Positions 1 to 53,860 of a stretch of DNA of 53,860 nucleotides are shown here, piece after piece. Numbering within the stretch: the stretch's first letter is position 1; each line of letters begins with the position of its first letter. Made by a program: the position numbers and the translations under genes. The stretch comes from an uncultured Clostridia bacterium (GTDB lineage Bacteria; Bacillota; Clostridia; Oscillospirales; Ruminococcaceae): contig CAMWMN010000003.1 of the NCBI GenBank assembly GCA_947175385.1, positions 1-53,860 on the forward strand, written 5' to 3'. The notes under the pieces are model-generated. The model ran no database searches. It had not been told where the DNA came from and saw only the letters and a list, made by a program, of their open reading frames with translations.

Positions 1-9
1 CATATACAC

Positions 10-38
10 ATTATACACTATGATAACAATTTTGTCAA
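10..38 (-). promoter_or_regulatory. Sigma-A promoter for a gene left of the window
   Basis: On the minus strand a TTGACA -35 (33-38) and a TATAAT -10 (10-15) are separated by exactly 17 bp. It points out of the window, so the gene it drives is not visible. Confidence 0.75.
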
Positions 39-60
39 TACCTTTTTGAAAAAAATCACG

Positions 61-88
61 AAAAAAATTGCCGAGAATTTCTCGGCAA
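61..88 (-). terminator. Intrinsic terminator of the 131-1365 operon
   Basis: On the minus strand a 9-bp stem (68-76 with 80-88, 3-nt loop) is followed by seven T residues (61-67). It lies about 40 bp beyond the stop codon of the membrane-protein gene. Confidence 0.85.
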
Positions 89-130
89 TAATGTTCTTTA
101 ATTAGTGGTTCGTTTTATGTGATTTGTAAA

Positions 131-574
131 TCAGACTTTCCCTAAGGAATTACTTTTTTGTTTTCTGCGCCGTACCAGCGTTACAATCAGCCACGCAACG
201 TTTATAACGATAAAAAACGGTATGCAATATTTCAGTGCGTAGACCCATATGGGCTGTTCGGGTGTGTATAATTGATTGTCGTAGCTGATTTTAGTAAATA
301 TTGACATAAAAACCGTTACTGTAAGGGTAACCGTGTTCAGAACAAAAAATGCGATTTTTATGCGGTTTGTCATGAAAAGCCACACCATAAGCCACACAAA
401 ATTGATAATAATTAATGCGGGTATGCAAAATACCGCAGAGCGAAACCATATGGGCGGATTCCAGTTATATGGCTTCGGCAAGTAATTTGATTGAATCATA
501 AGTCCCACTGCCGCGATAACGTTAAGTACGTTCAGAATTATAAATACTATGCGAAGAATTTTAATACGTTTCAT
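131..574 (-). CDS. Small membrane protein with internal duplication
   Basis: A 147-residue protein of unknown function with four hydrophobic segments (about 8-28, 44-66, 73-93 and 114-134). The two halves look duplicated: each has a short loop, a CIP motif, and then an II-N-(F/V)-x-W-L stretch ending in a basic tail. The start ATG overlaps the stop of the upstream secreted protein gene by 4 bp (ATGA), with a GAGGAG ribosome binding site inside that gene, so the two are translationally coupled. The pairing of a secreted enzyme-like protein with a small membrane protein could mean an immunity or export partner, but that is inference from position only. No family is recognised. Confidence 0.7.
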   Translation of the reverse strand: MKRIKILRIVFIILNVLNVIAAVGLMIQSNYLPKPYNWNPPIWFRSAVFCIPALIIINFVWLMVWLFMTNRIKIAFFVLNTVTLTVTVFMSIFTKISYDNQLYTPEQPIWVYALKYCIPFFIVINVAWLIVTLVRRRKQKSNSLGKV

Positions 575-1365
575 AGGTCAGACTCCTCATTGATTGCGAC
601 CGGATTGTCGAGTACGACAAAATCAGCGTTTTTTATAATGGATATAGAATTAGCGGTGTTACCCACAAAGATACTATCTCCGCTAACGGATTCAAAGAAT
701 TTCGAGCCATCGATAACTTTTACATATCCACAAGGTTTGGCATCGGGAACACGCTGGTTTATTTGATAACCATTTATATTTTTTATGTTGTTATATAATC
801 CCTGAGGGGTGGAAATAGCTCCGGCACTTACCTCAGGTCCTGAAACCAATTTTGAAGCACCATTCCAAATTGAGACAGCAAAAGATGAACAGTTATCGGT
901 TAAACTCCAATAGTTACTCCACAAATCAATACCAAAATTAATAATGTCCACTTGCGACATGGTTACGTTCATTGACACAGAAATACGATTTGGCATTTTA
1001 CCTGCATGATTGATACAATATGCTTCAAGATTATACCATACGCCCCTATGTACACTGAGATCCCATGTTCCGAAAGTTATTTCACATCCTCTGCCTACAC
1101 TTAATCCACCTATTCTGATTGGATCTGAATAGGTGTTCTTAAATGACAGAAACGCATGACCACTGTCGCCACCTGATGATGAAGACGATGAGCCACCACC
1201 TTGTGTTTCTGAAAAACGTTGAGCCGAATGAATCGTTAAAACTCCAACAACAGAGCCTTCTGTGGTTGCTGTGGTCACCGCAGTCGCCGCCGAAACAGTG
1301 ACAAAACAGCCGGAAAAGACTGCCAAAGTCAGAAGAAATGGAACGATTTTCTTTAATAGTTTCAT
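571..1365 (-). CDS. Secreted protein with a permuted papain-like (NlpC/P60-type) domain
   Basis: A secreted 264-residue protein. Residues 1-27 form a signal peptide (basic start, hydrophobic core, VSA cleavage site; a Cys at 20 is not in a good lipobox). A serine-glycine linker (about 57-68) follows. Then comes a GHAFLSF motif (His70) and, about 90 residues later, NCSSFA (Cys159). His before Cys is the order seen in circularly permuted papain-fold proteins such as YebB/YiiX and DUF4105 types. Catalysis is inferred, not shown. I placed the start at the ATG at 1365, which has GGAGG 8-9 nt upstream; the longer frame opens with a TTG that overlaps that ribosome binding site. It is the first gene of an operon with the membrane protein at 131-574. 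Confidence 0.7.
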   Translation of the reverse strand: MKLLKKIVPFLLTLAVFSGCFVTVSAATAVTTATTEGSVVGVLTIHSAQRFSETQGGGSSSSSSGGDSGHAFLSFKNTYSDPIRIGGLSVGRGCEITFGTWDLSVHRGVWYNLEAYCINHAGKMPNRISVSMNVTMSQVDIINFGIDLWSNYWSLTDNCSSFAVSIWNGASKLVSGPEVSAGAISTPQGLYNNIKNINGYQINQRVPDAKPCGYVKVIDGSKFFESVSGDSIFVGNTANSISIIKNADFVVLDNPVAINEESDL

Positions 1366-1501
1366 GCTAAGTACCTCCAAATAAAATAGTATTGATTAAA
1401 AGCTTTTATATGTATAATAAATCTCTTGCTCAGCAATGGATTTATGTTTTTTCATTTGGTGAAACTCTGCCTTTATTTTTCAAAATAAACCTCTTGACCT
1501 T

Positions 1502-1530
1502 ATTATATCACATTTGTTTTACTATGTCAA
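1502..1530 (-). promoter_or_regulatory. Sigma-A promoter for the 131-1365 operon
   Basis: TTGACA (1525-1530) and TATAAT (1502-1507) on the minus strand with a 17-bp spacer. It predicts a leader of about 130 nt before the ATG at 1365. Confidence 0.85.
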
Positions 1531-1542
1531 GCTTTTTTGGAA

Positions 1543-2412
1543 TTATTTCCTAAAATCCGCGCGGATAAACGGCGCGTTTTTCTCCTCGGAAATTAGCTGT
1601 TTATACAGCTCGGGGCGGCGGTAGGAGTTTCCATGAACCTCGCGCGAACGGTATTCCCTGATCATATACATATCAAGCTCCGCGAGGTAAATACCCTCTT
1701 GCTCCACCGCCTCCAGAACGCAGGTATCGCGCGAACCGGGCATATCCGGCAGATACGCAACTCCGTCAAACGCGCTCGAATGCCCGTTGCAGTTGGAATA
1801 AGGCGCGGGATAATTGCAAGTCGCGATTGCCGTCATATTCTCGTATGCCCGCGCACGGAGCTGCGACAGACGATTTATCTCCATCGGACATGCGTTCGGC
1901 ACAAGAATTACCTCCGCGCCTTTAAGCATCAGAATCCGCGCGCTTTCCGGGAATTCCCTGTCATAGCAAATCATCGCGCCGACCTTTACATTTCCGCCCT
2001 CGGTATCCAAATCGCAGACGAGAAATTCGTTACCGTGAGTCAACACGCGCTCGTACCCGAAGTCTCAGGTATGTACCTTCGCGTAGGTGAATTTCCGCTC
2101 GCCGTGCCTGTCGAACAGCGTTATGCTATTCCTCGGCAGCGGCGAAAATTTCTCAAGAAACGTAATCCCGATTGCCATATTCAGTTTTTTTGCCAGTTCC
2201 CCGAACGTGTTTACGAACTCGCTGTCCGCGCTTACGGCAAGTGAATTTGGGTCGGCTTCGGGGATTTGATAGCCGCAGCTCCACATTTCCGGGAAAAGCG
2301 CAATGTCCGCGCCCATTTGTTTCGCCTTTTCGCACGCGGATTTTCCAAGCTCCAACTGTTCATTCAACGTATTTTTCGGTAACAATTGCAGTAACGCGAT
2401 TTTCAACTTCAT
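1543..2412 (-). pseudogene. Carbon-nitrogen hydrolase (nitrilase family) interrupted by in-frame TGA
   Basis: A nitrilase-superfamily amidase of 289 residues if read through one TGA at 2065-2067. The two halves lie in the same frame with no indel: the first ends in the catalytic-Lys motif KVHT (Lys112) and the second resumes with DFGYE. Family members I know usually have Cys where the TGA stands (KVHTCDF). The triad is otherwise complete: Glu42 (FPEMW), Lys112, Cys150 (ICYDREF). The likely reading is a TGC/TGT to TGA nonsense change, or a sequencing error, making a recent pseudogene. Selenocysteine is possible but weakly supported. It is the last gene of the ABC-importer operon, 12 bp after the ATPase gene. 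Family substrates include carbamoylputrescine, omega-amides and nitriles; the actual one is unknown. Confidence 0.75.
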
Positions 2413-2424
2413 AATTTCCTCCAG

Positions 2425-2991
2425 TCATAATCTCACAATTTCGTCTGCCAGAAATTCACACTCGGAAATATCGTGAGTGACAAAAACGGTTGTTTTCCCG
2501 ACGATTTTTTCCTTGCAGTAATTCATCACAAGTTGCTTGGTGTCCTCGTCCAGCCCCTTGAACGGCTCATCAAGGAATAAAATATCGTACTCCGCCAACA
2601 GTGCGCGTAGCAGCGCCACGCGGCGTTTCATTCCGCCAGAGAGCGTCCGCGCGGGGGAGTTTTCAATGCCCTCCAGACCCACGGTCGCAAGCTCCGCAGC
2701 GATTTGCAGCTTGGGAATCCGCTTGCCTGTCACAAGGCGGATATTCGCGGAGGCAGTGAGATTCTCGCATAGGCGGTTCTCCTGAAACAACACGGAGAGC
2801 CGCTCCGAGCCGCGTATGACATTTCCGCTGTCAGGCTGCTGAATCCCCATAAGAATATCCAATAGCGTGGATTTTCCGCAGCCCGATTTCCCCAGAACAG
2901 CCGTTACCGCGCTGCTTTTGAACTCATGGGAAAAATCCGAAAGCACCGTGTTATCCCCGAAGCTCTTGCATATTTTTTCGGCTTTAAGCAT
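2425..2991 (-). CDS. ABC importer ATPase (nitrate/sulfonate/pyrimidine type)
   Basis: The cytoplasmic ATPase of an importer of the SsuB/TauB/ThiZ type. All motifs are present: Walker A GKSGCGKST (34-42), Q-loop Gln70, signature LSGGMKRR (from 118), Walker B LFLDEP (about 138-143) and switch His173. At 188 residues it is shorter than the usual 230-260, because the C-terminus stops soon after the H-loop. The start chosen is the ATG at 2991, which has GAGG six nt upstream; a GTG at 3003, overlapping the permease stop by 4 bp, is the alternative. It pairs with the permease directly upstream. Confidence 0.88.
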   Translation of the reverse strand: MLKAEKICKSFGDNTVLSDFSHEFKSSAVTAVLGKSGCGKSTLLDILMGIQQPDSGNVIRGSERLSVLFQENRLCENLTASANIRLVTGKRIPKLQIAAELATVGLEGIENSPARTLSGGMKRRVALLRALLAEYDILFLDEPFKGLDEDTKQLVMNYCKEKIVGKTTVFVTHDISECEFLADEIVRL

Positions 2992-2999
2992 TCCGCACC

Positions 3000-3746
3000 T
3001 CACATTCGCTCAATCCGCCGTTGAAGCAGGTTTACAAGCGCGATGAAAATCCGCTCGCAGAGCCAGCTCAACAGGATAATCACCGTTGTCCACGCGAATA
3101 AATCCGCTGTCTCGAGATAGACCTTGGACATATACAATCGCTCACCGATTGACCCGGACGGGATTCCGATTACCTCAGCCGCAACGCCCGATTTCCAACA
3201 CAGCCCAATTGCAAGCCGCGACGCGGAACGGAAATACGGCAAGAGCTGCGACAGATACACTCCCGCAAACCGCCGCCCGAACGGGATTTTGAACACTCTC
3301 GACATCTCTTCGAGGTTGGGGTCGAGATTGTCAATTCCCTCCAGCATATTCGCGCAGACAATCGGAACGCAAATCAGAAATGACACAAGCACGGATAAAT
3401 CCTTTGAGCCAATCCAGATAAGCGCGAGAATCGTGAACGATGCCACAGGAATGGATTTCATTACGGAAATCAGCGGCGCGAACAGTATTCTGATGAACTT
3501 AACTTTCCCCGAAACCACTGCCAGAATCGTTCCCGTTGTCAGTCCGAGCGCGAATCCAAGCAGAATCCGCGCCATAGAGAACAGAATGCTCTTCCAAAAT
3601 TTTTCTTCGCGAATCAGCTCCCACAAACGTCTTGCGACATCAATCGGTGTTACCAGAATAATTCTGCTGTCAATGCTCATCGCCAGAATCTGCCAGAGAA
3701 TCAGCCACGCCAGAACGCTTGCTGCAATCATCAGGGCTTTTTTCAT
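3000..3746 (-). CDS. ABC importer permease (SsuC/TauC/ThiX type)
   Basis: A 248-residue inner-membrane permease of the BPD_transp_1 fold. It has an N-terminal hydrophobic segment (about 5-22), further helices from about 58 to 125, the EAA-like loop region around residues 143-165, and a last helix near 215-235. It forms the translocation channel for the binding protein encoded upstream and the ATPase encoded downstream. The ribosome binding site is a weak GGTGA. A terminator-like hairpin separates it from the binding-protein gene, so it is probably made at a lower level. Confidence 0.88.
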   Translation of the reverse strand: MKKALMIAASVLAWLILWQILAMSIDSRIILVTPIDVARRLWELIREEKFWKSILFSMARILLGFALGLTTGTILAVVSGKVKFIRILFAPLISVMKSIPVASFTILALIWIGSKDLSVLVSFLICVPIVCANMLEGIDNLDPNLEEMSRVFKIPFGRRFAGVYLSQLLPYFRSASRLAIGLCWKSGVAAEVIGIPSGSIGERLYMSKVYLETADLFAWTTVIILLSWLCERIFIALVNLLQRRIERM

Positions 3747-3764
3747 TCAAATCACCGCCGTTCA

Positions 3765-3789
3765 AAAAGGGCGGTTGAAAAGCCGCCCC
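3765..3789 (-). terminator. Intra-operon hairpin with T-run
   Basis: On the minus strand a 6-bp GGGCGG/CCGCCC stem (3770-3775 with 3784-3789) is followed by TTTTT (3765-3769). It sits between the binding-protein and permease genes. Partial terminators at this place commonly keep the binding protein in excess over the membrane complex. Confidence 0.6.
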
Positions 3790-3794
3790 TGAAA

Positions 3795-4889
3795 TTAATT
3801 ATTATTGTAGTAGAAATCATCGCCGGGGAGCTTTCCGCCGACCGCCGCAGGGTCAGTATCAGACAGCACCTTGAGATAGCCCGAGAGCTTGGTTTTCAGC
3901 TCATCGCCCGTAATGCACACGATATTGCAGCTCGGGAGAGCCTTTTTCGCAACTGCCTCGGGAACGATATCGTACTTGCCAACCAACTTCGCGCCCTCGT
4001 CAACATTGGTGTTCACGTAATTTACCGAATCCGCGTAACGCTCCAGAAACTCGTTTACCGCCTCGGGATACTGCTCCGCGAACTCCTTGCGAACAATCGC
4101 ACCGCCGGTAATCATTACGCTGTCCAGCTTGAGGTTATCCCACTCCTTGTTGAGATCGAGCACGACCTTGACGTTCTCGTTCTTGGTCTGCGCGGTGGTA
4201 ACGAACGGCTGCGGCAGCATTGCCACACAATTCTCGCCCATCAGCATTGCCTGAAGACACTCGGCGTGTTCGCTTTTCCACTCAATGGTAACGTCCTTTT
4301 CGGGGTCAACATTATTACTCTTGAGGATAAAGTTCAGTGCGTATTCGGGTGTTGAACCTTTACCCGCAGAGTAGATGGTCTTGCCTTTCAAGTCCGCAAC
4401 TGACTTTACGGTTTCGCCGTTCTCGCAGATGTACAGCACACCCAGCGTGTTCACGGCGCAAGCCTGTACTTTGCCCTCGGTCTTGTTGTACAGAACGGAG
4501 CACAGATTCGCGGGAACGCACGCGATGTCAATATCGCCCTTTGCAACCAACGGAGTGATTTCATCGGGAGCGGCATAGATGTTGAACTCATAGCCGTAAT
4601 TGTTTGTTTCATTGTCGTCCATCAGCTTTACCAAGCCCATTGCAGTCGGTCCCTTAAGCGCGGCAACACGGAACTTATCCGGCTTTGGAGCGGAGGTATT
4701 ATCGCTTGTCGTATCGGAGCTTTCGGAATCGCCGGTTGAATTTGCGGTGCTCTCGTCTGCGGTCGATACAATGGAGGAATCACCCGCATTGTCCGAGCTG
4801 TTCGAGCTTCCGCCATTGGAGCAGGCGGTAAGCGAAAACACGCACATTAGCGCGGCAAACGCGCCGGTTAAAATCTTCTTTGTTCTCAT
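3795..4889 (-). CDS. ABC importer substrate-binding lipoprotein (SsuA/ThiY-like)
   Basis: An extracytoplasmic solute receptor anchored by lipid. The signal peptide ends in the lipobox LTAC (Cys23), followed by a Ser/Asn/Asp-rich linker to about residue 70. The mature part is a periplasmic-binding-type II fold of the NMT1/SsuA kind: a KGPTAMGL strand-helix, GDIDIACVP, and a DLKGKTIY hinge region. The substrate cannot be read from sequence; relatives bind sulfonates, nitrate, guanidine derivatives or thiamine pyrimidine precursors. The start is the ATG at 4889 with AAAGGA upstream; a longer frame reaching 4970 would run through the terminator hairpin of the leader and is rejected. The gene lies about 35 nt after that terminator. 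Confidence 0.88.
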   Translation of the reverse strand: MRTKKILTGAFAALMCVFSLTACSNGGSSNSSDNAGDSSIVSTADESTANSTGDSESSDTTSDNTSAPKPDKFRVAALKGPTAMGLVKLMDDNETNNYGYEFNIYAAPDEITPLVAKGDIDIACVPANLCSVLYNKTEGKVQACAVNTLGVLYICENGETVKSVADLKGKTIYSAGKGSTPEYALNFILKSNNVDPEKDVTIEWKSEHAECLQAMLMGENCVAMLPQPFVTTAQTKNENVKVVLDLNKEWDNLKLDSVMITGGAIVRKEFAEQYPEAVNEFLERYADSVNYVNTNVDEGAKLVGKYDIVPEAVAKKALPSCNIVCITGDELKTKLSGYLKVLSDTDPAAVGGKLPGDDFYYNNN

Positions 4890-4924
4890 AACTGTTGTCC
4901 TTTCTTTTTTTGCGGCACGCGCGC

Positions 4925-4949
4925 AAAAAGCGCGTCCCGAAAGACGCGC
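4925..4949 (-). terminator. Terminator of the structured leader RNA
   Basis: On the minus strand GCGCGTC pairs with GACGCGC (4943-4949 with 4930-4936, 6-nt loop) and TTTTT follows (4925-4929). It ends the structured RNA 35 nt before the binding-protein start. It is either the RNA's own 3-prime end or the expression platform of a riboswitch. Confidence 0.8.
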
Positions 4950-5209
4950 AACAATTATAACTACGCGCACAAACGCGTAATCTTCCTGTTTGCTGTCTTT
5001 CGGCTCAATTGCGATTACCGCGAAATTTTGCCGTTAGTATACGCGAAACCCTCATATTTCAATTCGCAAACCGAAAACCGTGCGTACTTCACTAACGCTT
5101 CGTCCACACTAGCCGGGCAGCGCTTTCTACACTTTCGTTTCGGTCGCGCTGCCCGCTTTTGCGGCTTGCCTTGTCCATTGGCATCCCTTTGGTCTGATTT
5201 AGTTTCGCA
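4925..5209 (-). ncRNA. Large structured RNA (orphan riboswitch or stand-alone ncRNA)
   Basis: A non-coding minus-strand transcript of about 285 nt between a consensus promoter and an intrinsic terminator. A closing helix GCGAAAC/GTTTCGC (5202-5208 with 5043-5049) joins the 5-prime end to a site 160 nt away. Inside are a TGCC/GGCA hairpin (5180-5183 with 5167-5170), a perfect 9-bp stem (5146-5154 with 5115-5123) with a purine-rich 22-nt loop, and a GCGT/ACGC hairpin (5095-5098 with 5082-5085). CGTTAGT (5091-5097) can pair with ACTAACG (5032-5038), a likely pseudoknot. A further stem GATTAC/GTAATC (4977-4982 with 5013-5018) precedes the terminator. Neither a thiamine-box nor a guanidine-I signature is visible. 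It could be a known large Bacillota RNA such as the raiA motif; I cannot verify that from memory. Confidence 0.7.
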
Positions 5210-5214
5210 TTAAC

Positions 5215-5243
5215 ATTATAAATCATTTTTCCCCGTTTGTCAA
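5215..5243 (-). promoter_or_regulatory. Perfect consensus promoter of the structured RNA
   Basis: TTGACA (5238-5243), 17-bp spacer, TATAAT (5215-5220) on the minus strand. The predicted start, near 5209, is at the first base of the closing helix of the RNA. A perfect consensus suggests strong constitutive initiation, with control after initiation. Confidence 0.9.
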
Positions 5244-5254
5244 GGGGTATTCGG

Positions 5255-6586
5255 TTATTTTTTTTCGTTTTTATTTTCCGATTTTTGTTTCTTTATGAAA
5301 GAAAACGCGCTCTTTTTCGGCGGCTCGGATTCCTTGGGCGATTCGAGCGGGGCTTCTGGCGAAGCCTCGTATACATAATCCGAGGTGATGTAATCCACAT
5401 TTCCGACATACTGTGAGGTGTCTGGTGGTAGATGTCGCCTTTTTAGCTTGTTCTCGACTATGTCCTTAATCAGCATATAGATTACCGCACACACAGGCAC
5501 TCCCAATAACATTCCCGGAATCCCGAACAATCCGCCTCCGATTACAATTGAGATAAGAACCCATACGGCGGGCAACCCGGTGGAATCTCCCAAAATCCAT
5601 GGTCCGATAAAGTTTCCGTCTATCGTTCCCACAACTCCGTTGATTACCACAAGCCATATCGCCATTATAGGATGTCCGGAAACGATCAACAAAAAACAGC
5701 ATGGTATTAGACCGAGTATCGGACCAATTACAGGAATCAAATTGAACACAAACATAATCATTGCCATTAGTGGAGAATACGGCATTCCAAAAATCAAGCA
5801 GCAGAAGAAAAGGATAAGCGCAGCTACAAACGAATCAATGATTCTTCCAACAATTGAGTTGAGGAATTTTTCACTTGAGCGGCGACACACCTTAAGAAAC
5901 CGCTGAGCTAATTCGGGTTTCGTTACTGCGAACAGCAGCTTTTTCGCCTGACCTACAAACATCTCTTTCTTAGCAAGAAGATATACCGAGATTGTAAGCC
6001 CGAAGAAGATGTTCTTTAACGCGTCCAATACCGACCAAATTCCCGAGGCAATATTCCCCGCGAATCCCATAATATCTGATGAGTGTTCCTTCCAGAAATC
6101 TGTGAGGAAATTGCCAATGTCATCGAGCGGATTTCCCAAAAATTCCGCAAGCTGCGGATACTTATCCGAGAGCTTGAGAACAAACTTATGAGCAGAAGCA
6201 ATATAATTATCCATATTGCTGAAAAGCACGGCAATGTTAGTTATCAGTTGCGGAATCACCAGAATGACAATCAGCGCAAGAACTAACAGCACGGTAAGCA
6301 TTGTAAGCGTCAGCGAAAACACACGCGCTCTTCCGCGAGCCTTATCATTTTCGGAGCTTGACCACTTTTTGAACATTCCACGTTCAATCTTCATCATCAG
6401 TGGATTTAACAAATATGCGCAGAAAATTCCGATGATGATGGGTGTGGCAACAGCAGTGAAAAACGCGAGCTTTTCAGATACCTTCTCGTGATTGTAAATA
6501 AGCATAATCACAAATGCGCTGAGAACAATAGTTCCGAACGCATATGCGGCGATGGTGAAGTATTTTTGATTCCAGTTTATTTTCAT
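5255..6586 (-). CDS. AI-2E family transporter (PerM/YtvI-like membrane protein)
   Basis: A 443-residue polytopic membrane protein of the AI-2E exporter/PerM family. Two N-terminal helices (about 12-32 and 36-60), a third near 90-112, a long amphipathic loop (about 120-215), and a C-terminal bundle with the family-typical NLIPVIGPILGLIP and GGGLFGIPGMLLGVP segments (about 300-375) are visible. The C-terminal 70 residues are hydrophilic and Pro/Glu/Lys-rich. Family members are linked to signal export or to Na+/H+ exchange; the cargo here is unknown. It has its own promoter and appears to be a single-gene transcript. Confidence 0.88.
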   Translation of the reverse strand: MKINWNQKYFTIAAYAFGTIVLSAFVIMLIYNHEKVSEKLAFFTAVATPIIIGIFCAYLLNPLMMKIERGMFKKWSSSENDKARGRARVFSLTLTMLTVLLVLALIVILVIPQLITNIAVLFSNMDNYIASAHKFVLKLSDKYPQLAEFLGNPLDDIGNFLTDFWKEHSSDIMGFAGNIASGIWSVLDALKNIFFGLTISVYLLAKKEMFVGQAKKLLFAVTKPELAQRFLKVCRRSSEKFLNSIVGRIIDSFVAALILFFCCLIFGMPYSPLMAMIMFVFNLIPVIGPILGLIPCCFLLIVSGHPIMAIWLVVINGVVGTIDGNFIGPWILGDSTGLPAVWVLISIVIGGGLFGIPGMLLGVPVCAVIYMLIKDIVENKLKRRHLPPDTSQYVGNVDYITSDYVYEASPEAPLESPKESEPPKKSAFSFIKKQKSENKNEKK

Positions 6587-6623
6587 TGACGTCCCCCTCT
6601 TTGGTTATAATTTGTCAATTGTT

Positions 6624-6652
6624 ATTGTACCATATTTTTCCTTGATTGTCAA
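6624..6652 (-). promoter_or_regulatory. Promoter of the AI-2E family gene
   Basis: TTGACA (6647-6652), 17-bp spacer, TACAAT (6624-6629) on the minus strand. The -35 overlaps the last codon of the amidohydrolase gene. Confidence 0.8.
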
Positions 6653-7434
6653 GCCTTTATTAATCTAAGCGCGTTTTCGCTCAGAATCAGCTCACGTTCG
6701 CGGTCGGTAAGCGGCAAACGGTCAAACCGCTCCAGTTCCTCTTTCGCACTCCACATCGGGTAATCCGTTCCCCACATCACGCGATGAACGCCGATTTTGC
6801 GGATCAGCTCCGCAGCGTGCTCGGGAGTCATAGCGTAGAGAGAACTGGAGCAATCCGTGTAGATTCCGCTGTGGTCAAACAACTCCGCGCCCTTATCCCA
6901 CATAGACCAGCCCGCAAAATGCGCTCCGATCACCGTAAGATCTGGAAATTTCTTCACAACGTTCAGCAGCCTTTCGGGTGACGAATAATCGTAGCGATTA
7001 TCACCGATATGGAACAGAATCGGCAGTCCGCGTTTTTGCGCGTTCTCGTAAATCGGGAATGCTCTTTCATCATCGATGTTGAACTGCTGAAAATCACTGT
7101 GGAGCTTGATTCCTTTCAAACCAAGCGCGGCTATCCGCTCGATTTCGCCGCTTATATCCTCGAAATGGGGGTGCATCGCGCCGAATCCAATCAGCTTATC
7201 GGGATATTTTTCCACGCTTTGCGCAATGAAGTTGTTTATGGAAACCACCTGTGTCGGAACAGTCGCCACGGACTGCACAATAAAACGGTCAACTCCCGCT
7301 TCCCCACCCTCTCGGAGCAAGGTTTCAAGTGTTCCGTTGTAATCCACCTTCATATCGTAAAAGCTGCCGATTCCCGCCGTTGCTTTCTCGGCAATCTTAT
7401 CAGGAAAAATGTGTGCGTGCGCGTCTATAATCAT
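6649..7434 (-). CDS. Metal-dependent amidohydrolase (TIM-barrel, Amidohydro_2)
   Basis: A 261-residue cytoplasmic TIM-barrel hydrolase. The metal-binding HAH motif is at residues 5-7 (IDAHAHIFP). A GIKLHSD strand lies near the middle, an AHFAG His follows, and GTDYPM near the C-terminus gives the conserved Asp. These fit the amidohydrolase_2 group (decarboxylases and lactonases such as the ACMSD relatives); the substrate is unknown. The start is the ATG at 7434 with AGGGAG nine nt upstream; a TTG at 7455 would overlap that site. The ribosome binding site overlaps the dcd stop codon, so the gene is co-transcribed with dcd. Confidence 0.85.
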   Translation of the reverse strand: MIIDAHAHIFPDKIAEKATAGIGSFYDMKVDYNGTLETLLREGGEAGVDRFIVQSVATVPTQVVSINNFIAQSVEKYPDKLIGFGAMHPHFEDISGEIERIAALGLKGIKLHSDFQQFNIDDERAFPIYENAQKRGLPILFHIGDNRYDYSSPERLLNVVKKFPDLTVIGAHFAGWSMWDKGAELFDHSGIYTDCSSSLYAMTPEHAAELIRKIGVHRVMWGTDYPMWSAKEELERFDRLPLTDRERELILSENALRLIKA

Positions 7435-7447
7435 TAAAATACGCTCC

Positions 7448-7969
7448 CTATTCAAAATCCTTAAACATCATACTCGGCTGAACGCTCGAATTATTCTGAT
7501 ACTTCCCGCCGTCATATGTCACGGAACAATCGCCCTCAACGGTATGATAGTATATCTGGCAAACCTGTGCGCCGGCATAAATGCGAATTGGCTGTATGCA
7601 GAAAATCTCCAGCGTCCAATATCCCGCAAATCCAATATCGCCGAATCCAGCCGTTACGTGTATAAACAATCCCAACCGCCCCGTGGAGCTGCGCCCCTCT
7701 AGCATAGGAACATAACCCTCTGTACGGGTAAATTCAGCCGTTCTTCCGAGATACAATCTTCCCGGCTCGAGAACAATTCCCTCGGGTGGTATAGTAATGC
7801 GCTTTACGGGGTTTTCGCGTTTCATATCCAAAGTGTCTTGCTCGTAAACCAAAAGCTCGTCGGCAAGCGAAAGATTATAGCTGTTGGGATTGATTCTGCG
7901 TTCGTCAAACGGCTCTATGAATATCTTTTTGTTTATCTGACGTTTTATTTCGTTTCCCGATAAAATCAT
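7448..7969 (-). CDS. dcd: dCTP deaminase
   Basis: Converts dCTP to dUTP, feeding dTMP synthesis. At 173 residues it has the usual length for a homotrimeric dUTPase-fold deaminase. Diagnostic motifs are EGRSSTGRLGL (from 91), HVTAGFGD (104-111) and GYWTLE, whose Glu121 is the catalytic acid. Whether it also hydrolyses dUTP, as some bifunctional members do, cannot be told from the sequence. A consensus promoter and a leader with a 14-bp hairpin precede it. The amidohydrolase gene follows, with no gap between the stop and the next ribosome binding site. Confidence 0.93.
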   Translation of the reverse strand: MILSGNEIKRQINKKIFIEPFDERRINPNSYNLSLADELLVYEQDTLDMKRENPVKRITIPPEGIVLEPGRLYLGRTAEFTRTEGYVPMLEGRSSTGRLGLFIHVTAGFGDIGFAGYWTLEIFCIQPIRIYAGAQVCQIYYHTVEGDCSVTYDGGKYQNNSSVQPSMMFKDFE

Positions 7970-7997
7970 CTGTAAGCTCCTCTTCCTTGATTTTGTA

Positions 7998-8028
7998 CGG
8001 TTTACCCTGCCTGCGGCAGGGTGAACCG
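7998..8028. repeat. 14-bp perfect hairpin in the dcd leader
   Basis: An inverted repeat (7998-8011 with 8015-8028, one G-T pair, 3-nt loop) with a GC-rich CCCTGCC/GGCAGGG core lies between the dcd promoter and its ribosome binding site. No T-run follows, so it is not a terminator. It may be an RNA stability element, a protein site or a short palindromic repeat. Confidence 0.7.
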
Positions 8029-8082
8029 CTATTAATTCCGTGTTTCCTTAAACTATCATCCTTATCCACTTGCATTATTTCT

Positions 8083-8111
8083 ATTATATACCAATTAAAC
8101 AGCTTTGTCAA
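8083..8111 (-). promoter_or_regulatory. Consensus promoter of dcd
   Basis: TTGACA (8106-8111), 17-bp spacer, TATAAT (8083-8088) on the minus strand. It abuts the T-run of the upstream gene's terminator. Confidence 0.88.
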
Positions 8112-8114
8112 GAG

Positions 8115-8146
8115 AAAACGGCGCGGTTTTTTGTCAACCGAGCCGT
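8115..8146 (-). terminator. Terminator after the lipoprotein gene
   Basis: On the minus strand an 11-bp stem with one mismatch (8136-8146 with 8118-8128) is followed by TTTTC. It sits 5 bp beyond the lipoprotein stop codon and just before the dcd -35 box. Confidence 0.75.
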
Positions 8147-8150
8147 AAAT

Positions 8151-8759
8151 TTAAATATCATATCGTTCAAGAATTTCGCTGTAAATCTCATTCTTGAAAT
8201 CCATTTCATCATAAACACCGAGTTCCGGACATTCGGAGAGTGGCATTGGATTGTTGGAAGAGTTGCTTACCGGATAGCGTCCGTCCGAATCGCCTGTACA
8301 CCAATAACAATTATCAATAGTTGGCTCAAGCTCCAGAAAAAACACCCACTCATCACCCTTTTGTATTGGCGTGAGATTGCTGAATGTTATTAATTTGTCA
8401 TCAACAATACCATACCACTGTGTAACTTTAAGTTTATCGCCAACATTTACATCTCCCATCAATACCTTTTTCACCTCAATAGTATTGGTTGAAGACACCC
8501 AATGTAGTATATCTTTTCCAAAGAATTCACTGTAATGATACTCTTCTTTCTGCTCGGTTTCTCCGATAAATTTGCCGATTACAGCAATATCACTGGCAGT
8601 CTCCAGTGATTCAAGATCATAATATACAATTCTATCCACAAACCCCGTTCTGACCAGTTCCAAATTTTCAAATTTGTCAAAAGATGTTTGAGACTTTTTA
8701 CAGCCTGCTAAAGCAAGACAAACGACAATTGCAGAAATCATTGAAATTATTTTTTTCAT
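8151..8759 (-). CDS. Hypothetical lipoprotein
   Basis: A 202-residue secreted protein with a clear lipoprotein signal (hydrophobic stretch ending in LALAGC, Cys about 19). The mature part is acidic and probably beta-rich, with an ASDIAVIGKF strand, a VKKVLMGDVNVGDKL segment and a WVFFLELEP strand, resembling small secreted OB or barrel-like domains often annotated as hypothetical. A CYWC pair occurs near residue 166. No family can be named. The start used is the ATG at 8759 with GGGGGG upstream; an in-frame ATG 15 nt earlier overlaps that site. It follows the metalloprotease gene by about 45 bp and probably shares its promoter. Confidence 0.7.
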   Translation of the reverse strand: MKKIISMISAIVVCLALAGCKKSQTSFDKFENLELVRTGFVDRIVYYDLESLETASDIAVIGKFIGETEQKEEYHYSEFFGKDILHWVSSTNTIEVKKVLMGDVNVGDKLKVTQWYGIVDDKLITFSNLTPIQKGDEWVFFLELEPTIDNCYWCTGDSDGRYPVSNSSNNPMPLSECPELGVYDEMDFKNEIYSEILERYDI

Positions 8760-8805
8760 AATTAAGCCCCCCATTTAGCTATTAAACAATCTTTGTCATG
8801 CTGCG

Positions 8806-9423
8806 TTATTTGATAAGAAACCCACGGTTTACTGTTACTCTTGGGGAACCCTGATTCATAATCGCATAGGGATACCCGGAACCATATGTATGACCCGAAA
8901 GAGCCAGATTTATCGTAGGATGTTTCAACTTAAAAGCATGACCAACCTCATGAATAAAAGCTTTTTTCGCCATAAGTGTTGGATTTTCACAAGCATTATA
9001 TGCAGCTATATTAGTATTCATAGTTATTTCAGAATAAGCCCAATTACTATCCGCATTACTTGCACTTATGAAATTGCCATCTGAATCGTATGGAAGAGTC
9101 ATCCCCAAAACTGACTTACCCAAATCTTTGCCATAAACGTAAACCTCATCTCCAAACGATGTTCTAGCACCAATTTCAAAAGATACAGATACTCTTGCAT
9201 TTCTACTTATCCCATTCCAGCTTGTGGCACTACGATAAACTTCGGAGTTTAGTAAAGCATTTTGTGCGCTTTTGGAAATCATTAATGTAATTTTTGCATT
9301 ATTGTAGCCTATGTACTTTCCACCCCAATAATCCCCCGAATGTGCCGAAGCAGCAGTACCAGTTGCAACAAAAACAGTTGACAATATTGCCATAATAGAA
9401 ATGAATGTTTTTTTCAGTTTCAT
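8806..9423 (-). CDS. Secreted metzincin-like zinc metalloprotease
   Basis: A 205-residue secreted protein. Residues 1-27 form a signal peptide ending in ASA. The zinc site is HEVGHAFKLKH (His158, Glu159, His162, His168), followed by YAIMN with Met189 as a candidate Met-turn. This is the metzincin/matrixin layout HExxHxxGxxH, except that the usual Gly is Lys (FKLKH). Length and order fit a minimal matrixin-type catalytic domain. It presumably cleaves extracellular peptides or proteins; the target is unknown. The start is the ATG at 9423 with GGAGGGG upstream; the frame extends further upstream without a good site. Confidence 0.78.
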   Translation of the reverse strand: MKLKKTFISIMAILSTVFVATGTAASAHSGDYWGGKYIGYNNAKITLMISKSAQNALLNSEVYRSATSWNGISRNARVSVSFEIGARTSFGDEVYVYGKDLGKSVLGMTLPYDSDGNFISASNADSNWAYSEITMNTNIAAYNACENPTLMAKKAFIHEVGHAFKLKHPTINLALSGHTYGSGYPYAIMNQGSPRVTVNRGFLIK

Positions 9424-9544
9424 TGCCCCTCCAAAAAAATAAAATATCGCTCCGCCAATTATATCTCCGAATTTCAAGCCAGCGCAAAAACAGAAATATT
9501 TAATTGGAACATCAATAAAATGTATTTATCCTTGCTATATCATA

Positions 9545-9573
9545 ATTATAACACATAAAAATCTCTTTATCAA
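9545..9573 (-). promoter_or_regulatory. Promoter of the metalloprotease-lipoprotein operon
   Basis: TTGATA (9568-9573), 17-bp spacer, TATAAT (9545-9550) on the minus strand. The predicted leader is about 115 nt. Confidence 0.75.
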
Positions 9574-9596
9574 TACATTTCAAAAAAAATTCAATC

Positions 9597-10670
9597 TCAA
9601 ACTATCATCATACAATCCCCGAACGAAAAGAATCTGTACCGCTCTTCGATGGCGGTTTGATACGCGGCAAGGGTTTTCTCGCGCCCTAAGAACGCGCTGA
9701 CAAGCATTATCAGCGTGCTTTCGGGGAGGTGGAAATTGGTAATCAGCCCGTCAATACACTTGAACTCGTATCCGGGATAGATGAAAATACTCGTGTCGTC
9801 AACCGATTTTCCGCTTTGTGCCGCGCTTTCCAGTGTGCGGCAGGAGGTCGTTCCCACGGCTATCACGCGTCCGCCGCGCTCCTTGCACGCGCGTACCTTC
9901 TCGGCAGTTTCGGGCGGAATCGAGTAGTGCTCGGTGTGCATTTTGTGATTGAGAATGTCGTCCTCCTTGACGGGTCGGAACGTTCCCAAGCCAACGTGGA
10001 GCGTTACATATGCAGTGTCCACGCCCATCTCCTTAATCTGTTCGAACTCCTTTTCGGTGAAGTGCAGTCCCGCGGTCGGCGCGGCGGCAGAGCCCGTTTC
10101 GCGGCAATATATCGTATTGTAGCGATCGTTGTCCTTGAGCTTCTCGGTAATATACGGCGGCAACGGCATCTGACCGATTCGGTCGAGAATATCGAAAAAA
10201 TCCCCCTCAAAGCTGAACCTTACCAAGCGATTTCCACCGTCAACCGTGTCCAGAACCTCGGCGGACAAGCCCTCCGGAAAGTCCACAACAGCCCCCGGCT
10301 TCAGACGTCTGCCGGGCTTTACCATGGTTTCCCAATCGGTAAGAGAGTTCCGCTTCAGCAGCAAAAACTCGCATTGAACCCCGGTATTGCCTGTTGCCCT
10401 TTGCTGCGCGGCATCGTGCCACGCCTTTGGGACAGCAACATCATTGTTGCTGCGCTTTGTCCCGTAAATCCGCGCCGGGAATACCTTGCTGTCATTCATA
10501 ACCAGCAAATCACCCTTTTTCAGGTAATCGCATATGTTATAAAAGCGGTCGTGAACGATTTCGCCGCTTTTCCTGTCGATCTTCATCAATCGCGAGCTGT
10601 CGCGCGGTTCTACGGGAGTCTGCGCGATAAGCTCCTCGGGAAGATCGTAATAAAAATCACTTTTTAACAT
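9597..10670 (-). CDS. queA: tRNA preQ1 ribosyltransferase-isomerase
   Basis: Transfers the ribosyl part of S-adenosylmethionine to preQ1 at wobble position 34 of tRNA, giving epoxyqueuosine. The 357-residue protein opens with SDFYYDLPEELIAQ and the EPRDSSRLM motif, has GLHFTEK in the middle, and ends with the family-typical ITNFHLPESTLIMLVSAFLG segment. The start is the ATG at 10670 with GGAG seven nt upstream; a TTG in frame overlaps that site. It stands alone behind its own consensus promoter, divergent from the lysine operon. No tgt or queuosine precursor gene is seen in the window. Confidence 0.95.
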   Translation of the reverse strand: MLKSDFYYDLPEELIAQTPVEPRDSSRLMKIDRKSGEIVHDRFYNICDYLKKGDLLVMNDSKVFPARIYGTKRSNNDVAVPKAWHDAAQQRATGNTGVQCEFLLLKRNSLTDWETMVKPGRRLKPGAVVDFPEGLSAEVLDTVDGGNRLVRFSFEGDFFDILDRIGQMPLPPYITEKLKDNDRYNTIYCRETGSAAAPTAGLHFTEKEFEQIKEMGVDTAYVTLHVGLGTFRPVKEDDILNHKMHTEHYSIPPETAEKVRACKERGGRVIAVGTTSCRTLESAAQSGKSVDDTSIFIYPGYEFKCIDGLITNFHLPESTLIMLVSAFLGREKTLAAYQTAIEERYRFFSFGDCMMIV

Positions 10671-10707
10671 TTTTATCTCCAAATCAGTTATTTATTTCCA
10701 ATGTTTT

Positions 10708-10736
10708 ATTATACCATATTATTTGCGTTTTGTCAA
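10708..10736 (-). promoter_or_regulatory. Consensus promoter of queA
   Basis: TTGACA (10731-10736), 17-bp spacer, TATAAT (10708-10713) on the minus strand, 40 bp before the queA start. Confidence 0.88.
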
Positions 10737-10788
10737 TTACAGAAAATTAAATCGCGTAAAAGATTTTGAAAAATCCGCGAAAAATATA

Positions 10789-10817
10789 TTGACAAAAGAT
10801 AAATAATGTGATACAAT
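10789..10817 (+). promoter_or_regulatory. Promoter of the lysine operon
   Basis: TTGACA (10789-10794), 17-bp spacer, TACAAT (10812-10817). Transcription would begin around 10824, at the base of the riboswitch P1 helix. Confidence 0.88.
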
Positions 10818-10825
10818 ATAATGTA

Positions 10826-11010
10826 ATTGATAGAGGCGCGGAATTGAAAAGTAGCGCGGCGGGCGGTAAATCCGCTTTACAGCTTCGGAAGCTGCGGCGC
10901 AAAAGGCAATTTCGCCGAGGAATGTACATTTCCGAGAGTGTGCATATCCGGTTGTGCGTCGAATAGGCGTATGACTGTCATCGAGATGCTTGATGGAGTG
11001 CTATCGCAAT
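10826..11010 (+). promoter_or_regulatory. Lysine riboswitch (L-box)
   Basis: The order of conserved blocks matches the L-box: GATAGAGGCGCG at the 5-prime side, an AGTA turn, AAAGGCAATTTCGCCGAGG in the core, ACTGTCA, and TGGAGTGCTATC closing P1 (10829-10833 with 11001-11005). P2 and P3 hairpins are visible between. An intrinsic terminator follows at 11034. The class binds lysine and turns off downstream genes by termination; the downstream asd-dapA-dapB genes fit this exactly. Confidence 0.92.
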
Positions 11011-11033
11011 ATTTTTGCAGCATTAAAAGCATT

Positions 11034-11064
11034 ACCGATGACTACGCTCATCGGTTTTTATTTT
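11034..11064 (+). terminator. Riboswitch-controlled terminator
   Basis: An 8-bp stem (11034-11041 with 11048-11055) is followed by TTTTATTTT. It is the expression platform of the L-box; the region from 11001 to 11030 could pair into it as the antiterminator. Confidence 0.85.
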
Positions 11065-11128
11065 ATCACGCAACACGCAAAAGCAGTTACGGCGGGTTGC
11101 AAAATTAAAATAAGAGAGGAAATCAACT

Positions 11129-12211
11129 ATGAAACAACAGTACAAAGTAGGAATTATCGGCGCTACGGGAATGGTAGGTCAGCGTTTCGCAACGCTGCTC
11201 GAAAACCACCCGTGGTTTAATGTGGTGGCTCTGGCGGCTTCTCCGCGGTCGGCGGGAAAGACCTACAAGGAGGCTGTCGGCTCAAGATGGCTGATGGATA
11301 CCCCCATGCCCAAATCCATGGAGAACATCATCGTGAACGATGCAACCGCAGACGTTGAGGAAATCGTTTCCAAGGTGGACTTCGTGTTCTGCGCGGTGGA
11401 TATGAAGAAGGACGAAATCAAGGCTCTTGAGGAGCGTTACGCAAAAGCGGAATGCCCTGTAATGTCCAACAACTCCGCACATCGTTTCACTCCCGATGTT
11501 CCGATGATTATCCCGGAGGTAAACCCCGACCATGCGGCTATCATTGAATCTCAGCGCAAGCGTCTGGGCACTAAGCGCGGCTTTATCTCGGTAAAGTCCA
11601 ATTGCTCGATCCAGAGCTACGTTCCCGCACTGTCGCCGCTGCGCAAGTTCGGAATCACCGAGGTTCTCGCGTGCACATATCAGGCGATTTCCGGCGCGGG
11701 CAAGACGTTTGAAACGTGGCCCGAGATGGTGGATAACCTGATTCCGTTCATTGGCGGCGAGGAGGAAAAATCCGAGCAAGAGCCGCTGAAGGTCTGGGGG
11801 CACATTCAGAACGGCGAAATCGCCAAGTGCGACAAGCCGCAGATCACCACGCAGTGCCTGCGCGTTCCCGTATCCAACGGACATTTCGCGGCAGCATTCG
11901 TGAGATTTGAGAATAAGCCCTCAATGGACGAAATCAAGAAAATCTGGGCGGAATACAAGGGAGAGCCGCAGGAGCTGAATCTTCCGTCTGCGCCCAAGCA
12001 GTTCCTCAACTATTTTGAGGAGGATAATATGCCCCAGGCGAAGCTCCACCGCAATCTTGAGGGCGGTATGGCGATTTCTATCGGCAGACTGCGCCCCGAT
12101 ACACAGTACGACTACAAGTTCGTTTGCTTGTCGCACAACACCCTTCGCGGAGCAGCGGGCGGCGCGGTCGAAATGGCGGAGCTGCTTGCCGCTAAGGGTT
12201 ATTTGGATTAA
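11129..12211 (+). CDS. asd: Aspartate-semialdehyde dehydrogenase
   Basis: Reduces aspartyl phosphate with NADPH to aspartate semialdehyde, the branch metabolite for lysine, threonine and methionine. The 360-residue protein has the nucleotide-binding GATGMVG (11-17), the catalytic Cys159 in KSNCS, and an SNGH motif whose His252 fits the general base. Its spacing and motifs (SNCS, a long C-terminal part with SIGRLRPD) look like the archaeal/fungal type of the enzyme rather than the common bacterial type. It is the first gene after the lysine riboswitch, with an AGAGAGGA ribosome binding site. No aspartate kinase gene is in the window. Confidence 0.95.
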   Translation: MKQQYKVGIIGATGMVGQRFATLLENHPWFNVVALAASPRSAGKTYKEAVGSRWLMDTPMPKSMENIIVNDATADVEEIVSKVDFVFCAVDMKKDEIKALEERYAKAECPVMSNNSAHRFTPDVPMIIPEVNPDHAAIIESQRKRLGTKRGFISVKSNCSIQSYVPALSPLRKFGITEVLACTYQAISGAGKTFETWPEMVDNLIPFIGGEEEKSEQEPLKVWGHIQNGEIAKCDKPQITTQCLRVPVSNGHFAAAFVRFENKPSMDEIKKIWAEYKGEPQELNLPSAPKQFLNYFEEDNMPQAKLHRNLEGGMAISIGRLRPDTQYDYKFVCLSHNTLRGAAGGAVEMAELLAAKGYLD

Positions 12212-12235
12212 GCCTTTGACTGAAAGGACTATTTT

Positions 12236-13129
12236 ATGAGTAAGACTATTTTTACAGGGTGCGCTACCGCTATCGCTACGCCTATGAATGCCGATGGCAG
12301 CATCAACTATGAGGAATTCGGAAAGCTGATCGACTGGCAGATTGAAAACGGAATCGATGGGCTTGTAATATGCGGAACTACCGGCGAATCCGCGACTATG
12401 ACGGACGAGGAACACCGCGAGGTTATCCGTTACGGAATCGAGCGCGTAAATCACCGCGTTCCCGTAATCGCGGGCGCGGGCAGCAACGATACTGCCTATG
12501 CCGTGGAGCTGTCCAAAGAGGCGGAAAAGATGGGCGCGGACGCGTTGCTCCAAGTAACTCCGTATTACAACAAAGCATCGCAGAGAGGCTTGGTTAAGCA
12601 CTTCTCCGCTATCGCAGACGCGGTGAATATTCCGATTGTGCTGTACAACGTTCCGTCCAGAACAGGCGTAAACATCGGCATTGACGCGTATAAGGAGCTT
12701 GCAAAGCACCCGAATATCACCGCAGTAAAAGAATCGTCGGGCAATATGGGCACTGTTGCGCAGATTTCGGCTTACACCGATTTGGATATCTACTCCGGCA
12801 ACGACGACGAGGCTCTGTGCTGTCTGGCTCTCGGCGGTAAGGGTTTGATTTCCGTGACTGCCAATGTTGCTCCGCGTGAGAAGCACAACGAGATTATGAA
12901 GTTCCTTGAGGGCAAGCATAATGAAGCTCTTGAGATTCAGAAAAAACTGCTTGCGCTAGATAAGGCGATGTTTATGGACGTAAACCCGATTCCTGTAAAG
13001 GCGGCGCTGAACATTATGGGATTTTCCGCGGGCGAATGCCGTCTGCCACTGTGCACAATGACGGTTGAGCAGGTTGAAAAGCTCACCCGTATTATGACGG
13101 AGCTTGGTTTGGCAGGAACGATTTCGTAA
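12236..13129 (+). CDS. dapA: 4-hydroxy-tetrahydrodipicolinate synthase
   Basis: Condenses pyruvate with aspartate semialdehyde, the committed step to diaminopimelate and lysine. The 297-residue TIM barrel has the expected GTTGES (47-52), the catalytic Tyr137 in LYNVPSRTG (with Arg142), and the Schiff-base Lys165 in AVKESSG. It begins 24 bp after asd with a GAAAGGA ribosome binding site and ends 19 bp before dapB. Gram-positive enzymes of this type are usually not strongly inhibited by lysine, consistent with control by the upstream riboswitch. Confidence 0.95.
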   Translation: MSKTIFTGCATAIATPMNADGSINYEEFGKLIDWQIENGIDGLVICGTTGESATMTDEEHREVIRYGIERVNHRVPVIAGAGSNDTAYAVELSKEAEKMGADALLQVTPYYNKASQRGLVKHFSAIADAVNIPIVLYNVPSRTGVNIGIDAYKELAKHPNITAVKESSGNMGTVAQISAYTDLDIYSGNDDEALCCLALGGKGLISVTANVAPREKHNEIMKFLEGKHNEALEIQKKLLALDKAMFMDVNPIPVKAALNIMGFSAGECRLPLCTMTVEQVEKLTRIMTELGLAGTIS

Positions 13130-13148
13130 TTTTGAAAGGATTGTTAAA

Positions 13149-13907
13149 ATGGTAAAAATCGCCATAACAGGTGCTTGCGGGCATATGGGAAAGGTTATCG
13201 CGGGATTGATTTCCGAGCGCACGGACTGCATGGTCTGCGCTGGAATCGACACTGCGGGTGAGCAGTACGGCAAGTTCTCCGTTATTAAAAGCGTGTTCGA
13301 TTTGCCCGAAAAGCCCGATGTGATTATTGATTTTTCGCACCCCTCGGCTCTGCCCGACTTGCTGTCCTATTGCAATATGAACAGCGTTCCGTTGGTTATC
13401 GGAACTACGGGCTATTCAGACGAGGAAAAGTCCAAAATAACCGCCGCCTCCGCACAGATTCCGATTTTCTTCACGTTTAATATGTCGCTCGGAATCAATT
13501 TGTTGGCGGAGCTTGCGAAAAAGGCGGTTCAGGTGTTGGGCAGACAGTTCGATATCGAGATTGTGGAAAAGCACCACAACCGCAAAAAGGACGCTCCCTC
13601 GGGCACGGCAATTATGTTGGCGGACGCTATCAACGAGGAACTTGGCAATAAGAACCGCCTGGTTTACGACCGTCACTCCGTGCGCAAGCCGCGCGACAAG
13701 GACGAAATCGGTATGCATTCGGTGCGCGGCGGCACAATCGTCGGCGAACACGAAATTATCTTCGCGGGGCACGATGAGGTGATTACGCTGTCACACTCGG
13801 CGCAGTCGCGCGAGGTGTTTGCGGCAGGAGCAGTAAACGCGGCGGTATTCCTCAGCGGCAAGTCTGCGGGAATGTACGATATGAGCAATCTCATTAAGGA
13901 GGACTGA
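13149..13907 (+). CDS. dapB: 4-hydroxy-tetrahydrodipicolinate reductase
   Basis: Reduces the DapA product to tetrahydrodipicolinate with NAD(P)H. The 252-residue protein has the Rossmann motif GACGHMG (8-14), GTTG (85-88), and the substrate-binding and catalytic KHHNRKKDAPSGT segment (from 141; His142-His143, Lys147). The start is the ATG at 13149 with AAAGGA upstream; the frame is open further upstream but that part overlaps the end of dapA. The next gene starts 3 bp after its stop. The remaining diaminopimelate genes are outside the window. Confidence 0.95.
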   Translation: MVKIAITGACGHMGKVIAGLISERTDCMVCAGIDTAGEQYGKFSVIKSVFDLPEKPDVIIDFSHPSALPDLLSYCNMNSVPLVIGTTGYSDEEKSKITAASAQIPIFFTFNMSLGINLLAELAKKAVQVLGRQFDIEIVEKHHNRKKDAPSGTAIMLADAINEELGNKNRLVYDRHSVRKPRDKDEIGMHSVRGGTIVGEHEIIFAGHDEVITLSHSAQSREVFAAGAVNAAVFLSGKSAGMYDMSNLIKED

Positions 13908-13910
13908 ACA

Positions 13911-14357
13911 ATGAAGATTGAAGTTACCGAAAACGTATCCGCGGTTTCTTTCAACAACATTCCGCTTAACAAGACCATTATGGAGGACACTCTGAAAATC
14001 GTTGCGGACGCGGAAATCAATGTGGATATGATTTCCATGACCGCTCCTACCTCGGAAATTTTCAGTTTCGGTTTCACAATGAACGATGAGGACACCCCAA
14101 AGCTGTTGGGTGTTATGCCCAAGCTGCGCGAAAAGGAATCCGTTGTTCCGATGATCAACAGCTCCAACCGCAAAATCGTTATTAAAACCAATGAGATGAC
14201 TGAAACTATCGGTTTTGCGGCGCGCGTTTTCGAGATTCTCAACCGACTGGACGCAATGATTCTGTTGATTACCACGGGTGTTGATGAAATCTCCGTGTTG
14301 ATTCGCGATGCCGATGCCGACGCAGTTGTGGCAGCATTTGAGAAGGAGTTCGGCTGA
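13911..14357 (+). CDS. Stand-alone tandem ACT-domain protein
   Basis: A 148-residue cytoplasmic protein resembling the regulatory end of aspartate kinase without the kinase. Two ACT repeats are suggested: one with KIVADAEINVDMISM (about 25-45) and one with FEILNRLDAMILLITTGVDEISVLI (about 108-132), the latter like the kinase ACT motif that ends in a TSEV-type strand. Its place straight after dapB, in a lysine-controlled operon, suggests an amino-acid sensor acting in trans, perhaps on an aspartate kinase encoded elsewhere; this is inference. Spacing is 3 bp from dapB and 1 bp to the channel gene. Confidence 0.78.
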   Translation: MKIEVTENVSAVSFNNIPLNKTIMEDTLKIVADAEINVDMISMTAPTSEIFSFGFTMNDEDTPKLLGVMPKLREKESVVPMINSSNRKIVIKTNEMTETIGFAARVFEILNRLDAMILLITTGVDEISVLIRDADADAVVAAFEKEFG

Positions 14358-14358
14358 T

Positions 14359-15306
14359 ATGCTTACAAAGCTGATTTGGCTCGCCGAGTCCGTCGCATCG
14401 GAATTATCGGAGGCAATCTCCGACACCGAAAGCCATGAGCCAACGCTGGGAGACGCAGTTACGGGAATTGTGGACAATCCCGAAGAAACCATCTCCGCGC
14501 TGAACGAGTTCTTCGGAAATATCGGCAAAGCGATGTTGGAAATGGTTCCGAAAATCATTTTCGCCGCAGTGATCCTGATTATCGGACTGATTATCACCAA
14601 GCTGTCGCTGAAGCTGCTCTCAAAGGGGCTGTCGAAATCCAAAATGGAAGTGACAGTCACCAAATTCACCACGCAGATTCTGAAAATCATTATGTACGTG
14701 CTGTTGATAACAATCGTGCTGTCGATTCTGGGGATTCCCGCGACTTCTATCATTACCGTAATCGGCACGGCGGGAGTTGCAATCGGTCTTGCCTTGCAGG
14801 ACTCGCTTTCCAATGTTGCGGGTGGTTTTCTGCTGATGGTTTCAAAGCCGTTCAAAATCGGAGATTACATCATTTCAAACGGTGTGGAGGGCACGGTTTC
14901 GGCGATTTCGATCCTGCATACGCGGCTTAATTCCGCATCAAATCAGGCAGTTTTCATTCCGAACGGTCAGGCGATAAATGCCACGATAATCAACAACAAT
15001 GGCAATGATACACGGCGCGTGGATCTGACGTTCTCGATAAGCTATAACGATGATTTCAGCGAGGCACAGCGGATTATCCGCGAGATTATTGATAAACACG
15101 AGAAGATTCTGCACGAAATCCCCGCAACGGTGCGTATGAAAGAGCATGGCGACAGCGCGATAATTATTGTTGCGCGTCCGTGGTGTAAGACCGAGGACTA
15201 TTGGAGCGTCTACTTCGACCTCACCGAGCAGGTTCGCGCCGCCTTCATCGAACACGAAATCGAAATTCCGTTCAACCAGTTGGACGTACATATGATAGAA
15301 AAATAA
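14359..15306 (+). CDS. MscS-family mechanosensitive channel
   Basis: A 315-residue membrane protein of the small-conductance mechanosensitive channel family. After an acidic N-terminus of about 60 residues come helices near 65-85 and 105-125, then the pore helix with GTAGVAIGLALQDSLSNVAGG, and a cytoplasmic beta domain with FKIGDYI and FIPNGQ. The start is the ATG at 14359, with AAGGAG 10 nt upstream inside the ACT gene; an overlapping longer frame is rejected. It ends the lysine operon before a strong terminator. MscS-like channels can release osmolytes or amino acids, so a role in lysine or diaminopimelate efflux is possible but unproven. Confidence 0.88.
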   Translation: MLTKLIWLAESVASELSEAISDTESHEPTLGDAVTGIVDNPEETISALNEFFGNIGKAMLEMVPKIIFAAVILIIGLIITKLSLKLLSKGLSKSKMEVTVTKFTTQILKIIMYVLLITIVLSILGIPATSIITVIGTAGVAIGLALQDSLSNVAGGFLLMVSKPFKIGDYIISNGVEGTVSAISILHTRLNSASNQAVFIPNGQAINATIINNNGNDTRRVDLTFSISYNDDFSEAQRIIREIIDKHEKILHEIPATVRMKEHGDSAIIIVARPWCKTEDYWSVYFDLTEQVRAAFIEHEIEIPFNQLDVHMIEK

Positions 15307-15311
15307 AATTT

Positions 15312-15344
15312 CCCCAAAGGTTGAGAACCTTTGGGGGTTTTTTT
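15312..15344. terminator. Bidirectional terminator between convergent operons
   Basis: A perfect 11-bp stem (15312-15322 with 15326-15336, 3-nt loop) is followed on the plus strand by a run of seven T. On the minus strand AAATTTT follows, so it probably also stops the convergent transcript from 15346 onward. Confidence 0.88.
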
Positions 15345-15345
15345 C

Positions 15346-15630
15346 TTATCCGAAAAGCACCTCTGTCAGCCATACGTGCGCCGTGTCAAGCGCCTCATAA
15401 AATCCAACGTATTCGCCCTTTCGAGCCTTTGCCATTCCCTCTTTGTTGCCCATATCCGTGGGAAGCATCTGAACCATAATCTTATTGGGAACATCTTTAT
15501 CGGCGATTTTTTTTGTGTCCTTGATCGTCAACAGGGTCGTGAACTCGTCACCGGCACTGCCGTAATAAATTTTGTCGCCGCTGCGAATCAGCGGAAAACC
15601 TCTGTAATAAAATAACTTCTTGTCAGACAT
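15346..15630 (-). CDS. Conserved small hypothetical protein
   Basis: A 94-residue soluble protein with no signal or membrane segment. It begins SDKKLFYYRGFPLIRSGDKIYYG and looks like one small beta-rich domain of a kind I associate with Clostridia genomes and annotated only as hypothetical. AGGAGG lies upstream of the ATG. It follows the DUF4340-type gene by about 70 bp and ends at the shared terminator. No function can be given. Confidence 0.65.
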   Translation of the reverse strand: MSDKKLFYYRGFPLIRSGDKIYYGSAGDEFTTLLTIKDTKKIADKDVPNKIMVQMLPTDMGNKEGMAKARKGEYVGFYEALDTAHVWLTEVLFG

Positions 15631-15701
15631 TGTGAACCTCCTATTTCCGCCTGTGTCGGTTTAATTCCCCGCGAACCACAGGCAGTTTGCGGAGAAATAT
15701 T

Positions 15702-17249
15702 TTACCATTCTGTATTTACATCTTCGCCGTTGTTCAGCGCGGAGATGTTCTCCAAAAGGCGCGTTACGTAGGCGTCTTTCACCTTGTAGAGCGTCTTTCC
15801 GTTGAGATTTACCTTGCATTTTCTGCCATCGGACGGGAAAAACTCCAACGTGTCAACGATTTCATTATAAACCGCGATATAGTCGTCCTTATACGTGAAT
15901 TTCACGGAAACCTCCGGGGACTGCTCCTCGGAAACCTGCGTCATATACACTTCATCGCCGATCTCACCGATAAGCTGGCGGTAAAACTCGCGGAAATTAT
16001 CCGCGTTGATGGGAACTCCGTTACAAGTAAACGTCTTATTCCGACTGTCAATTTCGTATTTGTAGGTGACTTCGCCGGTGGTTATCTCAATGTTGTCCAC
16101 CGAATAGATGTAAGGGGAAAGCGGTCTTACGGGAAGCAGATTTTCGAGTGTAAATGTACACCACGGAGCGTCCTCGCGCGATATGGAATAAATTCCCGGA
16201 ACTCCATCGACCGCCGCGTAGTAGACCTTTCGCTCGGTATCCTCGGCGCTGAACGAAATGAGATACTCCTTGCCGCCGTATTTGAATGCCACCCGCGCGA
16301 ACGGATTATCCAAGCCGTAAGTCTTAAACGTTTCGTTGGTCTTATCAAGACTTTCGCAAGCGTTCATTGTCAGACCGTAAACCCCATAACAGAGCGTTTT
16401 TCCGCTTACTCCGTTTCCCCTGCCGGCGGAATTTACCTCGGCATTTATCGGAGAGATGAAGTAGTGGGTGTTTCGTGTGACCAGCTCGAAATTCTCATCG
16501 ATTTTCTGCGCTTCATCAACAGACATATACTTTATTTCCACCGGATTCTCCATATCGGAGCGAGTTATGCGCAGATAATTCAGCTCGTTCTTTTTGTCGG
16601 AGCTGTATGGCTCGGTCAATGTGAGTTTCGAGAATTTCCGCACGTCTGCGAACACATTTGCCACGGCATAGTAATTCACAAGGTACACCTTATTGCTGTC
16701 GGCAAGGCGGAAATAAACCGTCTGCTCGTTAGCGGGGTTTCTGATACCAAACAGCATTGTGAGCTTTGTGCCATCGCTGAGGTCAGCCTCAACGGTTGCC
16801 GCGGCGGATTCCAATCCGTACTTTGCCAGATCCTCGGCATTTTCCTCAACAACGCTTACTCCCGAAAGCTGCGCCAAACCCGATATAAACGCGCGAACCG
16901 TGCTGTCGTCCTGCGGGACTTCACCCATCTCCTCGCTCGTCCAATAGAACTCCTCCTTGTTTATGGTTTCGCCGCTTTCGGTGTCATGTTGGATCGTGCG
17001 TTTACGGCGCGTGAAAGCGTATGTTCCGGTTTCGTTGCTTACCAAGATGTAATTTACATCATCGGCATTTTTTGTATTGATCGGAACGATCTGCTCCTCA
17101 ACCAAATCTAAACCAAGCGAAACGTTTCCGCCTCCATCGGAATTTTCTTTTGGCAGGGTTATCAGCAGAATCACCGCGACCACTGCCAGAACAAGCGGCA
17201 CAGCAACGGCAATTATGACCGTTTTCGCGGTTTTTGAGAGCTTTTTCAT
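15702..17249 (-). CDS. DUF4340-type membrane-anchored protein of an ABC exporter
   Basis: A 515-residue protein with one N-terminal membrane helix (about 9-31) and a large extracytoplasmic part with repeated beta-rich modules (for example a DDSTVRAFISGLAQLSG segment and later similar stretches), as in DUF4340 proteins. These regularly follow Gld-like ABC transporter genes. The start is the ATG at 17249 with AGGAGG upstream; it overlaps the stop of the GldG-like gene by 4 bp, so the products are probably made together. The molecular role is unknown; a periplasmic-side scaffold for the transporter is inferred from context. Confidence 0.78.
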   Translation of the reverse strand: MKKLSKTAKTVIIAVAVPLVLAVVAVILLITLPKENSDGGGNVSLGLDLVEEQIVPINTKNADDVNYILVSNETGTYAFTRRKRTIQHDTESGETINKEEFYWTSEEMGEVPQDDSTVRAFISGLAQLSGVSVVEENAEDLAKYGLESAAATVEADLSDGTKLTMLFGIRNPANEQTVYFRLADSNKVYLVNYYAVANVFADVRKFSKLTLTEPYSSDKKNELNYLRITRSDMENPVEIKYMSVDEAQKIDENFELVTRNTHYFISPINAEVNSAGRGNGVSGKTLCYGVYGLTMNACESLDKTNETFKTYGLDNPFARVAFKYGGKEYLISFSAEDTERKVYYAAVDGVPGIYSISREDAPWCTFTLENLLPVRPLSPYIYSVDNIEITTGEVTYKYEIDSRNKTFTCNGVPINADNFREFYRQLIGEIGDEVYMTQVSEEQSPEVSVKFTYKDDYIAVYNEIVDTLEFFPSDGRKCKVNLNGKTLYKVKDAYVTRLLENISALNNGEDVNTEW

Positions 17250-18688
17250 TTGTGCCTCCTGTAAACCCACACGCCGATTCCAAGCGCGATCACTGCAACG
17301 GGAATCGCTATACACAGAACCACAGCGAGGGTGTTTGCGGTTTTGGCATTCATTTCAAAGGTTATGGCGGTGCTCTGCTTGGGATTTATCGTAATGGTTT
17401 CCGCCTTGCCCGAAACGCTGCCGAACAGCTCCACAAACAAATCCGCGTTGACGCTGTTGGAATAGGACGTCAGCACGCTGCCCGTAAAGCTCTCCGAGCC
17501 GACTGCGCAGACCTTGCTTTTGCCGTTATCCGCGATTACAATATCGTTGAAAATTCCGCTCTCGGCTTTATCGGAATCAAAAGGCTCGTTCTCACCGAGA
17601 TTCAGCGGATACAAAAACGCCTTATCATACGTCTTGACGAGCGGCGTGAACGTGATTCCCGCGCGTTCTGACATAATTATCGGGCGCAAGTCCGCGCCGG
17701 GCATATACAGATTCTTCCCATATGAGGAATGGGTGTAATCAGTGTCAAAAACCTGCTGGAGGTGCGCGTACAGTGTAATGCTGCTCATAAGGTACTGCGT
17801 GTCGTGCTGACCGATTACCGAATACCCCACGGAAAGCCCCCAATCGCTCAGAAATGCCTCAATGTTAGGGGTTTCGGGCTGCATGGTTGACGCAAAGTAG
17901 AACACGGTTTTTCCGTCGTTTTCGAGGAATTTGTCCAGCTTCTTAAGCTGCGCGGAATCTATGTCAATGGTCGGCGCGAAGATTACCGCGATATCCGCGT
18001 CCTCGGGGATTTCTGAGGTGGTAAGATTCACCGTTTCCACCTCGAATCCGTTTTTGGTGAGCAGATTTTGCAGAGAAGAGCTGTCCCGCTCACCGTATCC
18101 CGCTGTGAAAATAACCTTCACGAGCTTTTCATCGGTCGTGTAAATCATCGCGGAGAGTGCCTCCTGCTCGATGTAATAGCCGCCGACTATTCCGTAATAG
18201 TAATAATATGCCGCCGCTTGATCGTCTTTAATCCCAAAATAGTCCTGCGGGGTAATGATTCGGTGGCGGTTGTTTTTTTCACTCTCCACCACGATGTAAT
18301 TCGCGGCGAGAGTTTCCCCCTTGAACCGCGATGTGTAATTTGGATTTTGGTTCAAGTCCAGATAGTTCAGCTTTATGTGATTGTTCAGGCGAGCCATTTC
18401 TTTAAGAATTTCACTTACCTGACGATTGTTTTTGTCCTCCTCAAATGCCTTTTCGGAGCTTAATACCGTAACGGTTACATCGGAATTTAACACCGTTTTG
18501 ACATACTGCTCCGTTTGTTCGTCAAGAGTGTAGACGCTGTTCGCGGACAGGTCGGCGGTGATATTTACACGCTCGGAGATGATTCCAACGATTACATTCA
18601 GCAGAACCACCACCGCTATAAACGAAATCGTCACGATCACCGACACCGTGCCATACTTCAGCTTTCGGGGATTGGGTTTTTTACTCAT
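17246..18688 (-). CDS. GldG-like ABC transporter auxiliary protein
   Basis: A 480-residue protein with an N-terminal helix (about 17-36), a large extracytoplasmic domain, and a C-terminal helix (about 448-470). The YVKTVLNSDVTVTVLSSEKAF and FTAGYGERDSSSLQNLLTKNGFEVE segments match the GldG/ABC-auxiliary (DUF7088-like) family, whose domain resembles part of a permuted ThuA-like fold. It belongs with the GldF-like permease and GldA-like ATPase upstream. In Bacteroidetes such genes are tied to gliding; in Clostridia the substrate is unknown. Confidence 0.82.
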   Translation of the reverse strand: MSKKPNPRKLKYGTVSVIVTISFIAVVVLLNVIVGIISERVNITADLSANSVYTLDEQTEQYVKTVLNSDVTVTVLSSEKAFEEDKNNRQVSEILKEMARLNNHIKLNYLDLNQNPNYTSRFKGETLAANYIVVESEKNNRHRIITPQDYFGIKDDQAAAYYYYYGIVGGYYIEQEALSAMIYTTDEKLVKVIFTAGYGERDSSSLQNLLTKNGFEVETVNLTTSEIPEDADIAVIFAPTIDIDSAQLKKLDKFLENDGKTVFYFASTMQPETPNIEAFLSDWGLSVGYSVIGQHDTQYLMSSITLYAHLQQVFDTDYTHSSYGKNLYMPGADLRPIIMSERAGITFTPLVKTYDKAFLYPLNLGENEPFDSDKAESGIFNDIVIADNGKSKVCAVGSESFTGSVLTSYSNSVNADLFVELFGSVSGKAETITINPKQSTAITFEMNAKTANTLAVVLCIAIPVAVIALGIGVWVYRRHK

Positions 18689-18700
18689 ACCGTCACCCCC

Positions 18701-19420
18701 TTAGCTCCAGCGGCGGCGTTCGGTTACCCGCGCTGTCAAAAAAAGGAAAATCGTTATAATACTCACGAAGAACAGAATATTTTTTACGCTGAACAATCCG
18801 TAAGTGAACTCACTGTATTTATTGAAAACCGTCAGCGCGGAAAGAACATTCTTTACCGTATCAACGGGAATATATGCCGAAATTATATCGAACATACACA
18901 GCGCGATGTTCGCGCCGATGCTGCCGATTGCGGCTATCATCTGGTTTTCAGTAAGGTTGGAGATGAAAATCCCCACGGAAATAAACACTCCCCCCATCAG
19001 AATCAGTCCAACGAAGTTCCCCCAGAATGACTGCCACGCAAACGCGTTTCCCGTATCGCTTACCGCTTTTGCGATAAATAACGCGTAAATCAGCAGCGAC
19101 ACCGCCGCGCACAGGAATACGAAAAACGCCGCGAGAAACTTCCCCGCTATTAGTCCAGACAGGCTTATTGGGCTTGTAAGAGTAAGTTGGTCGGTTTTAC
19201 GGTGCTTTTCTTCCGCCATTGTGCGCATTGTCAGCACCGGAATAAGTATCACGATGATGAAAAACATCATCATAAACACACCGCTCATATCCGCAGACCC
19301 CTGAACCAGACAGTTCATCCACAGAAACAACCCCGAAAATCCGTAAAACACCGCCAAAAAAACATATCCCAACGGCGAGGTGAAATACGAGGAAATTTCA
19401 CGCTTTAATACGCTAAGCAT
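18701..19420 (-). CDS. GldF-like ABC-2 permease
   Basis: A 239-residue permease with six predicted helices (about 15-35, 50-68, 93-115, 130-155, 162-180 and 210-230). It starts with SVLKREISSYFTSPLGYVFLAVF, typical of ABC-2 permeases of the GldF/NosY type. Its start codon touches the stop of the ATPase gene. It would form the membrane channel with the ATPase encoded upstream and the GldG-like protein downstream. Confidence 0.88.
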   Translation of the reverse strand: MLSVLKREISSYFTSPLGYVFLAVFYGFSGLFLWMNCLVQGSADMSGVFMMMFFIIVILIPVLTMRTMAEEKHRKTDQLTLTSPISLSGLIAGKFLAAFFVFLCAAVSLLIYALFIAKAVSDTGNAFAWQSFWGNFVGLILMGGVFISVGIFISNLTENQMIAAIGSIGANIALCMFDIISAYIPVDTVKNVLSALTVFNKYSEFTYGLFSVKNILFFVSIITIFLFLTARVTERRRWS

Positions 19421-20382
19421 TACTTCTCCCCCTTTTCGGTTTTGCCATAGGAATCGCCGGCGGTAAGCCTTAGGAAGATTTCTTCCAATGTCAGCTCACT
19501 GCCGCGCATCATCAGAATCGGAAAACTACGTGACGCCATTCGTTTGAACACCTCGCGGCGAACGTCCTTTCCACGCTTGGGATCAACCTCAAACTCCGAA
19601 ACTGTCTTGTCCACCGTGCGAACGAAACGTACACTCTTCACATCGGGAATCTGCCGCAGCAGCTCCGCGACTTCTTTTGTTGCGCCCTCAATCTGTACCG
19701 TCAGCTTATGGTCGGCGGAAAGGTCGCGAGAGAGGTTATCCGCGGTATCGTTTGCTATCAGCCGTCCGCGGTCGATTACCACTACCCTGTCGCACACCGC
19801 CTGAATCTCGGAAAGGATATGTGAGGACAAAATCACCGTGTGATTCTCACCAAGACGCTTAATCAACCCGCGAATCTCGATTATCTGCTTGGGGTCAAGC
19901 CCGACGGTCGGTTCGTCCAGAATCAGCGCAGAGGGATTTCCTATCAACGCTTGAGCCAATCCCACACGCTGACGATACCCCTTAGAGAGATTGCGGATAA
20001 CGCGTTTTTCCACATCGGAAATACCCGTAAGCTCCATAATCTCGCCGAGATGTGACTTTTTCGGGAGCTTACACTTCTTTAATCCGTAAACGAAATTCAA
20101 ATATTCACGCACCGTCATATCGAGGTACAACGGCGGCTGTTCGGGCAGATAGCCGAGATTCAGCTTTGCCTCAATAGGGCTTTCGAGAATATCCGCGCCG
20201 TTTATGCGCGCGGTTCCTCCGGTCGCGGAAAGATACCCCGTGATGATGTTCATCGTGGTGGTTTTTCCCGCGCCGTTTGGTCCCAGAAATCCCAGAATCT
20301 CCCCGTCGTTGGCGGTGAAACTGATGTTATCAACGGCGAGCTTGCTGCCGTAGCTTTTGGTCAGATTTTCAACCTCGATCAT
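19420..20382 (-). CDS. GldA-like ABC transporter ATPase
   Basis: A 320-residue ATPase. Walker A is GPNGAGKTT (about 34-42), the signature is LSKGYRQRVG (about 134-143), Walker B is ALILDEPT (about 153-160), and the switch His is in SSHILSE. A C-terminal part of about 90 residues follows the nucleotide-binding domain, as in exporters of the ABC-2/GldA group. It heads a four-gene operon (ATPase, permease, GldG-like, DUF4340-like). Confidence 0.9.
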   Translation of the reverse strand: MIEVENLTKSYGSKLAVDNISFTANDGEILGFLGPNGAGKTTTMNIITGYLSATGGTARINGADILESPIEAKLNLGYLPEQPPLYLDMTVREYLNFVYGLKKCKLPKKSHLGEIMELTGISDVEKRVIRNLSKGYRQRVGLAQALIGNPSALILDEPTVGLDPKQIIEIRGLIKRLGENHTVILSSHILSEIQAVCDRVVVIDRGRLIANDTADNLSRDLSADHKLTVQIEGATKEVAELLRQIPDVKSVRFVRTVDKTVSEFEVDPKRGKDVRREVFKRMASRSFPILMMRGSELTLEEIFLRLTAGDSYGKTEKGEK

Positions 20383-20432
20383 AGCAAACTCCCCTCACTG
20401 TTAATCCGAATCAAACAATTCCTACTGATAAC

Positions 20433-20441
20433 ATTGTATCA
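20433..20441 (-). promoter_or_regulatory. Possible extended -10 promoter of the Gld-like operon
   Basis: TGATACAAT on the minus strand (TACAAT at 20433-20438 plus an upstream TG) in the 94-bp gap between gltX and the ATPase gene. No good -35 at 17 bp is seen, so this is a weak call. Confidence 0.4.
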
Positions 20442-20476
20442 CACACCCGTGACAGCCGCGTGAAATGCGTATGAAA

Positions 20477-21925
20477 TTACTGTGCCAACAGCTCTATTCC
20501 CTTGCGGATTCTCGACAGCGCGTCCTCTTTTCCGAGGATTACCGACAACTCCACGCCGCCGCCCGGAGTGAACTGCTTTCCCGAGAGTGCAACACGCAGC
20601 GGGAACAAAATAACGCCGTTCTTCACACCAAGCTCCTCAATGAGCTTGAACAGCGCCGCATGAACTCCCTCCTGTGTGAAGTCCTCAAGATTTTCAAGCA
20701 CGGGCAGAATCTTTTGCAGCGCGTCCAACGAGGTTTCCGCAGTGGTTTTCATCTTCTTGTTGACGTACAGATCCGTGGAATATTCGGGGAGAGAGTCAAT
20801 GAAATTCACCTGTTCGGGAATGTCGGTGAACAGCTCACAGCGCGGCTGTAAAACGCTGCACAGCAGCTTGATATCCACATCCTCGCGCTTACAGGTTTCG
20901 TGGATATACGGTGTTGCGATTTTCTCAAATTCCTCCGGCGAAAGTGCGCGGACGTAATGCGCGTTTATCGCCTTGAGCTTCTGCGGGTCGAAAATCGCGG
21001 GGGACTTGGAAATTCCGCTCAGGTCGAACGCTTCAATCATTTCGGACAGAGAGAAAATCTCGTTTTCGCCCTTGGGTGCCCACCCCAACAGCAGAATATA
21101 ATTCAGAATCGCTTCGGTCATATAACCCTTAGCCAGCAGATCCTGGAACGATGCGTCGCCGTCGCGCTTGGCAAGTTTATGCTGCGCGTCCTTCATAATG
21201 TGCTCAACGTGGATATAAATCGGCGGCTCCCAACCGAACGCTTCATACAGCAGATTGTACTTCGGCGCGGAAGAAAGATACTCGTTTCCGCGTACAACGT
21301 GCGTGATTTTCATCGTGTGGTCGTCCACAACATTCGCGAAGTTATAGGTCGGCATTCCGTCCGTTTTCAGCAGAATCTGGTCGTCCAGAATGGAGTTCTC
21401 AACCGTAATGTCGCCGTAAATCTCATCGTGGAACGTGGTCGAACCCTCCTCGGGAATCGCCTGACGGATCACATACGGAACACCCTCGGCGAGATTCTTA
21501 TCTATCTCCTCTTGCGAGAGGTGACGACAATGGCGATCGTACATCGGCGAGATGTTGGACGCTTTCTGCACCGCCGCAAGCTCCTCAAGACGCTCCTTGG
21601 TGCAGAAACAGCGGTACGCCTTGCCTTTTTTTACCAGTTCCTCCGCGTAATCCTTGAACATTCCCATACGTTCGCTTTGAACATACGGTCCGTAATCGCC
21701 GCCGACATCGGGACCCTCGTCCCAATTCAGACCGCAGGTGCGGAGCGTGTCGTAAATTACGTCAACTGCGCCCTCAACATAACGCTCACGGTCGGTATCC
21801 TCAATGCGGAGGATAAACTTTCCGCCGTCCTTTTTTGCCAACAGGTAGGTATACAGCGCCGTTCTGAGGTTTCCGATGTGCATATAGCCCGTTGGACTGG
21901 GCGCGAATCGTGTTCTGACTTCCAT
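20477..21925 (-). CDS. gltX: Glutamyl-tRNA synthetase
   Basis: Charges tRNA-Glu (and possibly tRNA-Gln, if the organism uses the amidotransferase route). The 482-residue class I synthetase has [17 protein letters not shown] with the HIGH-type motif HIGN (16-19), the RIEDTDRER helix, and a KMSKS-type motif that reads KLAKR (250-254), where most relatives have KLSKR. The C-terminal anticodon-binding helical domain is full length. It is the last gene of the operon beginning at rimP, 19 bp after ribF. Confidence 0.95.
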
Positions 21926-21943
21926 TTATTTACAATCCTTTCA

Positions 21944-22834
21944 CTATTTAATAACTTTCCGAATATCTTCATCGATTTGGGACTTCAACTCATTGATCCC
22001 CGAAAACTTCCGCTCGGGGCGAATGAATTTACACAGCGACACCGCGATTTTCTCACCGTAAAGGTCGCTGTCAAAATTCAGAATGTGCGTTTCCATAACC
22101 GTTTCGCCGCCGCTTACCACGGTCGGTCGGATTCCGATGTTGGTTATTGCGCGATAATGATGCCCGTGAACCTCCGCATAGCTTTGGTACACACCAAAGC
22201 GCGGGATTATGTTGGTTTTCGGGATTATCTGGTTGATGGTCGGGAAATTCAGCTCCCGCGCAAACTCGTTTCCGTGAATCACGGGCAGCCTGAACCACAG
22301 CTCATACCCCAACAGCCTGTTCGCCTGTTCGATTTCGCCGCAGCGGATAAGCTCGCGGATATGAGTGGAGCTTATCAGTTTCCCGTCAAGACAGATATCC
22401 TCAACTATTTCCACAGAGATTCCGTATTTTCCACCCAACTCCCGCAATCGTTCGGGAGTTCCCCGACCGCCAAGCCCGAAGCGGAAATTCCGCCCGCAGC
22501 ACACGAATCCCGCATTCAGACGAGCTGCCAGAATCTCCCGAACGAAATCTTCATCGGTCAAGCTGCAAACCTCCGCGAAATCAGGTGCGAACAGATATTC
22601 CACACCGATTTTATCTAACAACTCGCACTTATTCTCGAACGAGATGATGTCCTCGGGGCTGCGGAATTTCGGCAGTGTGGTGTCACAATTAAACGTGAAC
22701 ACCGCCGGGCGCAAATCGGTTTGCAGCAGAGCCGCTGCAATCACTCCAACGTGACCGAGATGCAGTCCGTCGAAATAGCCCAGTGCCGCAGCGGTTTTTT
22801 CGCGCGGCATCGGACCGTATGTTATATCAATCAA
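21944..22834 (-). CDS. ribF: Bifunctional riboflavin kinase / FAD synthetase
   Basis: Makes FMN and FAD from riboflavin. The N-terminal nucleotidyltransferase half has GYFDGLHLGH (19-28) and an ISSTHIRELI motif; the C-terminal kinase half has the NFPTINQ motif. Its 296 residues are slightly fewer than the usual 305-315. The start is a TTG at 22834 with GGTGA upstream, two bp after truB; the next in-frame ATG is eight codons later without a good site. Coupling to truB is usual in Firmicutes. Confidence 0.93.
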   Translation of the reverse strand: MIDITYGPMPREKTAAALGYFDGLHLGHVGVIAAALLQTDLRPAVFTFNCDTTLPKFRSPEDIISFENKCELLDKIGVEYLFAPDFAEVCSLTDEDFVREILAARLNAGFVCCGRNFRFGLGGRGTPERLRELGGKYGISVEIVEDICLDGKLISSTHIRELIRCGEIEQANRLLGYELWFRLPVIHGNEFARELNFPTINQIIPKTNIIPRFGVYQSYAEVHGHHYRAITNIGIRPTVVSGGETVMETHILNFDSDLYGEKIAVSLCKFIRPERKFSGINELKSQIDEDIRKVIK

Positions 22835-22836
22835 TA

Positions 22837-23718
22837 TTATTCACCGTTATTTATCGTAAAACGCTTTACCGATACCAATTCATCGGCTGAATTTTTCGCT
22901 ATGCCGAGAAACTCCCCAGCATATACGCGGCATAGCTGCCCGTCCGCAGGCGCGTTTCCCAAACGGTTTACGTCAAGTCGAACTCCGTTCAAGTATAGCG
23001 TTTTCTGCCGCTCATCAAGGTGAATTTCGGGATACTCTGAAAACACCTCATCAATCGGCTTAATCAGACCTTGCAACTCCTCCGGCGACATCGCTTTAAG
23101 CTGTTCGAGCGTGTACCCCTCGGTAAATCCGCAGGCCCTTGTGCGCCGCAGCGATGTCATAACCGCGCCTGTTCCAAGCGCCGCGCCGATGTCGTCAATC
23201 AGCGTTCGGATATACGTCCCCGAGGAGCAATCTATATCAATTATTCCCTCCGCACCGTCGAAAGCTACAAGCTCCAGACGCGATATTGTTACGGGACGTG
23301 GCTTACGCTCTACCTTGATTCCCTTTCGAGCAAGATCGCAGAGTTTCTGTCCGTTCACCTTGAGTGCGGAATACATCGGCGGGATCTGCTCGATGTCGCC
23401 CGTGAACTGCTCCAGCGTTTGGAGCATCATTTCTGTGGAAATATTCACGGTTCGCGGTTCTGTACAGCTTCCCCAGATGTCGAGCGTGTCTGAGGTCTGA
23501 CCCAATCGGAATCCCGCGCGGTAGCTCTTGTTTGAATCAGGCAGCAGTGAAATTGCCTTAGTTGCGCTGCCGATGAAAATCGGCAGAATCCCCGTAGCCA
23601 TCGGGTCGAGCGTACCGCTGTGTCCAACCTTCTTGGTATGAAGAATCCCACGCATAACCGCCACAATGTCAAACGATGTGAACTCCTGCGGTTTATCCAC
23701 CACAATTACACCGTTCAT
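22837..23718 (-). CDS. truB: tRNA pseudouridine(55) synthase
   Basis: Forms pseudouridine 55 in the T-loop of most tRNAs. The 293-residue protein has the catalytic Asp38 in KVGHSGTLDPMATG, and the family-typical YRAGFRLG and CSSGTYIRTLI motifs. A C-terminal extension follows residue 205. Its start overlaps the stop of the DHH phosphoesterase gene by 4 bp. Confidence 0.95.
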   Translation of the reverse strand: MNGVIVVDKPQEFTSFDIVAVMRGILHTKKVGHSGTLDPMATGILPIFIGSATKAISLLPDSNKSYRAGFRLGQTSDTLDIWGSCTEPRTVNISTEMMLQTLEQFTGDIEQIPPMYSALKVNGQKLCDLARKGIKVERKPRPVTISRLELVAFDGAEGIIDIDCSSGTYIRTLIDDIGAALGTGAVMTSLRRTRACGFTEGYTLEQLKAMSPEELQGLIKPIDEVFSEYPEIHLDERQKTLYLNGVRLDVNRLGNAPADGQLCRVYAGEFLGIAKNSADELVSVKRFTINNGE

Positions 23719-24680
23719 TTGATTCCCGCTTCTTCGAGCGCTTCACAGCAAGCCTTAATAATACTAAGCTCCACATCGTCAAGAGTTCCGCCCTCAAACG
23801 AGCAACCCGCCGCTCTCGCGTGACCGCCGCCGCCGAACCGCTCACAGATTTTCGCCGCGTTGATACGTTCGCTCGAACGGAGCGATGCCTTAAATATACC
23901 GTTTTTCTTCTCTTTCAGGCAAATTCCGATATCCACGCCCTCGATTTGCCGTGGGAAATCCGACAGTGCGCCCACGTCCTCTTCATCTATGTCGGGAATG
24001 CTTTTAATCAGTGAAAGCGGCACGGTTATCAGCGCGATATGCCCCCCCGCGAAATACGCGATATTCTCGCGGACAGCTTGTTCGAGCTTTATTCGTCCGC
24101 GTGTTTTGAGATCGAAGTTGACATAATTAATCCGCGCGAAATCCGCGCCGCAGTCAATCATTTCGGCGGCAATTCGGTGGGTCTTAGCAGTGGTGTTTGA
24201 GAACTTAAAGCACCCCGTATCGGTCGCCGCGCCTGTGTAGATACAATCTGCGAGAGCCGCGTCAAACGGCACGTCCAAAGCCTTAATCACCTCATAAACA
24301 AGCTCCGCCGCCGCCGCACACTCGGAGTCGAGCAATGTCATTTCCCCGTAGTCGGTATTGGTTTGGTGATGGTCGATACACAGCCTTGCGGTATCGCCGA
24401 CTGACTTCATTTTGTTCAGCAGCTTGGTATCCGCCACGTCAACGCAGATGACTGTTTTCGGCTCAAATTCCTGAGCCTTCACGGCGCGGAGCATATAATC
24501 AAATCGGTGCGGGATCTCGTCCGGGCAGACCGCGCGCGCGTTCTTTCCCATTCGCTGCAAAGCCCCGCAAAGAGCGTGCCCGCAGCCCACGGTATCTCCA
24601 TCGGGGCTTGCGTGCATTAATATCAAGTAATCGTTGTTTTCCGTCAAGAAGTTTGCCGCTGTATTAACGTCAATCCTCAT
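23715..24680 (-). CDS. nrnA: DHH/DHHA1 nano-RNase and pAp phosphatase
   Basis: Degrades very short RNA oligonucleotides and dephosphorylates 3-prime-phosphoadenosine 5-prime-phosphate. The 321-residue protein has PDGDTVG (26-32), a VDVADTKLL motif, DHHQTNTDYG (about 106), and the DHHA1 motif GGGGHARAAG near the end. It overlaps rbfA by 11 bp and truB by 4 bp, the normal Firmicute arrangement. AAGGAGG precedes the ATG. Confidence 0.92.
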   Translation of the reverse strand: MRIDVNTAANFLTENNDYLILMHASPDGDTVGCGHALCGALQRMGKNARAVCPDEIPHRFDYMLRAVKAQEFEPKTVICVDVADTKLLNKMKSVGDTARLCIDHHQTNTDYGEMTLLDSECAAAAELVYEVIKALDVPFDAALADCIYTGAATDTGCFKFSNTTAKTHRIAAEMIDCGADFARINYVNFDLKTRGRIKLEQAVRENIAYFAGGHIALITVPLSLIKSIPDIDEEDVGALSDFPRQIEGVDIGICLKEKKNGIFKASLRSSERINAAKICERFGGGGHARAAGCSFEGGTLDDVELSIIKACCEALEEAGIK

Positions 24681-25059
24681 CGGAATCCTCCTTTTCCTCG
24701 CCGCTGTCCGAAACGTGCGGCGGCAAATGAGCTATGATGTCCTCGATGTGTTCGCTGTATTCCAAGGAATTATCGGGCTGAAAAATCAGCTCGGGAATTT
24801 TGCGCATACGGATTCGTGCGGCAATCTGCCGTTTGAAATATCCCGCAGCCGCGTTCATTCCCTCCACCGCCTTCGCGGTGCGCTGTTCGCCGCCCATACA
24901 CGCCACACGCACCTTGCAGTATGACATATCGTTTGTCAGCTCGCAGCCCGTAATTGTCACAAAACCCTCGGACACACGCGGGTCTTTCACTCCGCTTACA
25001 GCGGAGGAAAGCTCTCGGCGAATGTCTTCGTTCAATCGTTTTATATTAAAGTTGGGCAT
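24670..25059 (-). CDS. rbfA: Ribosome-binding factor A
   Basis: Helps mature the 30S subunit by binding near the 5-prime end of 16S rRNA. The 129-residue KH-fold protein shows RLNEDIRRELS at the start, DPRVSEGFVTITGCELTNDMSYCKV, and IRMRKIPELIFQPDNSLEYSEHIEDII. The C-terminal 16 residues are very acidic. A MITE-like hairpin lies just upstream of its ribosome binding site, between it and infB. Confidence 0.94.
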   Translation of the reverse strand: MPNFNIKRLNEDIRRELSSAVSGVKDPRVSEGFVTITGCELTNDMSYCKVRVACMGGEQRTAKAVEGMNAAAGYFKRQIAARIRMRKIPELIFQPDNSLEYSEHIEDIIAHLPPHVSDSGEEKEDSDED

Positions 25060-25077
25060 ATCCGACCTCCTTTTGCT

Positions 25078-25242
25078 TAGAGCGTGTTCACATTAACGCT
25101 CAACGCCCGTCTTTCGGCGGATTTTCCGCATAACTTCGTTGAAAATTCTTGAAGTACATACAGTACATCTGCGAATTTTCGCCTCATTCTGCGAAAAATC
25201 CGCTTCAAATCCGAGCATTTCGGTTAATGTGAACACGCTCTA
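25078..25242. mobile_element. MITE-like palindromic element between infB and rbfA
   Basis: A 165-bp element bounded by a perfect 20-bp inverted repeat (25078-25097 with 25223-25242), starting and ending with TA. The inner parts are also inverted: GCGGATTTT near 25118 recurs inverted near 25203, and GAAAATTC and GTAC blocks follow symmetrically, so the whole element folds into one long imperfect hairpin. It has no coding capacity. The TAG stop of infB (25240-25242) lies inside the right repeat. TA ends suggest insertion at a TA dinucleotide, as for Tc1/mariner or IS630 relatives; the family is inferred. Confidence 0.75.
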
Positions 25243-27957
25243 GTCCTGATATTCCTCCATCATATATGCCTCGAAGATGTCACCCTCCTTGATGTCGGTG
25301 AACTTTTCAAGGCTTATGCCGCACTCGTATCCCGCAGCAACCTCTTTCACGGAGTCCTTGAATCGCTGGAGTCCCGAAATCTTGTCATCTCCGACTACGA
25401 TTCCGTCACGGACAATACGCACTTGACCGTTTCTCGCAACCTTGCCGTCCAGAACATACGAACCTGCAACAATGCCGACTCCGGTGATTTTGAACACCTG
25501 ACGAACCTCAACGCGTCCGAGGTCAACCTCGCGGAACTTCGGCGCGAGCATTCCCTTCATAGCGGACTGAATGTCTTCTATCGCATCGTAAATTACGCGG
25601 TACAAGCGAATTTCCACGCCCTCGCGTTTTGCGGAATCCTCTGCGGACGGGTGCGGTCGAACGTTGAATCCAACGATTATCGCGCCGGAAGCCATCGCCA
25701 GCATTACATCGCTCTCGCTTACCGCGCCAACGCCGCCGTGGATCACCTTCACGCGAACCTCTTCGTTGGTAATCTTCTCCAGTGACTGTGTAACCGCCTC
25801 CACAGAGCCTTGAACGTCAGCCTTAACGACAATCGGAAGTTCCTTAACTTCGCCCTGTTCAATAGACGAGAACAGATTGTCGAGCGTTACTTTCTGATAG
25901 CTCTTAAACTGCTCTTCCTTTGCTTCGTGCTTGCGCTTTTCAACCAACTCACGGGCAAGCTTTTCATCCTCGACAGCCGCGAACGTATCACCCGCGGACG
26001 GAACCTCTGAAAGACCCATAATCTCCACGGGGACGGAGGGTCCCGCGCTTGTTACGGTCTTGCCCTTATCATCGCGCATTACACGAACTCTGCCGACTGC
26101 AGTTCCGGCAATCAGCACATCGCCGGTGTGGAGAGTTCCGTTCTGAACCAACAGCGTTGCAATCGGTCCTCTGCCCTTATCCAGACGAGCCTCGATAACC
26201 GCGCCTTTCGCCAGTCTGTCGGGATTCGCCTTAAGCTCCATAACATCGGCGGTAAGACCTACCATCTCAAGCAGGGTGTCCATACCCTCGCCGGTCTTTG
26301 CGGATACAGGCACACAGATTACGTTTCCTCCCCAATCCTCGCAGACAAGGTCGTACTTGGTAAGCTCCTCCTTGACTTTATCGGGGTTTGCGCCCTCTTT
26401 ATCCATCTTGTTTATCGCTACAATGATTTGTACTCCCGCAGCTTTAGCGTGGTTGATTGACTCAACTGTCTGCGGCATAATACCATCGTCCGCCGCGACT
26501 ACAAGAATCGCAATATCGGTAATCATCGCTCCGCGCGCACGCATAGACGTGAATGCCTCGTGTCCGGGAGTGTCGAGGAATGTGATATCGTGATCGGAAA
26601 GATGAACACGATATGCGCCGATATGCTGCGTGATTCCGCCGGCTTCTGTTGTCTGAACACTGGCATGACGGATATAGTCCAGAATGGACGTTTTTCCGTG
26701 GTCGACGTGTCCCATTACCACAACAACGGGAGAGCGCGGTTTCAGGATTTCGGGAGCATCGGGAGTATCCTCGAACAGACGCTCCTCAATCGTAATGATT
26801 ACCTCTTTTTCAACCTTTGCTCCCAACTCCTCGGCAACGAGCGATGCGGTATCGAAATCGATTTCCTCATTGATGCTCGCCATTACGCCAAGCCCGAACA
26901 GTTTTTTGATGACATCCGAGGCGGTTGCTTTTAATCTGGTAGCAAGCTCGCCAACGGTTATCATATCGGGAATCTGAACCTTTAGCTGCTGTTTTCTTGC
27001 GCGCTCAAGCTCAAGCCGCTTGAGCTTCTGAGCTTCGGTTTCGCGCTTATTGCCGTACTGCTTGCCCTTTTGCTGCGATTTCTGCTGAATCTTCTGCTTC
27101 GAGCGGAAGTTGTCGTTATTCATCTTCCCGGCAGGAGCGATAGATTCATAGCGCTCGTTATACTTGTCAAGCTCGACATAGCTTCCGCGCGTGTCAACGG
27201 TCTTGGTAACCTGCTCACCGCGTTGAACAGCCTCGCCTTTTTGCTTCTGCATGGGCGGATTGTTCACCTTGATCTTACTGGAGTCGATAACCGGCTTCGC
27301 GGGATTAATTTTCGCCGCAGAAGCAGGCTTGGGCTTGCGATTCTGATTATTGTCGCGATTATCACGATTTTGCGGCTTATTGTCGCGGTTATCGTTATTA
27401 CGGGGCTTATTCTCTGGCTTTGCGGGGCGATTTGCCTTATTATCGCGATTCTCGGGCTTTTGCTCCTTTTTAGGTTCGGGCTTTGGCTCGGGCTTAACCT
27501 CAGACTTAGCTTCCGGTTTAGCCTCCGACTTAACTTCGGGTTTAGCTTCCGCCTTAACCTCAGACTTAGTTTCCGCCTTAACCTCGGATTTAGCTTCCGG
27601 CTTAACCTCGGGTTTAGCCTCAGACTTAACCTCGGGCTTGGATTCGGACTTCACTTCGGGTTCCTCGTCCTTTTTCGGAGCAGCTTTTTTCTTGGTGGGT
27701 TTCTTTTCGGGCTCCGCCGGCTTTTCGGTCTTGATGCCCTTGGTGGCTTGGAATGCCGCGCCCAAATTATCGGTTTCGTTTTCTCTGGTATATTTTTCCA
27801 GAATGTAGGCAACCTCATCGGAAGTCAGCGAGGCAGTGGATTTCCTCGGGTTCTCCTGCGGAAAGACACTATCCAACAGTGCGATAAGCTCCGATTTATC
27901 TACGCTTAAATCTTTCGCGATTTCCTGAAGTTTATATTTTATCTGTTTACTTGGCAA
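25240..27957 (-). CDS. infB: Translation initiation factor IF-2
   Basis: A GTPase that brings fMet-tRNA to the 30S subunit. The 905-residue protein has an IF2_N helical region at the start and again near 335-390, a long low-complexity region (about 85-230) rich in Lys, Glu, Pro, Ala and Ser, then a GTPase domain with [17 protein letters not shown] and NKMDK, followed by the C1 and C2 domains. The start is a TTG with GGAGG nine nt upstream; no better start exists near the conserved N-terminus. The stop codon lies in the end of the palindromic element at 25078-25242. Confidence 0.96.
27470..27690. repeat. Degenerate tandem repeat inside infB
   Basis: About ten imperfect copies of a short unit encoding Lys-(Ser/Pro)-Glu-(Ala/Val)-Lys-(Pro/Ser/Thr)-Glu stretches. 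It makes the linker between the IF2_N part and the GTPase core. Such repeats can change copy number by slippage. Confidence 0.75.
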
Positions 27958-27997
27958 TGTAAATTTCCTCCAAATCAGATTGATTCCGCGTTTGCGG

Positions 27998-28291
27998 TCA
28001 TATGTTGTTTGAGCCGACTATGCTTTTGAATAAGCCCTCATCGCTTATCAGAAACACGCCCGCCCGTTTTCCGACTGCGTTTTGCGCGTCCTCCATTGAG
28101 AACTGCGCCTTGATTACCTCCCGGTTGTGCTTTTCCGCGTAAAAGCGTACCTCTTTTTCGGTCTTTGCGCTAATATCGCTTGCCAACACTATTCCGGCAA
28201 ACCCATTATCCTCTTTAATCGCGGATATTACCGCGTCAAAGCCGATAATCAGCTTGGAGGCTCTCCTACACAGGCAGATTGTGGACAGCAC
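27998..28291 (-). CDS. ylxQ: L7Ae-family ribosomal-like protein YlxQ
   Basis: A 97-residue protein of the L7Ae/L30e/S12e RNA-binding fold, with a [14 protein letters not shown] start, a [15 protein letters not shown] segment and a C-terminal [12 protein letters not shown] motif. Relatives bind kink-turn-like RNAs. The start is a GTG 1 bp after the ylxR stop; the AAGGAG in the end of ylxR is rather far (about 21 nt), so translation may depend on coupling. It lies between ylxR and infB as in other Firmicutes. Confidence 0.85.
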
Positions 28292-28292
28292 T

Positions 28293-28562
28293 TTATTTAT
28301 CGGAAGTCAGCTCCTTTTCTATGGTTTCGTATATTTCCGCGGGGATTTGGCACTTGAACGAACGTTCGAGCTTTTTGCCTTTTTGGGCTTGCTCCAAACA
28401 GCTCTTGTCCTTGCAAATATATGCGCCGCGCCCCGATTTTTTTCCCGTTGGGTCGATGGAAATATTTCCGTCCTTGTCACGGACTATGCGGACTGCTTCC
28501 TTTTTTCCGATCATTTCGCCGCAGCCCACACATTTTCTTAGTGGAACACGTTTCTCGGGCAT
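28293..28562 (-). CDS. ylxR: YlxR family RNA-binding protein (RnpM-like)
   Basis: An 89-residue DUF448 protein with the RKCVGCG motif near the start, the VRIVRDKDGNISIDPTGKKSGRGAYIC core, and a C-terminal helix. In Bacillus the homologue has been reported to bind RNase P RNA and modulate its activity. It sits 9 bp after nusA. Confidence 0.9.
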   Translation of the reverse strand: MPEKRVPLRKCVGCGEMIGKKEAVRIVRDKDGNISIDPTGKKSGRGAYICKDKSCLEQAQKGKKLERSFKCQIPAEIYETIEKELTSDK

Positions 28563-28571
28563 TTTCGCTCC

Positions 28572-29828
28572 TTACTCCGCATTTTCGAGGGTCTGCTCGG
28601 AAATTATGTTCTCGCCCTCCGAAACAGGCTCTTCGATTTCCTCTTCAGGCTTAACTTCAAGCGGAACTACCTCGAAATCCTCGGGGCGCACGTTGCTCTC
28701 CGACTTGATATCAATTTTGTAACCGGTGAGCTTAGCCGCAAGCCACGCATTCTGACCCTTGTTGCCGATAGCCAGCGAGAGCTGATTATCGGGTACAACC
28801 ACCTTGCACGCGCGTTTATCGGGATTTGGGTTGGTGATGACCACCTTAACCACCTCGGCGGGCTTCAGGGCTTGCTTGATGAACTCCTCGGGGTTTTCAT
28901 CGTAAAGCACAACATCTACCTTTTCGCCGCAAATTTCCTTGGTTACGGCATTGATACGGCTCTTTTGCGGACCTATGCACGCTCCCACCGCGTCAACATT
29001 CGGATCATTGCTCCAAACGGCAATTTTACTGCGGCTTCCGGGAGCGCGGCTTACCGCCTTGATTTCCACCGTTCCGTCATAAATTTCGGGGCACTCAAGC
29101 TCGAAAAGGCGCTTTATCAGCCACTTATCGGTACGGGATACTTTCAGGTACTGGTTCTTGTCGCCCTCCTTGTACTCTTTGGAAACGCCCGAGATGTATA
29201 CCTTTACCACCTGACCGACCTTGAAAACCTCATTCGGAATCTGATCATCTTTAAGGAGCAGCACCTCGTTATTGTTGATTTCCAATATTGCGTGATGAGT
29301 GCCCGGTTCGATTTTGGAAACAGTCGCGGAAACGGCTTCGTTTTCGTACTGACCCCAGATTTCGCTCAGCTTTTGCCGCTCGGCGTTGGAAAAACCCTGA
29401 CGAATCAAGTCCTTGGCGTTCTTCGCGGCAATTCGCTTGAACATCTTGGTATCGATCGGGCAGCGAACCATATCACCTACTTGCAACGATGGGTCGATTG
29501 CGCGCGCCTCCTCAAGGGTAATCTCCTTTTCCGGCTCGTAAAGCGAGTCCACGACCTCGATTACCTCTTTCATGATCGAAACGTCCATCTTGCGGTTCTT
29601 GATATCGATATCAACGATTACCTTGTTCTCCTTTGCCTCGTCATAGAACGGACTCAGCTTGTCTTTCTCCTCATCAATATGAAGATTGGATTTCAGGCTC
29701 TTTTCGATTGCGAACTTGATTTTCTCCGCGAGAATTTCGATATCTATCCCTTTCTCCTCGGCAAGCTTGACGAGATTTTCGTAGAAATCGCCGTAATCCT
29801 CGCCCTTTGCTGTCTTTCTCTTAGCCAT
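28572..29828 (-). CDS. nusA: Transcription elongation/termination factor NusA
   Basis: Binds RNA polymerase and nascent RNA to affect pausing, termination and antitermination. The 418-residue protein has the N-terminal RNAP-binding domain (about 1-135), an S1 domain (about 140-205), and two KH domains with RSKIAVWSND, GACIGPQKSRI and AIGNKGQNAWLAAKLTGYKID. The acidic end after about residue 375 lacks the repeats of proteobacterial NusA, as in Firmicutes. AGGAG precedes the ATG. Confidence 0.95.
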   Translation of the reverse strand: MAKRKTAKGEDYGDFYENLVKLAEEKGIDIEILAEKIKFAIEKSLKSNLHIDEEKDKLSPFYDEAKENKVIVDIDIKNRKMDVSIMKEVIEVVDSLYEPEKEITLEEARAIDPSLQVGDMVRCPIDTKMFKRIAAKNAKDLIRQGFSNAERQKLSEIWGQYENEAVSATVSKIEPGTHHAILEINNNEVLLLKDDQIPNEVFKVGQVVKVYISGVSKEYKEGDKNQYLKVSRTDKWLIKRLFELECPEIYDGTVEIKAVSRAPGSRSKIAVWSNDPNVDAVGACIGPQKSRINAVTKEICGEKVDVVLYDENPEEFIKQALKPAEVVKVVITNPNPDKRACKVVVPDNQLSLAIGNKGQNAWLAAKLTGYKIDIKSESNVRPEDFEVVPLEVKPEEEIEEPVSEGENIISEQTLENAE

Positions 29829-29834
29829 TTTTTG

Positions 29835-30338
29835 TTACTCCTCCATCAATTCATCAAAATCGTCAAAGTCATCGTAATTTATGGTTGAAACTTCACCAAC
29901 GGAAATTTGAGCTGTGCCAAACTCCCCTTTTACCGTAATTCTATCGCCGTCAAAGCTCTCCAATACGCACTTCACGGACTTTTCCGGCAATCCCTCGCAG
30001 AGCTTGTAGGTCTTTAGCTTGATTTTCCGCCCGATTGACGCGGGTATCTGCTCCACGCGCCTTACCGCGCGCTCCAGACCTGCCGAGCCGATTTCGAGAT
30101 AATCTATTTTGTCCACGAAGTCCTGTTTGTCAATTTCCGCGTTGATCAGTCCGTCAATTGAGGTGCAGTCATCGATTGATATGCCGTGCGGCTTGTCAAT
30201 CAACACACGCAGATACCAACACGCGCCCTCCTTGATAAACACCACGTCCCACAGCGAATAGCCGTGTTCCTCGACAATCGGACGCACGACCTTTTCCGCC
30301 GCCGCCTCAACTGCGCCAAATCCCTTTGCAAGCGCCAT
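29835..30338 (-). CDS. rimP: Ribosome maturation factor RimP
   Basis: Needed for late 30S assembly. The 167-residue protein has an N-terminal alpha-beta domain with EEHGYSLWDVVFIKEGACWYLRVLIDKPHGISIDDC and a C-terminal SH3-like domain. The start is the ATG at 30338 with GAAGGTG upstream; the frame extends 20 codons further but those would translate the leader hairpin. It is the first gene of the ten-gene operon that runs to gltX. Confidence 0.92.
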   Translation of the reverse strand: MALAKGFGAVEAAAEKVVRPIVEEHGYSLWDVVFIKEGACWYLRVLIDKPHGISIDDCTSIDGLINAEIDKQDFVDKIDYLEIGSAGLERAVRRVEQIPASIGRKIKLKTYKLCEGLPEKSVKCVLESFDGDRITVKGEFGTAQISVGEVSTINYDDFDDFDELMEE

Positions 30339-30361
30339 TTTTACACCTTCCATTCCCGCTA

Positions 30362-30389
30362 TAAAAACAACCGGAGCTTCAAACCCCGG
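30362..30389 (-). terminator. Terminator-like hairpin in the rimP leader
   Basis: On the minus strand CCGGGG pairs with CTCCGG (30384-30389 with 30371-30376, one G-T pair), followed by TTGTTTTTAT. It lies between the promoter and rimP, so it may attenuate the operon. Confidence 0.6.
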
Positions 30390-30410
30390 CTTTGTCAACT
30401 ATCTTAGTAT

Positions 30411-30439
30411 ATTATACCACATAGATTGACAAAAATCAA
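30411..30439 (-). promoter_or_regulatory. Promoter of the rimP-to-gltX operon
   Basis: TTGATT (30434-30439), 17-bp spacer, TATAAT (30411-30416) on the minus strand, about 73 bp before the rimP start. Confidence 0.65.
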
Positions 30440-30467
30440 GAGGTTTTTTGGAATTTATTGAAATTTT

Positions 30468-31211
30468 TTATATTTCATTTACAGCGAATAGCAACGCCTT
30501 ACGAATCTGGATAAACAGTTCGTCCGAAAAACGGCGGTACTCGTCCGCAAGCCCCTTTTCCTTGGCATAATAAGGCGGCGAATCGTTCCACGAGCCCATT
30601 CCTCCGAACACATCCGACTTTGCCGCTGCACAATACAGACGCAGATTCCGTTCAGGAAGATTCGGCAAATCCGTATTTTCACATTCTCGGCTGCCGTCCA
30701 ACATTCCCAATGCCTCGCGGAAAATTTCCGCCCAGAAATTCTGATCTATCTTTTCGGCAAGCTCCGCGATGTTCGAAAGCGCGGACATAAATTCTTCCGT
30801 ATTATCGGAGAAACGCGGTTTTTCTTGTGGCGGATTTTCCCACTCATACTCGGTAAATTCAACGTTCCAACTGCGTTTTTCCTTATTGAACCCCCACGCG
30901 GAAGTGAAATACGTCACTTCACCCGAATCAAAAAGGCACAGGATACAACCGCCGTTTGTATTTACGAACCCGCTCCGTTCGCGGTTCTTCGCGGTCTGTG
31001 GCAGCAGCATAAAAACATCAGCAACTCCGAGTCGTTTAAGCTGCACGAACCATTTCTCCGCAGAGTCCTCAATAACCTTGATTTTCCGCGGCAGAAAAAC
31101 GAACCTCTCGGAATTGATGTATTCTCGTATGGTGTGGTTCATTACACCGTTCTTCAGCGCACAACGCGCATTTGCTGTTAATGCGCACAGTTCGATAATT
31201 TCACCGTTCAT
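30468..31211 (-). CDS. Hypothetical protein linked to CPCC-type genes
   Basis: A 247-residue soluble protein of unknown function with no signal peptide or membrane helix. Notable are a FVFLPRKIKVIEDSAEKWFVQLKRLG region, a probable beta strand GGCILCLFDSGEVTYFTSAWGFN, and a helical C-terminal half. Its start overlaps the stop of the CPCC-type gene by 4 bp (ATGA), so it is co-expressed. CPCC proteins have been noted next to polymorphic toxins and their immunity genes, but nothing here shows such activity. Confidence 0.7.
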   Translation of the reverse strand: MNGEIIELCALTANARCALKNGVMNHTIREYINSERFVFLPRKIKVIEDSAEKWFVQLKRLGVADVFMLLPQTAKNRERSGFVNTNGGCILCLFDSGEVTYFTSAWGFNKEKRSWNVEFTEYEWENPPQEKPRFSDNTEEFMSALSNIAELAEKIDQNFWAEIFREALGMLDGSRECENTDLPNLPERNLRLYCAAAKSDVFGGMGSWNDSPPYYAKEKGLADEYRRFSDELFIQIRKALLFAVNEI

Positions 31212-31537
31212 TTTTTCCTCCGTTTTTCGTTGTCGGGAAGCTCCGACTTCTTGGGCTTACGGACGTGAGGAATCATATCCTCCACGCACGCACCGAATTT
31301 CCGATAATTCTCGCGCCCACGGCGGAGAGTAAGCCCGTGATTCGCACCGGACGGGAGATCCAAAAACTCATCGTTGACTGTTTCGTAAGTTTCATCGCCG
31401 GTGCCCAACACATAGAAATCATCGTTACCGAAAGCAGTAAACGCATCGTCCTCCCAAAAACACACAGGACAAATATCATACCCGCCGCGCTCGTCCAAGG
31501 TCAGACAGCCGCAGCACAAACACGCGAATTTTTCCAT
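31208..31537 (-). CDS. CPCC-type cysteine-rich protein (copy 1)
   Basis: A 109-residue protein of the Cys-rich CPCC family. The motif reads CLCCGCLTLDE followed by DICPVCFWEDD, giving two CxxC-type pairs that probably bind zinc. A LDLPSGANHGLTLRRGRENYRKFGAC block and a highly basic tail follow. It is a close paralogue of the gene at 31564-31905, from which it differs mostly in the 40-60 region. The role is unknown. Confidence 0.75.
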   Translation of the reverse strand: MEKFACLCCGCLTLDERGGYDICPVCFWEDDAFTAFGNDDFYVLGTGDETYETVNDEFLDLPSGANHGLTLRRGRENYRKFGACVEDMIPHVRKPKKSELPDNEKRRKK

Positions 31538-31563
31538 AAGTCCCTCCTAAACCTTTTCACTGT

Positions 31564-31905
31564 TCACTTTTTCTTTCGTTTTTGGTTTTCGGGAAGCTCA
31601 CGTCTTCGAGGCTTACGAACATGCGGAATCATTTCTTTCTCACACGCGCCGAATTTCCGATAATTCTCGCGACCCTCACGCAGCGTAAGCCCGTGATTCG
31701 CCCCGGACGGGAGATCCAAAAAATCATCGCTGGCTGTTTCGTAGGTTTCTTCGCCAGTGCCCAACACACGAATCTCACCACCCACAAACACAATGTAAGC
31801 ATCGTCCTCCCAAAAGCACACGGGGCAAATATCATATTCTCTGCGTTCGTCCAAGGTCAGACAGCCGCAGCACAAACACTCAACCTTTTTTCTCTTGCCA
31901 AACAT
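31564..31905 (-). CDS. CPCC-type cysteine-rich protein (copy 2)
   Basis: A 113-residue paralogue of the preceding entry with the same CLCCGCLTLDE and DICPVCFWEDD motifs and the same basic tail. The pair is a tandem duplication 26 bp apart. GGGAGGTG precedes the ATG. It lies after the terminator of the rplA operon; no separate promoter is obvious, so expression could come from read-through. Confidence 0.75.
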   Translation of the reverse strand: MFGKRKKVECLCCGCLTLDERREYDICPVCFWEDDAYIVFVGGEIRVLGTGEETYETASDDFLDLPSGANHGLTLREGRENYRKFGACEKEMIPHVRKPRRRELPENQKRKKK

Positions 31906-31936
31906 TCAGCACCTCCCACAATTCCAATCTGTACTG

Positions 31937-31966
31937 CAAAAACCGCTCGGACAACTCCGAGCGGTT
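31937..31966 (-). terminator. Terminator of the rpmG-rplA operon
   Basis: A perfect 11-bp stem (31956-31966 with 31941-31951, 4-nt loop), followed on the minus strand by the T-run at about 31937-31942. Confidence 0.85.
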
Positions 31967-31989
31967 ATAGCTATCCTATTGTAAGCGGA

Positions 31990-32682
31990 TTACACACCGA
32001 ATTTCAGCGTGTTAACCTTAACGCCGGGACCCATGGTGGAAGATACGGTGCAGCTCTTGATATACTGACCCTTTGTAGCCGCAGGCTTAGCCTTAGCCAC
32101 CGCTTCCATAAGAGCATTAAAGTTCTCCTCGAGCTTCGCAGAGCCGAAAGAAGCCTTACCGATCGGGCAGTGAATGATGTTCGCCTTGTCCAGACGATAC
32201 TCAATCTTACCTGCCTTAGCCTCCTGAACAGCCTTAGCTACATCGGGAGTAACGGTACCCGCCTTGGGGTTAGGCATCAAGCCGCGCGGACCGAGAACCT
32301 TACCAAGACGACCAACAACGCCCATCATATCGGGAGTCGCGATTACGACCTCGAAATCCATCCAGCCGCCCTGAATCTTGGCAACCGTGTCATTATCCGC
32401 AACGTAATCCGCACCCGCCGCCTTAGCGTCCGCTTCCTTTTCGGGCTTGCAGAATACAAGCGTTCTTACGGTCTTACCTGTGCCGTTGGGCAGAACAACC
32501 GCGCCGCGAACCTGCTGATCCGCGTGACGGGAATCTACCCCCAGACGAACATGAAGTTCAACGGTTTCGTCAAACTTAGCCTTCGCGGTCTTGCAAACCA
32601 GATCCAGTGCCTCCGCAGATTCGTAAATCTTCGCGGAATCTATCAGCTTTGCGCTTTCAACATACTTCTTACCGTGTTTCAT
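31990..32682 (-). CDS. rplA: 50S ribosomal protein L1
   Basis: Part of the L1 stalk that moves tRNA out of the E site, and usually a translational repressor of its own operon. The 230-residue protein begins KHGKKYVES and contains [35 protein letters not shown] and the [14 protein letters not shown] block. The start is the ATG at 32682 with AGGAGG upstream; an upstream in-frame extension runs over the gap after rplK and is rejected. Confidence 0.96.
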
Positions 32683-32729
32683 AATATCCTCCTTGTGGTC
32701 AAGCGGAAATAATCCTCCCACCAAATATT

Positions 32730-33155
32730 TTAGTCAACAACTTCTACGCCCATCGAGCGGCATGTGCCCGCAATCATAGAGATAGCGGTATCAATATTCG
32801 CCGCGTTAAGGTCGGGCATCTTGGTTTCGGCGATTTCCTTGAGCTGAGCCTTGGTAATCTTCGCAACTTTGGTCTTGTTGGGAACGCCCGAACCGCTTTC
32901 AATCTTGCAGGCTTTCTTAATCAGAACGCTTGCGGGCGGAGTTTTAGTGATGAATGTGAAGCTTCTGTCTGCGTAAACCGTGATAACAACGGGGATAATC
33001 AAGCCCGCCTTATCCTTGGTGCGCTCATTGAACTCCTTGGTGAACGACATAATATTTACACCGTGCTGACCCAAAGCGGGACCAACAGGGGGAGCCGGCG
33101 TTGCCTTGCCGGCGGGAATCTGCAGCTTTATAAATCCTACTACCTTCTGTGCCAT
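32730..33155 (-). CDS. rplK: 50S ribosomal protein L11
   Basis: Component of the GTPase-associated centre, needed for factor binding. The 141-residue protein has the N-terminal [26 protein letters not shown] motif and a complete C-terminal rRNA-binding domain. It lies between nusG and rplA in the standard order. Confidence 0.96.
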
Positions 33156-33197
33156 TTTAATTTCCCTCCATAAAAAACAAATTTGAAGAATACGCGG

Positions 33198-33725
33198 TTA
33201 AATCTTCTTGATGCCCGACATATCAACGGTTGTTGGCGTTATCTCACCGAACATATTGTTGACATTTACGACAACACGGCGATTCTCCGCGTCGATTTCA
33301 ACGATTTCGCCCTCGAAATCCTCAAGAACACCCTGCTTGAGCACGACTCTGTCACCGATTTCAAATGTGGCTGTCGGCTCTCTTCGGTCTTTCTCAAGCT
33401 CGCGAACCTCTTCCTCACTCATCGGGGTGGGCTTCGTTTCGGGACCTACAAATCCCGTTACGCCTCTGGTATTTCTGCAAATCTGCCACGTTTCATCGGT
33501 CTTAACCATCTTCACGAACACATAGCTGGGGTAAACCTTTTCCTCGACCTCTTTCACCTCTCCGTTATCCTTTTGGATAGTCTTGGTTACGGTGGGAACC
33601 ATCACGTCCTCAATCATATCCTGAAAGTTCCTGTTTTCAACGAGCTTCTTGATATCCGCCATAACCTTGTTCTCGTAACCCGCGAACGTGTGAAGAATAT
33701 ACCATTTTGCCTCTGAGTCAGCCAT
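33198..33725 (-). CDS. nusG: Transcription elongation factor NusG
   Basis: Binds RNA polymerase through its NGN domain (about 1-115, with KWYILHTFAGYENKV and YPSYVFVKM) and other partners through the C-terminal KOW domain (about 122-175, with GDRVVLKQGVLEDFEGEI). The 175-residue length is normal. The start is the ATG at 33725 with GGAGGGG upstream; the longer frame overlaps the end of secE. Confidence 0.96.
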   Translation of the reverse strand: MADSEAKWYILHTFAGYENKVMADIKKLVENRNFQDMIEDVMVPTVTKTIQKDNGEVKEVEEKVYPSYVFVKMVKTDETWQICRNTRGVTGFVGPETKPTPMSEEEVRELEKDRREPTATFEIGDRVVLKQGVLEDFEGEIVEIDAENRRVVVNVNNMFGEITPTTVDMSGIKKI

Positions 33726-33742
33726 AATTTCCCCTCCGTGAA

Positions 33743-34081
33743 TCAGTGGAACAGCATGCTGTTCAAAAAGCCGAATAACGAATCCAGACCAAACACCACC
33801 AACGTTGCGATCAAGCACGTTACGATAACGACAACGGTATTGCGCGTGGTTTCCTTTGGTGTGGGCCAGACGACCTTTTTGAACTCGCTTCTGGCATCCT
33901 TAAAATACTTAACGATGCCCCTTTTGGGCTTCTTCGCAGACTTTGCGCCTTTACTGCCCTTGGCGTCCTTGGTGTCTTTCGACTTTACGTCCTTAGACTT
34001 TTTCTTGTTCGCCTTGGATTCCTTTGCGCCGTCCTCGGAAGCCTCGGGAGAGTTTTTTTCAAGCTCTAAATCCTTAGCCAT
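33743..34081 (-). CDS. secE: Preprotein translocase subunit SecE
   Basis: Essential subunit of the SecYEG channel. The 112-residue protein has a Lys/Asp/Ser-rich N-terminal half of about 52 residues, then the amphipathic helix with FKDARSEFKKVVWPTPKET and a single membrane helix (about 82-102). The N-terminal extension is longer than in the minimal single-helix form (about 60 residues). Confidence 0.94.
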   Translation of the reverse strand: MAKDLELEKNSPEASEDGAKESKANKKKSKDVKSKDTKDAKGSKGAKSAKKPKRGIVKYFKDARSEFKKVVWPTPKETTRNTVVVIVTCLIATLVVFGLDSLFGFLNSMLFH

Positions 34082-34096
34082 CCTAAATCCTCCCTA

Positions 34097-34246
34097 TTAC
34101 TTGGTTTCCTTGTGAAGCGTGTGTTTCTTGCAGAATCTGCAGTACTTGTTCATTTCAAGTCTGTCGGGATCGTTCTTCTTGTTCTTCATGGTGTTGTAAT
34201 TGCGCTGTTTGCACTCCGAACACGCCAATGTAATCTTTACTCTCAC
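34097..34246 (-). CDS. rpmG: 50S ribosomal protein L33
   Basis: A 49-residue protein, read directly from the sequence because it is short: it starts [17 protein letters not shown], carries a second CRFC pair, and ends HTLHKETK. Two CxxC pairs make it the zinc-binding form. The start is a GTG with AGGAGG eight nt upstream, and the stop lies 15 bp before secE. It heads the rpmG-secE-nusG-rplK-rplA operon. Confidence 0.93.
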
Positions 34247-34350
34247 TTTCGGCACCTCCTACTTTCTTGCCCGTTTCGGGCATTATTGCCTCCCTCGACG
34301 CGGAATTGCGATTTAACAGGGTAATGTTTCACGCTGTAAAAAACAGCGCA

Positions 34351-34376
34351 AAAAAAATATACCCCATTCGAGGTAT
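34351..34376 (-). terminator. Hairpin with T-run at the start of the rpmG transcript
   Basis: A 7-bp stem (34370-34376 with 34359-34365, 4-nt loop) is followed on the minus strand by ATTTTTTTT. It lies right at the predicted transcription start of rpmG and 50 bp after the NfeD-like gene, so it may stop read-through from that gene or attenuate the ribosomal operon. Confidence 0.6.
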
Positions 34377-34380
34377 TTTT

Positions 34381-34409
34381 ATTTTACCATATATTTTTGG
34401 GTTTGTCAA
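34381..34409 (-). promoter_or_regulatory. Promoter of the rpmG-rplA operon
   Basis: TTGACA (34404-34409), 17-bp spacer, TAAAAT (34381-34386) on the minus strand. Confidence 0.8.
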
Positions 34410-34427
34410 GTACTTTTTGAAATTTTT

Positions 34428-35030
34428 TCAGGTTTTTTCGATATTTTCACCTTCGGGATTTTCCTCGAACAAAACATCACAGAAATGCTCCTTACTTTCG
34501 ACAAAGCAACAGCTATCCTGCATATAAATTACGATTACCTCGCAGCCCTTTGGCAGCGGTCTTTCGTTGGCGGAAATCGCACGGAACAGGTAGCTTTTGT
34601 TTCCGTGACGCACGGAAATCACCCCAAAGCTGTCCTCCGCAATATCCTCGATGACCTTTGCGGAAAGCCCCTCAAGCTCTTCGGCATTCGGCTCACCGCT
34701 TTTGTGGAGCTTGTCATAAAGCGGCACAATCACGGTGCTTATCAGGAAATTCACTGCCAATCCCGCAACCGCGCCCAACGGCATCGAACTCCATCCCGCA
34801 AAGCCCGCCGCGTCCAGCAACAGACCCGCAATGCTCCCGGTAAAGATGAAAATCACTAACCGGAGCATATCTTTCGGGAAAACCGTTTGCCAGAGGTTTT
34901 TGTCTTTCTTATCGGTGAACAGTTCCCCCGAATCGGGGAAAAAGCGCTTTCCGTAGAATATCTGCGCGACAAGCTGCACGGCGAGGTAAACCCCGGACAG
35001 GATAATCAGAATTACATAGAAAGTCCTCAT
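34428..35030 (-). CDS. NfeD-like membrane protein with C-terminal OB-type domain
   Basis: A 200-residue protein with helices near 3-25, 56-80 and 85-105, then a cytoplasmic domain with VIEDIAEDSFGVISVRHGNKSYLFRAI and LPKGCEVIVIYMQDSCCFV, which looks like the OB-fold of NfeD proteins. NfeD relatives are tied to membrane quality control with stomatin-like partners; none is in the window. Its start overlaps the stop of the CorC/HlyC gene by 4 bp, so it belongs to that operon. Confidence 0.68.
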   Translation of the reverse strand: MRTFYVILIILSGVYLAVQLVAQIFYGKRFFPDSGELFTDKKDKNLWQTVFPKDMLRLVIFIFTGSIAGLLLDAAGFAGWSSMPLGAVAGLAVNFLISTVIVPLYDKLHKSGEPNAEELEGLSAKVIEDIAEDSFGVISVRHGNKSYLFRAISANERPLPKGCEVIVIYMQDSCCFVESKEHFCDVLFEENPEGENIEKT

Positions 35031-36289
35031 TTTTCATCCTCTTGCGGTTTATTCTTTAGTTCAATTCTTACCTTGTTTACGCGAAGCTCCTCGGTTTCAA
35101 GCACCGTGAGAACGCAATCATCGGTTTCTTGTTTTTCGCCGTTTTCGGGGAGTTTTCCAAATAACTCCAGAACCCACCCCGCAACGGTATGAGCCTCGCT
35201 TTCGATTTCCAATTCAATGTCATGATTCTCAAAGAACCGCCGCAGCGAGTTCAGCGAGCTGTCGCCGTACACCTCAAATTCCCTGTCGGAGCGCGCGGTT
35301 ATCGGGCTTTTTACCTCATCGCTCTCGTCCCAGATCTCACCGACAAGCTCCTCCAACAAATCCTCAAGTGTGACGATTCCCAATGTTCCGCCATGTTGGT
35401 CGAGAACCACGCTCATATGACATTTTTTCTTCTGCATCTGACGCATAACCTCGGAGATTTTCACTGTACTCGGCAAGTAGATCGTTTCTTGAATCAGTTC
35501 GCGCACAGTCAGCTCATCGCGACGCTGCTCATATGCCTTGATGAAATCCTTTTCATTGATTATGCCAACGATATTATCAAGATTTTTCTCATATACGGGC
35601 ATTCGCGAATATTCCTCGCGGAGGAATTTTTCACGAACCCCTTTTGCGGAGTCGGTAATATCAACCGCAGTTATCCGCACGCGCGGTGTGATTATCTCAT
35701 CAACGGTGATTTCATCAAACCGAAGTGCGCTGCGGACAAGGTTACTCTCCTGTTGTTCAAGGACGCCCTCGTCCTCGATTTCATCGATTATCGCAATCAG
35801 CTCCTCTTCGGTGACGCTGACGCTCTCCTTCTTGCGACACAGGCGGGCAATTCCATTTTTCATCAAGATAAACAACGCTGAAAATGGTGTGAAGATTATC
35901 ATCAAGAACGAAATTATCCCCGAAATGCCGATACAGACGCTTTCCGCGAAATCCTTGGCGAGGCTTTTGGGCATTACCTCGCCGAAAATCAGTACTACAA
36001 GCGTTGTCGCAATTGTCGCCGCTATCGAACCGTACTGCTCCCCCACCAGCTTTATCGAGAGGAGCGTCGCGATTGAGGAGGTCGCAATATTCACTATGTT
36101 GTTGCCGATGAGAATGGTGGTCAGTGCTTTGTCATACTTTTTGAGTATGTTCAATGTGCGCGCGGCACCCTTAGAGCCATTGTCCGCCATATTTTTCAGG
36201 CGGATCCGGTTGACGCTTGACAGCGCCGTTTCCGATGCCGAAAAGAACGCAGACATCAATATAAGCGCTATCAGTAAAACTATGTCCAT
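35027..36289 (-). CDS. CNNM/CorC-HlyC family transporter
   Basis: A 420-residue membrane protein of the hemolysin C/CorC family linked to Mg2+ or Co2+ efflux. The CNNM domain (about 1-180) has SAFFSASETALSSVNRIRL and a GEVMPKSLAKDFAE motif; two CBS repeats follow (about 200-320), then a C-terminal CorC_HlyC domain (from about 335). The start is the ATG at 36289 with GGAGAG upstream, overlapping the HAD gene by 10 bp. CBS domains probably sense nucleotides. Confidence 0.88.
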   Translation of the reverse strand: MDIVLLIALILMSAFFSASETALSSVNRIRLKNMADNGSKGAARTLNILKKYDKALTTILIGNNIVNIATSSIATLLSIKLVGEQYGSIAATIATTLVVLIFGEVMPKSLAKDFAESVCIGISGIISFLMIIFTPFSALFILMKNGIARLCRKKESVSVTEEELIAIIDEIEDEGVLEQQESNLVRSALRFDEITVDEIITPRVRITAVDITDSAKGVREKFLREEYSRMPVYEKNLDNIVGIINEKDFIKAYEQRRDELTVRELIQETIYLPSTVKISEVMRQMQKKKCHMSVVLDQHGGTLGIVTLEDLLEELVGEIWDESDEVKSPITARSDREFEVYGDSSLNSLRRFFENHDIELEIESEAHTVAGWVLELFGKLPENGEKQETDDCVLTVLETEELRVNKVRIELKNKPQEDEK

Positions 36290-37086
36290 ACATTCTCTCC
36301 AAGCACAATTTTCTTGATACACTCGGTAACACCATTGTGGTTACAGTCCGCGCAAATCAGCTTGCACATTTGTTTTATCTCATCATGTGCATTTTCGGGG
36401 CAGACGCTGAACTCCGCGTTTTGCAGCATTTCTACATCGTTGAAATAATCACCGAACGCCATAGTTTCGGATTTTGTGATTTCCATAGACTTTTGCAGCG
36501 CAGTCAATGCCTCGCCCTTGCTCACCCCGGAAGTCATTATGTCAATCCAGACATCGCCCGAAACCTGTATATTCAGCCTATCGCCGAAGATTTTGTCCAG
36601 CGCGGGCTTTCCATTGATTATAGGACCCAGATCGTCACGCACCGTAAACTTGTAAATCGGGTCGGGGACTCCATACAGATTCTCTACCGCAGAATGGTAC
36701 AAGTAATATCGACTTACGTCCGCGCGGAAATCCTCGGAATATCCGAGGTGGAAGATTCCGCTCTCGGCACAGACAATCGGTTTCAGACCGCCTATCTCCG
36801 CGCAAGCCGCCAGAAGCTCTTCATAGGTTTCCCTGTCAAGAGCCTTGGTATGTAAGGTCTTTCCGTTTTTGATCACGCACGCGCCGTTGTCACAAATAAA
36901 TGTGATTTTCGAGCGGTACTCCTCGGGGAACAGATGCCCCACTGCGCTGTAAGTGCGTCCGCTTGCCACGGCGAATTGTATTCCGCGGCGCTCAAGCTCA
37001 TCAAAAACCTCAAAAAAATCGCTTGGGAGATGTTTTTCATTGTCCAACAGCGTGCCGTCAAGGTCACTCGCTATCAGTTTTATCAT
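36280..37086 (-). CDS. Cof-type HAD-IIB phosphatase
   Basis: A 268-residue cytoplasmic haloacid-dehalogenase hydrolase. Motif I is SDLDGTLLDN (Asp8, Asp10), motif II is VASGRT, motif III includes the Lys in VSKGEAL, and motif IV is GDYFNDVEML. The C2-type cap lies in between. Relatives hydrolyse sugar phosphates or flavin and pyridoxal phosphates; the substrate is not predictable. It follows the HMGL-like gene by 14 bp. Confidence 0.88.
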   Translation of the reverse strand: MIKLIASDLDGTLLDNEKHLPSDFFEVFDELERRGIQFAVASGRTYSAVGHLFPEEYRSKITFICDNGACVIKNGKTLHTKALDRETYEELLAACAEIGGLKPIVCAESGIFHLGYSEDFRADVSRYYLYHSAVENLYGVPDPIYKFTVRDDLGPIINGKPALDKIFGDRLNIQVSGDVWIDIMTSGVSKGEALTALQKSMEITKSETMAFGDYFNDVEMLQNAEFSVCPENAHDEIKQMCKLICADCNHNGVTECIKKIVLGENVWT

Positions 37087-37100
37087 AAAGATTTCGCTCC

Positions 37101-38075
37101 TTAATTCGGGAATCCCGTGTGTTTGTCGCGGTTCAGCAGGTCGGAACTGTAAAAGCTATCGCCAAATCGCTTGAGCGTGTCGGTTATCATTTTGTAATCC
37201 TCAGGCTGCCAATTATCTCTCCGCGCAAGGGATTCCAACGCGGTCACATATTGGGTTCTCATATTGTGCCGCTTTCGGACGATTGCTTTCAGGTTCACCT
37301 TTTCGCCAGTATCCGCATTTACCAGAAGCTGAGAATCGCAGTCGATTATGTTCAGCAGTCGTGAAATTCCCACAACATTCCCGTTTCGGAATATGGCGTT
37401 CTGATATACCGACGCTTTACACAGCGCGTTCAGGTCATAGTTAGACGGAAGCGCGTCAAATACGGTCATCAGTGTGATAATGTATTCCTCCATAGAGCAG
37501 TATCGCTCAGGAGAACCCATGGTAAGCGTAAGGCTGTCAACATTCTCTTTGGTGAACTTCAGAGCGGTATCCAATGCCGTTCTGCATTCGTTCATCGGGC
37601 AGATGTCCATCGGAATCATTATTGCGTTACGCGCGGCTATCCGCCAATCGCGCGAGCCTTGAACACTCAACATCGGGAAACTCTTCCGCAGACGAACCGC
37701 CGTAATTTCGCCATCCACCATCTGCATTGCCACGCGTGTGATTCTCCCCGCAGCAACTCCGTCATCGGTCTGGCACTCAAGCATTACGGGTATGTCGCTT
37801 TGAATGCCTTTTTCCAAATCGGAGGTGGTGATCAGCAGATAATCAAACTTCAACTCTTTCGCAAACCCCACGAACATCGGATCCATCAGACGGAATACAT
37901 ATCCGATGCCCTCGGGCAAGCGGGCGTCCATCTTCATTATCGCACGGAAATCCAGCTCCACATACCGCACGCCCGCATCGCGCAAAGCCTCTATATAGTC
38001 GTAGATAAGCCCCCCGGAAATATTATCCTTAAGCGTATAGACGCACAGGCTGTTATCAATCAAAACTGTACTCAT
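37101..38075 (-). CDS. Degenerate HMGL-like TIM-barrel protein
   Basis: A 324-residue protein that resembles the HMG-CoA lyase/isopropylmalate synthase fold in its outline. The start DNSLCVYTLKDN...ALRDAGVRYVELDFRA parallels the DTTLRDG...GVDxIE opening, and MGSPERYCSMEEYIITL parallels the GxGERxGNxxLEEV motif. The HxHND metal-binding block, expected just before, reads CPMNECRTALD, so both His ligands are missing. It may be a non-catalytic relative or use another chemistry. It heads an operon with HAD, CorC and NfeD-like genes, behind its own promoter. Confidence 0.6.
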   Translation of the reverse strand: MSTVLIDNSLCVYTLKDNISGGLIYDYIEALRDAGVRYVELDFRAIMKMDARLPEGIGYVFRLMDPMFVGFAKELKFDYLLITTSDLEKGIQSDIPVMLECQTDDGVAAGRITRVAMQMVDGEITAVRLRKSFPMLSVQGSRDWRIAARNAIMIPMDICPMNECRTALDTALKFTKENVDSLTLTMGSPERYCSMEEYIITLMTVFDALPSNYDLNALCKASVYQNAIFRNGNVVGISRLLNIIDCDSQLLVNADTGEKVNLKAIVRKRHNMRTQYVTALESLARRDNWQPEDYKMITDTLKRFGDSFYSSDLLNRDKHTGFPN

Positions 38076-38113
38076 TTGAAATGCTCCTTATGCTTACGAT
38101 TATCACACAATTA

Positions 38114-38142
38114 ATTATAGCACACTCCCGCGGATTTTTCAA
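38114..38142 (-). promoter_or_regulatory. Promoter of the HMGL-like operon
   Basis: TTGAAA (38137-38142), 17-bp spacer, TATAAT (38114-38119) on the minus strand. Confidence 0.78.
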
Positions 38143-38153
38143 CCGTTTTTCGC

Positions 38154-38193
38154 AAAAATTTCGGCGCGAACGCCAAAAAACGTCCGCGCCGAA
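38154..38193 (-). terminator. Terminator of the chemoreceptor gene
   Basis: A 13-bp stem with one mismatch (38181-38193 with 38160-38172), followed on the minus strand by ATTTTT. It lies just past the chemoreceptor stop. Confidence 0.8.
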
Positions 38194-38195
38194 TA

Positions 38196-40106
38196 TTACA
38201 CCTTGAGTTTCTCGATTTGATGCTTTAGATTGTCGGATTGGCTGCTCAGATCCGCGCACGCTGCCGCAGTCTGCTGCGCTGTTGCGGAATTTTGCTGAAC
38301 CACCGTGGAAATCGTTTCCACACCGATTTTCACCTGTGCGACAAACTCCGCCTGCTCTGCAGATGCCGCCGAAATGTCGCATATATGCCTGTTCGCGAGG
38401 GTTGCGAGGTTGGTAACCTCCTTCATAGTTTCGGCGGTTGCCTGTGCGATTTCCGTTCCTCGGTCTACGGCGGCGATGGTCGCGTTGATTAATTCTCCCG
38501 TCTGCCGCGCGGATTTCGCGCTCTTGTACGCGAGGTTATTTACCTCATCCGCAACGACCGCGAAACCCTTTCCCGCCTCTCCGGCGCGAGCCGCCTCAAC
38601 AGCCGCGTTAAGCGCGAGGATATTGGTCTGGAACGCAATATCATCTATTGCCTCAATGATGTTGCGAATCTCATCGGATTTCTGCTTGATTTCGTCCATA
38701 GCGTCCATCATTTTATTGACTTCGCCATTTTGCAAAGTAATTTCCTTGGCACTTCGCGCGGAAATTTCCCCCGCCTCCGCCGCGTTTTTCGCGCTCTGCC
38801 TGATTTTAACCGAGATTTCGTTGATTGACGCGGACAACTGCTCTATTGATGCCGCTTGACGGGTCGCTCCCTCCGCCAGCGCGCGGCTGCCCTCGGAAAT
38901 ATCCTGAGATTCCTGAAGCACCTCTCCGGAAGCTTTATCTATGCTTCTGATAATTTCACTAAGCGAAATATATATCAGCGAGAAAGATTTTTCAATCGAC
39001 GCGAAATCGCCCTCATACTTAATTGCGGGTCTTGCGGTGAAATCACCTGTTGCCATTCTCGCCAGAACGTCCTTGATGTCTGTTATATACGTGTTGATGG
39101 TGGACTCAGTTTGAACAAGCGTTTTCACGAACTCTCCCATTTCATCGTTGCTAGCCTTGTAGCCCGTTTCGGTATGGAGCAGACCGCGATTAAGGTCATC
39201 GGCAATTTTTCTTCCCGCACGCAGAGCATTAAACACGGGTGTCAGCGTAACCCTGATGCAGACGATACTCGTAACCGCCAGCGAAATCACACCGATAACC
39301 ACCGAGGCGATCGCCACCATAATAAGAACATTACGAAGGTTATCATCGGATTCCTCGGAGGATACGCCCACAAGCATTGCGCCGACAATATTACCGTTGA
39401 TATCTTCAATGGGCTTACAGGTTACATAGTGATTCTGTCCGAGAATGTTCGCCGTTCCGCCGTAGCTATCGCCATTTTCCAACACTGTGCTCTTGAGAAC
39501 ATCGGGCATTTCCTCGCCAACGGCGCGTACGCCGTCTTCCACAATGGTGGTCGTATATCCGACAGAACCGTTATACAGCGTAAACTCCGCGTTTGTTTCC
39601 GCTTTCAGCTCGTCAAGCCACTTGGAGCTGTCGAGATGCATACCGATAACCGCGCAAAAGCCTTTAGGATTGTAACGCACGGTTTCGATTATAAGTCCAG
39701 CCGCGGAGTCCACTCTCACACCGTTCCGCTCCTCGCCTAAGGAAAAATCGAAATCCGCAATATCGAAATTATCACTTGCCCAGATAAGCTCGCCTTTAGA
39801 GGTATATGCCGCGCAGAAATCCTCCTCCGAGGAACTGTACAACTGAAAGATCGTGCGTATCTGATTTGCTCCGCCCGGCTTTAGCGCGGCATTCAGTGTC
39901 ATAGCCTCGTAAATCTGAGTCGGGCGGGCTTTTTCGCGATCAAACTCCCTTGACAGAATATTCAAGTATGTATGCGTGTTGTTGATCATTATCTCTTCGG
40001 TGTAGTTCGATGTCTGTGTAAGCATAAACACGCACACGCACACAACCGTGAATGCCAGACATACAAATATTGCTAACACCATTTTTCTTCCGAGTTTCCG
40101 TCCCAT
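38196..40106 (-). CDS. Methyl-accepting chemotaxis protein with Cache-type sensor
   Basis: A 636-residue transmembrane receptor. The first helix (about 8-29) is followed by an extracytoplasmic Cache-like sensor (about 30-255) and a second helix (about 258-280). A HAMP-like linker region and the coiled-coil signalling domain follow, with the conserved hairpin tip ([35 protein letters not shown]). The start is the ATG at 40106 with GAGGGTGA upstream; the longer frame lies in the leader. It is monocistronic. No che genes are in the window; the ligand is unknown. Confidence 0.9.
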
Positions 40107-40189
40107 ACAATCACCCTCTATTATGGTTTCACACTGATTTGCCGTTATTTTCAACAATTTTACAAAACAAACCAACACATCTTTTGTAT

Positions 40190-40218
40190 ATTATAGCACA
40201 AAATGTGTTTTTTGTCAA
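40190..40218 (-). promoter_or_regulatory. Consensus promoter of the chemoreceptor gene
   Basis: TTGACA (40213-40218), 17-bp spacer, TATAAT (40190-40195) on the minus strand. Confidence 0.88.
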
Positions 40219-40228
40219 TAGACATCCT

Positions 40229-40268
40229 AAAAAATTTGCGACTTTTCACTTTGAATGAAAAGTCGCAA
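40229..40268 (-). terminator. Terminator of the pilus operon
   Basis: A perfect 13-bp stem (40256-40268 with 40236-40248, 7-nt loop) followed on the minus strand by ATTTTTT. It ends the transcript from the sortase gene, just before the chemoreceptor promoter. Confidence 0.9.
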
Positions 40269-40296
40269 TAATCCCAGTTTAAATAAGCCATATCCG

Positions 40297-40318
40297 GAGC
40301 GTGTTCACATTAACGCTC
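40297..40318. repeat. 22-bp copy of the palindromic element end
   Basis: GAGCGT-10-ACGCTC, identical over 22 bp to 25080-25101 at the end of the infB-rbfA element. The sortase stop codon TAG (40318-40320) begins at its edge, as the infB stop does. It could be a solo end of the same mobile element or a shared small hairpin. Confidence 0.65.
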
Positions 40319-41226
40319 TAATCTTCAATGTGGTCGGCGAATGTTTCCCGATACAGATCCTCGTTGCCATCGGTCACTACGGACTTCGGGTCGCTGTGCG
40401 GGAAATACCGCGTTCTGCCGCCGAAAAACCAATACGCAAACAGCGCGACTCCGACTGTCGTGCCGATAATCAACCCGGTTTTCTTCGGGTCGATCAGCAC
40501 CGCGTCTGCCGGGATAACCAGGCTGCCCGGTGTGTGTGAGTTCTTGACGCGGTGACCTCGGATAATCAGACGATGAGAATTAACCGCATACGGCGTACAG
40601 GTAAACAGCGTCACCAGGTCCTCACCGTCAACAATCTCAAAATGCTCCCAATCGGTCGGCAAGATGATCTCGATTTTATCCACCTCATAGGTGAGCGTTT
40701 CACCCAAAACGGTTATCGTGAACCTATCGCCGATCACAAGCTGATCCAAGTCGGTGAACAGCCGCGCGGAGGGCAATCCGCGGTGACTTGTTATTACCGC
40801 GTGCGTGGATTCTCCGCCAACGGGCATTGACGAACCTTTCAGATGTCCCGCGCCGACTGCCAGAACCTCATCGCTTGTTCCGTGATAAATCGGCAAATGT
40901 ACATCTATCTTGTCAATCGTGATATATCCCATAATGTCCATGCCGCCGATTTTCAGAATATTGTCATAGTCACCCGCGGGGTCGGGATAATACAGTCCGT
41001 TCGGGAGAGATGCAAGCCTCTTGTTGTACTCGTGCGCCTGTCGCAAAATCTCCTTGTATTGCGTATTGTCAAGCGCGTTGACGTTTCGGTCGTAAACGGT
41101 GAGAGCCTGCTCGTTCTCGCGGCGGTTCAAAATATCGCTGTAAATGGGGTAAAGCATTATCGCAAATCCCAACAACAGCATCACAAACAGCATTATCGTG
41201 ACGGCTTTATTCTTTTTTCGTTTCAC
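40318..41226 (-). CDS. Class C sortase (pilus polymerase)
   Basis: A membrane transpeptidase that joins pilins through lysine side chains. The 302-residue protein has an N-terminal helix (about 8-28), catalytic His148 in TSHRG, Cys210 in TLFTCTPY, Arg219 in HRLIIRG, and a C-terminal helix (about 250-268), the usual class C layout. A PDPAG segment near 81-85 lies where the lid of class C enzymes is found. The start is a GTG with CGAGGTGA upstream. It is the last gene of the pilus operon. Confidence 0.92.
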   Translation of the reverse strand: MKRKKNKAVTIMLFVMLLLGFAIMLYPIYSDILNRRENEQALTVYDRNVNALDNTQYKEILRQAHEYNKRLASLPNGLYYPDPAGDYDNILKIGGMDIMGYITIDKIDVHLPIYHGTSDEVLAVGAGHLKGSSMPVGGESTHAVITSHRGLPSARLFTDLDQLVIGDRFTITVLGETLTYEVDKIEIILPTDWEHFEIVDGEDLVTLFTCTPYAVNSHRLIIRGHRVKNSHTPGSLVIPADAVLIDPKKTGLIIGTTVGVALFAYWFFGGRTRYFPHSDPKSVVTDGNEDLYRETFADHIED

Positions 41227-41246
41227 AAAACCGTCACCTCGCTGAA

Positions 41247-41936
41247 TTATTTTTTCCTGTTCTTAAATCGCGCAATCAACATCGCTGCAGACACGGCTGC
41301 CATTGTTCCGCCGACTATGTAGAATACCGTTGTGCCAATACCGCCCGTATCGGGTAGAACAAGGCTCTTGCTCGCGTAATCAAGCTCCAGATCGGCGATT
41401 TCGGCGGGTTGCTCCGCATCCTCGGAATATTCGTCCGAATCGCTTTCGGCGGGATTTTCCGCAGGTGAAATCGCGAAATCATACTCCCCCGCGACAACCA
41501 GAATATAATCCTGTTGCTCGCCGTTGTTTTCAACCGTAAAATCCTTATCCAATGAAATGAGCTTATAATCCCCGTGCGGCAAACCGACAATCTCAAACGT
41601 ATCGGAAACAACCGATAAAACCACGCTGTTATCCGATTCGGGGTCGGTTTCGGGCGGTTTCCAGTCCGTGACTTGGAAAACAGGATCCTCCTCGGAAATC
41701 GGCTCTAGCTGCGCGAACTCGTCCTCGCTGTTTTTCAGCGCGAACCGCAGCTCCACGGCGGTTTCCGAATCCCCCGTGCGTACATGGACGCGAAGACTCC
41801 CTACGGATTCCTCCCCCGAAACACCCATAACCTCCCCCGAGGGGGAGGTCGAGGTTTCTGCGAATGTACTCGGTGCGAACAGCACCATAGCCGTCAGAAA
41901 CGCGCCAATCGCGGATTTCATAAGTTTATGTGCCAT
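41247..41936 (-). CDS. Minor pilin or pilus-base protein with LPDTG anchor
   Basis: A 229-residue secreted protein. A signal peptide (to about residue 26, FAE) is followed by a beta-rich domain (about 45-155) with GDYKLISL, an acidic linker, and a sorting signal LPDTG (about 194) with a GGIGTTVFYIVGG helix and basic tail. Its small size suggests a minor or anchoring pilin. Its start overlaps the stop of the preceding pilin gene (TAATG). It precedes the sortase gene by 20 bp. Confidence 0.82.
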   Translation of the reverse strand: MAHKLMKSAIGAFLTAMVLFAPSTFAETSTSPSGEVMGVSGEESVGSLRVHVRTGDSETAVELRFALKNSEDEFAQLEPISEEDPVFQVTDWKPPETDPESDNSVVLSVVSDTFEIVGLPHGDYKLISLDKDFTVENNGEQQDYILVVAGEYDFAISPAENPAESDSDEYSEDAEQPAEIADLELDYASKSLVLPDTGGIGTTVFYIVGGTMAAVSAAMLIARFKNRKK

Positions 41937-44623
41937 TACAGCTGCTCACGCTTAATGCGGAATTTGGTCACGATAGCAACTGTCGAAATGACTACCAGCG
42001 CGCCGCCGACCGCAAAGAAAATCAACGTGCCGATGCCGCCCGTTACGGGGAGTGTCAAGCCTTTCTTGTAATAAGTGACACGCATAGACATCAGGGCTAC
42101 CTTGTCTTCTGCACCGAGAAACCATTCCGGCTGCGTTGTGATTTCGGTATCACCGTCATACCACTTAAGGTTGTAATTTGTAATCATTTTTTCCGCAACA
42201 ACGTTACCTTCGGTTACCGAAGCCGGAGCATAGTGGATACTATATTTTTGCTTTCCAATATCCTGATTAAGCACAGGGTTAAACGAGAACCTATAGTCGG
42301 TTTTTTCTGTGCCGTCTGAATTTTTGGGGAGCTTGTATTCCTTGGCGGTGTTTGTAATAGGGTTAGGCCCATAAGTATCGTTTGTTTTGATGACCTCATC
42401 CAAAACAACCACCGTATAATCGCCGGGGGCTATGCCAACAATTTCAAAACGTCCGGAGGTGTTGTTTCTGTAAACCCCATCATTATTACCAGCATTTTGA
42501 TATGTTTTGAGGACGCTGCTATCCGGAACAGTATCATTTTCGGATGGATCAACCCAACCGATGATTTTGTAAACCCAGGTATATCCGCCATTATCAGGGT
42601 ACGAATCACCATCAGGTCTATCCCTTAGCTTTTCGCCGTCCACCTCATCATATGTCTGTCTGCCGGTACTATCTCTCTCTACAACCGCATATTTACCATC
42701 ACTGTTTTTAATTGCAAACCCAATGTTTGCAATTCCGCCGGCTTGGCATATTTTAACAAGATCTTCCGTTGTCGCGTGAACACGCAGCCTGTAGGTTACA
42801 ATATTCGCGGAAACATGATCTTTCGTCACGAATACGGGGTTCTGAAGCGTGCCGGGGTTTTTAGAGGTGTCCAGATAAATCTTTACACCATCAGGGTTGG
42901 TGGTGCTATCGTATGCCGTTTCATCTTCCTTAAGCGCCTTAAGGTTCGGATTGTTGGAATATACCAACTTTGCGGAGATATAGTTCTTCAAAAGCATATC
43001 GTCGCCCAAAAGACCACTAGCATCATATCCAAGGTTAGCTACTCCACCGGTAGCGCTGTTAGAACCATTCAAACCATTGCTGTCGAAACGTTCGAACTTT
43101 ACGGGGAACTCGATACATAAAGACCTCCAAGAAGTTGAGTCTTGAGCGTATTGTGACTTAAGCAAATGTGATATATCATCTGCAGGGAATGTATATTTTG
43201 TACGAACATACATATTCGCAATATCGCTGATTACAAACGTTTCAGCCGCCGCAAAGCCATCTGAACGGTCGGTACCAGTTAAACCTGTATCATCTGCATA
43301 AGTATATGGTTTATCAATGGTAAGTTTGGCATTATGATCATAAGTATCACCGAAAATCTCGGAAGCCAAATCGGTTAAATTGCTTGAATCAAGATTTGAA
43401 GAACCAGGGTTTTTGATAATTTGTGTTTTATTGTCATCATCATTAAGGAAGTAAACCTTAATGTATTTTAAGGGATCATCATCGCTCCCTTCAACCCTTT
43501 TTACGCTCTTCACGTTACCATCAAAAACAGCAGAGCCTGTCTGATTATACCCATACATAATCGGCACAGCGAGATAGTATTGGTCATAAGCCTCGAGATT
43601 GCTCGGCAGCGTAACTACCACGCGGCAGTTTACATAGTCGCCGTTGCCTGCAGAGACGTTCTTCGCCCAATCGCCTTCTTCGCCATTATATACGTAATTG
43701 CCATTGTCCTCTTTGAGCATTGTTTCGTTGAACTGAATGTCTATGCTTGCAACGTTTTCGGTATCCTTGGAGTTTATTGTCGCCGAAAGGTCATCACCCA
43801 GACCAACCAAAACCAGAGAACGCCTTACCACACGCGGCGAGTTTGTGTACTTCTCGTTTATCACCGGATCGCCTTTAATTTCGTTGCCTTCTTCGTCCGT
43901 CGGCGGAACCGTATAATCATTGGGCGTATACTCAACCAGATAATATCCCGCCTTGTCAACTTCAATTATGGCTTTGCCATCGGTCGGAGTGGCTGAATTA
44001 ATATCAGTCAAAGTGCCCGGAGTATCGGCAATTTTATCCACCATAAACCCTCTCGCCGCCTCGGCGAAAGCCGAATAAAACGCGGCACCTTTTCCGTTGA
44101 GAATATTGCTTACACTATTGGCGGTTGAGGTGAGATTCAGCAGATTTGCGATTGCCTCGGCGGTATCCTTGTTTGAAGTTCCACTTGCGCCAAGGTAGCT
44201 AATATTAATACTCACGTTCGGATCATATTCTTTCATTAAGTCTTGAAACGTTTTTCCGTTTAATGTTCTAGTACTAGTATTAAGATGTAAATATAATCCA
44301 TACCAACCATCACTTTCTGATGAACCCGCATTTCTGGCTATAACAGCATTGGAACTGTCTAACGCTGTCTCCAAATTCGGATGGAACATAGGGGAGTCGA
44401 TAACCAACTTGCCTTGGGTTTCTTCGTCATCGCTTTTTTCAACATTGCCCACAAAAATCGGGTATGCCGTGTATGTACCGCTCGTAGCAGCATGGTTGAT
44501 GATTATCGTACCCTTCTCCGGGGTCGGTTCGTCATCGTTTCCTGCCGCCGAAACAGGCGCGGCTATGACCGCTATGGACATAATCGCCGCTAAAATTCCC
44601 GAAAAGAATTTCTTAATTTTCAT
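41936..44623 (-). CDS. Pilin backbone-type protein with LPVTG anchor
   Basis: An 895-residue secreted protein. The signal peptide ends near AAPVSAA. An N-terminal domain with GTYTAYPIFVG (near 50) resembles the first domain of isopeptide-forming fimbrial proteins, and E-box-like stretches occur (GYYLVEYTP; GDYTVVVLDEV). The sorting signal LPVTGGIGT with a membrane helix and IKREQL tail is at the C-terminus. It is likely the backbone or second major pilin. It has its own AAGGAGG site behind a structured 150-bp gap. Which lysine is used for polymerisation cannot be told. Confidence 0.83.
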   Translation of the reverse strand: MKIKKFFSGILAAIMSIAVIAAPVSAAGNDDEPTPEKGTIIINHAATSGTYTAYPIFVGNVEKSDDEETQGKLVIDSPMFHPNLETALDSSNAVIARNAGSSESDGWYGLYLHLNTSTRTLNGKTFQDLMKEYDPNVSINISYLGASGTSNKDTAEAIANLLNLTSTANSVSNILNGKGAAFYSAFAEAARGFMVDKIADTPGTLTDINSATPTDGKAIIEVDKAGYYLVEYTPNDYTVPPTDEEGNEIKGDPVINEKYTNSPRVVRRSLVLVGLGDDLSATINSKDTENVASIDIQFNETMLKEDNGNYVYNGEEGDWAKNVSAGNGDYVNCRVVVTLPSNLEAYDQYYLAVPIMYGYNQTGSAVFDGNVKSVKRVEGSDDDPLKYIKVYFLNDDDNKTQIIKNPGSSNLDSSNLTDLASEIFGDTYDHNAKLTIDKPYTYADDTGLTGTDRSDGFAAAETFVISDIANMYVRTKYTFPADDISHLLKSQYAQDSTSWRSLCIEFPVKFERFDSNGLNGSNSATGGVANLGYDASGLLGDDMLLKNYISAKLVYSNNPNLKALKEDETAYDSTTNPDGVKIYLDTSKNPGTLQNPVFVTKDHVSANIVTYRLRVHATTEDLVKICQAGGIANIGFAIKNSDGKYAVVERDSTGRQTYDEVDGEKLRDRPDGDSYPDNGGYTWVYKIIGWVDPSENDTVPDSSVLKTYQNAGNNDGVYRNNTSGRFEIVGIAPGDYTVVVLDEVIKTNDTYGPNPITNTAKEYKLPKNSDGTEKTDYRFSFNPVLNQDIGKQKYSIHYAPASVTEGNVVAEKMITNYNLKWYDGDTEITTQPEWFLGAEDKVALMSMRVTYYKKGLTLPVTGGIGTLIFFAVGGALVVISTVAIVTKFRIKREQL

Positions 44624-44647
44624 ATTAAACGCCTCCTTATCTTAATA

Positions 44648-44737
44648 GCAAATTCCGCACCGCGCAAACGCTGCGCATTTGCGCTAGCCTCGCCATAAAA
44701 GCTCTGTTTCACTTTTACGGCGGCTTGCGAAATTTGC
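44648..44737 (-). ncRNA. Three-way-junction RNA between two pilin genes
   Basis: On the minus strand an outer helix (44727-44737 with 44648-44658, one mismatch) encloses two hairpins: one of 10 bp plus a 4-bp AGCC/GGCT extension (44712-44725 with 44686-44701), and one perfect 7-bp GCGCAAA/TTTGCGC stem (44678-44684 with 44662-44668). No T-run follows. It lies upstream of the 895-residue pilin gene and could set stoichiometry by mRNA processing or by control of translation. Confidence 0.65.
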
Positions 44738-44775
44738 ATGACCTATTCCAAATGTTGTGCTTAATTCAAGCGGAA

Positions 44776-47625
44776 TCAAAGCCGCTCCCGCTTAATGCGG
44801 AATCTTGTAACTATCAGCACGGTAGCCGCCACAACGATTGTGCCACCGATGATAAAGAATATTGTCGTGCCGATGCCGCCTGTTTCGGGCAGCCAGATAA
44901 GGTGCATAGATTTATGGGTGATTAACACCTCAACAATGCCGTCATCGGTTGCTGCCTCATTTTCGGTAAGATTTCTGACGACACTGTTCTTGTCGGTATT
45001 TCCATCATTGGGTACGGGTTTCAAGATTTCTGCGGAAATTGTGCGGTCTTTGGTTTCCAACTGGTCGAAATCTACGCTCAGCTTGTTGATAAGTTCAGCC
45101 ATATTAGCTTCAACGAACGAAGTAACGTTGGGATTGTATTCCTGTCCAATTGTAAGCTTAAACGGCTGTGTAGCCTTCTCATAGTGATATGTCTTGATGT
45201 TGTTTTGGACATCCAAACCGATTGAAAGCTCCTCAATGTAATATATGCCGAAGGAAAGACCGTTAATGGTTCTACTGTATGAGACAATTTTGTTGTTATC
45301 ATCCCTAACAGTAGAGTTCAGAGTAAAGTTCAGAGTAAAGTCTGAAGTAGATATCGGATGGTTGCCGGACGCTATCTTTACACTATCACCTTCACCCTCA
45401 AGAACACTGCCATAACCGGAGAAATATTCTTCTATCTCCGATATGGTGTACCAACCGATACATAAAGTAGTGCCATTATTTCGACCCCTGTACAACAACG
45501 CATATTCCTTCTCACCCTCATCATTAACTCTGTACAAGGCATAATCAGAATTACTATATTCAAATAGTTTATTTCCATTTGTATCCTCCTCATCACCGCC
45601 AACGTGCACCGTGAGAGAGTAGGTGTTGATGTTTGTTTCGGAAACCGGGGAAATTCCTACATCGCCGCTGTTAACATGACCGTTTATGACATACCTATAC
45701 ACCCAACCGTTGTCTCTTGAAAGCCCCCCGTTAGCTTTTGCCGTTGAGTATGGATTGTTGGAATAAACCGCCCAAGTATGAGCAGGCTTTATCAGACGGT
45801 CGCTTTCTGTAATTACATTACTATTTGTATAATACGCGGGGAAGTAAATGTAGATATGGTCGCCGCCCTTAAATGGAATTTCTCTTTCATCTACGTCTGT
45901 AGTTTCAGGGTCATCAGTGCCTATGCCATACTGATCCTTGTTGAACAAATCGCCCAGATACATAGTTTCGTTCGCGAAAATGTCCCCATTTTTTGTATAT
46001 GTGCTGATATTGCCAAGCGGATTGCATGCTAAATTAGAATTGCTGGTGGAAGCACACGAAAATGCTCCAATCACTTTGTCATCTATGTTGTCAAGACCTA
46101 TATCACAAATATATTCGGGATCTGTACCCTCATGTTTCACATAAACCAAAGGTCTGCACCTAGTATCACGACAAATGCCGGCACTTGTGGTTCCTCTATT
46201 CCAGTCGCCCAATACCGCCAGGAAATACCCGACGTCTTCATAGCTTTCAAAGTTCTTCGGAAGGGTTACGTCAATTCGGTAGAGAACCAATTCATCATAA
46301 ACGCTTTCACCCGCAAATTGGTATTTATTATTTGAAACCTCAAAAATATGACGCTTCAGGTTTCCATATGAAGTGCGGTCAAGCCAGTAGTCTTCAGTGA
46401 ATATTTCACTTGAAGAACCATCAGAATCCCAAGTCATTTTCGAGGTGACACTGCCATATTTCTTATCTGCATCAATATCTGTCAACCCAATTGTTTCATG
46501 GAACATCTTCAAATCAACTGTTGCCACAGCGGTTGTGTTTTTCCCAACGATTGTGTTTGCTTTTTCATTAGGACCAACCAACAACAGCATAAATGATTTT
46601 GGCTTGAGCGCTGAATCGTAAGTCTCATTCGCGGGCTTATTGCTTTCGGCATCCACACAGGCAACAAGGTAATAGCCGGGTTCAAGTTGAACGGTGTATT
46701 CGGTATTGGCACTTGTTTTGGAAATTACCGCCGAAGAAGCAACAGGCTTTGCTGTGTCAACGAACTTGTAGTTATATGTTCTGGTTTGTCCGGTAGGGGA
46801 TTCACCCAACAATGTTATTTTTGCGCTTGCGCCTGTCCATAACAGCTCTGCCATAGCCTGAAGGTCATATCCTGCTAACGTATTTTCCTTTTCGTTAAGC
46901 AGCTCGACAAAACCTTTCAGGCTGCGTTCTTTACCAGTACCGTTAGAACGGATAAACTTGGCATAAAACCCGGTGTCAGTGCTCGGATTATTGGGATTGT
47001 ACTTCCCAATCATGTCGCGATATTGCTTGTAAAGTTCCATTCCAATATTACTAAAGGCAGAATCACTACTACTGCCAACAGAACTATGCCATCCCACGCT
47101 TCCGCTCAGCGCAACAAACAGGGCTTGTTCAGCAGAGCTGTAGCCGGTTCCTGCACCGCTAGTCGTTCCACGAGCCCAACAATCCTTATCAAATAACGAT
47201 TCAAACAAACCCCCGTTTCCGCCCCCGGTTGCGGCGGCATCAGCTGCATAAGAGAGAGCTTTTTCCTCATCAGTATACTTAATCACTTGATCAAAATCAT
47301 ATAATACTCCGCCGTGCTCGTTTTCCGCCATGCTGCTGCCCCAATAAGGGTTAGCGATGACATGCTTTCCGAGGTCAGAGTCATACTCGACCTCACCGCC
47401 GATAATTTGATAAAAATCATACCTGTATGTACCTTCGCCCGACGGCACATCAGGCGAAACAATCGTCACATTGCACTTCCCATCAGACTGGGTCGGATCG
47501 CCTCCTCCGCCGCCTGCCGCAAACGCAGACAAACCCGCGCCGCTGTTTGTAATCAGCGTCGTTGCCGTTACCACTGCAGCAAGAGTCGCCGCGAAAATCC
47601 TTGAGAAAAGTTTTGTCTTTTTCAT
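44776..47625 (-). CDS. Large pilus adhesin/pilin with LPETG anchor
   Basis: A 949-residue secreted protein. The signal peptide is followed by a domain with GEGTYRYDFYQIIGGE (near 64), comparable to fimbrial first domains, then a long beta-rich middle, a Cys-containing segment (CRDTRC), and an E-box-like IYYIEELSIG. The sorting signal LPETGGIGT near residue 914, a membrane helix and a basic tail end it. As the first and largest anchor protein of the operon it may be the tip adhesin; that is inference. AAGGGAG precedes the ATG. Confidence 0.82.
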   Translation of the reverse strand: MKKTKLFSRIFAATLAAVVTATTLITNSGAGLSAFAAGGGGGDPTQSDGKCNVTIVSPDVPSGEGTYRYDFYQIIGGEVEYDSDLGKHVIANPYWGSSMAENEHGGVLYDFDQVIKYTDEEKALSYAADAAATGGGNGGLFESLFDKDCWARGTTSGAGTGYSSAEQALFVALSGSVGWHSSVGSSSDSAFSNIGMELYKQYRDMIGKYNPNNPSTDTGFYAKFIRSNGTGKERSLKGFVELLNEKENTLAGYDLQAMAELLWTGASAKITLLGESPTGQTRTYNYKFVDTAKPVASSAVISKTSANTEYTVQLEPGYYLVACVDAESNKPANETYDSALKPKSFMLLLVGPNEKANTIVGKNTTAVATVDLKMFHETIGLTDIDADKKYGSVTSKMTWDSDGSSSEIFTEDYWLDRTSYGNLKRHIFEVSNNKYQFAGESVYDELVLYRIDVTLPKNFESYEDVGYFLAVLGDWNRGTTSAGICRDTRCRPLVYVKHEGTDPEYICDIGLDNIDDKVIGAFSCASTSNSNLACNPLGNISTYTKNGDIFANETMYLGDLFNKDQYGIGTDDPETTDVDEREIPFKGGDHIYIYFPAYYTNSNVITESDRLIKPAHTWAVYSNNPYSTAKANGGLSRDNGWVYRYVINGHVNSGDVGISPVSETNINTYSLTVHVGGDEEDTNGNKLFEYSNSDYALYRVNDEGEKEYALLYRGRNNGTTLCIGWYTISEIEEYFSGYGSVLEGEGDSVKIASGNHPISTSDFTLNFTLNSTVRDDNNKIVSYSRTINGLSFGIYYIEELSIGLDVQNNIKTYHYEKATQPFKLTIGQEYNPNVTSFVEANMAELINKLSVDFDQLETKDRTISAEILKPVPNDGNTDKNSVVRNLTENEAATDDGIVEVLITHKSMHLIWLPETGGIGTTIFFIIGGTIVVAATVLIVTRFRIKRERL

Positions 47626-47648
47626 ATTGATTACTCCCTTCTTGGAAT

Positions 47649-48230
47649 TTAATTTACTAAGCCAAAATCCTTTAATTTCCAGATTCTGAACACCACGCGC
47701 CCGATAACCTTTTCGTCAACCACACAGCCAATCAGCGTTGAACGGCTGTCTATCGAGATTTCGCGGTTATCGCCAATCACGAAGTACTGCTTCTCCGGAA
47801 CCACAAACGGAAGCTTTATATCGCACTCCCCGAGCGCAAGACTTCGGACATACGGCTCATCGAGCGGCACATCATTTCGGGTTACATTACCGTCTCCATC
47901 GATGTTTATCACATCGCCCGCCTTGCCGATTATCCGCTTAACCAGGATAACATTGTTGTAATAGAACGCTATTATATCGCCGTATTGAGGCTCGCCCCAG
48001 TTGCAGCAGACGACCAGTTGGTCGCGCGAGAGCGTAGGCTCCATACTGTCGCTGGTGATTCGGTGAGTCGGAAAGAATATCGTGAATATCAACACCGCAA
48101 TCGCCGCCGCGACAATCAGCGACAAAATCGTATTTTTCAGGATTCTTCGGAACGTTTCCCATTTTTTGGTTCGCCAAAGCTCCTGTTCAACCTCCTCTTT
48201 GGACGGCAGAGGCTGCCCGTTTAACATCAT
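47649..48230 (-). CDS. Signal peptidase I of the pilus operon
   Basis: A 193-residue type I signal peptidase with one membrane helix (about 34-53). The catalytic Ser62 is in SDSMEPTL and Lys98 in LVKRIIG; the GDNREISIDSR box is present, so it should be active, unlike the degenerate SipA-type peptidases of some streptococcal pilus loci. It probably processes the pilins encoded next to it. Its ATG overlaps the stop of the coiled-coil gene by 4 bp. Confidence 0.92.
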   Translation of the reverse strand: MMLNGQPLPSKEEVEQELWRTKKWETFRRILKNTILSLIVAAAIAVLIFTIFFPTHRITSDSMEPTLSRDQLVVCCNWGEPQYGDIIAFYYNNVILVKRIIGKAGDVINIDGDGNVTRNDVPLDEPYVRSLALGECDIKLPFVVPEKQYFVIGDNREISIDSRSTLIGCVVDEKVIGRVVFRIWKLKDFGLVN

Positions 48231-48583
48231 CTATTTGTTACCTCATCGGCATAACTGTCAAACACGCTTTCAAATGATGGCTCGACATTTTCCTCCACCG
48301 GAACGGCATCTACACTTTTGTAAGTGCTTTCAAACGCGCCATACTCCTGCCACGCACCGTCCTGCGCGCTTTCCGCTTGGTAATCCGCATCATATGTACT
48401 GCGTTCGATTCGCTCCAGTGTGTCGGTGATCTCTTGAAGATCGTGCTCGAGCTTGTGTTTGATCGTTTTAAGCCGAAGATTCTCCATCATCAGAATATCA
48501 TTTTCACGTTTCAATGCGAGCATGACCTCCAACAACTCGGAGCGGATTAACTGCTTTAATCGTTTCAGTTGAGTCTTTTCCAC
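48227..48583 (-). CDS. Coiled-coil protein, first gene of the pilus operon
   Basis: A 118-residue soluble protein. The first 60 residues are a heptad-like helix with many Leu, Lys and Glu (KRLKQLIRSELLEVMLAL), and the last 50 are acidic and disordered-looking. No family is recognised; a cytoplasmic scaffold or regulator is a guess. I chose the GTG at 48583, which has AGAGG eight nt upstream; a GTG at 48592 lies inside that ribosome binding site. Confidence 0.62.
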   Translation of the reverse strand: MEKTQLKRLKQLIRSELLEVMLALKRENDILMMENLRLKTIKHKLEHDLQEITDTLERIERSTYDADYQAESAQDGAWQEYGAFESTYKSVDAVPVEENVEPSFESVFDSYADEVTNR

Positions 48584-48628
48584 GGAAATCACCTCTTATC
48601 CTAAAATAAATATTGGACTCCTTATCTT

Positions 48629-48657
48629 ATTTTATACTTTCCTGTTCCAAAAGTCAA
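48629..48657 (-). promoter_or_regulatory. Proximal promoter of the pilus operon
   Basis: TTGACT (48652-48657), 17-bp spacer, TAAAAT (48629-48634) on the minus strand, about 45 bp before the first gene. Confidence 0.7.
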
Positions 48658-48806
48658 TAATTGTTGATAATTTTTGTGCATTTTCCACAGGTATTTTTAT
48701 GAAAATCAACGGAGATTTGTTGCAAAAGCGAAACAAAATTCTTTGTCAATACCCAATATTTTCACTGTTTTTCCCGTTATATGCTATATATTGTTACACG
48801 TATTTC

Positions 48807-48835
48807 ATTATATCACATTTTTTAGTATTTGTCAA
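48807..48835 (-). promoter_or_regulatory. Distal consensus promoter of the pilus operon
   Basis: TTGACA (48830-48835), 17-bp spacer, TATAAT (48807-48812) on the minus strand. It would give a leader of about 215 nt that runs through the proximal promoter. Confidence 0.8.
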
Positions 48836-48841
48836 CACTAT

Positions 48842-48863
48842 TTTTTGTACCATTTTTGTACCA
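48842..48863. repeat. Tandem 11-bp repeat upstream of the distal pilus promoter
   Basis: Two perfect copies of TTTTTGTACCA in direct repeat, one helical turn apart, 6 bp upstream of the -35 box. This is a plausible binding site for a regulator, for example the XRE protein encoded next door. Confidence 0.55.
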
Positions 48864-48925
48864 TTTTCGGATATTGTTTGATTTTAAGTAAAACGAAAAA
48901 ATTCCCTAACCCAAAGTTTGCTTTC

Positions 48926-48954
48926 TTGAAGTCTGTCGAATTTTGTAATATAAT
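48926..48954 (+). promoter_or_regulatory. Promoter of the XRE gene
   Basis: TTGAAG (48926-48931), 17-bp spacer, TATAAT (48949-48954). The start is expected near 48961. Confidence 0.7.
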
Positions 48955-48960
48955 GTAAGA

Positions 48961-49003
48961 GCCTGTTCAGTATCTTGATTTATGGTCGACATGCTGAACA
49001 GGC
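48961..49003 (+). promoter_or_regulatory. Hairpin at the 5-prime end of the XRE mRNA
   Basis: A 13-bp inverted repeat with one G-T pair (48961-48973 with 48991-49003, 17-nt loop) at the predicted transcription start. It may be an operator for autoregulation or an mRNA-stabilising stem. Confidence 0.6.
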
Positions 49004-49028
49004 GCTAATGGGATTTGGAGGTGATATA

Positions 49029-49292
49029 ATGGACAGCAGAAAAGTATTTGGAGAGATGATGCGCTATGCGCGAAAAAATCGCGGCATTACCCAGGAAAAT
49101 TTTGCCAAAAGTATCGGTATCAGTTCGCTGTACTGTCGTGAGCTTGAGCATGGAAGATACACTCCCACCTGGATTATCTGGCTGCAGATTTGTACGGAGC
49201 TTGGTCTTGACATCAAGAAACTGCGCGATGAATGCGTAGTGCCATCGCTTATTGAAACGGCTGATATTCTGGGTTATAATCTGAATCTGTAA
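49029..49292 (+). CDS. XRE-family helix-turn-helix regulator
   Basis: An 87-residue DNA-binding protein of the Cro/C1 type. The helix-turn-helix lies at about 8-62, with RKNRGITQENFAKSIGISSLYCRELEHGRYTPT. The start is the ATG at 49029 with GGAGGTGA upstream; the frame extends into the leader hairpin and that part is rejected. It is divergent from the pilus operon, so it is a natural candidate for its regulator; this is inference. Confidence 0.88.
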   Translation: MDSRKVFGEMMRYARKNRGITQENFAKSIGISSLYCRELEHGRYTPTWIIWLQICTELGLDIKKLRDECVVPSLIETADILGYNLNL

Positions 49293-49297
49293 AAAAG

Positions 49298-49326
49298 TCC
49301 CAATGCTTCTATGCATTGGGATTTTC
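49298..49326 (+). terminator. Terminator of the XRE gene
   Basis: A perfect 9-bp stem (49298-49306 with 49313-49321, 6-nt loop) followed by TTTTCC, 5 bp after the stop codon. Confidence 0.85.
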
Positions 49327-49336
49327 CTTAACAAAG

Positions 49337-49365
49337 TTGACTTTCAAGCGTAAATGTGATATAAT
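49337..49365 (+). promoter_or_regulatory. Promoter of the WYL regulator gene
   Basis: TTGACT (49337-49342), 17-bp spacer, TATAAT (49360-49365). Confidence 0.82.
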
Positions 49366-49398
49366 AAAGGCAATTGGATATCATTACGGAAAACCATG

Positions 49399-49414
49399 GT
49401 TGACTAAAGTCAAC
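49399..49414 (+). promoter_or_regulatory. Palindromic operator candidate in the WYL gene leader
   Basis: GTTGACT-AA-AGTCAAC is a perfect palindrome. The half-site GTTGACT recurs at the -35 box (49336-49342), suggesting autoregulation by the WYL protein. Confidence 0.55.
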
Positions 49415-49433
49415 GTAATATTGGGAGCTAAAA

Positions 49434-50342
49434 ATGAAAATCAACAGACATATCGGTATTTTATCGTTACTTTTACAAAAGGACAAGGTAACTGCCGCGG
49501 AGCTTTCGGAGAAATTCGAGGTATCGCGCAGAACCATCGCGCGGGATATTGACGACATCTGTATGGCGGGAATCCCTATTGTAACAACACAAGGCAAGGA
49601 CGGCGGAATTTCGATTATGGAGGGCTACAAAATCGACCGCATTCTGCTGTTAATCGAGGATATGAAAGCGATTTTCACGGGTCTGAAAGGTCTTGACAGC
49701 GTAAGCGACAGCCCGCGTTACCGACAGCTTATGGACAAGCTGTCCGCCGAAAACTCAGAAATATCCGGTTTTGGAGATGAGATTATAATAGACCTCGCCG
49801 CATGGGATAAATCGGCGGTTTCGGGGAAAATCGAGTTGATAAAAAACGCCGTCAAAAACGGCGAGAAGATAACATTCAGATATTGTGCACCAAACGGCGA
49901 AAGCGTCCGTACTATCGAACCGTACCATCTTATTTTTCAGTGGTCGAGCTGGTATGTGTGGGGTTATTGCACGACCAGACAGGATTACCGCTTATTCAAA
50001 TTAATGCGTCTTTTCGATTTGAGGAACACGGGTGAAAAGTGCGAACCACGAGATGTTCCGCCTTATATATGTGAAAACATGTGGCGTTTAGACAAACCGA
50101 TTACGGCGACGGTGCGGTTTGACAGTTCAATGAAATGGCGCGTCATTGACGAGTACAGTACGGAGCTTCCTCGCTTTAACGAGGACGGCAGCAGCGAGCT
50201 TACCATCACTTGGTCAGATAAGCAGACTTTTTTCGGAATGATTCTGAGTTACGGCGATAAGGCGGAAATAATTTCTCCGCCCGAATTGCGCGAGGAATTT
50301 TATGAGCTTGTGAAAAATATTTCGGACATCTATAAAATATGA
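49434..50342 (+). CDS. WYL-domain transcriptional regulator (YafY-like)
   Basis: A 302-residue regulator with an N-terminal winged helix (about 5-60, with KVTAAELSEKFEVSRRTIARDIDD) and a WYL domain (about 135-220, with PYHLIFQWSSWYVWGYC). A C-terminal WCX-like part follows. WYL domains bind nucleic acid or nucleotide ligands and often control DNA-damage or defence genes. GGGAG precedes the ATG. The next gene, of the GyrI-like family, starts about 107 bp downstream. Confidence 0.9.
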   Translation: MKINRHIGILSLLLQKDKVTAAELSEKFEVSRRTIARDIDDICMAGIPIVTTQGKDGGISIMEGYKIDRILLLIEDMKAIFTGLKGLDSVSDSPRYRQLMDKLSAENSEISGFGDEIIIDLAAWDKSAVSGKIELIKNAVKNGEKITFRYCAPNGESVRTIEPYHLIFQWSSWYVWGYCTTRQDYRLFKLMRLFDLRNTGEKCEPRDVPPYICENMWRLDKPITATVRFDSSMKWRVIDEYSTELPRFNEDGSSELTITWSDKQTFFGMILSYGDKAEIISPPELREEFYELVKNISDIYKI

Positions 50343-50355
50343 CATACAGTTGTCA
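50340..50355 (+). promoter_or_regulatory. Inverted repeat over the GyrI-like gene promoter
   Basis: TGACA-6-TGTCA overlaps the -35 position of the extended -10 promoter at 50365-50373, and the stop codon of the WYL gene. It is an operator candidate. Confidence 0.5.
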
Positions 50356-50373
50356 CATTTTGTATGCTATAAT
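50345..50373 (+). promoter_or_regulatory. Extended -10 promoter of the GyrI-like gene
   Basis: TGCTATAAT (50365-50373) has no good -35 box at the right distance (TACAGT), so initiation probably depends on the extended -10 or on an activator. Confidence 0.55.
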
Positions 50374-50448
50374 AACCTTAAAGCAACACCAAACAAAGAT
50401 TCGGAGCCTTGTATGGTATTGCCTTAACAACAAAATTTGGAGGTTATT

Positions 50449-50913
50449 ATGGATTACAAAATTGTGGAACTGGCAGAGAAAACGGTAGTGGGAATAACGG
50501 CTCGGACAAATAATTCTTCGCCGCAAATGAGCGAGGTCATAAGCGGACTGTGGAAACGCTTTTTTGAGGAGGCATACGGAAAAATTCCCGACAAGAGAAA
50601 TCCGTATACATTGGGAATCTACACGGATTACTCCTCCGACGAAAAGGGCGATTACACAATTATGACCGCTTGTGAAGTCACCTCGGAAAACGGAAACGAG
50701 ATGTTTGAGGTGCGGAAAATTCCCGCGGGAAAATACGCGGAATTTGAAATAGTCGGCGATATGGATACTGCGGCGCAATTTAAGGAAATCGACCGACTTT
50801 GGCGAGAGTTGTGGGGAACGAACTTGGAACGCTCATTTGTGTACGATTTCGAGGAATACCGCAGTGCCGATCCGAACAGAGCGGACGTTCATATTTTCAT
50901 TGGGTTGAAATAA
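50449..50913 (+). CDS. GyrI-like small-molecule-binding protein (AraC effector domain)
   Basis: A 154-residue single-domain protein of the GyrI/AraC effector-binding fold, with a PYTLGIYTDYSSDEKGDYTIMTACEV strand and VRKIPAGKYAEFEIVGD. These domains bind hydrophobic small molecules or, like SbmC, protect DNA gyrase. The start is the ATG at 50449 with GGAGG upstream. It follows the WYL gene and precedes the FMN-binding-fold gene by 66 bp. Confidence 0.82.
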   Translation: MDYKIVELAEKTVVGITARTNNSSPQMSEVISGLWKRFFEEAYGKIPDKRNPYTLGIYTDYSSDEKGDYTIMTACEVTSENGNEMFEVRKIPAGKYAEFEIVGDMDTAAQFKEIDRLWRELWGTNLERSFVYDFEEYRSADPNRADVHIFIGLK

Positions 50914-50979
50914 CTGTATAACATATTAAAACCGCGCATTTCAAACAGAGATGCGCGTTAAAAAATAGGAGGAAATCAT

Positions 50980-51432
50980 ATGAATAATTTCGAGGGAAAT
51001 TTGCCGCGGCTGTGGAAGAAAATCGGAACTCATGACGTAATGGTTCTGTCGACCTGCGCCGAAAATCGTGCAACATCACGACCCATAAGCGTGGTTGTAA
51101 TTGACGGGAAATTCTATTGCCAGACGGGCGCGGATTATCTCAAATATCAACAGATCATGCAAAATCCCAAAGTTGCGTTATGCGTTAAGAATTTCTCAAT
51201 CGAGGGAACGTGCCGAGATTTGGGCAAGCCGCTCGATAATGCAAATTCCGCATTTGCAAACACATATAAAAAACATTTTTTGTTGGCATACAAATCATAT
51301 TCGAACATCGAAAGTGAGCGTCTGCTTGAAATTACTCCGACATTAATTTATTCGTGGAGTTACGAGCTTACAAAGCCTTATATGGAATATTGGGATTTTG
51401 AGAACCAATCATACCGCAAGGAGTACAAATAA
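50980..51432 (+). CDS. Pyridoxamine 5-prime-phosphate oxidase-fold protein
   Basis: A 150-residue split-barrel protein of the PNPOx-like FMN-binding group. The early segment VMVLSTCAENRATSRPISVVVIDGKFYCQT and the following KYQQIMQNPKVALCV are typical. Relatives reduce flavins or F420-type substrates or bind haem; the role here is unknown. AGGAGG precedes the ATG. Confidence 0.82.
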   Translation: MNNFEGNLPRLWKKIGTHDVMVLSTCAENRATSRPISVVVIDGKFYCQTGADYLKYQQIMQNPKVALCVKNFSIEGTCRDLGKPLDNANSAFANTYKKHFLLAYKSYSNIESERLLEITPTLIYSWSYELTKPYMEYWDFENQSYRKEYK

Positions 51433-51438
51433 TTTTTC

Positions 51439-51477
51439 GGCGCTGTGTCAAAACAGCGCCGCAGCTTGTATAAAAAG
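51439..51477 (+). repeat. Hairpin with 15-nt conserved tail (copy 1)
   Basis: A 7-bp GGCGCTG/CAGCGCC hairpin (51439-51445 with 51454-51460) followed by AGCTTGTATAAAAAG (51463-51477). The same tail follows an unrelated hairpin at 52156. It lies just after a stop codon but lacks a T-run on either strand. Confidence 0.6.
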
Positions 51478-51589
51478 CATTTTAATATCCCCCGAATCGC
51501 GTTTTTTCGCAAAAACTTTTTCAAAACAATCATAAACCCCCGAGTGCGGCGAATATATTATTCATCGGACAAAGAACGGGAGGTTTTTT

Positions 51590-52147
51590 ATGATCAGAAC
51601 ATTGGCAATTACCATCTCTGCAGGACTTATTCTCGGCGGACTGACAACGCCCATAAAACGGGCAGCACAGCAGATTGAAAGGAAAAATGCCATCACCGAA
51701 TGCATTTTGCAGAGAAACATTGATTCTGCGGAGATTCGGTATGAATTTGACAAGCTCAAAAGCGAAGATTATATCGAAAATCCGTTTTTCTATACGGATT
51801 CATACGAGCTTACGCCCGAAGAGCGCGACCTTGTGGAGCGCACGGTAATGCACGAGGCGGGCTGGCATCCCGATTATCGGATATTGATATTAACCGCTCA
51901 ATGCTTCCGAAATGACTGCGAGCTGAACGGCTGGAAACCCGCCGAGGCATACTCGAAATGCGGCTATGCGGCGATGAGCTACTCGAATCCGCGCAGCCGA
52001 AAGGCTGTAAGCGATGTGTTCGACCGTAAAATAAAATGCGTCGAGGAGGATATTTTCTGTTTCTATAACCGCAATCTGGTAAGCTCCCCCATGCACGAGT
52101 CAAATCGTCTTGCCATTGATATTGACGGAAACAGGTTCTTTTATTAA
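51590..52147 (+). CDS. Secreted SleB/CwlJ-type cell wall hydrolase-like protein
   Basis: A 185-residue protein with an N-terminal membrane anchor or signal (about 3-20). The ELTPEERDLVERTVMHEAGWHP segment gives a Glu89 in the position of the catalytic acid of SleB-type lytic enzymes, and NGWKPAEAYSKCGYAAMSYSNP follows. The expected glycine-rich stretch after the EAG is changed (HEAGWHPDYRI), so it is a divergent member. It may cut peptidoglycan. GGGAGG precedes the ATG. Confidence 0.75.
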   Translation: MIRTLAITISAGLILGGLTTPIKRAAQQIERKNAITECILQRNIDSAEIRYEFDKLKSEDYIENPFFYTDSYELTPEERDLVERTVMHEAGWHPDYRILILTAQCFRNDCELNGWKPAEAYSKCGYAAMSYSNPRSRKAVSDVFDRKIKCVEEDIFCFYNRNLVSSPMHESNRLAIDIDGNRFFY

Positions 52148-52155
52148 ACACTGAA

Positions 52156-52192
52156 GCCCCCTGTTAAAAGGGGGCATAGCTTGTATAAAAAG
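52156..52192 (+). repeat. Hairpin with 15-nt conserved tail (copy 2)
   Basis: A 7-bp GCCCCCT/AGGGGGC hairpin (52156-52162 with 52169-52175) followed by AGCTTGTATAAAAAG (52178-52192), the same tail as at 51463. It lies between the SleB-like gene and the convergent MATE gene. Confidence 0.6.
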
Positions 52193-52224
52193 TCACCTCT
52201 CGACAGACTAAAAACAGACTTTTT

Positions 52225-53598
52225 CTATGTATTTTCAAGCCTTTTCTTGATCTTTTTGAAGCACACGAAAAACGTTGGAATCAGGAACAGATCTGCGAAA
52301 ATCCACGCAATAGGATTAGCGAAGCAGATCGCCGTATATCCGAGCGAGGGAGCAAGAATCAAAGCGACAAGCCCGCGCGCGGCAAGCTCCGAAACACCCG
52401 CGTAAACCGCGATTTGCGAGAATCCCATTCCCTGAATCAGAAACCTCACGATATTTACGAACGCCAACGGGATATAAAATGCCGCGTTTGTTATGAGAAA
52501 TTGCCGTGCGAGGTTGAGGATTTGGTTCGGGTCAAGTCCCGATTCTATGTCCTTGGTGTCCACAAACAGCATTGCCAGATTCCCGCCGAACAGCAGTGCC
52601 ACTGCCAACGCAATCAGCGCGTAGCCGATACCCAGTGCCGAACAGCAAATCAAACCCTTGCGGATTCGGTCGGGCTTTCCCGCGCCAACATTCTGTCCGC
52701 CGTAGGTCGCCATAGTGCTTCCCATTGCGTCAAACGGGCAGCACATAAACTGCCCCACCTTGCTGCCCGCCGTCACCGAAGCCATATACAGCGCGCCGAG
52801 TCCGTTCACCGCCGTCTGAATCAGAATCGTTCCGATTGCCGTAATCGAGTACTGCAAACCCATAGGCAATCCAACCGCGCACAATCTTCCCATATAATAA
52901 GGATTGAATTTCAGGTCGCTCTTGGAAATATGCAGCAGCTCGAATTTCTTGATGATGAAAATCAAGCACAGAATTCCCGAAACAAGCTGCGAAATCACCG
53001 TTGCCCAACCCGCGCCCGCAACCCCCATATTAAGCACGACGATCATAAATATGTCCAAGGCAATATTCAGCAGACTGGAGATCACAAGAAAGATTACGGG
53101 AGTTTTTGAGTCGCCGAGCGAACGGATAAACCCCGAAAGAATGTTGTACAGAAACGTTACGGGAATCCCGAGAAAAATCACGAAAATGTAGTCGTAAGCC
53201 TCGTGAAACGCGTCATCGGGCGTATTCATCCATGTAAGGATTTGCCCGCAAAGGAGTGTTGTCGCAAGCGTCACAACAGCCGCGAATCCTATCGCGATCC
53301 ACACCGTAGCTCCAACGTATTTTTTAAGCTCGGCATAGTCGCCCGAGCCGAACTTCTGCGCAATCGGAATCGCGAACCCCGAACACAGCCCGATAACGAA
53401 TCCCAACACGAGAAAATTTATCGACCCCGTAGAGCCTACTCCCGCCAAAGCGAGCGATCCGAGATACTTTCCGACCACCATTGTATCCACCATATTATAG
53501 AACTGTTGGAAAAGCATTCCCAACAGCAGCGGTAGCATAAATCCCAGAATCAGCCTCATCGGCGAACCCTTGGTTAAATCCTTGACAGTGCCCGACAT
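52225..53598 (-). CDS. MATE family efflux transporter
   Basis: A 457-residue, twelve-helix cation/drug exporter of the MATE family (DinF/NorM superfamily). It opens with DLTKGSPMRLILGFMLPLLLGMLFQQFYNMVDTMVVGKYLG and has the repeat of the same pattern in its second half, MGLQYSITAIGTILIQTAVNGLG. It is driven by Na+ or H+ gradients; substrates are typically cationic drugs or flavins. It stands alone with its own promoter and is convergent to the SleB-like gene. Confidence 0.92.
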   Translation of the reverse strand: MSGTVKDLTKGSPMRLILGFMLPLLLGMLFQQFYNMVDTMVVGKYLGSLALAGVGSTGSINFLVLGFVIGLCSGFAIPIAQKFGSGDYAELKKYVGATVWIAIGFAAVVTLATTLLCGQILTWMNTPDDAFHEAYDYIFVIFLGIPVTFLYNILSGFIRSLGDSKTPVIFLVISSLLNIALDIFMIVVLNMGVAGAGWATVISQLVSGILCLIFIIKKFELLHISKSDLKFNPYYMGRLCAVGLPMGLQYSITAIGTILIQTAVNGLGALYMASVTAGSKVGQFMCCPFDAMGSTMATYGGQNVGAGKPDRIRKGLICCSALGIGYALIALAVALLFGGNLAMLFVDTKDIESGLDPNQILNLARQFLITNAAFYIPLAFVNIVRFLIQGMGFSQIAVYAGVSELAARGLVALILAPSLGYTAICFANPIAWIFADLFLIPTFFVCFKKIKKRLENT

Positions 53599-53640
53599 AA
53601 TTCCGCCCCCATTTTTTGTGTTGCCATATTTTCACGAATA

Positions 53641-53669
53641 ATTATATCAACTAATTTTCGGATTTTCAA
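53641..53669 (-). promoter_or_regulatory. Promoter of the MATE gene
   Basis: TTGAAA (53664-53669), 17-bp spacer, TATAAT (53641-53646) on the minus strand. Confidence 0.75.
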
Positions 53670-53754
53670 GCGTAAAGTTTCACAATATATTGGCGATATT
53701 CCTGTACAAATTTGTTTATTTTGACGAGATTTGGTTAAATGATTGTAGCCTTTG

Positions 53755-53783
53755 TTGACTTTTACACGGAATTATGTTATAAT
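53755..53783 (+). promoter_or_regulatory. Promoter for a gene right of the window
   Basis: TTGACT (53755-53760), 17-bp spacer, TATAAT (53778-53783). It points out of the window. No gene is visible between here and the end. Confidence 0.78.
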
Positions 53784-53860
53784 AAAATGTATCATTGTTT
53801 TAGCATCTATATGCATCAATTTGGCTTTTTATTTTAATAAATTTATAATAATTCTTAAGG

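Follow-up and report, generated by a model that had tools for sequence, protein, structure and literature searches.

A purine-loop hairpin next to an intrinsic terminator: a probable transcription attenuator of the [FeFe]-hydrogenase maturation regulon in Clostridia

What is controlled by a folded RNA that starts at a perfect promoter and stops at a terminator just before the genes of an ABC importer, and what could it be sensing? The question is posed by the minus strand of the window, as we call here the whole stretch of 53,860 nt under analysis. A previous sequence-only reading of this DNA had proposed a perfect TTGACA-17-TATAAT promoter, and this sigma-70 signal is indeed present at positions 5215..5243 (minus strand), where it fits 12/12 consensus positions; a scan of the interval 4000-6500 returned two promoter sites against 3.0 expected by chance, and only the one at 5243-5215 reached 12/12. 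Among the 30 loci of the genus that were examined, 26 have the RNA pattern described below and 25 of these keep the same perfect promoter, the 26th (L027, near a contig end) having no good promoter match. The intrinsic terminator was also correctly called. It occupies 4925..4949 (minus strand; GCGCGUCUUUCGGGACGCGC-U5), with a stem at 4949-4930 followed by T5 and a 5′ arm at 4945-4937 that is the partner of the antiterminator, and the ATG of the binding-protein gene lies 35 nt past its end. The fold predicted for the 285-nt transcript was better than those of 200/200 dinucleotide shuffles (z = -3.8). A conserved structure and an intrinsic terminator are thus found between promoter and start codon, as in a transcription-attenuating cis-regulatory RNA.

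The first gene behind this leader (3795..4889, minus strand) encodes a substrate-binding lipoprotein resembling NMT1, SsuA and phosphonate-binding proteins, families to which its matches are weak; the sole solved structure retrieved by sequence was 3hn0. It is followed on the same strand by an ABC permease (3000..3746; Pfam BPD_transp_1) and an ABC ATPase (2425..3003; Pfam ABC_tran). Past the ATPase, the minus-strand ORFs 2065-2412 and 1543-2046 are two parts of one carbon-nitrogen hydrolase, a split over window positions 1543-2412 which suggests either a broken gene or an assembly error. This nitrilase-like gene was dropped as a member of the importer unit, as it was not found downstream of the importer in G018, the nearest relative. 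Elsewhere in the window, a lysine riboswitch (10823-11011, plus strand; 99.6 bits) lies upstream of an ORF at 11129 that presumably encodes an aspartate-semialdehyde dehydrogenase.

A common RNA was recognised in 26 of the 30 regions upstream of homologues of the binding-protein gene in the genus, and was not seen in L013, L025, L036 and L029, the last of these cut at a contig end. Its parts follow a fixed order, where an end-to-end helix (P1) encloses a first hairpin (H1, CN-GA-CC...GG-AA-NG) and is followed by a second one (H2, CUGA-CGGC-AA...GA-GCCG-AAAG) and by the terminator, a layout that was mostly recovered when 22 genus sequences were folded individually. P1 pairs 5202..5209 with 5042..5049 (minus strand) through 7-8 bp, and in the alignment of the 22 genus sequences it covaries, with two-sided changes in 5/5 pairs; the 7-bp pairing of the 5′ end with a distant site, as advanced before, therefore exists. 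H1 carries purine internal loops like those of H2 and covaries in relatives. In the window only a remnant of it can be recognised by eye (CAGACCAAAGGGATGCCAATGG; 5175..5196, minus strand), and it looks equally degenerate in G018; other sequence stands in its place in L011 and L023, and H1 and P1 are missing or replaced in several members of the family.

The large domain on which the sequence-only reading had put its emphasis fared differently. A stretch of 135 nt (5051..5185, minus strand) holding its 9-bp stem is specific to this species. A DNA match was found in 7/41 genomes (its own and those of 40 relatives), and in the nearest one, G018, the locus is 95-99% identical on either flank of 5051-5185 with 40 nt in place of the 135. 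The sequence thus does contain the 9-bp stem and the smaller hairpins, but they are not conserved, and the 9-bp-stem/pseudoknot domain was unseen in the other genus sequences read. The proposed pseudoknot between 5091-5097 and 5032-5038 is conceivable as part of an alternative fold, with a predicted probability of ~0.24 before the terminator is made and ~0.13 in the full transcript, but its partner segment 5091-5097 is missing in G018 and was seen only in the window species. As this pairing uses the 5′ strand of H2, it would hold that strand in the antiterminated state. Altogether, a structured RNA is real at this locus, although its conserved part is H2 next to the terminator rather than the large domain.

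H2 is the core of the RNA family, supported by a match to model R2, which consists of H2 alone, and by covariation. In the window it spans 4997..5037 (minus strand; CUAA-CGGC-AA ... GA-GCCG-AAAG), and more generally it is a hairpin of ~40 nt with two purine internal loops that follows the pattern CUGA-N4-RA...RA-N4′-RAAG. The R2 match at the window (G000:C3:4996-5038) scored 33.9 bits (E 1.6e-5), the window being itself a row of the model. Its H2 has an A at a nearly invariant position (CUAA) that is occupied by G in 33 of 34 aligned rows; together with the degenerate H1, this exchange suggests that the window copy may be altered in function.

Covariation was computed at two depths. In the 22-sequence genus alignment, which was fitted to the model, 94.5% of the cells are paired, 13 of 21 pairs show two-sided changes and the covariation score is 0.349, against 0.140 for shuffled and at most 0.075 for slid alignments. 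Within the genus, 6/9 pairs of H2 never vary. The wider H2 alignment (A5, 34 rows), with 97.1% of its cells paired, has two-sided changes in 7/9 pairs and a covariation score of 0.498, compared with 0.178 after shuffling and no more than 0.126 after sliding, on rows that, with the exception of the window, came from a scan requiring pairing. A5 omits two doubtful rows (L091, L095), a duplicate of L047 (L115), a row with a long loop (L079), rows with a stem other than 4 bp, and, for fewer near-copies, L015, L017, L019 and L023 plus identical rows. A pairing-unbiased test was done with a pattern naming the unpaired purines only. In the 400 nt upstream of 80 TM1266 genes this pattern found 23 candidates, 15 of them fully paired, and in 70 family regions it found 15, of which 7 were paired; a 1.55-Mb control taken from both strands of the same 80 loci gave 43 candidates and 2 paired ones. 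Covariation on homologues, suggested before as a check, was found for H2, P1 and H1, and H2 joins a covarying secondary structure to conserved unpaired nucleotides, as riboswitches do.

The link of this hairpin to hydrogenases came from a weak match. A model comprising P1, H1 and H2 (R1) was too genus-specific, and over 197 genomes of the family it matched 6, namely 3 of the genus and 3 marginal ones. Two of the marginal matches (G168, G112) fall inside long ORFs, look like chance and were rejected. The third (G121) has the H2 architecture with a CACC/GGUG stem before a gene of the TM1266 family (TIGR03959, 'iron-only hydrogenase system putative regulator'), a gene present in 99/197 family genomes. 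H2 was then found upstream of TM1266 in many genera, with other stems such as CGCC/GGCG, CAUC/GAUG, CGUC/GACG, CAG/CUG and more. A strict scan demanding pairing located H2 in 19/30 genus regions, 9/70 family regions and 19/80 named TM1266 regions, while control sequence from the 80 named loci, taken as 3882 windows of 400 nt, gave 3 hits. When R2 was searched on those 80 loci, 40 hits (E<=0.05) were obtained in 34 of them, 14 being model rows and 26 not; all 40 lie on the gene strand, and six sit between hydE and hydG. Among organisms with a name, the motif is carried by Massilioclostridium coli, by Loigolactobacillus rennini DSM 20253 and by a Desulfovibrio MAG, for instance.

R2 was also searched in 391 Clostridia genomes irrespective of genes, and matched at E<=0.1 in at least 57 of them, counts that are lower bounds given the strict filters and the sampling of genomes. 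The gene context was read at the best match from each of the 30 best of these 57 genomes, one of them being the window. At all 29 best-scoring loci other than the window, TM1266, hydE, hydG, hydF, aspA or FecCD adjoin the motif by tblastn, the reference proteins having been confirmed as HydE, HydG, HydF and aspartate ammonia-lyase. Immediately behind the motif stands TM1266 at 13 loci, hydG at 8, hydE at 4 and hydF, aspA and FecCD at one each; at the remaining locus (L214) hydE precedes the motif and the contig stops beyond it. In 15 of the 29 loci a gene other than TM1266 is directly downstream, so that these are not model rows, while two of the 29 (L209, L210) did give model rows. As the RNA stands beside hyd genes in 29/29 best-scoring loci of unrelated genomes, it can be assigned to the regulon for H-cluster maturation. 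The presence of aspA in this list fits a supply of nitrogen to the bridge of the H-cluster by ammonia-lyases, which can play this role and whose genes are associated with hyd operons, as reported in PMC11736057.

This wider distribution changes the initial picture of the locus. An orphan cis-RNA ahead of an ABC importer had been correctly recognised, but to call it a riboswitch for the ligand of the importer does not cover an element that elsewhere precedes hydE, hydG, hydF, aspA, TM1266 and FecCD, and the idea of an RNA belonging to the importer alone was dropped once H2 had been found before hyd genes. We conclude that the RNA is probably a cis-acting transcription attenuator, apparently undescribed, of the [FeFe]-hydrogenase maturation regulon in Clostridia, in which H2 would be the sensor.

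In six loci (L128, L165, L167, L171, L172 and L181, that of L165 cut at a contig end), the motif precedes a cluster of TM1266, FecCD and a FecE protein fused to TM1266, with HydE in some of them, followed by NifH-like and nitrogenase-like proteins. The FecE-TM1266 fusion, the NifH-type and the nitrogenase-like proteins were assigned by Pfam. A nitrogenase-like system would thus be controlled by this RNA as well.

How such an attenuator would work is suggested by the complementarities around H2. The strand CCGAAAGAC (4995..5003, minus strand) overlaps the 3′ strand of H2 and is a perfect 9-bp complement of 4937-4945, the 5′ arm of the terminator, so that the hairpin and this antiterminator are mutually exclusive by computed pairing. 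For a transcript reaching position 4937, folding predicts the antiterminator, stacked on a hairpin in the linker between H2 and the terminator (4959..4982, minus strand; from sequence and folding), and for the full transcript it predicts H2 together with the terminator. These predicted states are graded, as H2 has a probability of ~0.5 before the terminator is made and ~0.7 after, and the antiterminator pairs keep ~0.3 in the full transcript. Over 48 cases, some of whose automatically assigned terminators, such as that of L189, are probably mistaken, the 3′ strand of H2 pairs with the arm of its own terminator at a mean of -13.0 kcal/mol, compared with -9.3 for foreign terminators and -7.8 for shuffled strands; in the median case 7% of the foreign terminators pair equally well, and for several cases most of them do. 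On average, then, terminators favour their own H2, which is what cis attenuation leads one to expect.

In the mechanism that we propose, a formed H2 would act as an anti-antiterminator, leaving the terminator free to form and transcription to stop, whereas an open H2 would release its 3′ strand (CCGAAAGAC) to pair with the terminator 5′ arm, and the operon would be read. From folding energies and analogy we infer the direction of the switch, by which an effector stabilising H2 would turn the genes off. A comparable leader is the one bound by PyrR, where a purine-loop hairpin blocks an antiterminator and lets the terminator form. The proposed logic is alike but sequence and genes differ, and the PyrR model (RF00515) gave 15.5 bits on one family member, against a threshold of 54. 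Two-hairpin antiterminator systems, such as the targets of ANTAR proteins and the RAT elements of LicT and SacY, likewise have a short hairpin or two, of which the second shares sequence with the terminator; these conserve a terminal hexaloop, while in H2 it is the internal purine loops that are conserved.

Scanned against Rfam 15 (4227 models), the motif gave no family match, whether in the window, in 16 loci of the genus or in 14 more distant ones, in agreement with the earlier statement that no recognisable riboswitch class is present. Over threshold there were only the lysine riboswitch mentioned above and, in other loci, 5S rRNA and a tRNA, and two short permissive scans gave hits that all remained far below the family thresholds. 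Covarying 5′ leaders with an intrinsic terminator as expression platform and genes of transport or metabolism behind them have been collected as orphan riboswitch candidates (e.g., PMC11109978), and the H2 RNA resembles them in all these features. No motif linked to hydrogenase genes turned up in passages of that work or by term searches in the main texts of PMC8632094, PMC8040213 and PMC6429828. Likewise, literature searches on TM1266, hydE/hydG, hydrogenase maturation, orphan riboswitches and structured-RNA discovery yielded no RNA regulator of hyd operons, nor did passages of PMC3543383, PMC10418091 and PMC3596361. The operons of hydE, hydG and hydF with aspA are treated by PMC11736057, and the motif precedes such genes in many Clostridia. 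Our claim of novelty extends to Rfam 15 and the literature searched here, and an earlier listing without a name is possible.

The genus of the window presents a second puzzle, since its genomes carry the RNA and mostly lack the genes with which it is associated elsewhere. The motif was found at E<=1e-3 in 35/43 genus genomes, in single copy except for two in tandem in G044, and an R2 match at E<=0.001 was missing in the other 8; four of these 8, a clade (G004, G012, G015, G022), have the importer and no detectable motif, and there the leader may have diverged. HydG exceeds its cut-off in 6 of the 43 genomes, HydE in 7 and HydF in 7, and none of the three does in 34, including the window genome. 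HydG-like matches below the cut-off reach 194 bits (cut-off 312) and are, we assume, ThiH-like, and HydE-like ones near 146 bits (cut-off 255) occur in G055, G057 and G058; we take these proteins as relatives and not maturases, although a diverged maturase may exist. [FeFe]-hydrogenase matches (3 to 6 each) were obtained in 12/12 genomes searched, all from the 34, and in all 12 a long hydrogenase protein keeps the H-cluster motifs TSCSPGW, MPCTAKK and EIMACPGGCVNGG; the scan found none of these motifs in two further paralogues (L263, L264). The gene at G000:C11:29041-29898 and its homologues L251-L262 thus represent [FeFe]-hydrogenases with intact H-cluster motifs beside no HydE, HydF or HydG over cut-off.

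The binding protein of the importer is found in 38/43 genomes at E<1e-100, plus G042, where it was scored as present since the end of the contig truncates the gene, and it occurs in all 36 species where HydE and HydG are both below cut-off. In the resulting table 3 genomes have both importer and hydE/G, 36 the importer only, 4 hydE/G only and 0 neither (Fisher p 2.8e-4, not tree-corrected). The 4 genomes without importer all have HydE, their completeness being 69% (G003), 83% (G043), 76% (G046) and 92% (G017). Among the hydE/G-positive genomes, G017 and G046 have the motif before hydE, and G043 and G056 have a variant with a 3-bp stem before TM1266-hydE-hydG-hydF; the motif of G003 is close to the end of its contig, and no gene was found downstream of it; in G042 it was not found, and in G048 the only R2 match (E 0.24) is on a different contig. 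On our reading, most of the genus has lost hydEFG, and the same kind of RNA now drives an ABC importer, in many relatives together with TM1266. Where hydEFG has been lost, the same RNA on the importer means that the importer probably serves the same need, which suggests that it takes part in maturation and may stand in for some of that pathway.

A stronger form of this idea, unlikely in our estimation, would be that most species of the genus build [FeFe]-hydrogenases without HydE/F/G, the importer bringing in material for the cofactor and the RNA sensing when there is enough and shutting the import. A candidate cargo would be, for example, an organometallic diiron precursor or an iron-carbonyl-cyanide block released by neighbours.

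An explanation that competes with a role of the importer in maturation supposes that the two are unrelated and that an operon with no connection to maturation took over the RNA at the loss of hydEFG. This could well be the case, though we place it somewhat short of an even chance. The importer belongs to a broad family (NMT1/SsuA-like), three genomes of the genus (G042, at a contig end, G048 and G056) have it in addition to hydE/G, the Fisher test is not tree-corrected and three of the four importer-less genomes are less than 90% complete. Against such a capture speak the finding that 0/43 genomes are devoid of both importer and hydE/G, and the scattering of the hydE/G state over a tree of 40 genomes built on a GTPase, presumably Der-like, where 6 changes were counted against 6.6 with shuffled labels. 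Moreover, importers of this kind adjoin hyd genes elsewhere (L188, L189). A binding protein 31% identical to that of the window has TM1266-HydE-HydF as its neighbours in a MAG of the Atopobiaceae, and in a MAG of the Clostridia another NMT1-type importer follows the motif, with hydE on one side and hydF on the other.

Concerning the effector, a small ligand reporting the supply state of the H-cluster or of an iron cofactor is most likely, with the TM1266 protein as a close rival. According to this rival, H2 would be the binding site of TM1266, which would bind RNA and govern attenuation of its own operon and of the rest of the hyd regulon, in the manner of PyrR with its binding loop; we regard it as possible and hold it tentatively. 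TM1266 is the commonest gene directly behind the motif (13/29 loci) and is short (a 76-position model; ORFs of 83-88 aa in 6/7 loci listed), its domain is also fused to a FecE-type ATPase (PF21699), as would fit a ligand-sensing domain, and the hairpin may be tandem (L038/L382). Against TM1266 as the binding partner, another gene is directly behind the motif in 15/29 loci, and the one TM1266 gene detected in the window genome (G000:C32) has no motif in front. In addition, among 10 genus genomes searched for TM1266 the gene was found in 9, and the tenth, G050 (given as 90% complete), has the RNA with no TM1266 match. To our knowledge, RNA binding is not known for the TM1266 family. H2-like hairpins were observed in tandem or doubled upstream of TM1266 in L382 (G044) and L121, an arrangement suggestive of two binding sites.

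Two further explanations concern the attenuator itself and have little left in their favour. That the leader is an ordinary one with a terminator, the likeness of its hairpins reflecting the descent of neighbouring hyd operons with no sensing role, would agree with the lack of variation in 6/9 pairs of H2 within the genus but is very improbable, because from family to family the two strands of the stem change in step with the loop purines unaltered, and because the motif directly precedes six different genes. The separately made, raiA-type structured small RNA that had been offered as a second possibility, with the terminator before the importer by chance, is scarcely credible either: a strong promoter and a terminator do bracket a folded RNA of 285 nt, but Rfam gives no hit, the large fold is not conserved, terminators pair better on average with their own H2 than with foreign ones, and the links of H2 are with the terminator, through pairing, and with the hyd operons, through position and strand.

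A cis-acting attenuator sensing through H2, which we consider the probable identity of this RNA, would give Clostridia of the gut and of the environment a common RNA switch for their H-cluster maturation genes. Sharing of this switch among the maturation genes makes its effector testable, and it raises the question of what a cell measures when deciding on the building of [FeFe]-hydrogenase. In the genus of the window, [FeFe]-hydrogenases with intact motifs occur together with the importer and without HydE/F/G over cut-off, which bears on maturation without the known maturases. Synthetic diiron mimics are able to get into cells and to activate apo-hydrogenase there; how they do so is so far unexplained (PMC10369191). 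If the import of cofactor material were true, it would amount to cross-feeding of a precursor of the hydrogenase active site.
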